This document shows, piece after piece, positions 1 to 35,576 of a stretch of DNA of 35,576 bases. The translations under genes were made by a program, and so were the position numbers. Below the pieces are notes generated by a model. The model saw only the letters and a list, made by a program, of their open reading frames with translations, ran no database searches and had not been told where the DNA came from. Positions within the stretch are counted from its first letter, which is position 1. Each line of letters starts with the position of its first letter. This DNA comes from Spirochaetota bacterium. Lineage in GTDB: Bacteria; Spirochaetota; Spirochaetia; Treponematales; UBA12059. The stretch is taken from assembly GCA_018262985.1 (NCBI GenBank), contig JADFDI010000003.1, positions 1-35,576 of the forward strand. Reading direction: 5' to 3'.

Positions 1-25
1 CAATTCCCCTCACCTCCACTGAAAG

Positions 26-59
26 AACAGGCTACCTTTGCGGTAGCCTGTTTCATTTT
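26..59 (+). terminator. Rho-independent terminator
   Basis: Perfect 11-bp stem (26-36 with 42-52, loop 37-41) made of AACAGGCTACC and GGTAGCCTGTT, followed by TTTCATTTT. It would end a plus-strand transcript entering from left of the window whose last visible bases are 1-19. Confidence 0.8.
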
Positions 60-69
60 GCAGGCAGCT

Positions 70-294
70 GAGGTGAGGGGAATTGATGAGGAGGTTGCGC
101 GGAGCGCGACCACTACAATCGGTTCCTTACCGAAAGCGGCCCGAAGGGACGCAAGGGCGCTGGACCGGCGAGGCGCCCGCCGGCGGGCGCCGGAGCCGGC
201 AAGGCGCGCACGAGGCGCGCCGCAGTCCAGCGCCCCGGCTTTTTCTGTCCCGACACGAGGTCGGGACAGAAAAAGCAATTCCCCTCACCTCCAC
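70..294 (+). ncRNA. Candidate structured RNA closed by a 16-bp terminal stem
   Basis: Bases 70-85 (GAGGTGAGGGGAATTG) pair perfectly with 276-291. Inside lie further nested pairings: GGGCGCTGGAC at 155-165 with GTCCAGCGCCC at 225-235, the palindrome GGCGCCCGCCGGCGGGCGCC at 172-191, and a 17-bp perfect hairpin at 238-276. A typical terminator follows at 302-334. Closed ends, nested helices and a terminator look like a small RNA gene of about 225 nt. I cannot match it to tmRNA, RNase P, SRP or 6S RNA by conserved sequence. The alternative is a palindromic repeat element with no RNA product. No promoter was recognised. Confidence 0.3.
238..276. terminator. Perfect 17-bp inverted repeat, bidirectional terminator-like hairpin
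   Basis: The arms GCTTTTTCTGTCCCGAC (238-254) and GTCGGGACAGAAAAAGC (260-276) are exact complements around a 5-nt loop. The A/T runs at the stem base let it act as a terminator in either direction. Its right end abuts the CAATTCCCC block of the repeat, so it may instead be an internal helix of the element at 70-294. Confidence 0.6.
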
Positions 295-301
295 GAAACG
301 G

Positions 302-334
302 ACGGCTACCGCCCAGGCGGTAGCCGTTTTACTT
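302..334 (+). terminator. Rho-independent terminator
   Basis: Perfect 11-bp stem ACGGCTACCGC / GCGGTAGCCGT (302-312 with 317-327, loop CCAG), followed by TTTACTTTAC. It is homologous to the hairpin at 26-52, as expected for a duplicated unit. Confidence 0.75.
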
Positions 335-359
335 TACAGGCGGGCGAGGCGGGGGGAGT

Positions 360-690
360 TCAGCACTCCTTCTCGATGACGAAGAACGAGCCGCGGACCT
401 CGCCGGCCAGCTTCGATTTCCGGCGGGCGAACTTGAACCTCGGCGCCAGTCCCGCCGGGACCTCCATGCCCCGGGAGGGCTTGAAGCCCGCGGCCCGCTC
501 CTCCGGATCCGCGATCGAGTACATCGCGTGGCTTCGAGGCCGCTCCGGTTATGGACGCGGACGAACCGGAAGTCGCCCGGCTCGATCCGCCGGCCGGGCC
601 TTCGATCCGCGTCCGCGAAGCGCGCGAGCCCCGCGCGCGGCGGGAACTCGCGCCGCGCGCGGGGTGAGCGGCTGCGCGGGAAACCGCGTC
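360..690 (-). pseudogene. Probable frameshifted gene remnant, unknown product
   Basis: Two minus-strand reading frames with the G/C-rich third positions of real genes abut near 525-545. The downstream frame (524 down to the TGA at 360-362) reads MYSIADPEERAAGFKPSRG at its start and ends SFFVIEKEC. The upstream frame, about 690 to 530, carries RRIEPGDFRFVRVHNRSGLE. Neither frame is open across the junction: the downstream frame has a TAA just before the ATG. Joined, they would read as one continuous polypeptide ending at 360, so I infer a frameshift or a sequencing indel. The upstream limit is vague because the far part is arginine-rich and may be non-coding. The remnant overlaps the promoter region of the gene at 770. 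I do not recognise the family. Confidence 0.35.
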
Positions 691-694
691 CGCC

Positions 695-723
695 TTGCGA
701 CCAGGACCCGGCTCCGGTAGAAT
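695..723 (+). promoter_or_regulatory. Sigma70-type promoter for the 770-2422 gene
   Basis: TTGCGA (695-700), a 17-bp spacer and TAGAAT (718-723) lie ahead of the GTG start at 770. This gives a leader of about 40 nt that carries a GGAGG ribosome-binding site. Confidence 0.6.
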
Positions 724-769
724 CGATGTCGGACGGCGCGAGCGCCGCCCGTCTTCGGAGGAAAGCCCC

Positions 770-2422
770 GTGTCCGACGAGATGGATCCCGAAATCGCCG
801 CGTTGATCGGCGGCGACCTTGGCGGAAGCTCGAAACCCGGCCCCGCGACCGCCAGACCCGATTTCTCCGCCCTGTTCGGCGAATCAGGCGCCGTGGACGC
901 CGACGGCGCCCCGTCCGCGCCTTCCGTCGACCTCGGCCGCAAGACCTTCGCGCCCATCGAGAAATTCGAGGAGCCGAACCCGAAGCCCTTCCTCGCTGAC
1001 CCCGACTGGTACAAGAAGGTCCTGACCGGCGAGGCCGAGGAGTCCCAGAAGGTCCACGCCGTTCTCACCAAGTACCTGCAGGCGCAGGATCCGAAGGATC
1101 GCGGCGTATACCGCCAGCAGCTCATCACTTCCTACTGGGCCCTGCTCGCCCGCCTCGCGGCCAAGTGCGCCTCCGCGGGCTTCCCCTTCGAGAAGCTGGC
1201 CCTGCTCCGCTACGGCGTCATGCTCCCGACCCTGCTCTCGCAGGACCAGCGCGACATCGTCCAGCGCGTCCCCTGGAAGTCGGATATCGACGAGCCGGTC
1301 TACTACGTCGACGAATGGCTCAAGGCCGTCGCCCTCGGCCGCATGTCGGTCAGCGCCACCGACGAGGTCAAGCATTCCGACGAGCGCGACGACCGTTCGC
1401 GCTTCGCGGCCCTGCTCCAGAAGGCCGAGGGCAAGCGCGACACCGCCGAGGGCCTCATGAAGGCCCGCGCCGACGAGCGCCGCTCGCTCGAGCTCCTGTT
1501 CAAGGAGCGCGCCGACTCCCTGTCCCAGCACCCGAGCGTGGCCGGCATGCTCCACGTGCCCGCGCCCTACACCGAGGCCCAGAAGAAGACCATGGGCGAG
1601 TTCCTCGAGCTGCTCCGGCGCATGCAGGCCTCCGACAAGGAGCTCGGCAAGAACGTGGCGGACTACCGCCAGGCCTGCGAGGACGTCGACGCCATCCGCG
1701 AGAAGATGGGCGGCATCTCCGCGGAGAGCAAGGCCGACTACAAGGCCCTGGCCCAGGAGTTCGAGACCTTGAGGCAGATGGCCAAGATGTGCGTCGGCCG
1801 CCAGGGCAACCACTTCCCCATCCTGACCAAGGAATACTTCCACGGCGGCTTCCGCGACGTGGGCACGCGCGAGAACGTGCTCCAGCTCATGGCCTGGGTC
1901 GAGAGCATCGACACCATGGCCTACGCCCGCGCGTACAAGACCACCTTCAACCGCATCGTGCCCTACGTGCTCCTCATCCCGAGCTACGGCGACTCGGGAT
2001 TCTGCTGGGAGCCCTTCGACCGCTTCAACCGCGCCACGAGCCGCGGCCGCATCGCCGTGCCCATGTACCCGAAGAGCCTCCAGCTCGCCGTCATCACCGC
2101 GGTGGCGGACCTGCGCTGGCAGGTGGCCAAGGAGAAAGCCTCGTACTACTGGATGGAGGAAGGGCTGACCGGCAACTACTACCAGTGGTTCAGCGCGGCC
2201 AAGCTCAAGGGCGACGTCAAGGAGTACTTCATCCAGGACTACATCCTCTGGCTCACGAAGGAGGCCGAGGGGACGCAGAAGCTGGACAAGGAAGTCCGCG
2301 CCATCTTCTGGCGCTACATGCCCTACCCGCAGGAGCTCAAGGACCGCCTCAAGACCCGCTCCTACGTGTACCAGGAGCTCTGCCAGAAGGACCTGAACCG
2401 CTCGCTTTCCGACGGGTACTAG
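770..2422 (+). CDS. Conserved hypothetical protein, 550 aa
   Basis: I do not recognise a named family. The GTG start at 770 is preceded by GGAGGAAAG and begins VSDEMDPEIAALIGG; ATG is not available nearby. The N-terminal 70 residues are Gly/Ser/Pro/Ala-rich and look unstructured. From about residue 75 the protein is dense in aromatic and charged residues and mainly helical. Its middle part (about 200-340) contains long charged helices that could form a coiled coil (for example RDTAEGLMKARADERRSLE). There is no signal peptide or membrane segment, so it is presumably cytoplasmic. It is transcribed alone from its own promoter and followed by a strong terminator at 2446-2483. The many Tyr/Trp/Arg residues in the C-terminal third (YYWMEEGLTGNYYQWF) suggest a folded, lineage-conserved protein. 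It may be spirochaete-specific, but that is inference. Confidence 0.85.
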   Translation: MSDEMDPEIAALIGGDLGGSSKPGPATARPDFSALFGESGAVDADGAPSAPSVDLGRKTFAPIEKFEEPNPKPFLADPDWYKKVLTGEAEESQKVHAVLTKYLQAQDPKDRGVYRQQLITSYWALLARLAAKCASAGFPFEKLALLRYGVMLPTLLSQDQRDIVQRVPWKSDIDEPVYYVDEWLKAVALGRMSVSATDEVKHSDERDDRSRFAALLQKAEGKRDTAEGLMKARADERRSLELLFKERADSLSQHPSVAGMLHVPAPYTEAQKKTMGEFLELLRRMQASDKELGKNVADYRQACEDVDAIREKMGGISAESKADYKALAQEFETLRQMAKMCVGRQGNHFPILTKEYFHGGFRDVGTRENVLQLMAWVESIDTMAYARAYKTTFNRIVPYVLLIPSYGDSGFCWEPFDRFNRATSRGRIAVPMYPKSLQLAVITAVADLRWQVAKEKASYYWMEEGLTGNYYQWFSAAKLKGDVKEYFIQDYILWLTKEAEGTQKLDKEVRAIFWRYMPYPQELKDRLKTRSYVYQELCQKDLNRSLSDGY

Positions 2423-2445
2423 GCGCCCGCCGGTCTTCCTCCCGT

Positions 2446-2488
2446 CCGAGACGAAAGGGGCCGCGCGGCCCCTTCCTTCTCGGGCTCT
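2446..2488. terminator. Terminator hairpin between convergent genes
   Basis: A perfect 20-bp palindrome AAGGGGCCGCGCGGCCCCTT (2455-2474) sits inside an outer CCGAG/CTCGG pair (2446-2450 with 2479-2483). It is followed by GCTCTTT. It lies 23 nt after the stop of the 550-aa gene and just past the stop of the opposing EamA gene. Confidence 0.65.
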
Positions 2489-2503
2489 TTCATCCCCGCC
2501 TTC

Positions 2504-3391
2504 CTACCCTTGGTCCTTCGAGGTGGCCAGCCAGACGCCGGCCACGGCCACCGCGCCGCCCGCGAGCTGCCAGGGGCCGAGGCGCTCGCCGAGCAGCAGG
2601 AACGAGGCGACCACCGACACGACGGGTATCAGGTTGATGAAGACGCTCGAAGGTCCGGGGCCGAGGCGCTCGAGGGCGACGACGTAGAACCAGTAGCCGA
2701 GCGCGGAGCACGCGATGCCGAGGTAGAGCACGTTGCCCCAGACGACGGGACCCACGGAGCTCCAGTCGGTGCGCTCGAGGAGCAGGAAGGGCAGGAATCC
2801 GATCGTGCCTGCGAGGCTCTGCCAGAAGGTTATCTGGAGGCGCGAGTAGCGCTTGAACAGGGGCCGCGTCACGAAGGTGTAGGCCACCCACGAGAGCGCC
2901 GCCCCGCCCATGAAGAGGTAGCCCGCCGGAGCCGACGAGAGCCTGAGCGACTCCGCCACGATGAGGCCGACGCCGAGCGTGGAGAGCGCCGCCCCGAGCC
3001 AGGCGCGCGGGCCGAGGCGCCGGCGGTCGATGAGGGCCGCGGCCAGCATGGTCAGGATCGGTATGGTGCCGATGACGAGGCTCGACTCCGAGGCGGTGAG
3101 CAGCGAGACGCCGTTGTTCTCGAAGAGGAAGTAGAGCGTCACGCCGACGAGTCCCGCGCCCGCCATGAGCGGCGCGTCGCGGAGCGCGAGGCGCGGCTTT
3201 TCGCGGCGCGCGAGCAGGATGCCGAGCAGCACCAGGTCCGCCACGACGAAGCGCGCGAGGCCGAGCGTCATGGGCGGTATGGCGGCCACCGCCACCTTGA
3301 TCGAGAGGAAGCTGAGGCCCCAGAAGAGGGCGACGAAGCCGATGAGGACCAGGGCGGTCGCGCGGGACGTGCGGGCTGTATCGTGCTGCAT
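2504..3391 (-). CDS. EamA/DMT-family transporter, 295 aa
   Basis: Drug/metabolite-superfamily exporter of the inner membrane, substrate unknown. The ATG at 3391 is preceded by AGGA at good spacing, and the protein begins MQHDTARTSRATALVLIGF. Two EamA halves of about five transmembrane helices each are visible. The first opens with ALFWGLSFLSIKVAVAAIPP and the LARFVVADLVLLGIL helix. The second opens with GGAALSWVAYTFVTRPLF and contains the family-typical LGPGPSSVFINLIPVVSV stretch and GAVAVAGVWLA near the end. Length (295 aa) is usual for the family. The reading frame stays open far upstream (to 4312), but that part overlaps the divergent gene and is not coding. It is divergent from the TIM-barrel gene at 3617 and has its own promoter. 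Such proteins often export amino acids or metabolites; the substrate cannot be told here. Confidence 0.9.
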   Translation of the reverse strand: MQHDTARTSRATALVLIGFVALFWGLSFLSIKVAVAAIPPMTLGLARFVVADLVLLGILLARREKPRLALRDAPLMAGAGLVGVTLYFLFENNGVSLLTASESSLVIGTIPILTMLAAALIDRRRLGPRAWLGAALSTLGVGLIVAESLRLSSAPAGYLFMGGAALSWVAYTFVTRPLFKRYSRLQITFWQSLAGTIGFLPFLLLERTDWSSVGPVVWGNVLYLGIACSALGYWFYVVALERLGPGPSSVFINLIPVVSVVASFLLLGERLGPWQLAGGAVAVAGVWLATSKDQG

Positions 3392-3408
3392 GGGTTTTCC
3401 TGATCGGG

Positions 3409-3438
3409 ATTGTAGTGTTCGGAGGAGGCTGCGGTCAA
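3409..3438 (-). promoter_or_regulatory. Sigma70-type promoter for the EamA gene
   Basis: On the minus strand TTGACC (3438-3433), an 18-bp spacer and TACAAT (3414-3409) precede the ATG at 3391 by 17 nt. The short leader carries the AGGA ribosome-binding site. The rest of 3392-3616 holds GGCGCGGTAGG-like GC-rich repeats and no gene. Confidence 0.6.
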
Positions 3439-3585
3439 TGCGCGGAAGGCGCGGTAAGGGTAGGTGGGGTAGGCGCGGTAGGCGCGCGAGACGGGTGCCG
3501 CCGCGCGTTCGGCGCCGCCGGACGTCGGATCCGGCGCGAAGTTCGTGGTGGCGCGCGGCCGGGCTATCGGGTAGACTTGCCGGCA

Positions 3586-3603
3586 GGCGCCCGAGAGGGC
3601 GCC
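3586..3603 (+). other. GC hairpin in the leader of the 3617 gene
   Basis: Perfect 7-bp stem GGCGCCC/GGGCGCC with a GAGA tetraloop, ending 13 nt before the ATG at 3617. The only purine-rich motif (GAAGG) touches the ATG directly, so this structure could affect translation initiation. That is inference. Confidence 0.4.
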
Positions 3604-3616
3604 GCATGGCCGAAGG

Positions 3617-4414
3617 ATGATAAAGGTAGCCGTCGCAGCCAGAAGCCTTGGCGAAGTCCCGGCCCGGGACCTCGTCGCCGCCGCCCGCAGGGCCGGCGTC
3701 GAGGGCGTGTCCTGGTGCTCGCTCTTCGCGCCGCCGGGCGACAAGGCCGCGGCCGAGGCCCTGATGCTCGACACCCTGCGCGGGGGCCTGACCACGGTGG
3801 CCTACGAAGTCGACGGGGCGCCGCTCGACGGCGACGGCTTCAGGGCCGTGATCGCCAGCGCCGAGGCCCTGCACGCGCCCATCGTCGTGGCGGACCTGCC
3901 GGTCGAGCTGGAACGCCGTCGCGGGTTGGCGGCGCGCGCGACGAGGGCCCTGTTCGTCGAGAAGGTCCGGCGGGCGGGCGACCTGCTCGAGGCCGGGGGC
4001 TTGACCCTCGTCTTCGACCCGTCGCGCTGGCGACGCTCCGGCGACATGGACGAGGCGCTCGAGTTCGCGCGCGAGATCGGCCACCCGTCGGTGCGGCTCC
4101 GCTGGGAGCCCCCCGCCTCGGGCGGCTTCGACGAGCTCATGGAGTCGCTTCAGCCCTTCGCCGGATGGATCAGGCAGCTCGTCGCCCGCCCGCTCGGATC
4201 CGACGGCGCCTACCGGCCGCTCGGGGAGCGCGCCGAGGAATGGCAGCACTGGCTGGACTTCTTCGAGCGGAACGCGGGACTCGAGGGCATGGCCCACTGG
4301 GTGGTGCTGCACGACGCGGGAGCGGGCGGGCAGGGCTTCGGTTCGGAGGCCGCCTGGATCAAGCAGACGGCGGCCAAGCTGGCGCGGCTCCGGGGCTCCA
4401 AGGTCCGAGGCTGA
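3617..4414 (+). CDS. Xylose isomerase-like TIM-barrel protein (sugar isomerase/epimerase superfamily), 265 aa
   Basis: Probable cytoplasmic sugar or polyol isomerase/epimerase of the AP endonuclease family 2 fold; the exact substrate is unknown. It begins MIKVAVAARSLGEVPARDLV. The pattern of a short beta strand followed by a helix repeats through the protein: AARRAGVEGVSW at strand 2, TTVAYEVDG, APIVVADLPVEL, LTLVFDPSRW, PSVRLRWEP and MAHWVVLHDAG. The last strand, with HDAG, resembles the C-terminal metal-site strands of the family. The 265-aa length is normal. ATG 3617 is the first start after an in-frame stop. The GAAGG directly before it is too close to be an ideal ribosome-binding site. 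It is a single gene, divergent from the transporter and convergent with mazG. The classical metal-binding Glu/His set is not clearly complete, so activity is uncertain. Confidence 0.7.
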   Translation: MIKVAVAARSLGEVPARDLVAAARRAGVEGVSWCSLFAPPGDKAAAEALMLDTLRGGLTTVAYEVDGAPLDGDGFRAVIASAEALHAPIVVADLPVELERRRGLAARATRALFVEKVRRAGDLLEAGGLTLVFDPSRWRRSGDMDEALEFAREIGHPSVRLRWEPPASGGFDELMESLQPFAGWIRQLVARPLGSDGAYRPLGERAEEWQHWLDFFERNAGLEGMAHWVVLHDAGAGGQGFGSEAAWIKQTAAKLARLRGSKVRG

Positions 4415-4495
4415 GCGGCGTTCCGGGCGCCCGGCCGGGGCGCGGCTCAGGCGGAACCGACCGCGACCGTGGCGCCGGACCGATGGCGCGGGACC

Positions 4496-4517
4496 GGGTC
4501 CGCCGCGCGGCGGACCC
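4496..4517. terminator. 22-bp GC palindrome between convergent genes
   Basis: GGGTCCGCCGC followed by its exact complement GCGGCGGACCC lies 5 bp from the mazG stop and 81 bp beyond the stop of the 3617 gene. There is no T tract. It may be a transcription-blocking or 3'-stabilising hairpin. Confidence 0.4.
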
Positions 4518-4522
4518 TCCGC

Positions 4523-5317
4523 TCATGCGAGCCGCTTCGCCTCTTCCCAGAACCTGTCCATCTCCGCGAGCCGGCCCTTCTCCATGGGAATGCCGTTCTC
4601 CGCCATGCGCTTCTCGACGTGGCGGAAGCGGGCCGAGAATTTCTCGATGGTGCGGTGCAGGGCCACCGCGGGGTCGACGTCCAGGTAGCGCGAAACGTTC
4701 ACGACCGAGAAGAGCAGATCGCCGAGTTCGTCCTCGAGACGGTCGCGGTCGGCCGCGCCGTGGGCCGCCGTGGCCTCGACGCGCGCTTCCTCGAGTTCCT
4801 CGGCGGCCTTGGCCCAGACGTCCTCGGGTGCGTCCCAGTCGAAGCCGGCCTTGGCGGCCTTCCTCTGGAGCTTGTAGGCGCGCTCGAGCGGGGGCAGGGC
4901 GCGGCTGACCCCGTCGAGGATCGAATCCTTCTTCCTCCGTCCCTCGACCTTCTCCTTGATGTCGTTCCACTGCGCGACCACCTTGTCCGGCGTGTCGGCG
5001 TCGGATTCGCCGAAGACGTGGGGATGGCGGCGCACCAGCTTGTCCGAGATCGTCTCGAGGACGTCCGAGGTCGAGAAGGATCCTTCCTCCTCGTACATCC
5101 GCGCGACCATGGTCACCAGGAGGTAGAGGTCGCCGGCCTCCTCCTTCACGTGGGCCGGGTCGCCCTCGTTGATGGCCTCGACGAGCTCGTAGGCTTCCTC
5201 GATGATGTTGCCGCGGAGCGTGGCGGGGGTCTGCTCGCGATCCCAGGGGCAGCCGTCCGGGGCCCGGAGCCGCGCGACGATGGAATGGAGCCGGTCGAAG
5301 GACGCTTTGTGGGGCAT
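4523..5317 (-). CDS. mazG: Nucleoside triphosphate pyrophosphohydrolase MazG, 264 aa
   Basis: Hydrolyses NTPs/dNTPs to NMP and pyrophosphate in the cytoplasm; this is house-cleaning, and in E. coli it also influences the ppGpp/MazEF response. The family start is clear: MPHKASFDRLHSIVARL, then APDGCPWDREQTPATLRGNI, which is the hallmark CPWD..QT segment of long MazG proteins. The first MazG domain has the metal-binding IIEEAYELVEAI and VKEEAGDLYLLV helices (about residues 37-70). A second domain near 165-245 carries EELEEARVEA and LEDELGDLLFSVVNVSRYL, giving the usual two-domain length of about 260 aa. Metal-ligand Glu and Asp residues look intact. ATG 5317 fits the family N-terminus; the more upstream in-frame TTG would add unrelated residues. 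There is no Shine-Dalgarno sequence, and a -10-like box sits 6 nt before the ATG, so the mRNA may be leaderless. Confidence 0.95.
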   Translation of the reverse strand: MPHKASFDRLHSIVARLRAPDGCPWDREQTPATLRGNIIEEAYELVEAINEGDPAHVKEEAGDLYLLVTMVARMYEEEGSFSTSDVLETISDKLVRRHPHVFGESDADTPDKVVAQWNDIKEKVEGRRKKDSILDGVSRALPPLERAYKLQRKAAKAGFDWDAPEDVWAKAAEELEEARVEATAAHGAADRDRLEDELGDLLFSVVNVSRYLDVDPAVALHRTIEKFSARFRHVEKRMAENGIPMEKGRLAEMDRFWEEAKRLA

Positions 5318-5323
5318 GCGGCC

Positions 5324-5353
5324 ACGATAGACGAAGCCGGCCCCGACGGGCAA
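5324..5353 (-). promoter_or_regulatory. Candidate leaderless promoter of mazG
   Basis: On the minus strand TTGCCC (5353-5348), an 18-bp spacer and TATCGT (5329-5324) end 6 nt before the ATG at 5317. Transcription would start at or next to the start codon. No purine-rich ribosome-binding site is present. Confidence 0.4.
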
Positions 5354-5354
5354 G

Positions 5355-5507
5355 CGTCAACGGGCGCGAAGCGCATAAGAGGAGATCGACGAAGCCCCCT
5401 TCCGGGGCTTCGTCGCCGTCAACGGGCGCGAAGCGCATAAGGGGAGATCGACGAAGCCCCTCCCCGGGGCTTCGTCGCCGTCAACGGGCGCGAAGCGCCC
5501 GTTGACG
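5355..5507. repeat. 62-bp tandem hairpin repeat (2 full units plus one partial)
   Basis: CGTCAACGGGCGCGAAGCGC starts at 5355, 5417 and 5479, an exact 62-bp period. Each full unit holds an 11-bp hairpin GACGAAGCCCC/GGGGCTTCGTC with a 5-nt loop. The two units differ by only a few bases. The third, partial unit ends in a perfect palindrome that abuts the stop codon of the lipoprotein gene. The array lies wholly between mazG and the lipoprotein gene. Confidence 0.85.
5479..5507 (-). terminator. Hairpin directly after the lipoprotein stop codon
   Basis: Perfect 13-bp arms CGTCAACGGGCGC and GCGCCCGTTGACG around a 3-nt loop. The structure ends at 5507, next to the stop codon at 5508-5510. It has no T tract, so it may terminate, or protect the transcript's 3' end. 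Confidence 0.5.
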
Positions 5508-7256
5508 CTAGATACCGAGGCCGGCCGCGCTCGCCCTGAGGTAGAGGTCCACCGCGGCGTCGAAGTCCGAAGCGGGCAGGCTGGCCTCGAGGCCCAGGCG
5601 CGATTCGTCCGCGTACACGCCGAAGAACCAGCCGTCGAAGCGCTCGGGATCCACCTGGATGCCGATGAGGTCGTCCATCGAGGCGAAGATCCGGGCCAGG
5701 CTGCGCGTCGAAAGCTTGAGGACCCCGATGCGCTTGGCGGACGAGCCATCGAGGAAGCGGCGCCAGCCCGGATCCTTCGACGCGGGTAGGCTGACGGAGC
5801 CCTCGGCAAGGACGTCGATGCCGGCCCGGCCGTTCGTGGACATCAGGGCCAGGCCGTCGCGCACCGCGAAACCGAGCTTGAACTTGCCCATGATACGGCT
5901 CAGCAGCGCTTGGGTAAGCGCGAAGGCGTCCGGGTCGAGGCCGGCCGAGAGGGCGGGACCGAAGCGGAGCTCGAAGCCGAGGGTGTCGACGCGTCCTTCG
6001 CCGGATCCCTCGCTCGCGTGGCGGATGTCGAAGCCGATACCGGCGGTTTCGAAGAGCTCGTCGAATTCGGCGCCGAAAAGGTCGTCGTCGGCCAGCGCCT
6101 CGACCAGGCGGAACCAGGCCTCGGGGTCGGCGGCGTCCTGCACGACGCGGACGTCGACGCCGAAACCCTGCTCGAAGATGCCGGGCAGGGCCTGCGGGTC
6201 CTGAAGGGCCGCGACGCGCGCGAAGAGATCCGGCGCGATGGCCATATCGAAGCTCATGGCCCCGCTCGCGCCCTGGGCCTCGATCCAGGCGTCCATGTAG
6301 TCGGCGTAGGCTTCGCCGAACAGCTCCTCGACGCCCATGATCGAGGCGTAGGCGGCGCTGAACTCGGCCAGGGCTTCCGGGTCGGCGGACCATGCGCCCG
6401 CGTAGAGCGAGTCGGCGGGAATGCGGTCCAGGTGTCGCAGCCCGCCCGCGCCCTCGGACAGGCGGCGGCCGTAGTCGGAGGCGGGGCTGCCCTCGACGGG
6501 CACGAGGGCGAAGTCCAGGTCGACGCCGCCCTTTCCGAACGCTACGCCCAGTTCGACGCGTTCGAACTGCTCGATGGCGGTCAGCAACGCGGGGGCGAGC
6601 TCGTCCATGTCGTAGGGCAGGGAGCCTTCGCTCTCGAGAGCCTCTCCCAGCAGGGCCGCCGCGCCGGAGACCTCCTCGGAGTAGGAGTCGAGGATGGGAG
6701 CGACCAGACCCGTGGCGACGATGGCGCCCTGGCGCGACGGGCCGGCCGAGGGCAGGGCGAGCAGGGTTTCGGGCACGCCGCCAGGGGCGGGCGCGTCGAT
6801 CGCGAAAACCAGCCACGAACCGACCAGGACCGGCGGATAGTCCTGCCCGTCGGCGCCGAAGAAGCCGGAAAGGACGTCCATGCTCGTCTTTCCGTTCCGC
6901 AGCGGCAGGTAGAGGACGACGGTCGGCTCGGCGCCCTCCGACGGCAGGACGGCCGCGACGACGGGGCGCCCGGCGTCGATTTCCTTCATGGCGTCGCGGG
7001 TCAGGTCGGGGTCGATGCCCGAATCCTTGGCGAAGGCTTCGGCGAGCGACATGCCGGTGGCTTTTTCGATGCCCGCGCTCCTCCAGAACGCGTCGAGGCC
7101 TTCGAGGGTCGCCCGAGGATCGGCGATCCGGATCCAGCCGAGGGCGGCGGCCGGAATCGGCGGCGGCTCCGAGGAAGCGCCGCCTGAGCACGCGGCCAGC
7201 GACAGCGAGACGAGGGCGGCGAGCGCCACGGTTCCAAATTTCGTTCGGGCGGTCAT
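5508..7256 (-). CDS. Large lipoprotein of unknown function, 582 aa
   Basis: Exported lipoprotein. ATG 7256 is preceded by AAGGAG at good spacing. The signal peptide MTARTKFGTVALAALV ends in the lipobox SLAAC, with Cys23 the predicted lipidated residue, followed by SGGASSEPPP. The mature part alternates strands and helices with recurring themes such as PVVAAVLPSEGAEPTVVLYL, SWLVFAIDAP, GLALMSTNGRAGIDVL and IGVLKLSTRSLARIF. This layout, with repeated 'is the value set and does it overflow' style beta/alpha units, recalls DUF3352-like bacterial proteins, but I am not certain of the family. It is acidic and Ala/Gly/Leu-rich. It is transcribed alone, with hairpin repeats immediately downstream and the GTCTGTCCCC array upstream. 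Location (inner-leaflet outer membrane or periplasmic face of the inner membrane) cannot be decided. Confidence 0.85.
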   Translation of the reverse strand: MTARTKFGTVALAALVSLSLAACSGGASSEPPPIPAAALGWIRIADPRATLEGLDAFWRSAGIEKATGMSLAEAFAKDSGIDPDLTRDAMKEIDAGRPVVAAVLPSEGAEPTVVLYLPLRNGKTSMDVLSGFFGADGQDYPPVLVGSWLVFAIDAPAPGGVPETLLALPSAGPSRQGAIVATGLVAPILDSYSEEVSGAAALLGEALESEGSLPYDMDELAPALLTAIEQFERVELGVAFGKGGVDLDFALVPVEGSPASDYGRRLSEGAGGLRHLDRIPADSLYAGAWSADPEALAEFSAAYASIMGVEELFGEAYADYMDAWIEAQGASGAMSFDMAIAPDLFARVAALQDPQALPGIFEQGFGVDVRVVQDAADPEAWFRLVEALADDDLFGAEFDELFETAGIGFDIRHASEGSGEGRVDTLGFELRFGPALSAGLDPDAFALTQALLSRIMGKFKLGFAVRDGLALMSTNGRAGIDVLAEGSVSLPASKDPGWRRFLDGSSAKRIGVLKLSTRSLARIFASMDDLIGIQVDPERFDGWFFGVYADESRLGLEASLPASDFDAAVDLYLRASAAGLGI

Positions 7257-7381
7257 GGGAATGGGACTCCTTCGTGTCAGCGTCGCCCGGTCATCCTGGT
7301 ACGGCGCCGCGATACCGGGCGAGGGAATTCATAGCACGCCGGCGGCCCGTTCGCTCAGTCCCCCCGGGGTCTCTCCTTAAT

Positions 7382-7613
7382 GAGGTCTGTCCCCCTGGGG
7401 TCTGTCCCCTGGGGTCTGTCCCCCGGAGTCTGTCCGCCTGGGTCTGTCCCTCGGGGTCTGTCCCCCTGGGGTCTGTCCCCCGGGGTCTGTCCCCCTGGGG
7501 TCTGTCCCCCTGGGGTCTGTCCCCCTGGGGTCTGTCCCCCTGGGGTCTGTCCCCCTGGGGTCTGTCCCTCCGGGTCTGTCCCCTCGGGGTCTGTCCCCCG
7601 GGGTCTGTCCCCA
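7382..7613. repeat. GTCTGTCCCC tandem array, 16 copies, 14-15 bp period
   Basis: TCTGT starts at 7386, 7401, 7415, 7429, 7443, 7457, 7472, 7486, 7501, 7516, 7531, 7546, 7561, 7575, 7590 and 7604. The consensus unit is GGGGTCTGTCCCCCT. Central copies (7501-7560) are identical and outer copies carry single changes, as expected for an array growing from the middle. Each unit has GGGG and CCCC flanking TCTGT, so it can fold into small hairpins. The array lies in the 462-bp region between the divergent lipoprotein and iorA genes. A decayed unit may lie at 7359-7376. The motif GGGGACAGACCCC (other strand) recalls intergenic REP-like sequences seen near RAYT-type transposases in other bacteria, but no such transposase is present here. 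Confidence 0.95.
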
Positions 7614-7646
7614 TTCCGGCGGGTCGGGCGGGACCGAAAAAAACAT

Positions 7647-7675
7647 TTGCGCCGAGCGCCGGCACGCCCTAGGAT
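7647..7675 (+). promoter_or_regulatory. Sigma70-type promoter for iorAB
   Basis: TTGCGC (7647-7652), a 17-bp spacer and TAGGAT (7670-7675) lie 43 nt before the ATG at 7719 and just downstream of the GTCTGTCCCC array. The leader contains GGAAGGGAGGGAG as ribosome-binding site. Confidence 0.5.
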
Positions 7676-7718
7676 GGGACGGCGGCGTTCTCGCCAGCCC
7701 AGCCGGAAGGGAGGGAGC

Positions 7719-9605
7719 ATGAAGGACCTCGGGTCGACCCTGCTTCGCGAGGAAGCGTTCGAGGAAATCGTGATCGGCAACACCGCCGTGGCCCGGGCCA
7801 TGGTCGAGGCGGGGGTGCGCTCGGCCACCTCGTATCCCGGCTCGCCGACGCCCGAGATCGCGGAGGCGCTCGCGGCCATTCCCGCGGACCGGCGGCCGCT
7901 GCGCTTCGAGTTCTCCACCAACGAGAAGGTGGCGACCGAGGTGGCCTTCGGGTCGGCGCTCAACGGGCACCTGTCGGTGGTCTTCTTCAAGAGCGTCGGC
8001 CTCAACGTGGCTGCCGACAGCTTCGTCCAGCTTTCGCTCATGGACATCCCGGGCGGCCTCGTGGTGGTGCTCGGCGACGACCCCGGCGCCAATTCGAGCC
8101 AGAACGAGCAGGACAACCGCCACTACGCGCTCATGTCCTACGTGCCGGTGCTCGAGCCCGCGGGCGCCCAGGAGGCCTACGAATATTTCAAGCTGGCCGC
8201 CCGTATCGCCCGCGAACGCCATACGGTCGTCATCCTGCGCCTGACCACGCACGTGTGCCACGCGAAGGAGAAGGTGCGCTTCGCCGCGTGGAAGCCCGAG
8301 CCGCTCGATCCGACGCCGCGCTTCGACCCGGAGCTCCAGAACTACATCCCGATCGCGGCCTCGGTCTTCCCCCTCAAGCGCCGCGCCCTCGAGCGGCTCG
8401 CGTCCCTCGCCTCGGACCCGCTCGCGCTTTCGGCCAAGCGCGTCGACGACGCGGGCAACCGGAAGCGCGGCGTCATCGTCGCGGGCAACGCCTACCTGTC
8501 GCTGCTCGACGCCCTCGCGGAGGCGCGCGAAAGGCCCGACGTGCTCAAGCTCGGTCTCGTACACCCGCTGCCCGCCGCGGCGCTGCGCGAGTTCCTGGCC
8601 GCGCACGAGGAGGTCAAGATCCTCGAGGAGCTCGACCCGGTGCTCGAGACCCAGATCAAGGCGCTCGCCTACGACGCCGGGCTCCGTACGCGCATCATCG
8701 GCAAGCTCGGGGTCGAGGAGCTGATGGGCGAACACGTGCCGGGCGCCGTCCGACGGATCATGGCCGCGACCTGGCCCGACCTGTACGACGCCCCTCCGCC
8801 GCAAGCCCTCCCCGCCGTCGCCGCGCCGCGTCCGGCCCAGCTCTGCCCGGGCTGCGGCCATCGCTCGGCGTTCTACGCGGTCAAGAAGGCGCTCAAGGAC
8901 GACGACATCACGGTGGCCGACATCGGCTGCCATACGCTCGGCCACCTGCCGCCCTACCGCATGGGGCGCGTGCTCCTCTCCATGGGGCACTCGACCGCGA
9001 CGGCCTCGGGGCTCGCGCTGTTCAACACTACGCGCCGGGTAGCGTGCTTCATCGGCGACTCGACCTTTTTCCACGCGGGGCTGCCGGGCATCGCGAACGC
9101 CGTGTACAACCGGCACGACGTCCTGCTCGTCGTCATGGAGAACGGCACCACCGCTATGACCGGACACCAGGACCACCCCGGCACGGGGCGCAACTGGAAC
9201 GGCGAGACGACGAAGCTCCCGGTGCGGGCCGCGCTCGAGGGACTCGGCGTGACGAACATCCGAGAGGTCGACGCCTACCAGCAGGCCAAGCTCACCGGCA
9301 TGGTCCGCGAGGCGCTCGCCGAGCCGGGCTTCAAGGTGGTGATCGCGCGGCACCCGTGCATGCTCAAGTTCACGCGCGACCAGCGGCGCAAGCTCAAGGA
9401 CGCGTGGAAGCCGAAGCACGTGCGGATCGACCAGGACGCGTGCACCAAGGCCCACGAATGCGTCGAGCGCTTCGGCTGCCCGAGCTTCCAGCGCGGAGGC
9501 GGCGGCGTGGTGACGGTCAGCGAGGACCTCTGCATCGGCGACGGCTCCTGTCGCCAGACCTGCCCCGCCGGGGCCATCGTCGAGAAGACCGGAGGCGCGG
9601 AATGA
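7719..9605 (+). CDS. iorA: Indolepyruvate ferredoxin oxidoreductase, alpha subunit, 628 aa
   Basis: Large subunit of the thiamine-pyrophosphate enzyme that oxidatively decarboxylates indolepyruvate and other aryl pyruvates to aryl-acetyl-CoA, reducing ferredoxin; anaerobic breakdown of aromatic amino acids in the cytoplasm. ATG 7719 follows GGAGGGAGC. The N-terminal domain has the family signature TSYPGSPTPEI (about 36-46) and FSTNEKVATEVAFGSAL. The TPP domain carries LCPGCGHRS (375-383), GDSTFFHAGLPG (446 onward) and NAVYN. The C-terminal ferredoxin module is unusual: the first motif reads C575-x5-C581-x5-C587 and the second C605-x2-D608-x2-C611-x3-C615. The second cysteine of each classical CxxCxxC is therefore replaced (Ala578, Asp608). 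It overlaps iorB by ATGA. The length fits IorA (about 600-640 aa). Confidence 0.95.
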   Translation: MKDLGSTLLREEAFEEIVIGNTAVARAMVEAGVRSATSYPGSPTPEIAEALAAIPADRRPLRFEFSTNEKVATEVAFGSALNGHLSVVFFKSVGLNVAADSFVQLSLMDIPGGLVVVLGDDPGANSSQNEQDNRHYALMSYVPVLEPAGAQEAYEYFKLAARIARERHTVVILRLTTHVCHAKEKVRFAAWKPEPLDPTPRFDPELQNYIPIAASVFPLKRRALERLASLASDPLALSAKRVDDAGNRKRGVIVAGNAYLSLLDALAEARERPDVLKLGLVHPLPAAALREFLAAHEEVKILEELDPVLETQIKALAYDAGLRTRIIGKLGVEELMGEHVPGAVRRIMAATWPDLYDAPPPQALPAVAAPRPAQLCPGCGHRSAFYAVKKALKDDDITVADIGCHTLGHLPPYRMGRVLLSMGHSTATASGLALFNTTRRVACFIGDSTFFHAGLPGIANAVYNRHDVLLVVMENGTTAMTGHQDHPGTGRNWNGETTKLPVRAALEGLGVTNIREVDAYQQAKLTGMVREALAEPGFKVVIARHPCMLKFTRDQRRKLKDAWKPKHVRIDQDACTKAHECVERFGCPSFQRGGGGVVTVSEDLCIGDGSCRQTCPAGAIVEKTGGAE

Positions 9606-10171
9606 TCGGGAACTTCGACATCTACATCGCGGGCGTCGGCGGACAGGGCATCGGCCTGCTCTCGGAGGCGCTGATCCGCGCCCTCGACCACGCGGGATTG
9701 GAAGTGAAGGGCTGCGACACCCACGGCCTCGCTCAGCGGGGCGGTTCCGTCTCGAGCCACGTCCGCGTCGGCGCGGGAGCGCATTCGCCGCTCGTGTCGG
9801 AAGGAAGCGCCGACCTCGTCGTGGCCCTCGAGCGCCACGAGGCGGTGTCCGCGGGCCGGAAATACCTCAAGGAAGGCGGCGTCCTGCTCTGGTTCGACGC
9901 CTCGTGGCAGCCGCTCGACGTGAGGCTCGGCAAGGAGGGAGCCGCCACCGAGGAGGACGTCGAGGAAGCGGCCTCGCTCCGAAAGGGCCGGGCGCTCCGG
10001 GTCGACGGGGAAGGCTTGCCCGATCCGCGCATGCAGAACGTCGCCATCCTGGCGGCCGTCTGCCGGCGCGGCCTCGTGCCGGGGCTTTCGCTCCAGCACG
10101 CGCGGGCGGCGCTCTCGGACCTCATGGCGGGCGGCGCGCTCGAGGCGAACCTGGCGCTGCTCGCGGACTGA
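9602..10171 (+). CDS. iorB: Indolepyruvate ferredoxin oxidoreductase, beta subunit, 189 aa
   Basis: Small (gamma-domain) subunit of the IorAB complex. It begins MIGNFDIYIAGVGGQGIGLL, the family's G-x-GGQG nucleotide/CoA-domain motif, followed by the conserved KGCDTHGLAQRGGSVSSHVR. Asp86 and Glu90 lie in ADLVVALERHEAV. A late conserved stretch PDPRMQNVAILAAV matches the N-hydrophobic helix usually found in IorB. The ATG overlaps the iorA stop (ATGA), indicating translational coupling and a 1:1 complex. Length (189 aa) is typical. The stop lies 3 bp from the stop of the opposing gene at 10175, leaving no room for a separate terminator. Confidence 0.95.
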   Translation: MIGNFDIYIAGVGGQGIGLLSEALIRALDHAGLEVKGCDTHGLAQRGGSVSSHVRVGAGAHSPLVSEGSADLVVALERHEAVSAGRKYLKEGGVLLWFDASWQPLDVRLGKEGAATEEDVEEAASLRKGRALRVDGEGLPDPRMQNVAILAAVCRRGLVPGLSLQHARAALSDLMAGGALEANLALLAD

Positions 10172-10174
10172 CTC

Positions 10175-11416
10175 CTAGTCGGGGCTCGACAGGTAGGCGA
10201 GGTCGCGGAGCCGGACCGGGTCTGCTTCGGCGGCGAGGCGTTCGATCGCGATCTCGAGGCTCGAGGAGCGGACCGCCTTGACCGTGGCCATGGCGACGAG
10301 GCGGCCCGGTCCGCTGCCCGAGGCCCGGTAGACGAGCACGGTCTCGCCGGGCTTCGCGACGATGGCGGCGGCCAGCTCGACGATGACGCGCTGGCCCGAG
10401 ACGATCGAGACCGTCCCGACGAAGCGGGCCTGCGTCGCCTCCGCGGGCGTTTCTCCGGCGGTGGCCATCGCCTTTCCGAGCAGCCCGGAGAGCCTTTCGT
10501 TTTCCGCCTCGAGCTCGGCGACCCTGCTTTCGAGCGCTTCGGTCCTGGCCGCCGAATCGGTGGTCGTGCCTGCGGCCGCCCGGGCCAGTTCCGCGAGCTC
10601 GACTTCGAGCGCGGCCGCGCGCGCGGCGTTCGCGTCGCGTTCGCGCCGGACCGCGGCGAGCTGCTCGAGCGCCGCGCGCTCGGAGCGGGCCGCGGCCGCG
10701 AGGGCCGTCTCCGAAGCCTCCGCCGCGCGGCGGGCGTCCTCGAGCTGGAGGGACAGCGCCTCGCTCCCGTCTCGGGCGTCGGCAAGGTCGTTTTCGAGCG
10801 AGGCGATCCGCCGTTCGAGCTCCGCGGTCGCAGCCAGGGCTCCGAGCCGCGCGAGCTCCGACTCCGCGCGAAGGCGTTCCAGCGTCGCCTCGGCCTCCGA
10901 ACCCGCGCCCGCGGCTCCTGAACCCGTGGACGGGCCTTGGGCGGCCTGGTCGTTCCCGTCGGGGCCGGGCGTCGCGGGCGAAGGTTCCTTACTCGCCGCC
11001 GCCGCGGCCACGGCCGCCCGCGCCTCGGCGCGAAGGCGGTATTCCTCGATGATGAGGTCTCGTTTGGCTATCTCCATGTCGGCGCGGGCGCGGAGCGCGT
11101 CGATGAGGAGGCTTTCGGTGGTGAACAGGTCGCTCGCGCGCAGGAAGAGGTCGTCCTCGCGCACGCGGTACCAGCCGAGCGCGACCGTGAAGGCCACCGC
11201 CGCGACCGCCATCGAAAGGACCAGCATGGTCAAGGGCGCTCGGAGCCCGCCCCTCGGCAGCTTCGACGCGTCGAGCGGCTCCGGCCGGTTCAGCGCCAGC
11301 TCCTCCGCCAGCGCCGCGTCGAGCGAGCGCCAGAAGCCGTCGCGGACCGCCCGTTTGCCGGCGCGCCCGTAGAGATCCGAGAGCGCCTGGTACGATCCTT
11401 TGACCTCGCTGTCCAC
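10175..11416 (-). CDS. Membrane-anchored coiled-coil protein with C-terminal beta domain, 413 aa
   Basis: I do not recognise a named family. The chosen start is GTG 11416, which follows GGAGGCAGG; an upstream in-frame ATG at 11479 has no ribosome-binding site and would put the start ahead of the predicted -10 box. The order is: short cytoplasmic N-terminus, one membrane helix (LTMLVLSMAVAAVAFTVALG), a helical stretch, a low-complexity linker rich in Ala/Pro/Gly/Ser (about 120-160), a long Ala/Glu/Leu/Arg-rich coiled coil (about 165-320, for example LEARVAELEAENERLSGLL-type heptads), and a beta-rich terminal domain (FVGTVSIVSGQRVIVEL ... ETVLVYRASG). The last domain resembles flagellar or outer-membrane assembly barrels, but that is a guess. 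It is divergent from the HD-GYP gene and shares its promoter region. Confidence 0.8.
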   Translation of the reverse strand: MDSEVKGSYQALSDLYGRAGKRAVRDGFWRSLDAALAEELALNRPEPLDASKLPRGGLRAPLTMLVLSMAVAAVAFTVALGWYRVREDDLFLRASDLFTTESLLIDALRARADMEIAKRDLIIEEYRLRAEARAAVAAAAASKEPSPATPGPDGNDQAAQGPSTGSGAAGAGSEAEATLERLRAESELARLGALAATAELERRIASLENDLADARDGSEALSLQLEDARRAAEASETALAAAARSERAALEQLAAVRRERDANAARAAALEVELAELARAAAGTTTDSAARTEALESRVAELEAENERLSGLLGKAMATAGETPAEATQARFVGTVSIVSGQRVIVELAAAIVAKPGETVLVYRASGSGPGRLVAMATVKAVRSSSLEIAIERLAAEADPVRLRDLAYLSSPD

Positions 11417-11446
11417 CCTGCCTCCGTCCGACCGGGGCGCCCGTGC

Positions 11447-11475
11447 TTGCCGGCGCTTCCCGGCCAGATTATAGT
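11447..11475 (+). promoter_or_regulatory. Promoter of the HD-GYP gene, overlapping the divergent -10
   Basis: TTGCCG (11447-11452), a 17-bp spacer and TATAGT (11470-11475) are followed by the ATG at 11517. The predicted start is near 11482, leaving a leader of about 35 nt with a weak GGGG ribosome-binding site. Confidence 0.6.
11468..11473 (-). promoter_or_regulatory. -10 box of the coiled-coil gene
   Basis: A consensus TATAAT reads on the minus strand at 11473-11468. It shares four bases with the plus-strand TATAGT. No convincing -35 box is seen on this side. The predicted start near 11461 gives a leader of about 45 nt to the GTG at 11416. Confidence 0.45.
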
Positions 11476-11516
11476 GCATCAAAAGGCGTTTTCGCGCCGG
11501 AACCGATCGGGGCGTG

Positions 11517-12908
11517 ATGAAGACTACCATACGGCTCAAGCTCGTGCTCTCCATCCTGCCGGTGCTGGTCGCCTCGTTCGCCGTGGCCGGGGTCAGCTCC
11601 ATCCTGCTGTCGCGCGCCGGCATGATTCGGCTGGCCATGCGGAACCTGGCCTTCAAGGCCGAGACCCTCAAACAGTACGGCGAGGCCCAGTGGGGCCTCG
11701 TGGTCGCCCAGGGCTTCGACGGGGATCCCGAGTTCGTCGAGGCCGCCCGCGCCTCCTTCGCCCGGCACGCCGAATCGCTCCTGCGGGAGGACTCCGAGAC
11801 CTTCGTCGCGCTCGACCTGGACGGGACCCTGCGGCTGTACGCGGGGCAGGGCGTGGCGCCGCAGGAGGCGCCGGTCGCCCTCAAGGCGCTCATGCGCGAA
11901 GGGCTCACCGGCGCGGTCCGCTTCGAAGGCGCGCACGGCGAGCGCTTCGGCCAGGCCTTCTACTTCGCGCCCTTCGGCTGGTACGTCGTCGCCTCCGACC
12001 TCGCGTCGTCCATCTTCGCCGAAACGCAACGGATTTCCGTCGCCCTGGTGGCGGCGCTCGGGGCCTCGGTCGCCGTCGCCTTCGTCATGTTGCTGGTCCT
12101 GTCCCGCTCCATCGCCCGGCCCATCGCGAAGCTCGCCGCCTCCATGGGTTCCATCGTGGAGACGAACGACTTCAGCGCCTGCGTGGAGCCCGAGAGCGGC
12201 GACGAGGTCGGGCTGCTCACCCTGCGCTTCGGCGAGCTCTGCCGCGAGATCGACCGTTCCTACCGCCGCATCGGCGAGATAGCCACGCGCGAGGTAGAGG
12301 CGCGCGTCGAGATCGTGGAACGCGACATCGAGGCGCTGCTGGCCCTCGGCAAGGTGTCCGAGTACCGCGACGAGGAGACCTCGAACCACACCCTCCGCGT
12401 GGGCCTCTACGCCGACGCGGTCGGCGCCCGGTTCTACCCTGACGAGGAGGAGCGGCGGGTGCTGGTCTACGCCGCCCCCATGCACGACCTCGGAAAGATC
12501 GGCGTGCCCGATTCCATCCTGCTCAAGCCCGCCAAGCTCACGGGCGAGGAGTTCGAGCGGATGAAGCTGCACACCGTCATCGGCCACGCCATCCTCAAGG
12601 AATTCCGGAGCCCCTTCCTGGTCAAGGCGGCCGAGATCTCGCTTTCGCACCACGAGCGCTGGGACGGCAAAGGCTACCCGAACGGGCTTTCAGGCGAGGC
12701 GATACCCTTGAGCGGCCGCATACTCGCGGTGCTCGACGTGTTCGACGCGCTCGTCTCCGAGCGGCCCTACAAGCGGGCCTGGCCGCTCGAAAAGGCCTTC
12801 GAGCACATCGGCTCGGAACGGGGCACCCATTTCGACCCCGCCGTGGTCGACGCCTTCATGGACGCCCGCGAGCGGATCGTCCGCATCCTCGAGGCGAATC
12901 AGAAGTAG
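11517..12908 (+). CDS. HD-GYP domain protein with HAMP (c-di-GMP phosphodiesterase), 463 aa
   Basis: Inner-membrane signalling enzyme predicted to hydrolyse cyclic di-GMP. It has an N-terminal helix (LKLVLSILPVLVASFAVAGV), then a periplasmic sensor region of about 150 residues with no recognised fold, and a second helix (VALVAALGASVAVAFVMLLV). A HAMP segment follows: SRSIARPIAKLAASMGSIVE. The catalytic HD-GYP domain holds H323-D324 in MHDLGKIGVPDSIL, the helix KLHTVIGHAIL, and HHERWDGKGYP at 378-388, so HD, HH and GYP motifs are all intact. The GTG at 11514 and ATG at 11517 are adjacent; ATG is chosen. It is divergent from the coiled-coil gene. Its last 10 bp overlap the tail of the opposing PEGA/TPR gene. 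Confidence 0.95.
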   Translation: MKTTIRLKLVLSILPVLVASFAVAGVSSILLSRAGMIRLAMRNLAFKAETLKQYGEAQWGLVVAQGFDGDPEFVEAARASFARHAESLLREDSETFVALDLDGTLRLYAGQGVAPQEAPVALKALMREGLTGAVRFEGAHGERFGQAFYFAPFGWYVVASDLASSIFAETQRISVALVAALGASVAVAFVMLLVLSRSIARPIAKLAASMGSIVETNDFSACVEPESGDEVGLLTLRFGELCREIDRSYRRIGEIATREVEARVEIVERDIEALLALGKVSEYRDEETSNHTLRVGLYADAVGARFYPDEEERRVLVYAAPMHDLGKIGVPDSILLKPAKLTGEEFERMKLHTVIGHAILKEFRSPFLVKAAEISLSHHERWDGKGYPNGLSGEAIPLSGRILAVLDVFDALVSERPYKRAWPLEKAFEHIGSERGTHFDPAVVDAFMDARERIVRILEANQK

Positions 12909-14011
12909 CCGGACAGTTCCTCGAGCCACGCGCGGTGGATCTCGACGTCCTCCCGCTCGAGCCCGCCGCCGGAAAAACTCATGAGCCCGAGGAGTTCGAG
13001 GGCCCCGGCCGGGTCGCCGAGCGCGAGGGCGCAGTCCGACCGTCCCTTGACGGCGCGGTCGTAGAGTCCCGGCCAGGGATACTCGTCGGTGAGCTCGCGG
13101 TAGAGTTCCGCGGCGAGAGCGAGGTCCCCGAGCAGGTAGCGGATGGCGGCGATCTCGAGGCGCGCCTGGATCGAGAGCCTCGTATCGGGGAAGGCCTCGA
13201 CGAAGGCTTCGTAGCGGCCGAGCGCCTCGCCGAAATCGCCGCGGCCGAGCGCGCGGTCCGCGATCTGGAGGACCGCGAGGGCGTCCGTCCCGCCTGCGGA
13301 GCCCGGGGCCGTTTCCCCTCGGAAGGCTTCGAGGAAGTCGCGGCGGTCCAATTCGAGGACGAAGTCCCAGGCCAGCAGGCCCGCGCCCAGCCCGAGGGCG
13401 GCGACCAGCTCGGCCGAGACGAGGTAATCCCCTTCGCGCGGCGCGAGGATTTCGCGGGCAGCGAGGGCGGCGCCTACCGCGCCCACCGCCGGCAGGGCGA
13501 AGCGGACGCCGTCCAGGACGCGCTGGCGCGGATACACCGCGGCCACCTCGAGTCCCGCGGGTCCCGTCGCGAGGCGGTAGGTGCCTGGCGGCAGGAGCAG
13601 CGAGTTTCCGTCGCCGCCGGACGAAGGCAGGCCGAGCTCGATCCGCACGGGCACCAGGGCCAGAACCAGGGAGGCATCGCCCGTGGCGGGAATCTCGGCT
13701 TCCGCGGGGTGGTAGCCTTCCTTTTCGACGCGCACGGCGGCCGCGCCCTCGGGGAAGTCCCGGAGGAGCAGGGGCGCGCGCCCGTCCAGCCGGACGCCGT
13801 CGATGTAGACGGTCCCGCCGAGCGGTTCTGCGGCGATGAAGACGAGCCTGCAAGTTCTTTCCGGAGCTTCGACCGCGACGGTGGTGGCCTCGGCCGTAGC
13901 GGGCGCATCGGCCGACGCGACCGGCGCCTCCTGTCCGAGCGCGGTCGGCGGGAACGCGGCGAGCGCCGCGGCGAGCAGGACCGCGAGGGCGGAGCGGTTC
14001 AGAAGCGCCAT
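12899..14011 (-). CDS. Exported PEGA/TPR-like protein, 370 aa
   Basis: Last gene of a three-gene envelope operon. A signal peptide (MALLNRSALAVLLAAALAAF, cleaved near ALGQ) is followed by a PEGA-like beta domain (about 60-115: GTVYIDGVRLDGRAPLLLRD, then RVEKEGYHPAE), the type of surface repeat seen in spirochaetes and other envelopes. Two further hydrophobic segments occur in the middle, around residues 175-220 (FALPAVGAVGAALAAREIL and LVAALGLGAGLLAWDF). The C-terminus (about 255-365) is helical with tetratricopeptide-like units such as ADRALGRGDFGEALGRYEAF and LGDLALAAELYREL, suited to binding a partner. ATG 14011 overlaps the stop of the upstream 195-aa gene by 13 bp. The stop overlaps the convergent HD-GYP gene by 10 bp. 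The function is unknown. Confidence 0.8.
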   Translation of the reverse strand: MALLNRSALAVLLAAALAAFPPTALGQEAPVASADAPATAEATTVAVEAPERTCRLVFIAAEPLGGTVYIDGVRLDGRAPLLLRDFPEGAAAVRVEKEGYHPAEAEIPATGDASLVLALVPVRIELGLPSSGGDGNSLLLPPGTYRLATGPAGLEVAAVYPRQRVLDGVRFALPAVGAVGAALAAREILAPREGDYLVSAELVAALGLGAGLLAWDFVLELDRRDFLEAFRGETAPGSAGGTDALAVLQIADRALGRGDFGEALGRYEAFVEAFPDTRLSIQARLEIAAIRYLLGDLALAAELYRELTDEYPWPGLYDRAVKGRSDCALALGDPAGALELLGLMSFSGGGLEREDVEIHRAWLEELSGYF

Positions 14012-14586
14012 GCGTACCTCTGCGCGGCCGCGGCCAGGGCCACCGGCTCGCGGTCGACGGGAAGGGCGAGCTGGAGGGTGAAGGCCGCGCCGAGGCCGGC
14101 GAGCTCTAGTTCGACCGAGAGCCCCGCGGCCGCGAGTGGGCGCGAGGCCCAGACCGGGTAGCCCAGGAGGCCCGTCTCGCGCAGGTACCAGCCGCCGCGG
14201 ACGAAGGGCCTGAGCGCCACGAGCGACTCGTCGCTCCGCGAAAGGGCGAAGGAGCGGCCGAGCTCGAGCCCGAACGTGTACATCCGGGACGGGACGAAGG
14301 CCGGGTCGAGCGGCCGGAACTCCGCGGCGGCGGCCCAGGCGCCCAGGGTGGTCGCGCGCGCGGCGCCGAGCTTGATTTCGTACCAAAGCCCGAGCGTGGT
14401 GGCGAAGGAGTACGGGTCCTCGCGCGCGAAGGGCGTCGAGAGGAAGCCGAGCTCGAAACCGAGCGCGTGCCGCCCCGGCGCGAAGCCCGCCGCGTCCGCG
14501 ATGTCCACGGACGGCGTCTGCGCCAATACCGGGGCCGCCGCGAGGAGGAGCGCGGCGAGGAACGGGATCGTCGGTCGGTTTCTCAT
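13999..14586 (-). CDS. Exported outer-membrane-like protein, 195 aa
   Basis: Middle gene of the envelope operon. The signal peptide is clear: MRNRPTIPFLAALLLAAAPV ending LAQ. The mature part consists of alternating hydrophobic/aromatic strands such as HALGFELGFLSTPF, YSFATTLGLWYEIKLG, MYTFGLELGRSFALS, FVRGGWYLRETGLLGYPVW, AAGLSVELELAGLG and ALPVDREPVALAAAAQRYAW. It ends in RYAWRF, a terminal Phe preceded by alternating aromatics as in outer-membrane beta barrels. I infer a small barrel (about eight strands) but know no family. ATG 14586 overlaps the upstream lipoprotein stop by 4 bp (ATGA), and its own stop overlaps the PEGA gene start by 13 bp. An alternative upstream start near 14658 lies inside the lipoprotein gene and lacks a signal peptide. 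Confidence 0.8.
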   Translation of the reverse strand: MRNRPTIPFLAALLLAAAPVLAQTPSVDIADAAGFAPGRHALGFELGFLSTPFAREDPYSFATTLGLWYEIKLGAARATTLGAWAAAAEFRPLDPAFVPSRMYTFGLELGRSFALSRSDESLVALRPFVRGGWYLRETGLLGYPVWASRPLAAAGLSVELELAGLGAAFTLQLALPVDREPVALAAAAQRYAWRF

Positions 14587-15743
14587 GGTTCGACGACCTC
14601 GACGGTTCCGAACGACAACTCGCTGCCGAGTTGCGAGAGGTACTGAGCCCGCATCCAATCCGGCGAGCGCGCCACGTTCGAGATGCGGATCTCGTCGAGG
14701 TCGGCGTCAAGTGTTGTATTCCCCGCGCTCAAGGGCAGACGATTGCCTACAATGAGCAATTCACCAATGTCGCTCACCCGCGACCCGCTCCCGGATCCCG
14801 AGGCGGATGAGCGCAGTGCCCCGCCTTCGAAGAAACGGACGCCCGCAGTGGAAGGGTCGCCATCCCACACGATTCCGATTGATGACCATGATCCGTCCGA
14901 GGCCCAGAGCGAGGGACCGTAGACTTCCATCGGAGCGTCGTGAAAGTCCGCATGGAGAACCGGCACTTGTCCATTCGAAACCGAGAGGCTGGTTCCGCCC
15001 TTCGCGAATATCACTTCGCCTCCGACAGTTCCGGCGTCGCTTATCCAGAGCTCGGCGGTCATCGGTCCGAGATCGGCTAGGCTCGGGGAATCCGCGACAG
15101 GGAAGCCTGCAAGCGGATGGGCGAAGCGAATTCCTTCCCCGATCTGTGCAGGATCGAGTACAGCAGGCAGGATGAAATCATTGGTGCCGATGCTGTCATT
15201 CGCCCTGGCGCTGTCGACCCAGATGAGCTTGCCGGTCGCGGTGTTCGTACGATGGCGCCCGTGGAACACCGCCACGTACCCGTTGCTCCAGACCGCGGGC
15301 GGATCGCTGGAATCGAGCGGGTACTCCGCGTCCCAGCGCATTTGTATGACGGTCGACGCGGGGACTTGGGAAATCGAGGGCACCTTCACCCAGAAGATCG
15401 ACTCGCCCGCGGGGTTCCACTGTTCAAGCTCGTGGGCGAGCGGGGTACCGTCCATGGCGGTGAACACCACGTCGAGGCCGTCGGGGCTGCAATCGGCGTA
15501 GGAGAACTCCGGGAACGACGGGTCGGGGAGCCGGATCATAACCGGGAAATCGACCAGTGTCTCCGTGGGCTGGGCGAGTCCCGAGAGGTCGATCGTGACG
15601 CGTTTGGTGGGTATCCGGAGCAGTTCGAGGCGCGCTTCCGCGTCGGCGATGAGGTCCCAGGCGCCTAGTTCGGTACACGAGGCGAGCAGGGCAAGGGTGG
15701 AAGCGAGGAAGGCGAGGGCGGCGAACGGGGCGGCGCGCTTCAT
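14583..15743 (-). CDS. Lipoprotein with DUF2341-like and LamG-like domains, 386 aa
   Basis: First gene of the envelope operon. ATG 15743 gives a lipoprotein signal, MKRAAPFAALAFLASTLALL, then ASC, with Cys23 the lipidation site. Residues about 50-155 resemble DUF2341: LVDFPVMIRLPDPSFPEFSY, DGLDVVFTAMDGTPLAHELE, then GESIFWVKVPSI and RWDAEYPLDSSDPPAVWSNG, ending YVAVFHGRH. This domain is usually followed by a concanavalin-like LamG jelly roll, and the rest (about 175-375) looks like one: MTAELWISDAGTVGGEVIF, HADFHDAPMEVYG, DEIRISNVARSPDWMRAQY. DUF2341 plus LamG proteins are cell-surface proteins thought to bind glycans or other ligands. The terminal LDEIRISNVARSPDW motif is characteristic. The downstream genes overlap, so all three are probably made together. 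Base composition is slightly less GC than the neighbours. Confidence 0.85.
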   Translation of the reverse strand: MKRAAPFAALAFLASTLALLASCTELGAWDLIADAEARLELLRIPTKRVTIDLSGLAQPTETLVDFPVMIRLPDPSFPEFSYADCSPDGLDVVFTAMDGTPLAHELEQWNPAGESIFWVKVPSISQVPASTVIQMRWDAEYPLDSSDPPAVWSNGYVAVFHGRHRTNTATGKLIWVDSARANDSIGTNDFILPAVLDPAQIGEGIRFAHPLAGFPVADSPSLADLGPMTAELWISDAGTVGGEVIFAKGGTSLSVSNGQVPVLHADFHDAPMEVYGPSLWASDGSWSSIGIVWDGDPSTAGVRFFEGGALRSSASGSGSGSRVSDIGELLIVGNRLPLSAGNTTLDADLDEIRISNVARSPDWMRAQYLSQLGSELSFGTVEVVEP

Positions 15744-15863
15744 GCGCCGCCCGGACCTCGCCCGTGGCCAAGCGGGTATCCCGCGGCGCCGGGCTGCTCG
15801 AAGCCCGGCCGGAGCGGCGCGAAGGGAAGTGCCATGTTTCGTGCTAAATAAGACATAATGGAG

Positions 15864-15869
15864 ATTATA
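15864..15869 (-). promoter_or_regulatory. -10 box of the 12899-15743 operon
   Basis: TATAAT on the minus strand at 15869-15864 sits in a locally AT-rich stretch. No good -35 is found. The leader to the ATG at 15743 would be about 115 nt and contains a 7-bp hairpin (15788-15794 with 15803-15809). Confidence 0.4.
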
Positions 15870-15882
15870 CACCAGTACGAAC

Positions 15883-15908
15883 GAAAACGGTAGCGAAGAA
15901 CCGTTTTC
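15883..15908. terminator. Hairpin overlapping the RpiR stop codon
   Basis: GAAAACGGT (15883-15891) pairs with ACCGTTTTC (15900-15908) around an 8-nt loop. It overlaps the TGA of the RpiR gene (15909-15907), and reading left it is followed by GTTCGT. It may terminate that gene and insulate the adjacent operon promoter. Confidence 0.5.
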
Positions 15909-16767
15909 ATCGATCACCGGACCGTTCCCGGGCGGCCGCCATGCTCCGTTCGACCAGGGGCAGGGTCCGGGCGGAGTCGCGGGCCAGCAGGACGGCGTAG
16001 AGGATGTCGATGACGAGGGTCTGCGTGATGCGCGAGAGCGGGGTGCCGGGGTGGAAGCCCGCCTCGATGGCCGGGATGGGCAGCAGGGCGTCGGCCAGGC
16101 GCACGAGCGGGCTCGAGCCCTGCACCGTCACCGCGATGACGCGCGCGCCGGAGCGCTTGGCTTCCTCGACGGCGCGGAGCACCGGGCCGGTGTGGCCCGA
16201 ATACGAGACGGCCACCGCCACGTCGTCGCTCCGCAGGCCGCAGGCGCTGGCCACCTGCATGTCCGCGTCGAAGCTGAACGAGCAGGGAATTCCCGCGCGC
16301 GCGAGCTTCTGCGCCAGGTCGTAGGCGACCAGGCTCGAGGAGCCGGTGCCGAAGGCCGCCACCGAGCGAGCCCGCGACAGGGTCGCGGCCGCGGATTCGT
16401 AGGCTTCGGGCTTGAGCAGGGCCAGCACCCGCTCGAGCGCTCCCTTGGCGCGATCGACCGCGTCGGCGGCGAGGGCGCTCACGGAGCCGATGGAGGACGG
16501 CGAAGGGTCGGGACAACTTCCCGGCGGACCGCCGGGAGCGCAGAGGTCTCGGGCGAGGAGGAGCTGGAGCTCGCGGTAGCCCGAGAGCCCCGCCTTGTGG
16601 CAAAGCCTGACCACGGCGGGCGGGCTCGTGTCCGCCCGCCGCGCGAGCTCGGCCACCGTGTACAGGGCCGCCGCGGCCGGATCGGCGAGCACGAACTCCG
16701 CGGCCTTCCGTTCCGCTTCGGTGCAGGTCCCGAGAATCTCGCGCAACAAGGCCAGGGCGCCGGTCAT
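15907..16767 (-). CDS. RpiR-family transcriptional regulator with SIS domain, 286 aa
   Basis: DNA-binding regulator of sugar-phosphate metabolism. ATG 16767 is preceded by GGAGGAAGG. The N-terminal 75 residues are the RpiR helix-turn-helix: LREILGTCTEAERKAAEFVL, then YTVAELARRADTSPPAVVRL with CHKAGLSGYRELQ. After a linker, residues about 105-270 form the SIS domain, with SVAAFGTGSSSLVAYDLAQK, DVAVAVSYSGHTGPVLRAV (the sugar-phosphate-binding S-x-S-G-x-T-type loop) and ARVIAVTVQGSSPLVRLAD. Length is family-typical. It is divergent from the CsgG-like gene at 16914. Target genes and effector are not evident, and no sugar-phosphate enzyme adjoins it. Frames further upstream (to 17008) are not supported. 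Confidence 0.9.
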   Translation of the reverse strand: MTGALALLREILGTCTEAERKAAEFVLADPAAAALYTVAELARRADTSPPAVVRLCHKAGLSGYRELQLLLARDLCAPGGPPGSCPDPSPSSIGSVSALAADAVDRAKGALERVLALLKPEAYESAAATLSRARSVAAFGTGSSSLVAYDLAQKLARAGIPCSFSFDADMQVASACGLRSDDVAVAVSYSGHTGPVLRAVEEAKRSGARVIAVTVQGSSPLVRLADALLPIPAIEAGFHPGTPLSRITQTLVIDILYAVLLARDSARTLPLVERSMAAARERSGDR

Positions 16768-16840
16768 CCGCCTTCCTCCGCGGGCGAGTGTAGCATCGCC
16801 GGCGCCCGGCGGGCGCGCCATAAATCGCGGGCGGACGATC

Positions 16841-16869
16841 TTTCGCGGCGGGGTGAAAAGCCCTATAAT
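16841..16869 (+). promoter_or_regulatory. Promoter of the CsgG-like gene
   Basis: A consensus TATAAT (16864-16869) with the weak TTTCGC (16841-16846) 17 bp upstream. The ATG is at 16914, preceded by GGAGG, for a leader of about 38 nt. The interval to the RpiR start also holds RpiR's own unseen promoter. Confidence 0.55.
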
Positions 16870-16913
16870 CCAGACACCGGACGACCTGGGCGTCCGCGAC
16901 CGGAGGAGTACCG

Positions 16914-17903
16914 ATGAACCGTCCCGCGCGCGCCGCCTCCATCAGCCTGATCCTGATCCTGGTCCTGCTCGTGCCCGCGGTCTTCGCCTCGAGCCCGCGC
17001 GAACGCATGGTCGCCAGCCTGCTCGCCCGGGTCGAGGAAGCCCTGTCCGGGGCGGAGGACGTCCCCTCGCGGGTTTCCGTCTACGGCATCGAGTGCGCGG
17101 AGCCCGGCTTCGACGTAACATCGTTCCAGGACCGTCTGAGCTCCGCCATCATCGACACCGGCATGTTCCGCGTGGTGGACCGCAAAAGCCTCGCGGTGCT
17201 GCTCGAGGAGCAGGAGCTCGCGCTTAGCGGGCTCGTGGACGACACGGGCGAGATGGTCCAGGCGGGCAAGCTGATCGGCGTGCAGGGCTTCTTCTTCGGC
17301 ACGCTCGAGCTCGGTTCCGACTCGGCCATCCTGACCCTGAAGCTGGTGGACGTGGAGAGCGGCGCCATCGTCCTGTCGAGGAAGATCGAGGCGGTCGACC
17401 CGGCCTTCGTGCAGCTGGGCGGCGGCGTGGCCTACACCTTCGTGCCCATCGACGCGGGCGCCGACGGTTCCGTCGACCGGGTGAACCACGCCGTCGGCTT
17501 CACCGCCTCGTACCGTCAGGGCTTCGAGCGCTGGACCTGGGGCTTCGTCGGCGCGGACCTGAGCTTCTACCGCGGCTTCTCGGAGGACCCCGCCTCCGTG
17601 GTCAGCTGCGCGGCCCTGCTGCCCCGGGTCTACTTCCGCTTCGGCGAAGGTCTCGGCGCCATCGTCACGCCATGGGTCGGCGTCGCCGCGGAAATGCTGC
17701 TCTACGGCGTCGACGCGACGGAGCCGACCGCGCTCGCGGCCTTTCCGGCGCTTGGCGTCGACATCAATCCCGTGCGCTCGATAGCCGTCTACGTCGAGGG
17801 AGGATGGCGCTTCGCGGACACCCTGCTGAAGGAAGGCACGGACGCCTGGCTGGCCCGCGGGCCGGTCCTGATGGCGGGCATGAAGCTCTATTTCGGGCTC
17901 TAG
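16914..17903 (+). CDS. CsgG/FlgO-like exported protein with barrel-like C-terminus, 329 aa
   Basis: Secreted envelope protein. Signal peptide: MNRPARAASISLILILVLLV, cleaved after VFAS. Residues about 40-165 resemble the CsgG/FlgO/LpoB-type alpha-beta domain: RVSVYGIECAEPGFDVTSFQ, DRLSSAIIDTGMFRVVDRKS, LAVLLEEQELALSGLVDD, KLIGVQGFFFGTLEL and ILTLKLVDVESGAIVLSRKI. The last two are the domain's usual closing strands. Residues about 170-329 then read like alternating beta strands (VGFTASYRQGFERWTWGFVG, LPRVYFRFGEGLGAIVTPWV, VYVEGGWRFADTLL, MAGMKLYFGL). Ending in aromatic-x-Leu, these are barrel-like. A CsgG-type domain fused to a predicted barrel is not the textbook architecture (CsgG itself forms the pore by oligomerising). 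GGAGG precedes the ATG. It is probably monocistronic. Confidence 0.75.
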   Translation: MNRPARAASISLILILVLLVPAVFASSPRERMVASLLARVEEALSGAEDVPSRVSVYGIECAEPGFDVTSFQDRLSSAIIDTGMFRVVDRKSLAVLLEEQELALSGLVDDTGEMVQAGKLIGVQGFFFGTLELGSDSAILTLKLVDVESGAIVLSRKIEAVDPAFVQLGGGVAYTFVPIDAGADGSVDRVNHAVGFTASYRQGFERWTWGFVGADLSFYRGFSEDPASVVSCAALLPRVYFRFGEGLGAIVTPWVGVAAEMLLYGVDATEPTALAAFPALGVDINPVRSIAVYVEGGWRFADTLLKEGTDAWLARGPVLMAGMKLYFGL

Positions 17904-17956
17904 CCCGAGGGAAGCTGCCCGGCCCGGCCCGCGGCGCCGCCGTCGCGTCCGCGGCG

Positions 17957-17985
17957 TTGACGCCGCGCCGGCGAGCCTTTACCAT
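17957..17985 (+). promoter_or_regulatory. Candidate leaderless promoter of the 17992 gene
   Basis: TTGACG (17957-17962), a 17-bp spacer and TACCAT (17980-17985), ending 6 nt before the ATG at 17992. Transcription would begin at the start codon. No ribosome-binding site is present. The -35 box sits in a hairpin GCGGCG/CGCCGC (17951-17966). Confidence 0.5.
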
Positions 17986-17991
17986 GCGGCC

Positions 17992-19224
17992 ATGGTCGAA
18001 CGCACCCGGCGCGAGCAAAAGGAAATACTCGACGCGCTGACGCGCTTCCTGGCCGTCGGGGCGCTCGTCGCCCTGGTGCCGAGCGTCTGGGCTTCGGTGG
18101 CCGAGAAGCTCTGGGCGGTCGCCGCCGTCGACCTCGTCGCCTGGGTCGTCGTGGTGGCCGTGGCCTACATTCCGGGCGTCCCGTTCATGGCCAAGCTGCT
18201 GACGGTCATCGCGGGCTCCATGGGCGTGGGCATCGTCGTGCTGGCCTTCACCGGGCCCTTCGGCGCCGGCTACATCTGGTTCATGGCGGCCGCGGTGCTG
18301 TCGGCCCTGCTCGGCCGCAGGAAGCTCATCCTCCTGGCCATCGCGGGCTCCGCGCTCCTGATGGGCGCCTGGGCCCTGGCCATCCACCTGGGCGCCCCCG
18401 GGCACGGCTCGACCCCGATGACGATAGGGATCATCGGCTCCAACCTCGTGCTGATCTGCCTCGGCCTCGCGCTCGTCATCCGGGGCCTCGTGGAGCGGCT
18501 CGACGGCGCCCTGCTCGAAAGCCAGGACAACGCCGCCGCACTCGCGATCCAGCTCGAGGACAAGCGCAGGGCGCAGGACGAGATCGCGCGCTCGCTCGAA
18601 GAGAAGGAAGCCCTCCTCCGCGAGCTCCACCATCGAGTCCGCAACAACCTGCAGGTGGTCCTGTCCATCCTCGGCATGGAGGATCCGGGCAAGCCCGGCT
18701 GGGCCGAAACGGCCGTGAGGCGGGTCCGCGCCTTGGTGCTGGCCAACGACCTGGCCATGGACTCGCCCGACGACCTGTCGGTGGACGCGGCGGACCTCTT
18801 TCGCATCGTGCTGGAGCACTCGGGCGGCGACCCCGCCCTGCGCGAGGCCATCGACTCGGCGCTCAGGCAGGCCGCGGCGCTCAGGCAGGCCGGCGCGAAC
18901 GGGGGCGGTCCCTTCCTCAACCCGCAGACCGCCAGCCTCGTCGCCATGGCGCTGGCCGACGGCCTGGCCCTGCTCGACGAACTGCCCGGCGGAACGGGAC
19001 CGCTCGGCGTCGGGGTATACTCGGACGGAGGCGCCGCCGGCGTCGAGATCCGCTCGCGGCCGGGGGTCGATCCGGAGCTGGCCCGCAAGGCGGTCGAAGG
19101 CTTCTTCGCGGGCTCGCTGGCCCGGGCCATCGCGCGGCGGGTGCGATCCATCCGGCTCGACGCGTCCGACGGCTCCGGCGCGGGCTTCGCGCTCGAAATA
19201 CCGGGGGCCGGGACTGCCGGGTGA
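17992..19224 (+). CDS. Membrane histidine kinase-like protein (HisKA_2), degenerate ATPase domain, 410 aa
   Basis: Sensor-kinase relative in the inner membrane. Residues about 15-165 hold roughly five or six hydrophobic helices (FLAVGALVALVPSVW, AVAAVDLVAWVVVVAVAYI, LLTVIAGSMGVGIVVLAF, and so on). A short coiled coil (about 170-207) leads to the HisKA_2 phosphoacceptor helix LRELHHRVRNNLQVVLSIL, with His213 and His214. Further family-typical positions follow (AVRRVRALVLANDLAMD). The C-terminal third should be a HATPase domain, but the expected N-box (E-L-V-x-N-A) is replaced by SLVAMALADGLALLDE. No G-box DxGxG can be found, so ATP binding is probably lost. It may act as a phosphotransfer or scaffold protein without kinase activity. 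No response regulator lies nearby. Confidence 0.75.
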   Translation: MVERTRREQKEILDALTRFLAVGALVALVPSVWASVAEKLWAVAAVDLVAWVVVVAVAYIPGVPFMAKLLTVIAGSMGVGIVVLAFTGPFGAGYIWFMAAAVLSALLGRRKLILLAIAGSALLMGAWALAIHLGAPGHGSTPMTIGIIGSNLVLICLGLALVIRGLVERLDGALLESQDNAAALAIQLEDKRRAQDEIARSLEEKEALLRELHHRVRNNLQVVLSILGMEDPGKPGWAETAVRRVRALVLANDLAMDSPDDLSVDAADLFRIVLEHSGGDPALREAIDSALRQAAALRQAGANGGGPFLNPQTASLVAMALADGLALLDELPGGTGPLGVGVYSDGGAAGVEIRSRPGVDPELARKAVEGFFAGSLARAIARRVRSIRLDASDGSGAGFALEIPGAGTAG

Positions 19225-19540
19225 AAGGCCGTCCGCGCGCAGGACGCGCGCGGATCCGAGCTTGGAATGCGCCAGGGATCGGAGCGGAAATGTGTTCGGG
19301 GCGCTCGCGGGCAATCCGGAGGCCATGAATCCGGACTCCCCGAACCCATTGGAACGTAGAGCCCCAGTCACGGCTCGGGCATCGTGCCCTCGCTCGTGAC
19401 ATCGACGAAGCGCGTACGCTTCGTCCGGTGCCTGCGCTCGGCCTTCCTGTCCTCGTCATCATTGTGGATGGTGCGCCGCAGGATGCGGCCCGGTGGCGCC
19501 CGGGTCTGAATTCCGATTCCCGGGAAGCCGGCGTTTCGTG
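19225..19540. other. Non-coding interval with one hairpin
   Basis: I find no credible gene in these roughly 315 bases. A perfect 9-bp hairpin GACGAAGCG/CGCTTCGTC with loop CGTA lies at 19404-19425. A minus-strand frame ending at the TGA of 19368-19370 (tail ...VTSEGTMPEP) reads well for about 40 codons but has no start or family, and I leave it out. Base composition is less GC-rich than the flanking genes, which may mark old inserted DNA. Confidence 0.5.
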
Positions 19541-19546
19541 TACGAT
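19517..19546 (+). promoter_or_regulatory. Candidate leaderless promoter of the DUF362 gene
   Basis: TACGAT (19541-19546) ends 7 nt before the ATG at 19554. A weak TTCCCG (19517-19522) lies 18 bp upstream. No Shine-Dalgarno sequence precedes either in-frame ATG (19545 or 19554). Confidence 0.35.
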
Positions 19547-19553
19547 GCCGCGC

Positions 19554-20714
19554 ATGAGCGCCATCGTCTCCCTCGTCCGCCAGGACGATTACGAGCCCCA
19601 AGCCGTCGCGGCCGCGTACGCCGAGGCCTGCGAGCTGGCCGGTTTCCCGGACGTCCGCGGCAAGTCGGTCCTCTTCAAGCCGAACATCCTGCTGGGCGCC
19701 GCGCCCGAACAGGCCGCCACCACGCATCCGGCCGTCCTCCGCGCGGCCATCCGCCATGCCCGCTCGAAGGGCGCCGCGCGGGTGTTGGTCGGGGAGTCGC
19801 CGGGCTTCCAGGTGGGCGACCAGGCTTTCCGCGCCTCGGGCCTGCTGGCGGCGGCGGAGGCCGAGGGCGCCGAGTGGGTGGACTTCATGGAGGCCGCCAA
19901 GCTCGACGCGCCGCGCGGCAAGGCGGTCAAGTCCTTCCAGGTGGCGCGCGCCGCGCTCGAGGCGGACCTGCTCGTGTCGCTCGCGAAGCTCAAGAACCAC
20001 ACGCTGATGGGCTACACGGGCGCGCTCAAGAACCTCTTCGGCTGCGTGCCGGGCCTGCAGAAGCCGGGCTTCCATCTGCGCTTCCCGGACGCGGCCGCGT
20101 TCGCCCTCATGCTGAACGACCTGGCCCAGGCCCTGGCGCCGGACTTCGCCGTCATCGACGGCATCGTGGGCATGGAAGGTCCGGGGCCGGGCTCGGGCTA
20201 TCCGAGGAAGGTCGGGGTCCTCGTCGCCTCGCGCGACCCGCTGGCGGCCGACCGGACGGCCTGCCGCGTGGTGGGCATCGACCCGGACGCCATCCCGAAC
20301 CTGAAGGACGGCCTGGAGCGGCGCGCGTGGATTTCCTCCGACGCGGAAATCGAGCTCCGGGGCGCCCCGCTCGCCGAGCTCCGCGTCCACGACTGGAAGC
20401 CCGCGCCGCGCCGGGCCAAGTCGTCGCTGCCGCCCTTCCTCAAGGATCTGGCCGTGCCGCGGCCCTGGTTCGACCGCGCGTCGTGCGTGGCGTGCGGCGC
20501 CTGCGTCGAGATCTGCCCCGCGGACGCCCTCGGCCTCGTGGACGACGCGAAGGGCGCCGAGGGGCGCTCGGTGCGCGTCGACCACGGCGCGTGCATCCGC
20601 TGTTACTGCTGCCACGAGGTCTGTCCCGCGGACGCCATAACGGTGCGGCGCCTGAAGCCCCGCGGGGCGTCGAGGTCCGTGAAGGGCGCGGGAAGGGAAA
20701 CCGCGGGAAGCTGA
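19554..20714 (+). CDS. DUF362 protein with C-terminal 2[4Fe-4S] ferredoxin domain, 386 aa
   Basis: Cytoplasmic iron-sulfur protein; DUF362 proteins are linked to anaerobic redox chemistry, but a reaction has not been assigned to this branch. It begins MSAIVSLVRQDDYEPQAVAA. The DUF362 part (to about residue 300) has the family landmarks SVLFKPNILLGAAPEQAATT, GAARVLVGESPGFQVGDQ, LVSLAKLKNHTLMGYTGALK with NLFGCVPGLQKPGFH, FAVIDGIVGMEGPGPGSG and RDPLAADRTACRVVGIDP. Two ferredoxin motifs follow, CVACGACVEICPADALGL starting at Cys311 and CIRCYCCHEVCPADAITV at Cys347, each with all four cysteines, so two [4Fe-4S] clusters are expected. The start is uncertain between ATG 19545 and 19554; 19554 is chosen because a -10-like box ends 7 nt before it. 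The short tail after the second motif is basic. Downstream are repeated hairpins, then a convergent gene. Confidence 0.85.
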   Translation: MSAIVSLVRQDDYEPQAVAAAYAEACELAGFPDVRGKSVLFKPNILLGAAPEQAATTHPAVLRAAIRHARSKGAARVLVGESPGFQVGDQAFRASGLLAAAEAEGAEWVDFMEAAKLDAPRGKAVKSFQVARAALEADLLVSLAKLKNHTLMGYTGALKNLFGCVPGLQKPGFHLRFPDAAAFALMLNDLAQALAPDFAVIDGIVGMEGPGPGSGYPRKVGVLVASRDPLAADRTACRVVGIDPDAIPNLKDGLERRAWISSDAEIELRGAPLAELRVHDWKPAPRRAKSSLPPFLKDLAVPRPWFDRASCVACGACVEICPADALGLVDDAKGAEGRSVRVDHGACIRCYCCHEVCPADAITVRRLKPRGASRSVKGAGRETAGS

Positions 20715-20749
20715 GGTCGCGCGAGCGCGCGAAGCTCCCCCACGGCAAA

Positions 20750-20816
20750 ATCGCCGAACGTCGGTTCGGCGCCGTGAGCGGGCTGCTGGAGATCGCCGAA
20801 CGTCGGTTCGGCGCCG
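20750..20816. repeat. Two direct copies of a 25-bp hairpin repeat between convergent genes
   Basis: ATCGCCGAACGTCGGTTCGG followed by CGCCG occurs at 20750-20774 and again, exactly, at 20792-20816. Each copy folds into an 8-bp stem CGCCGAAC/GTTCGGCG with a GTCG loop. They could terminate both the DUF362 gene and the opposing DUF1846 gene, and also look like a small REP-type pair. Confidence 0.7.
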
Positions 20817-20842
20817 CGAAGGGCGCCTCCCCCCCCTTCGTG

Positions 20843-22384
20843 CTATTCCACGTACAGCCTTCGCGTCGCGTAGGCGGGGTCGCTCGTCAGGTTGACGCCG
20901 AGGCGTCTCAGGCCCGCTTCGTCGCCTGGGCTCGGGATGTGGGTCAGGTGCATCTGGCAGCCGCGGAGCTCGCCCGCGCGGTCGAGGCAGGCCTGCACCG
21001 AGGGGTTGAGCGCGCCGGAGATGGCCAGCGCGATCAGCGCCTCGTCGACGTCGAGGCTGGCCGAGCGGCCGTGCAGCGCCCCGCGCTTCAGTCGCCCGAT
21101 CGACTCGATGACCACGGGCGAAAGCAGGTGGATGCCGTCGGGCAGCTTCGCGAGCGACTTGAGGGCGTTGATCACCGCGGCCGTGGCCGCGTGGAGGAGC
21201 TTCGAGTTGTGGCCCGTGACGATGCGGCCGTCCGCGAGCTCGAGGGCGGCGCCGCAGGTGGCCGTGTCGGAGGGCGCCTCGTCCTCGCGGTCCGGCGCGG
21301 CGCGGGCGGCGGCCTCCGCGGCTTCCGCGGCGGCGCGCGCGGCCGGCACGACGCGGCGGATCTCGGGGCCGATGCCGAGCTCCTTGAGCAGGCGGTCCGC
21401 CTTGTTGAGCGCCTCGCGGTCGGCCATGCCCATCATGTACTCGCACGAGCAGCGGAGGTAGCGGCGCGCGACTTCCTGCCGCGCGGCCTCGCGCGCGGCC
21501 TCGTCGTCGACGATGGCGAAGCCGGCGCGGTTGACGCCCATCTCCGTGGGCGAGCGGTAGACGGCCGCCTCGCCCGTGATGCGCTCCAGGATGGCCTTGA
21601 GGATGGGGAAGGACTCGACGTCGCGGTTGTAGTTGACCGCCGTCTCGCCCGTGGCCTCCAGATGGAAGGGATCGATCAGGTTCGAGTCCTTGAGATCGAG
21701 CGTCGCGGCCTCGTAGGCGAGGTTCACCGGATGCTTGAGCGGCAGGTTCCAGATGGGGAAGGTCTCGAACTTGGCGTACATGGCGCGAGTTCCCGCGCGG
21801 TGGTCGTGCCAGACCTGCGAGAGGCAGGTGGCCATCTTCCCCGAGCCCGGCCCGGGACCGGTGACGACCACGAGGGGTTTGGTGGTCTCGACGCGGGGGT
21901 TGGCGCCGTAGCCTTCCTCCGAGACGATCAGGTCGAGGTCGGTGGGATAGCCGCGGGTGGGCTCGTGGACGTAGACCCGTACGCCGCGGTTCTCGAGCTT
22001 GGTCCGGAAGGCCTTGGCCTGGGCCTGTCCCTCCCAGCGGGTGATGACGACGGCGGAGACGCCGAGCCCCCACTCGCCCAGGTCGTCGATGAGCTTCATG
22101 GCGTCGGCGTCGTAGGTGATGCCGTAGTCCGCGCGGATCTTGCGGTGCTCGATGGCGCCGGCGTGGATGCAGAGCACGATCTCCGCGTCGCGCTCGAGCT
22201 CCTTGAGCAGGCGCACCTTGACGTTGGGGTCGTAGCCGGGCAGGACGCGCGCCGCGTGGAAGTCCGCGAGCAGCTTGCCGCCGAACTCGAGGTAGAGGCG
22301 GCCGTCGAAGCGATGCATCCGCTCGCGGATGAAGCCCGCCTGCTCGCGGATGTACAGGTCGTTGTCGAACGCTTTGACGGTCAT
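20843..22384 (-). CDS. DUF1846 family protein, 513 aa
   Basis: Cytoplasmic protein of the DUF1846 family, whose function remains uncharacterised although the fold includes a P-loop-like region. ATG 22384 follows GGGAGGAACC. Recognisable conserved blocks: MTVKAFDNDLYIREQAGFIR, RLYLEFGGKLLADFHAARVL, IVLCIHAGAIEHRKIRADYG, YPTDLDLIVSEEGYGANPRV, the Walker-like VVVTGPGPGSGKMATCLSQV, the segment AGTRAMYAKFETFPIWNLPL, and PFHLEATGETAVNYNRDVES. Full-length members are about 500 residues, as here. An alanine-rich stretch (about 340-365) is a small local insertion. It is transcribed alone and convergent with the DUF362 gene. DUF1846 members have no agreed reaction, so I assign none. Confidence 0.9.
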   Translation of the reverse strand: MTVKAFDNDLYIREQAGFIRERMHRFDGRLYLEFGGKLLADFHAARVLPGYDPNVKVRLLKELERDAEIVLCIHAGAIEHRKIRADYGITYDADAMKLIDDLGEWGLGVSAVVITRWEGQAQAKAFRTKLENRGVRVYVHEPTRGYPTDLDLIVSEEGYGANPRVETTKPLVVVTGPGPGSGKMATCLSQVWHDHRAGTRAMYAKFETFPIWNLPLKHPVNLAYEAATLDLKDSNLIDPFHLEATGETAVNYNRDVESFPILKAILERITGEAAVYRSPTEMGVNRAGFAIVDDEAAREAARQEVARRYLRCSCEYMMGMADREALNKADRLLKELGIGPEIRRVVPAARAAAEAAEAAARAAPDREDEAPSDTATCGAALELADGRIVTGHNSKLLHAATAAVINALKSLAKLPDGIHLLSPVVIESIGRLKRGALHGRSASLDVDEALIALAISGALNPSVQACLDRAGELRGCQMHLTHIPSPGDEAGLRRLGVNLTSDPAYATRRLYVE

Positions 22385-22475
22385 CGGTTCCTCCCGGGGA
22401 CCTCCGCGCCGGGAGGGCCTCGGGGGTACAGGATAGCGGATTCCCGCCGGACGTGTCGCGGGGGAGGGTGCGTGC

Positions 22476-22481
22476 TACAAT
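22476..22481 (+). promoter_or_regulatory. -10 box for the 22547 operon
   Basis: TACAAT at 22476-22481, 65 nt before the ATG at 22547, in the intergenic region that also serves the divergent DUF1846 gene. No convincing -35 box. The ribosome-binding site is AAGGAG. Confidence 0.35.
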
Positions 22482-22546
22482 CGGCGGCAACGGTCCGGGC
22501 GTCGCCCCGTGCGGCGCGCGCCGATCGGGCTGAAGGAGAAATCAAT

Positions 22547-23644
22547 ATGGAACCAAGGTCCGCTTCCCGCCCCGCGCCTCCGTCCATGTTCGCGCTCGCC
22601 GCCGCCGCTGCGCTCGTCGCGCTCGCGCCGTCCGCTCCCCTTTGGGCGCAGGTTCCGCCCGGTTTCAGCATGGGCCTCGTGACCGACGTGGGCGGCATCG
22701 ACGACCGTTCCTTCAACGAGATGGCCTGGCGGGGCCTGGAACGCTTCGCGGCCGATAACGGCCTGAATCCTTCCTCGGGCGCCAGGTACCTCGATTCGAG
22801 TTCCGAAAGCGACTATCTCCCGAACCTCTCGGCCTTCGGCAAGGCGGGCGCCAGCCTCGTGGTCGCGCCGGGCTTCCTGTTCTACGACATCCTGCCGGTC
22901 GCCGCGGCGAGGTACCCGCGCAGCACCTTCCTCATCATCGATTCGGTCGCGCTCGACCGGAACGACGCGGTCCCGTCCAACGTGGCCTGCGCGGTCTTCA
23001 AGGAGCACGAAGGCGCCTTCCTCGTCGGCGTCGCGGCCGGCCTCAAGGCGAAGGAAGCCGGCGCGGATGTCGTGGGCTTCCTGGGCGGCATGCAGTTCGC
23101 CCTGATCGAGAAATTCCTGGCCGGTTTCGAGCAGGGCGTCAGGGCGGTACATCCCGGCGCGCTGGTGCTCGTCGAATGGGCCGGCACCTTCATCGACCCG
23201 GAAATCGGCCGGACCCTGGCCCTGAAGATGTTCGACGAGGGCGCCTACGTCGTCTTCCACGCGGCGGGCTACACGGCCAAGGGCGCGATCATGGCGGCGA
23301 AGGAATCCACCCTCGACGGCGACCCCCGCTGGATCATCGGCGCGGACATCGACCAGTACGCGGACGGGGTCTACGCGGAGGGGAAGTCCGTTATCCTCAC
23401 CTCGTTCGTCAAGCGGGTCGACGTAGCGGCCTACGAGGTCGCGCGCCTGACCTTCGAAGGCCGCTTCCCCGGCGGCGAGATCCTCGAGTTCGGCGCGCGC
23501 GAAGGCGGCGTCGGCCTGCCCGAGGCCAACCCGAACCTGGGCCCGGAACAGCTTTCGACCATCGAGGAATACCGCGCGCGGATCGCCTCGGGCGAGCTCG
23601 TCGTATCGGAAGAACCCGGGGAATCGGACGGAGGCGCGTGGTGA
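22547..23644 (+). CDS. BMP-family (PnrA/TmpC-like) periplasmic binding protein, 365 aa
   Basis: Solute-binding protein of the basic-membrane-protein family. In Treponema pallidum the relative PnrA (TmpC) binds purine nucleosides for an ABC importer. ATG 22547 is preceded by GAAGGAGAAATCAAT. The signal peptide ends WAQ, with no lipobox cysteine, so unlike PnrA it should be soluble in the periplasm. The family motif is plain in FSMGLVTDVGGIDDRSFNEM, with Asp and Asn positions kept. Further core blocks are SLVVAPGFLFYDILPVAAAR, KEHEGAFLVGVAAGLKAKEA, VVGFLGGMQFALIEKFLAGF, YVVFHAAGYTAKGAIMAAKE and WIIGADIDQYADGVYAEGKS, which holds the ligand-contact Asp. No permease or ATPase gene follows: the next two genes are unknown exported proteins, coupled by overlaps. 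The ligand may therefore differ from nucleosides. Confidence 0.9.
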   Translation: MEPRSASRPAPPSMFALAAAAALVALAPSAPLWAQVPPGFSMGLVTDVGGIDDRSFNEMAWRGLERFAADNGLNPSSGARYLDSSSESDYLPNLSAFGKAGASLVVAPGFLFYDILPVAAARYPRSTFLIIDSVALDRNDAVPSNVACAVFKEHEGAFLVGVAAGLKAKEAGADVVGFLGGMQFALIEKFLAGFEQGVRAVHPGALVLVEWAGTFIDPEIGRTLALKMFDEGAYVVFHAAGYTAKGAIMAAKESTLDGDPRWIIGADIDQYADGVYAEGKSVILTSFVKRVDVAAYEVARLTFEGRFPGGEILEFGAREGGVGLPEANPNLGPEQLSTIEEYRARIASGELVVSEEPGESDGGAW

Positions 23645-25344
23645 GGGCGAAGACGGACTTGACGAGGCCAGGCTCCCGGTCTCGCGCCGCCGTGTTGTTC
23701 GCGGTACTGGGCCTCGCCGCGCTCGGCTCGGCGGCCGCGCAAGGAGCGTCGAACGGCCCCTTCGCGCCGAAGCCACCCATCGCGAAAGCGCTTCCCGACG
23801 GGTCGTTCGAGCTGGCCTTCGACGTGCCCCGCGCTTACGCGCTCAGGGTGGCGGTATGGGATCCGGCCGGAGCCCGCATCGCGGTCTACGGCCGCGCCGA
23901 CGAGGACTACGGCAAGGTCTGGGTCGACCTCGGCCACGGGCTCGAGGGTCCCTTCGAGAGCGTCGGCAACCTCGTCTTCTCCCCGGACGGACGGCGCGCC
24001 GCCTGCTCGGTGCAGCTCGGATATGAGGAATACTGGGTCCTCGAAGGCGGCAAGCGCTCCGGTCCCTGGTCGGACGTCACCGGGACGGCCTTCTCGCCCG
24101 ATTCCTCCCGCTTCCTCTTCGTCGGCTACGTCCGCGGGACGGGCGCCACCGAGGTGGTCGTCGACTTCGAGAGCCGCGGCCGCGGGAGGGAACCCGGCTT
24201 CTTCGCGGGCTCCCGCTGGTTCTACCGGAGCTACGAGGGCGGCTGGTCGGTCGTCACCGATTCGGGGGTCTCGGGACCTTGGGACTATATACCGAACGTC
24301 CGCGTCGCGCCCGACGGCTCGGATATCATGTACCCCGCGACGGACGCGGAGGGGCGCCTCTGGATCTGCACCGCCGACCGCTCGTACGGCCCATTCCCGA
24401 CCTACCCGCCGAACGGAGCGGAGGAATCGGGAATCCGCGGCATCGTCATGGACCTCTCCTCGCTGCCCTTCCTCGAGCCGGGCTTCGCGCCGGACGGCCG
24501 TACGCCCCGCTTCTTCGTGCGCGAGGAACGCGGCAGCGCGTACGCGTGGACGGTGTACGACGGCGACGCGGTCGCCGGCGGGCCCTGGATGGAACCCGGA
24601 AACCTGGCCGCGCGACCCTTGCCCTCGCCGGACCTGAAGCGGGCGGCGTTCATCGTCCGCGAAGGCGAGAAATACTACATCGAGGAAAGCGCCGGCCGCC
24701 TCGGCCCCTTCGGCGACGTCAGGCGCCTCGCGTACTCGGCCGACGCTTCGACCTTCGCGGCCCAGGTTCGCGGCGCGGCATGGGACGAATGGATCTACGG
24801 CTCGGGTTTCAAGCTGGGACCCTACCGCAACCTCGACTCCTGGGAGCTCGTCGCCGACGGTTCGCTCGCCGTCGTGTGGAACGGTTCGCGCTACGACCGT
24901 TCGAGCACGGCGAGCTTCCGGACGCGCGACGGCGAACTCGCGCCCTTCGACGCGGCCCTGGTGCCGGAGTCGACGATCTTCGGCGCGGGCCCGCGCTCCG
25001 TGCCTTCCGGCGCCGGATCGCTGGTCCGCGGCGAGGCGAAAAGCTTCGGTCCCTACGAAGGACTCTCGCGGATCTACGCGGGCACGCCCGGCGGCGGCGC
25101 GCTCTACGCGACGGAGACCGCGGACTCGTGGACGCTCTGGGCCGACGGGAAGGCGCTTCTGTCCACGCCGGACGTTCCGTTCAACCTGGAGGTCCCGGGA
25201 ACCCGGGACGCCGTCGTTCCCGTCATGGCGGAATACCGAGCGCTCGCCTGGCTGTCCTTCTCGGGCGGCTTTCCCCGCGGCCTGAGCGCCGTGGATCCGG
25301 AGACCGGCAAGGGACGCTGGATCGGCGTCGGGAGGGACGAATGA
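23641..25344 (+). CDS. Exported propeller-like protein with GP[FWY] repeats, 567 aa
   Basis: Secreted protein of unknown family, second gene of the operon. The GTG at 23641 overlaps the upstream stop (GTGA) and follows GGAGG at 7 nt. A signal peptide covers about 14-35 (RAAVLFAVLGLAALG, then SAAAQG). The rest consists of beta-rich repeats that each centre on Gly-Pro-aromatic: G103, G141, G212, G250, G314, G355, G393 and G470, plus a variant APF at 434. Most lie 36-41 residues apart, as expected for blades of a beta-propeller or WD40/TolB-like fold. Each motif is often followed after 10-12 residues by SPDG, SPDS or APDG, as in TolB-type blades. It has no catalytic residues I can identify. By position it may partner the BMP-family protein and the 731-aa protein. 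Confidence 0.75.
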   Translation: MRAKTDLTRPGSRSRAAVLFAVLGLAALGSAAAQGASNGPFAPKPPIAKALPDGSFELAFDVPRAYALRVAVWDPAGARIAVYGRADEDYGKVWVDLGHGLEGPFESVGNLVFSPDGRRAACSVQLGYEEYWVLEGGKRSGPWSDVTGTAFSPDSSRFLFVGYVRGTGATEVVVDFESRGRGREPGFFAGSRWFYRSYEGGWSVVTDSGVSGPWDYIPNVRVAPDGSDIMYPATDAEGRLWICTADRSYGPFPTYPPNGAEESGIRGIVMDLSSLPFLEPGFAPDGRTPRFFVREERGSAYAWTVYDGDAVAGGPWMEPGNLAARPLPSPDLKRAAFIVREGEKYYIEESAGRLGPFGDVRRLAYSADASTFAAQVRGAAWDEWIYGSGFKLGPYRNLDSWELVADGSLAVVWNGSRYDRSSTASFRTRDGELAPFDAALVPESTIFGAGPRSVPSGAGSLVRGEAKSFGPYEGLSRIYAGTPGGGALYATETADSWTLWADGKALLSTPDVPFNLEVPGTRDAVVPVMAEYRALAWLSFSGGFPRGLSAVDPETGKGRWIGVGRDE

Positions 25345-27536
25345 CCCCGAAGAATTCCCATGCCGCGCGCCTGGCCCTGGTTCTCGCGGTCGCGGCATGC
25401 GCCTTCGCGGGCGCCGCCTTCGGCCAGACCGTGAGCCTTCCCGCCTGGGTCGCGGGGCCGGCTTCCCCCATCGCCTTCGCGGACGGCGCGAAGGTGGATT
25501 CCACCGGGTCGGCCGCCGAGCTGTTCGGCTTCCCGGGCGTCGCCCGCGGCATCTCCGTGTCCGGCGGCGAACTGCGTATCGATGCCTTCGAGCTCGCGCC
25601 GCCGCCCGGCGCGGCCTTCGTCGCTCCGCGGCACCCCCTGCCGGGCTTCGAGCCCGTGCCGGCCTTCCGCTCGCTCGTCCTGACGCCCGGAACGACGGGG
25701 CCCTTCCAGGCCGACTGCAGCTACGTCCGCACGAGCGACCCCTTCGGCGGCACGTTCGAGGAAGGCGGCGCGAACCTGGCCTGGGACAACTGGCACCTCC
25801 TGGCTTTCGAGCTGGCGCTCGGAGCGGACGGGCTCCTCGCCCGGAACGGCTTCGTCATCAACCTCCGCGAGGAGTCCGAACGGGACGGAGTCCTGAACGG
25901 CGACCGCGCCGCCATCGTCGCGGCCACGATCGTCGAGCTGCGCTTCGCCCCCGGCTGGAAGCCCGCGCCGGATCCGGGCGCGTACGCCGACCCCTGGGTC
26001 TCCATGCCGGGCCTCGGGGACCTTGCCGTCGCCTCGGTAGCGCTCGCGCTGGAAGGCGGCGCCCTCGTCGCGCTCGTCGAGCCGCGCGAACCCGGCGAGG
26101 ACGACTGGGACCTGGCCGCGGCGCCCTTCGAGCGCGCCACCATCGACGGCCGGGGCCAGGTGCTTTCCTCCGCGGCGCGCGGCGGCGTAGCGGCCTTCGG
26201 GTGGGAAGGGGCCTTCGAGCTCGAGTTCGAGGCCGAAACCGCGGGCGTGCCCATGACCGGCTCGGGCCTCGTGCGCCTGCCCGAGTCGCTCGGCGGCGGC
26301 GAATTCCGGAGCGCCCCCGGCGCGGTGAGAGCCTGGGCCGGATCGTACTGGGAAGGGGAAAACTACTTCGAGGTCTCGGCCTTCGCCGAACCCGTGCGCG
26401 TCGGCTACGGCGGCTGGGAATTCGCGCTCGAGGACGCCTCGATAGGCCGCGCGGGCGACATGCAGCACATCTGGGCGCTCCTGGCTCCGGGCGCGGATCT
26501 CTCGTGGCGCGACGCGCCGATTCCACTCGAGGGACTCGCCTTCTCGGGCGAAGGCTACTGGCTCGGTCCGGGTACGCTCGCGGAGCCGACGGCCCTGTCG
26601 CTCTTCGATGGACGCTTCACCGCCCAGGAGGCGGTCTTCTACGAGGACGGCCTCGTCGCCCGCGGCTTCCTCGAGCTGCCCCGGGAATTCGGCGGCTACT
26701 CGATCTACATCGACCGCCTTTTCCTCTACCCGGACGGCTCCTTCGACATGGCGGAGCCCGTCTGGGCGTACGCCTTCGACCTGCCCGCCGGAAGCTTCCG
26801 GCTCGAGGACGGCTGGCTTTCGGACGAGGGCTTCGGTTTCGGCTCGATGGCCTTCGATCCCGCCTGGCAGGCGTTCGACGGGAGGCTCCGCTTCCATGGC
26901 GGAATGTTCCCGAACGAGGGAGGGCTGGAATTCCGCGGCGTCGACCCATTCAGGATCGATGGCTTCGTCTTCTTCGGGGAAGCCGCCGTGAGCAACGGCG
27001 TCCTCGCGGTATCCGGCGGCGTTTACTATCCGGAGGCGCTGCCGTACGCGCTGAGGCGACGCGATCCGGCCACGCTCCGCATCCCCCTCGACGGCTCCGC
27101 GCCCTCGGTCGAATCCTCTTTCGACTCGGAGCTCACCGTGGAGTACGGCGCGGCCGGCGCCGTGCGGGTTTCGCGCTGCGTCCTCGAGCTCTCGGGAGCT
27201 TCGCTCCGGGTGCGGCTGGACGGCGTACGGCCCGCGTGGACCGCGGCCGACCTCGAAGGCCTGTCCCTCGACGGGGTGCGCATGTCAGCCGAGGGCGCCT
27301 GGGATTTCGGCGCCGCCGTCCTCGCGGCGCCGGTGACGCTCGAGCGCGAAGGCGTAGCGTACGCCCTGGATGAGCTCGTCCTCGTGGACGAGGAGCGCAT
27401 CCTGCTCTCGGGCCGCGCGACCTGGACGGCCGCCGGCGGCGGCGTCGAGTCGCACGGCTGCGCGCTCTCGGTCGGCTTCGACGGTTCCGTGACGATCGTC
27501 GTCGCGGAGGGCGACGAGTTGCGCTACCTGCGCTGA
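25341..27536 (+). CDS. Large exported beta-rich protein of unknown family, 731 aa
   Basis: Third gene of the operon. ATG 25341 overlaps the propeller gene's stop by ATGA. Its signal peptide is MTPKNSHAARLALVLAVAAC and onward to about FGQ. The preceding hydrophobic part ends in VAACAFAGAAFG, and whether the Cys is lipidated is uncertain, because the lipobox is poor. The mature protein is almost all beta strand with few lysines and many Gly, Phe, Trp and Glu. Similar sentences recur, such as GSGLVRLPESLGGGEF and ARGFLELPREFGGYSI, and also LEGLAFSGEGYWLG and LEGLSLDGVRMSAEGAW, which suggests repeated beta-sandwich or AsmA-like solenoid units. It has no enzyme motif I can name. Because it is co-translated with the BMP and propeller genes, I infer the three act together at the cell surface. 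A hairpin terminator follows at 27539. Confidence 0.75.
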   Translation: MTPKNSHAARLALVLAVAACAFAGAAFGQTVSLPAWVAGPASPIAFADGAKVDSTGSAAELFGFPGVARGISVSGGELRIDAFELAPPPGAAFVAPRHPLPGFEPVPAFRSLVLTPGTTGPFQADCSYVRTSDPFGGTFEEGGANLAWDNWHLLAFELALGADGLLARNGFVINLREESERDGVLNGDRAAIVAATIVELRFAPGWKPAPDPGAYADPWVSMPGLGDLAVASVALALEGGALVALVEPREPGEDDWDLAAAPFERATIDGRGQVLSSAARGGVAAFGWEGAFELEFEAETAGVPMTGSGLVRLPESLGGGEFRSAPGAVRAWAGSYWEGENYFEVSAFAEPVRVGYGGWEFALEDASIGRAGDMQHIWALLAPGADLSWRDAPIPLEGLAFSGEGYWLGPGTLAEPTALSLFDGRFTAQEAVFYEDGLVARGFLELPREFGGYSIYIDRLFLYPDGSFDMAEPVWAYAFDLPAGSFRLEDGWLSDEGFGFGSMAFDPAWQAFDGRLRFHGGMFPNEGGLEFRGVDPFRIDGFVFFGEAAVSNGVLAVSGGVYYPEALPYALRRRDPATLRIPLDGSAPSVESSFDSELTVEYGAAGAVRVSRCVLELSGASLRVRLDGVRPAWTAADLEGLSLDGVRMSAEGAWDFGAAVLAAPVTLEREGVAYALDELVLVDEERILLSGRATWTAAGGGVESHGCALSVGFDGSVTIVVAEGDELRYLR

Positions 27537-27538
27537 AC

Positions 27539-27590
27539 CGGGGCCGGCTTCCGTTATCCGGCGGAAACGGCCCCGCTTGGCACGCTTTTC
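27539..27590 (+). terminator. Rho-independent-type terminator after the 22547 operon
   Basis: CGGGGCCG (27539-27546) pairs with CGGCCCCG (27568-27575), with an inner TTCCG/CGGAA helix. It is followed by CTTGGCACGCTTTT. It starts 3 nt after the stop of the 731-aa gene. Confidence 0.65.
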
Positions 27591-27673
27591 CGTGGCGAGT
27601 CTTGCGGGGCGAAGCCGGGCACGATACCTTCTGGTCGCGTCATGCGATATCGATGACGCAACGGAGGATTTCC

Positions 27674-28522
27674 ATGCATGCTTCCAATGAGAAGCCGGGC
27701 GCGCCGGTCTCGGGCGTCGGACGCTTCGTCGTCTCGGTCACGGTCGCTCACGTCCTGACCTACTTCGTGTTCGGCTTCATCGCCTCGAACGTCTTCGGCT
27801 ACCGCGAGCTCTTCGAGCTGCCGGTCATCCGCGACTACTACCGGCCCTTCGGCTCGGTGTCGAACCTGCTCGGGCCGGCGGTGCAAGTGCTGCGCGGCCT
27901 CGTCTTCGCTCTCGTGCTCCTGCCCTTCCGGAAGACCCTCGCCGAGTCGAAGCTGGGCTGGCTCTGGCTCTGGTGCCTCTTCGTCGGCCTCGGCATCCTG
28001 GGCACCCCGAGCGCGGCACCGTCCTCGGTCGAAGGCGTCGTCTACTCGAAGCTGCCCTTTTGGTTCCACGCCATCGGCCTGCCGGAGATCGGCCTCCAGA
28101 CCCTCAGCTTCAGCGTCCTTGTCCACGCCGGGCTCACGGGCAAGCGGCTCGGAGGCGCGGGCAAGGCTGGCGAGCTCCTCAAGGCCTTGAGCGTCGCCTG
28201 CGTGGCCTTCGCCGGCTACACGGTCGTCTCGATCGGCTTCGCGCTCGCGTCCGGCGCCGACGTCGCCGAAGGCGGCACGGACCTCCGGGTGCTCGGACAG
28301 TTCGTCGCCCCGCTCGTCCTCGCCTTCGCCGCGGCGCTGGCCTCGGGGCGCTTCGGCCTCCTCCCGACGCACGCCGCCCTCTACGTCCTCTCGGCCGCCT
28401 CGCTCTGGGCCTACCAGCGCTTCGCCCTGGGAGGGGCGAACCCGGCCTACGTCCTGCTGGCGCCGGTCCTGCCTGCGGCCATCTCCATGCTGCTCAACCG
28501 GAAAAAGGGCGCGAAGCAATGA
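27674..28522 (+). CDS. Integral membrane protein of unknown family, 282 aa
   Basis: Inner-membrane protein with about seven to eight hydrophobic helices and no named domain. The ATG at 27674 has GGAGG 6 nt upstream; the frame extends further left (27602) without a ribosome-binding site. It begins MHASNEKPGAPVSGVGRFVV. Visible helices: SVTVAHVLTYFVFGFIAS, AVQVLRGLVFALVLLPF, SKLGWLWLWCLFVGLGILGT, PEIGLQTLSFSVLVHAGL, LLKALSVACVAFAGYTVVSI, VLGQFVAPLVLAFAAALASG, THAALYVLSAASLWAY and YVLLAPVLPAAISMLL. The tail NRKKGAKQ is positively charged and thus presumably cytoplasmic. It is a single gene following the operon terminator. Its last 29 bp overlap the convergent GH1 gene. The role is unknown. Confidence 0.8.
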   Translation: MHASNEKPGAPVSGVGRFVVSVTVAHVLTYFVFGFIASNVFGYRELFELPVIRDYYRPFGSVSNLLGPAVQVLRGLVFALVLLPFRKTLAESKLGWLWLWCLFVGLGILGTPSAAPSSVEGVVYSKLPFWFHAIGLPEIGLQTLSFSVLVHAGLTGKRLGGAGKAGELLKALSVACVAFAGYTVVSIGFALASGADVAEGGTDLRVLGQFVAPLVLAFAAALASGRFGLLPTHAALYVLSAASLWAYQRFALGGANPAYVLLAPVLPAAISMLLNRKKGAKQ

Positions 28523-29837
28523 GGTCCCGGTACCAGTAGTAGGAGTCCTTCGGCGTGCGGGCGAGGGTGCGGTAGTCCGTGTGGACGATGCCGAAGCGGC
28601 GGCTGTAGCCCCAGGCCCACTCGAAGTTGTCGAGCAGGGTCCAGAGGTAGTAGCCCTTGAGCGGGACGCCCTCCGCGACGGCGCGCGAGCAGGCGCCCAG
28701 ATGCCCCCGGAGATAGGCGATGCGCTCCGGGTCGTGGACGCGGCCGTCCTCGGGCTTTTCGGGGTCGGGATAGGCCGCCCCGTTCTCGGTGACGTAGAGG
28801 GGCAGCCCGGGGAACTCGCGCGCCACCCAGCGGAGCTGGCGGAGGAAGCCGTCCGGCACCACCGGCCAGCCCATGTGGGTTTCCGGGTGGCCCTGGGGAA
28901 CGACGCGGCCGCCGTCGGGGGCGCCCGGGTCCGCGGCGACGGCGTGCTCGGTGTAGTAGTTGAGGCCGAGGAAGTCGATCGGCTTCGCGATTTTCTCGAG
29001 ATCGCCCGGCTGGACCGGGAGCAGCCCCGCGACGCCGCGCTTTTCCAGCCAGCGCTTCGGGTAGCCCTTGCCGGCGAGCGGTCCCGTGAAGACGCGGCTG
29101 TCCCGGTCGATCGCGAGCTCGGCGGCCTCGAGGTCCTCGGGCGAGGAGCCGGCCGGCCGGGGGGTCGAGAGGTTGAGGGTGATGCCGAGCTTTCCCGCGC
29201 GGCCCGAGCCGCGGAAGGCTTCCAGCGCCAGGGCGTGAGCCAGGTTCAGGTGGTGCACCGCGCGGAGGGCGAGGGCTTCGTCGCGCTTGCCGGGCGCGTG
29301 CTCGCCGTACCCGTAGGACAGGTAGCTCGAGCACCAGGGCTCGTTGAGGGTGATCCAGGTCTTCACGCGGTCGCCGAGCGCGTCGTAGCAGGCGGCGGCG
29401 TAATCGCCGAGGGCGTAGGCCGTGTCGCGCGCGGGCCAGCCGCCGGAGTCCTCGAGCGCCTGGGGAAGGTCCCAGTGGTAGAGCGTGGCCGCCGGTTCGA
29501 TGCCGGCTTCGAGCAGGGCGTCGACCAGGCGTTCGTAGAAGTCGAAGCCTTTCGGGTTGCGACGGCCCCTTCCTTCCGGGAAGACGCGCGGCCACGCGAT
29601 CGAGAAGCGGTACGAGCCGACGCCGAGGCCTTTCATGAGCGCGACGTCCTCCGCGTAGCGGTGGTAGTGGTCGCAGGCCACCTCGCCCGACTCGCCGGCG
29701 TGCACCTTGCCGGGCGTGCGCGCGAAGACGTCCCAGATGCTCTCGCCGCGGCCGTCCTCGCGGGCGGCGCCTTCGATCTGGTAGCTCGCCGCGGCGACTC
29801 CCCAGACGAATTCCTTCGGGAACGAAAGCTCTTCCAT
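28494..29837 (-). CDS. Glycoside hydrolase family 1 beta-glycosidase, 447 aa
   Basis: Cytoplasmic exo-acting beta-glucosidase or beta-mannosidase of family GH1, releasing the terminal sugar from imported oligosaccharides. ATG 29837 follows AAGGACAGG. The N-terminal signature FPKEFVWGVAAASYQIEGAA is intact. The acid/base Glu166 is in WITLNEPWCSSYLSYGYGEH. The nucleophile Glu351 is in LYVTENGAAYPDPEKPE. The conserved DHYHRY, SIAWPRVFPEGRG, SKPR-equivalent and C-terminal WTLLDNFEWAWGYSRRFGI blocks are all present, so it should be active. There is no signal peptide. Family length (about 450) is normal. It lies 76 bp downstream of the GH2 gene in the same orientation and is probably co-transcribed. 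Substrate within GH1 (glucose or mannose terminal) cannot be fixed by eye; neighbours favour beta-mannosides or mixed oligosaccharides. Confidence 0.93.
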   Translation of the reverse strand: MEELSFPKEFVWGVAAASYQIEGAAREDGRGESIWDVFARTPGKVHAGESGEVACDHYHRYAEDVALMKGLGVGSYRFSIAWPRVFPEGRGRRNPKGFDFYERLVDALLEAGIEPAATLYHWDLPQALEDSGGWPARDTAYALGDYAAACYDALGDRVKTWITLNEPWCSSYLSYGYGEHAPGKRDEALALRAVHHLNLAHALALEAFRGSGRAGKLGITLNLSTPRPAGSSPEDLEAAELAIDRDSRVFTGPLAGKGYPKRWLEKRGVAGLLPVQPGDLEKIAKPIDFLGLNYYTEHAVAADPGAPDGGRVVPQGHPETHMGWPVVPDGFLRQLRWVAREFPGLPLYVTENGAAYPDPEKPEDGRVHDPERIAYLRGHLGACSRAVAEGVPLKGYYLWTLLDNFEWAWGYSRRFGIVHTDYRTLARTPKDSYYWYRDLIASRPFSG

Positions 29838-29913
29838 TCTGTCCTGTCCTTTTCCGCGCCTCGGGGCGCGATCTTTCCTTTTACCGCGCCGGGCTCCGTC
29901 CCCGGCCCCAGGC

Positions 29914-32484
29914 TCAAGCCCGCTCCGCGTGGCTCCAGCGGAGCTCGCGGAGCGTGACGGCCTTTTCGAGGGCGGCGGCTTGAGCCTTCGCGCCCGGGCC
30001 GTCGATCCAGCGCAGGGTCCGTTCCCCGCCGGGCTCCAGATCGAAGCCCGCGTCGTCGAAATGCCCGGGCAGCGCGTCCGCGGCCGCCTCGACCCAGAAG
30101 GCCGGGGCTTCCGCCCGCACCACGAGCTCCGGGCCGTTCGCGCCCTCGGCCGCGCGGAACGAGAGGCGCGGGTCGGGCAGCTCGCAGCGCTTCGGCTCGA
30201 CGAGCAGTCGCATGACGCTCCGTCGCGCCGGGCGCGCGTCCCGGCTCCCGGTCGCGCCCGCGTTCACGTTCCCGCGTCCGTTACCCTTGCGGCGGGCTTC
30301 CTCGATCGAGGCGGCGAGGTACACCGTCTCCGGCGCGAGGATCGTCCCGTCGTGGGCGCGGAGCGCGTCGAGCGGCAGTTCCTTGAGGACCCGCGCCGAT
30401 TCGCCTGCCATGCGCAGCTCCGAGCTCCACGTGGCCAGGCTCGCGCCGTCGGAGAGCCGCCTGAGTTCGACGCGCAGCGTCCACTCTCGTTCCGCCGCGC
30501 CGTCCTCGACCAGGACCACGCGCGCGACGCCCTCGCGGACGACCACGGCCAGCAGGGTCGGGTCGAAGAAGCGCCGCGCCTCACGGTGGAGCAACCTCGG
30601 CGAAAGGTCGTACTCTAGCCCGGACCACGAGGCGACCGGCCACACGTCGTTGAGCTGCCAGTAGAGCGCGCCCATGCAGCGCGGCCGGAGGCTCCGCCAC
30701 CATTCCACCGCGGTGCGGATGGCCAGGGCCTGCTGCACCTGCGAAAGGTAGAGCGTCGCCTCGAAGCCGGAAGGCATGCGGAAGTAGCGCGCCATGGTGG
30801 CGAGGATCAGGGCGTTGCCGCGCTCGTGCCGCTGGTGGTGCTCGAAGGCCGGGCTCGTGGGGTTGAGCTGCCCGGGCGGAGCGAAGGAGCGGGCGGTCCG
30901 GAGCGAGGGCAAGGACTGGAAGCCGAACTCGGAGACGAAGCGCGGCGCCACTTCCAGGTAGGCCGAGAAGGGCTTGCCCTCGTGCCAGACCGACCAGTAG
31001 TGCATGTCGCCGCGCGCGTCGGCGTGCCAGTTGTCCGAAAAGTCGTCGGGGCCGGCGGAGGGCGAGCTCGGCCACCAGGTCCGGTCCGGATCGAGCTCGC
31101 GCGCCGCCTTGCCGAGGACTCCTTCGTTCAGGCGGTCGTAGTCGACTATGTACCGCGCCGGGTTCCCCTTCGACTCGGGGTACCAGCCTATGGCGCCGAG
31201 GGCCTCGTTGTTGCCGCACCAGAGCGCGATGGACGGATGGTCCGCGAGGCGGCGCACCTGGAAACGGGCCTCGGCGTCGACCCGGGCGAGGAAGTCCCGG
31301 CCGGAAGGGTACAGGGCGCACGAGAACATGAAGTCCTGCCAGACGAGGACGCCCTTCTCGTCGCAGTAATCGTAGAAGGCGTCGGATTCGTAGCGCCCGC
31401 CGCCCCAGACGCGGAGGCAGTTCATGTTGGCCTCGAGCGCGGCGTCCACCAGGGCGCGGATCCGCTCCGCTTTCCAGCGCGAGGGCAGGGCGTCCGCCGG
31501 TATCCAGTTGGCGCCCTTCGCCCAGATCTCGCGGCCGTTGCAGACGATGGCGAAGGAGCGGCCGATCGGATCCTCCTCGGCGCGCACCGCGAGCTCGCGG
31601 AAGCCGATCCGCTTCCGGACCTCGTGGCCGGACTCCCGGGGGGCGCCGGAGGGGCGCGCCGCCACGCTGAAATCGTGGAGGGTCTGTCCCCCGTAGCCGA
31701 CGGGCCACCAGGGCTCGACGCCGCCCGCGCGGAGGACGCGCGTCCAGGTCGAGCGGCCGGCCGGAACCGACGCCTCAAGGCTGGCCCGAACGCCCGCGAC
31801 GCTGAACTCGAGCTCGACCTCGCCGGCTTCGCCCGAGTCGAGCCCGACCGAGGCCTCGACCGTCCAGCCGTCCCCGTCGCGCCGCGTCCGGGCCCGGGTC
31901 CACTCGACGAGAGGCCCGTCGAGCCCGAGGAGCGCGATGCCGTCGTAGACGCCGCCGGTCATCAGGCAGGGGCCCCAATCCCAGCCGGACATGCACTGGG
32001 CCTTGCGGACGAGGTTGCGGTGGGGGCTCGAGACGGGATAGATCGACCACGGGACGGGATAGGCCAGCTTCGCGGCGGCTTCGATCGCCGCCTTCTCGGG
32101 CGACTTGATCAGTATCTCGAGCCGGTTGCGCCCGGGGACCAGGGCGCGCGTCGCGTCGAGGATAACGCGCCTGAACATATTGTCGCTCGATCCGATTTTT
32201 ACACCGTTCAGCATAAAGTCGGCCACCGTGTCGACCTGCTCGGCGACGAGCAGCGCGCGCTTCCGCTCCAGTAGCGACGGCGCGGCGTCGAATTCGCGTT
32301 CGAGGCGCCAGTCCTCGCGTCCGACCCATTGGACCGAAAGCTCGTTCCTATCGAAATACGGGTCCGGAAGCTCGCCGGACGCGATCAAGGCGCTCATCAG
32401 GTCGCCCGGCACGGCCATCGGCCGCCTGCTGCCGTCCGCGACGCGCGCCAGCGTCCATGCTCCCGCGAGCTCGATGCGCTCCAT
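29914..32484 (-). CDS. Glycoside hydrolase family 2 beta-mannosidase, 856 aa
   Basis: Cytoplasmic enzyme hydrolysing terminal beta-D-mannose from manno-oligosaccharides. ATG 32484 follows GGGAG at 8 nt and begins MERIELAGAWTLARVADGSR. An N-terminal sugar-binding jelly roll (about 1-175) contains WVGREDWRLEREFDAAP and CMSGWDWGPCLMTGGVYD, characteristic of beta-mannosidase. An immunoglobulin-like domain follows, then the TIM-barrel with the acid/base Glu427 in IALWCGNNEALGAIGWY and nucleophile Glu519 in RFVSEFGFQSLPSL. The barrel block FCLRVWGGGRYES-type (NCLRVWGGGRYESDAFYDYC) is intact. The spacing of the two catalytic Glu residues (92) is as expected. No signal peptide is visible, so uptake must precede hydrolysis. 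It is divergent from the ROK gene, and the interval holds promoters for both. Confidence 0.93.
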   Translation of the reverse strand: MERIELAGAWTLARVADGSRRPMAVPGDLMSALIASGELPDPYFDRNELSVQWVGREDWRLEREFDAAPSLLERKRALLVAEQVDTVADFMLNGVKIGSSDNMFRRVILDATRALVPGRNRLEILIKSPEKAAIEAAAKLAYPVPWSIYPVSSPHRNLVRKAQCMSGWDWGPCLMTGGVYDGIALLGLDGPLVEWTRARTRRDGDGWTVEASVGLDSGEAGEVELEFSVAGVRASLEASVPAGRSTWTRVLRAGGVEPWWPVGYGGQTLHDFSVAARPSGAPRESGHEVRKRIGFRELAVRAEEDPIGRSFAIVCNGREIWAKGANWIPADALPSRWKAERIRALVDAALEANMNCLRVWGGGRYESDAFYDYCDEKGVLVWQDFMFSCALYPSGRDFLARVDAEARFQVRRLADHPSIALWCGNNEALGAIGWYPESKGNPARYIVDYDRLNEGVLGKAARELDPDRTWWPSSPSAGPDDFSDNWHADARGDMHYWSVWHEGKPFSAYLEVAPRFVSEFGFQSLPSLRTARSFAPPGQLNPTSPAFEHHQRHERGNALILATMARYFRMPSGFEATLYLSQVQQALAIRTAVEWWRSLRPRCMGALYWQLNDVWPVASWSGLEYDLSPRLLHREARRFFDPTLLAVVVREGVARVVLVEDGAAEREWTLRVELRRLSDGASLATWSSELRMAGESARVLKELPLDALRAHDGTILAPETVYLAASIEEARRKGNGRGNVNAGATGSRDARPARRSVMRLLVEPKRCELPDPRLSFRAAEGANGPELVVRAEAPAFWVEAAADALPGHFDDAGFDLEPGGERTLRWIDGPGAKAQAAALEKAVTLRELRWSHAERA

Positions 32485-32506
32485 AACGTTGCTCCCTTCG
32501 CGGATC

Positions 32507-32512
32507 AGTATA
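32507..32512 (-). promoter_or_regulatory. -10 box of the GH2-GH1 operon
   Basis: TATACT on the minus strand at 32512-32507, 22 nt before the ATG at 32484. No convincing -35 box. A 10-bp palindrome TTTTCGAAAA (32532-32541) lies just upstream and could be a second regulator site. Confidence 0.4.
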
Positions 32513-32548
32513 AGCACCAACGGAATCGCCGTTTTCGAAAATTCCCCG

Positions 32549-32577
32549 TTGACGGCGGCGAACGCTCATGGTATAGC
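32549..32577 (+). promoter_or_regulatory. Promoter of the ROK-regulator/ABC operon
   Basis: TTGACG (32549-32554), a 17-bp spacer and TATAGC (32572-32577), facing the ROK gene at 32745. The predicted start near 32584 falls inside the palindrome at 32581-32603. The leader is about 160 nt long. Confidence 0.6.
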
Positions 32578-32580
32578 ATA

Positions 32581-32603
32581 GTTGGTTGGATAAATCAACC
32601 AAC
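32581..32603. promoter_or_regulatory. Palindromic operator, probable ROK-repressor site
   Basis: Perfect 8-bp arms GTTGGTTG and CAACCAAC around a 7-bp AT-rich spacer (GATAAAT). It is adjacent to and downstream of the -10 box, covering the predicted start site. A repressor bound here would block the regulator's own transcription. By divergence it may also affect the GH2 operon 70 bp away. Confidence 0.7.
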
Positions 32604-32744
32604 AAAAGACAGCGGGGAGCGGAGTTCATGGGGCGGTCGGCCACGCGGTGCCGCCGCCGCGGGCCCGGCGCTTCCCGGCTCGGAAGCGCCGCCGGATGAG
32701 AGTCCGCCGCGCGGCCGACGCGGAATGTAAGAGGGAGGCACGGC

Positions 32745-33947
32745 ATGCCGTGGTCGGGCAGGGAGACGGGCGACACCGCATCGCGCATCGTCAGGGAAAT
32801 CTGGCGGCACCCCGGCGTCTCCCGCTCGGGCCTGGCCGAGCGCCTCTCGGTCGACAAGTCCACCGTCACCAACCAGGTCGCGCGCCTCCTCGAGGGCGGA
32901 GTCGTGGTGGAGCTCGAGGAGGGCGACGCGAGCTCTCGCGGAGGCCGGAAGCCCATCCGCCTCGCCGTCAACCGCGACTACGGCCGCGTGCTCGGCATCG
33001 AGATCCAGGTCGAGTCCTGGGTGGCCGTGCTGGTCGATCTCGCGGGCGACGTGCTCGGCGAGGTGCGCGGCGAAAGGCCCGTGCGCGAGGGCAACTTCGC
33101 CGAGGCCTCGCTCGCCATCGTCGCGGAGGCGCGCGCGGCCCTGGTGCCGGACGGCGCCCGCCTGCTCGGCGTCGGCATCGGCACGGGCGGCCTCATCGAC
33201 CTCAAGAAGAGCGTCATCCGCTATTCCGTGCCGCTCGGCATCTCGAAGCCGATCGACTTCCACCGGGACGTCGCCGCGCGGCTCGACGTGCCCTGCCTCA
33301 TCGAGAACGACGCCAACTGCTGCGCCTGGGGCGAGCTCGCCTTCAACAAGGGCGAGGACCTGCGCAACTTCCTCTTCGCCCTCGTCGAATTCCGCAAGGA
33401 CCACGTCAGCCGCGACGGCTACGGCGGCATGGGCATCGGCCTCGGCATCGTCGTGGGCGGCAAGCTCTGGTCCGGGGCCCACGGCAACGCCGGCGAGTTC
33501 CGCTCCGTGCTCTGCGACGGCTCCGGAGAGCTCCAGGTCTCCGCCCCGAAGGACCTGGTGCGCCGCGCCGGCGAGGACGCGGACGCCCTGTTCGCCGTGG
33601 CCGACGAGGTGGCCCGCAACGTCGCCATGCTCGTCAACACCATGGATTTCGAGCGGGTCTTCGTGGGCGGCGACATCGAGGGCCTGCCCATCGATTTCCC
33701 GGCCCTGCTCGGCCGTCGCCTCGCGGACAACTGGATGTATCCCTTCCCGGTGTCCGCGCGCATCGACTACTCGAGCCTCGGCAACCGAGCCGTGGCGTTC
33801 GGCGCCGCCGGCATGGTGCTCGACAATCTCGTCTCGAGCCGCCTCCTCCTCGCGGAGGACGGCTCGTCCCTTCCAGGCTCGAACCCCGCAGGGGGTGGCA
33901 ATAGTTTCGCGGAGAGGGACTCGCGGGTCCCGGGAGGCATTCGATGA
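32745..33947 (+). CDS. ROK-family transcriptional repressor (NagC/XylR type), 400 aa
   Basis: Sugar-responsive transcription factor. ATG 32745 follows GAGGGAGG. Residues about 15-75 form a winged helix-turn-helix: HPGVSRSGLAERLSVDKSTV, then TNQVARLLEGGVVVEL. The ROK domain follows, with GVGIGTGGLIDLKKSVI, CLIENDANCCAWGE (Glu187 onward, sugar-contact residues), and GMGIGLGIVVGGKLWSGAHG. The ATP-binding DxGxT motif is not kept, as usual for repressors rather than kinases. The zinc motif normally following (C-x-C-G-x2-G-C-x-E) is missing; the region reads AHGNAGEFRSVLCDGSGEL with a single Cys. The C-terminal 30 residues are a flexible extension that overlaps the binding-protein start by ATGA. 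It most likely represses this locus until the imported mannoside or its product binds. Confidence 0.9.
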   Translation: MPWSGRETGDTASRIVREIWRHPGVSRSGLAERLSVDKSTVTNQVARLLEGGVVVELEEGDASSRGGRKPIRLAVNRDYGRVLGIEIQVESWVAVLVDLAGDVLGEVRGERPVREGNFAEASLAIVAEARAALVPDGARLLGVGIGTGGLIDLKKSVIRYSVPLGISKPIDFHRDVAARLDVPCLIENDANCCAWGELAFNKGEDLRNFLFALVEFRKDHVSRDGYGGMGIGLGIVVGGKLWSGAHGNAGEFRSVLCDGSGELQVSAPKDLVRRAGEDADALFAVADEVARNVAMLVNTMDFERVFVGGDIEGLPIDFPALLGRRLADNWMYPFPVSARIDYSSLGNRAVAFGAAGMVLDNLVSSRLLLAEDGSSLPGSNPAGGGNSFAERDSRVPGGIR

Positions 33948-35239
33948 AGAAGCTGATCATCGTCGCTCTGATGATCGCCGTCGCCGCGTCCTTGCAGGCG
34001 CAGGTGACGCTCAAGGTCCTCAACTACCAGCAGGCCGACCAGGCCGGGTACCTCGAGGACGTCGCCATCTGGGAACGGTTCCAGACGCTGAACCCGGACA
34101 TCAAGCTCGAGATGGAGGTCCTGTTCAACGACCCCTACCACGAGAAGCTGCAGGCCTACGCCGCCGCCGGCACCTTGCCCGACGTGTTCTACGTCTGGCC
34201 GGGCGCCCGCTCCGCCGTCATCCACGAGAAGAAGCTGGCCAAGGACCTCGCCAAGCTGCTCGGGCCCGACTACCTCAAGAACTTCACCGGCGCGGCCACC
34301 AATCCGAAGAACCAGCTCGGCGGCTACCTCGTGCAGCTCCCGCAGTCCTTCACCTACACCTCGGTCATGTACGTCAACGTGAAGCTGCTCAAGGACAACG
34401 GCTTCGCGGTCCCGAAGACCTACGCCGACCTCAAGAAGATGGTGCCCAAGCTCAAGGCCAAGGGCATCGCGGTCATGATGCTGCCCAACAAGGACGGTTG
34501 GCCGGGACAGTCCTGCCTCTTCTCCACCGTCGCGGGCCGCATCGCCGGCGACAAGTTCTTCGACGACGTGCTCGCCGGCAAGGCCAAGTTCACCGACAAG
34601 GCCTTCGTCGACTCGCTCAAGGTGGTCGAGGACCTCTACAAGGACGGCATCATCCAGCGCTCCGACAACGCGATCGGCTACGGCGAGGGCCCCGGCCTCT
34701 TCGCCTCCGGAAAGGCCGCCATCTTCCTCGACGGCGACTGGCGCACGGGCGCGTACATCACCGACAAGGCGTCCGGCAAGGCCCTCATCGACCCGAAGGC
34801 CCAGGCTTCCGACTTCGCCCTGCTCCCGATCGTGGCTCTGCCCGGCGAGAAGTTCCCCGGCGTCAACTCCGCGGTCGCCGGCACCGGCTGGGCGGTTTCC
34901 GGCTCCATCCCCGCGGGCTCCGCGAAGGAAGAGGCCGCCGCCCGCCTGATCAAGTACCTGTACTCCGAGGAAGTCCAGGCCATCCGCTACTCGACCGGCG
35001 CCTACGTCCCGACGCGCCTCGGCGTCAAGGCGACGCTCGAGCCGCTCCCGGCCATGCTGCCCGGCTTCTACGCCGCCAACCCGAAGACCAGCTACGTCAT
35101 CGACGGCGTGCTCGATCCGGCCGTGTACAACGTGATCAACGACGGCCTGGTGGCCATCGGCAACGGCACCAAGACCGCCGCCGTGGTGGCCAAGGAAGTC
35201 CAGGCCGCCTTCGAAGCCTGGAAGGCCTCGAAGAAGTAG
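33944..35239 (+). CDS. ABC sugar transporter, extracellular solute-binding protein family 1, 431 aa
   Basis: Periplasmic receptor for an oligosaccharide ABC importer. The ATG overlaps the ROK stop. The signal peptide MKKLIIVALMIAVAASLQAQ has no lipobox, so it should be free in the periplasm. Family SBP-1 blocks: DVAIWERFQTLNPDIKLEME, YAAAGTLPDVFYVWPGARSA, FTYTSVMYVNVKLLKDNGFA (the VMYVNVKL strand is typical), PKTYADLKKMVPKLKAKGIA, FASGKAAIFLDGDWRTGAYI and AGTGWAVSGSIPAGSAKEEA. Many Lys and fewer Arg residues distinguish it from the neighbours. Ligand is probably a beta-manno- or gluco-oligosaccharide, given the GH1 and GH2 genes across the promoter. A 283-bp region with three hairpins separates it from the permease, as commonly seen where the receptor is made in excess. 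Confidence 0.93.
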   Translation: MKKLIIVALMIAVAASLQAQVTLKVLNYQQADQAGYLEDVAIWERFQTLNPDIKLEMEVLFNDPYHEKLQAYAAAGTLPDVFYVWPGARSAVIHEKKLAKDLAKLLGPDYLKNFTGAATNPKNQLGGYLVQLPQSFTYTSVMYVNVKLLKDNGFAVPKTYADLKKMVPKLKAKGIAVMMLPNKDGWPGQSCLFSTVAGRIAGDKFFDDVLAGKAKFTDKAFVDSLKVVEDLYKDGIIQRSDNAIGYGEGPGLFASGKAAIFLDGDWRTGAYITDKASGKALIDPKAQASDFALLPIVALPGEKFPGVNSAVAGTGWAVSGSIPAGSAKEEAAARLIKYLYSEEVQAIRYSTGAYVPTRLGVKATLEPLPAMLPGFYAANPKTSYVIDGVLDPAVYNVINDGLVAIGNGTKTAAVVAKEVQAAFEAWKASKK

Positions 35240-35522
35240 GCGAGAAACGCGCGGGAAGGTGGGAACGGCCGGACGCCCTTCCCCTTTCCCGCGAGAGCCC
35301 GGATCCGCCGACGCGGAGAAGGGCTCCGGTACCGGCGCGCCCGGGTCCGACGGAAGCCCGGTTCCGGACGCGCGCGAGCAGGGAGCGGGTCGTCGGGCAA
35401 GCCTATCGGCCCCGGCGACCCGCTCGGGTACCGTCCAGGTCGAGGACCCGCGGAACCGGGCGCGAAAGCGCGCCGGCTCGCCGGCCGGGGTCCGGCAAGA
35501 GCCCCCGCGTACGGAGGAAACA
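35240..35522 (+). other. Intergenic hairpin cluster between receptor and permease
   Basis: No gene is credible in these 283 bases. An 8-10 bp stem (35250-35257 with 35286-35293) lies 10 bases after the receptor stop. A 9-bp stem AGCGGGTCG/CGACCCGCT (35384-35392 with 35416-35424) and a 6-bp stem GGCGCG/CGCGCC with loop AAAG (35459-35474) follow. None has a T tract. They may protect the receptor mRNA 3' end and lower read-through into the permease gene. Confidence 0.5.
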
Positions 35523-35576
35523 GTGACCCACGCGAAACGGATAGACCGCGAGGCGGGCAGGGCCTACTGGATGATG
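35523..35576 (+). CDS. ABC sugar transporter permease, 5' end only (partial)
   Basis: The GTG at 35523 is preceded by GGAGGAAA. The window ends after 18 codons: VTHAKRIDREAGRAYWMM. A positively charged N-terminus followed by the start of a hydrophobic helix (AYWMM) is usual for MalF-type sugar permeases. Its place behind a solute-binding protein supports that. The gene is cut by the window end, so the identity rests on context and on very few residues. The start could instead be a later codon outside the window. Confidence 0.6.
   Translation, partial: MTHAKRIDREAGRAYWMM

Follow-up and report, generated by a model that had tools for sequence, protein, structure and literature searches.

Recombinational mosaicism of a gene pair for predicted exported proteins, with an optional PnrA-type binding protein, in Spirochaetota

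The conserved unit of a three-gene operon in a Spirochaetota bacterium (assembly GCA_018262985.1, contig JADFDI010000003.1) is a pair of genes for a propeller-like protein and a β-rich repeat protein, with the gene of a BMP/PnrA-type binding protein as optional cargo at its 5' end. Across three congeneric genomes this pair shows recombinational mosaicism. For the pair we propose, at roughly even chances of being right, a diversifying, exported and probably surface-exposed recognition or adhesion complex, accompanied in some genomes by a soluble nucleoside-binding BMP. The operon lies in a window of 35,576 nucleotides, by which we mean the whole stretch of DNA analysed here, and the genome it belongs to is referred to as G000.

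All three genes of the operon are on the plus strand and encode the BMP (22547-23644, 365 aa, preceded by a good Shine-Dalgarno sequence), the propeller-like protein (23641-25344, 567 aa) and the β-repeat protein (25341-27536, 731 aa). At both junctions the stop codon overlaps the next start codon by four bases, as GTGA at 23641..23644 with the propeller gene starting on GTG at 23641, and as ATGA at 25341..25344 with the β-repeat gene starting on ATG at 25341. The same GTGA overlap is found in the congener G002, and the ATGA overlap is kept in the congeners G001 and G002. The three frames have a high third-position GC content, and the GC pattern over the codon positions backs all of them. Each of the three N-termini is a hydrophobic, signal-like segment, and the proteins are probably exported via signal peptides. 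A probable extended -10 element, TGcTACAAT at 22473..22481 (plus strand), would serve as the promoter of the operon; the three congeneric genomes all retain TG-N-TACAAT, even G001, which has no BMP gene. A consensus sigma-70 scan gave no -35-containing promoter, a terminator scan found none and an Rfam scan of the window returned no match.

The trio is flanked upstream by a divergent PRK13663-family gene (20843-22384, minus strand), which has its promoter region in common with the trio operon, and downstream by the gene of a 282-aa membrane protein (27674-28522). No ABC permease or ATPase genes stand beside the trio, either in the window or at the trio of G002, and a gene for a shared regulator or transducer is likewise missing. 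Further along the window, at 32745-35239, the genes of a ROK-type repressor and then a sugar-binding protein adjoin a β-glucosidase gene and a large glycosidase-like gene; judged from sequence only, this is an ordinary sugar-use cluster.

Both the propeller and the β-repeat protein are encoded in five genomes from three genera (G000, G001, G002, G008 and G012). Their genes lie side by side in G000, G001, G002 and G008, and in G012 the β-repeat gene begins in place after the propeller gene, at a contig end. The BMP gene stands ahead of the pair in G000 and G002 only, and as these are congeners its co-occurrence with the pair is confounded by kinship. The sequence-only reading had taken all three genes for a candidate system, yet the gene-order check across related genomes which it proposed shows that the trio, present in two of the five genomes, is not conserved as such. 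The gene order in G001 is conserved to either side of the locus (PRK13663-family protein 97%, P0004 94%, β-glucosidase 94%) and the upstream region is near-identical to that of G000 up to CTACAATCGGC, including TGcTACAAT, with the BMP gene missing. The BMP gene is therefore a passenger between the promoter and the pair. The corresponding position ahead of the propeller gene in G012 is held by the gene of a 671-aa exported TPR protein (L052:87-2102), which is possibly another interchangeable passenger.

Among the three congeners the pair diverges far more than its surroundings. The PRK13663-family protein is 97-98% identical among G000, G001 and G002 and G000 and G001 share 94% identity in the membrane protein encoded downstream, whereas identities are 60-77% for the propeller and 57-69% for the β-repeat protein among the same three genomes; dN by the NG86 method is 0.16-0.36 in the pair versus 0.012-0.037 in the flanks. 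The differences are arranged in blocks. From about residue 185 to 484 of the propeller (24193..25092, plus strand) G000 and G001 agree against G002, while towards both ends (residues 1-124 and 485-567) G001 agrees with G002. In the β-repeat protein G000 and G001 agree against G002 from about residue 423 to 603 (26607..27149, plus strand), and over residues 1-422 it is again G001 and G002 that agree. When the order of informative sites was permuted in a walk test (137 sites in the propeller gene, 184 in the β-repeat gene, 5000 shuffles), the block structure reached p=0.0002 in each gene, which is the floor of 5000 shuffles, with three genomes compared, of which G001 and G002 are metagenome-assembled. 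The signal holds in both genes on third positions alone, and the flanking PRK13663-family gene gave p=0.18 in the same test.

Recombination is the natural explanation of this pattern because rate variation alone cannot switch which pair of genomes agrees. Co-assembly of the G001 and G002 alleles is unlikely, as these genomes come from differently named isolates. No silent donor cassettes of the vls type were found in the G000 genome, where the propeller and the β-repeat protein are each single-copy, so that exchange between strains is a likelier source of the blocks than a silent archive. Such an exchange of blocks between related genomes is frequent in surface proteins.

The 567-aa protein carries nine GP[FWY] motifs where 0.72 are expected from shuffled sequences (at most five in 2000 shuffles). 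Its score against Pfam PD40 is 18.6 bits, slightly below the cut-off of 20.9, and the homologue in G008 exceeds the cut-off with 25.1 bits. The AlphaFold model is propeller-like with a pLDDT of 71, and its structural matches comprise many propellers, those of TolB and S9 peptidases among them, with a best Z of 9.6 over 146 residues. Profile and structure searches together point to a β-propeller of the PD40/TolB/S9 type. The protein resembles PD40/TolB-type propellers in its predicted export, in its blade repeats and in these structural matches; it differs from them in the GP[FWY] signature, the PD40 score below cut-off and the lack of any Pfam match to a TolB N-terminal domain. Its gene is not at a tol-pal locus, the trio's neighbours being the PRK13663-family and membrane-protein genes described above. 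Homologues in the four other genomes are 28-77% identical, and no relative was found in viral contigs. TmcD (NCBIfam NF045725) was considered for this protein and rejected as shared blade similarity, its score of 27.7 bits lying below the cut-off of 440.

For the 731-aa protein no relative was found in Pfam, NCBIfam or the sequences of the PDB. It contains a 38-aa repeat, LDEDGLSASGSLRLPESLGGRELALNNFRIDPDGSIES, which has no Pfam match and of which an iterated HMM finds two copies on the plus strand, a partial one at residues 306-322 (26256..26306) and a full one at residues 433-469 (26637..26747). Its homologues have two to three copies, and five to nine are found in the centre of giant exported proteins of 4.3-5.8 thousand aa from other Spirochaetota; the window protein is a free-standing relative of the giants' central domain. 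Loci of the giant family are L053:71-14428, L109-L116, L133 and L154-L158. Ig-like and TIG domains are present in the two giants that were scanned, and giants lie near type II secretion genes in five genomes (G001, G034, G183, G106 and G568). In most loci an exported 440-530-aa gene is found immediately upstream of the giant gene, often overlapping it or 1-3 bases off. What the giants share with the window protein is thus the repeat, the central domain and, in most loci, the closely spaced or overlapping upstream gene for an exported protein; they differ in their length, in their Ig-like domains, none of which Pfam finds in the window protein, and in the type II secretion genes near several of them. 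Homology of the upstream proteins to the window propeller was considered but is not supported by sequence (hhalign probability 0.2%), and the giant loci are therefore an analogy of layout only. In G000 the type II-like genes are on contig C14, with none in the window and no linkage to the trio locus. Literature searches turned up no direct report on giant treponemal proteins with type II secretion.

The AlphaFold model of the β-repeat protein is almost all β but weak (pLDDT 64.5, built on four sequences), and Foldseek returned no match to it at E <= 0.001. Its top structural matches are LptD (Z 5.7 over 113 residues and Z 5.5 over 231 residues) and OspA-type sheets, at Z of 5-5.7 together, all of which are not significant by the comparison tool's own note on Z under 8.

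The identity of the BMP is clear: it matches PF02608 with 222.7 bits (cut-off 24.1) over positions 5-297 of the 301 in the profile, and the closest solved structure is that of T. pallidum TmpC/PnrA (PDB 2fqw, E=1.6e-87, residues 40-354). Its N-terminus resembles a type I signal peptide ending in LWAQ and its sole Cys is residue 148; it therefore has no lipobox and cannot be a lipoprotein. The features from which the sequence-only reading started, namely a receptor without lipobox, the GTGA and ATGA overlaps, a GP[FWY] protein and a β-rich protein of 731 aa, are thus borne out, as is the orphan status of the receptor at both trio loci.

The nucleoside pocket of P48/PnrA consists of D, F, N, D, F, G, D and K according to PMC12892991, and in an alignment to this set D53, F56, N57, D132, F215, D267 and K289 of the window BMP are identical. 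F215 aligns with Phe186 of PnrA, a stacking residue (PMC7093131). The pocket Gly, in the AGGTG loop, is ambiguous, as G241 is kept and the next Gly is Y242. This second Gly is replaced by Tyr in the window BMP, by Leu in G002 and by Trp in G012; the residue after AG is hence bulky in the transporter-less group, whereas the aligned transporter-linked receptors have Gly or Ala. Since nearly all of the PnrA pocket is kept, the window BMP probably binds nucleosides. It shares with PnrA/TmpC the pocket residues, including the two stacking Phe as well as the Asp and Lys of the pocket, but lacks a lipobox and adjoining ABC genes, has Tyr in the AGGTG loop and is encoded in an operon with two exported β proteins. 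In the tree it groups with the BMP of G002 (100/99), and the transporter-less BMP of G012 joins this group with lower support (89/98); all genomes in which transporter-less BMPs of this clade were seen bear the pair. Literature searches on transporter-less PnrA receptors gave nothing direct. A precedent for a function in nucleoside binding without transport is the PnrA-type protein P48 of Mycoplasma agalactiae and M. bovis, which PMC12892991 shows to have a role that depends on nucleoside binding and not on transport. P48 is unlike the window BMP in being a lipoprotein and in being encoded at an ABC transporter locus, and the available text of that paper reports no propeller or β-protein partner for it.

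A complete PnrA-type importer is encoded elsewhere in G000, on contig C2, with a lipoprotein receptor (C2a), a second BMP, an ATPase and two permeases. The window BMP is a paralogue, 53% identical to C2a, and a mosaic between it and the C2 copy is not evident. Within L044:2818-15554 the importer adjoins a bacterial microcompartment cluster with shell proteins, EutN-type proteins, an aldehyde dehydrogenase-like protein and deoC-like genes; the gene order of importer and microcompartment is similar in G001 and G008, and the arrangement suggests that a deoxyribose microcompartment is supplied by nucleoside uptake. G001 has two BMP copies that are joined to exported β-rich domains at the C-terminus of the latter (L048:1065-3041 and L049:495-2798). 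The first of these has its own signal peptide, and its pocket residues are altered (HDGAFN, VEFDQ); a stop interrupts the second, which seems degenerate.

In the mechanism that we propose, at the even chances given above, the translationally coupled propeller and β-repeat protein would come together beyond the inner membrane as a complex for recognition or adhesion whose variable faces are exposed, the β-repeat protein representing, in small and free-standing form, a domain otherwise found in giant exported proteins. Homologous recombination between strains would swap blocks in both genes while the flanks stay near-constant, the pattern to be expected where diversifying or frequency-dependent selection acts on surface proteins. 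The BMP gene would have been gained, or lost, between the common promoter and the pair; its product would have arisen from a PnrA nucleoside receptor as a soluble periplasmic nucleoside binder, and may either supply the C2 importer or act as a ligand-responsive partner of the pair. Surface exposure, the formation of a complex, the ligand and the choice between these two BMP roles are what we infer. One point against a surface complex is the lipoprotein-like start (VAASC) of the β-repeat homologue in G008, which could mean a periplasmic-facing anchor.

How far the BMP belongs to the pair at all is where the other explanations part from this one. It may be no more than a second receptor of the C2 importer, diffusing in the periplasm and docking on the shared permease, with its linkage to the pair incidental. 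We consider this possible though rather doubtful. A complete importer with a receptor 53% identical to the window BMP is at hand, the nucleoside pocket is kept and no spare BMP-type permease set was found elsewhere in the G000 genome; moreover, a lipobox is likewise missing from the transporter-linked orthologues of G036 and G008, which makes its lack in the window BMP weak evidence against an importer role. Against it, the GTGA coupling is kept in G002 despite a sequence difference of 32-40%, the window BMP evolves faster (68% identity between G000 and G002) than C2a (88% between G000 and G001), and the loop residue after AG is bulky, while the transporter-linked copies in the comparison have Gly or Ala there. 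The earlier proposal that the BMP is not part of an importer hence stands as plausible, given the lack of an adjacent transporter in G000 and G002, the GTGA overlap kept in G002 and the fusions in G001, but it is weakened by the full importer with a closely related receptor in the same genome.

That all three proteins form a periplasmic or surface sensing complex, in which nucleoside binding by the BMP would alter the propeller/β assembly, is a more specific form of the sequence-only reading and unlikely in our view. The genes overlap in both trio genomes, the transporter-less BMPs of the clade occur only in G000, G002 and G012, all bearing the pair, and the BMP domains of G001 are fused to other exported β-rich proteins, but the pair persists without a BMP in G001, in G008 and, at that locus, in G012. 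The BMP is therefore dispensable for the role of the pair, and the missing regulator or transducer gene also argues against such a complex. Very improbable is a device for lipid transport or envelope biogenesis, made of an LptD/LptA-like β-groove protein and a TolB-like propeller. LptD and OspA-type sheets are the best matches of the β model and TolB is among those of the propeller model, yet Z values under 8 on a low-confidence model are not significant, and there is no Pfam match to OstA, LptC, AsmA or TolB-N. Mosaicism between congeners is also unusual for envelope machinery, in contrast to what is seen in the pair. A bolder extension of the recognition complex, which we hold to be improbable, is modular ligand-responsive recognition outside any transporter, in which interchangeable binding modules, here a purine-nucleoside receptor, would be slotted between a fixed promoter and the mosaic pair in a surface complex of free-living spirochaetes.

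The sequence-only reading had called its candidate system undescribed, a term which fits best the β-repeat family and the mosaicism, neither of which it contained. If the proposed mechanism is true, block exchange at a fixed locus is a means by which environmental spirochaetes diversify their exported proteins. This would be comparable to the antigenically variable proteins of pathogens, but without host immunity as an obvious cause. The window BMP is a further example of a PnrA-type receptor that has no transporter of its own, and a repeat family without a Pfam match would link small exported proteins of these organisms to giants encoded near type II secretion genes.
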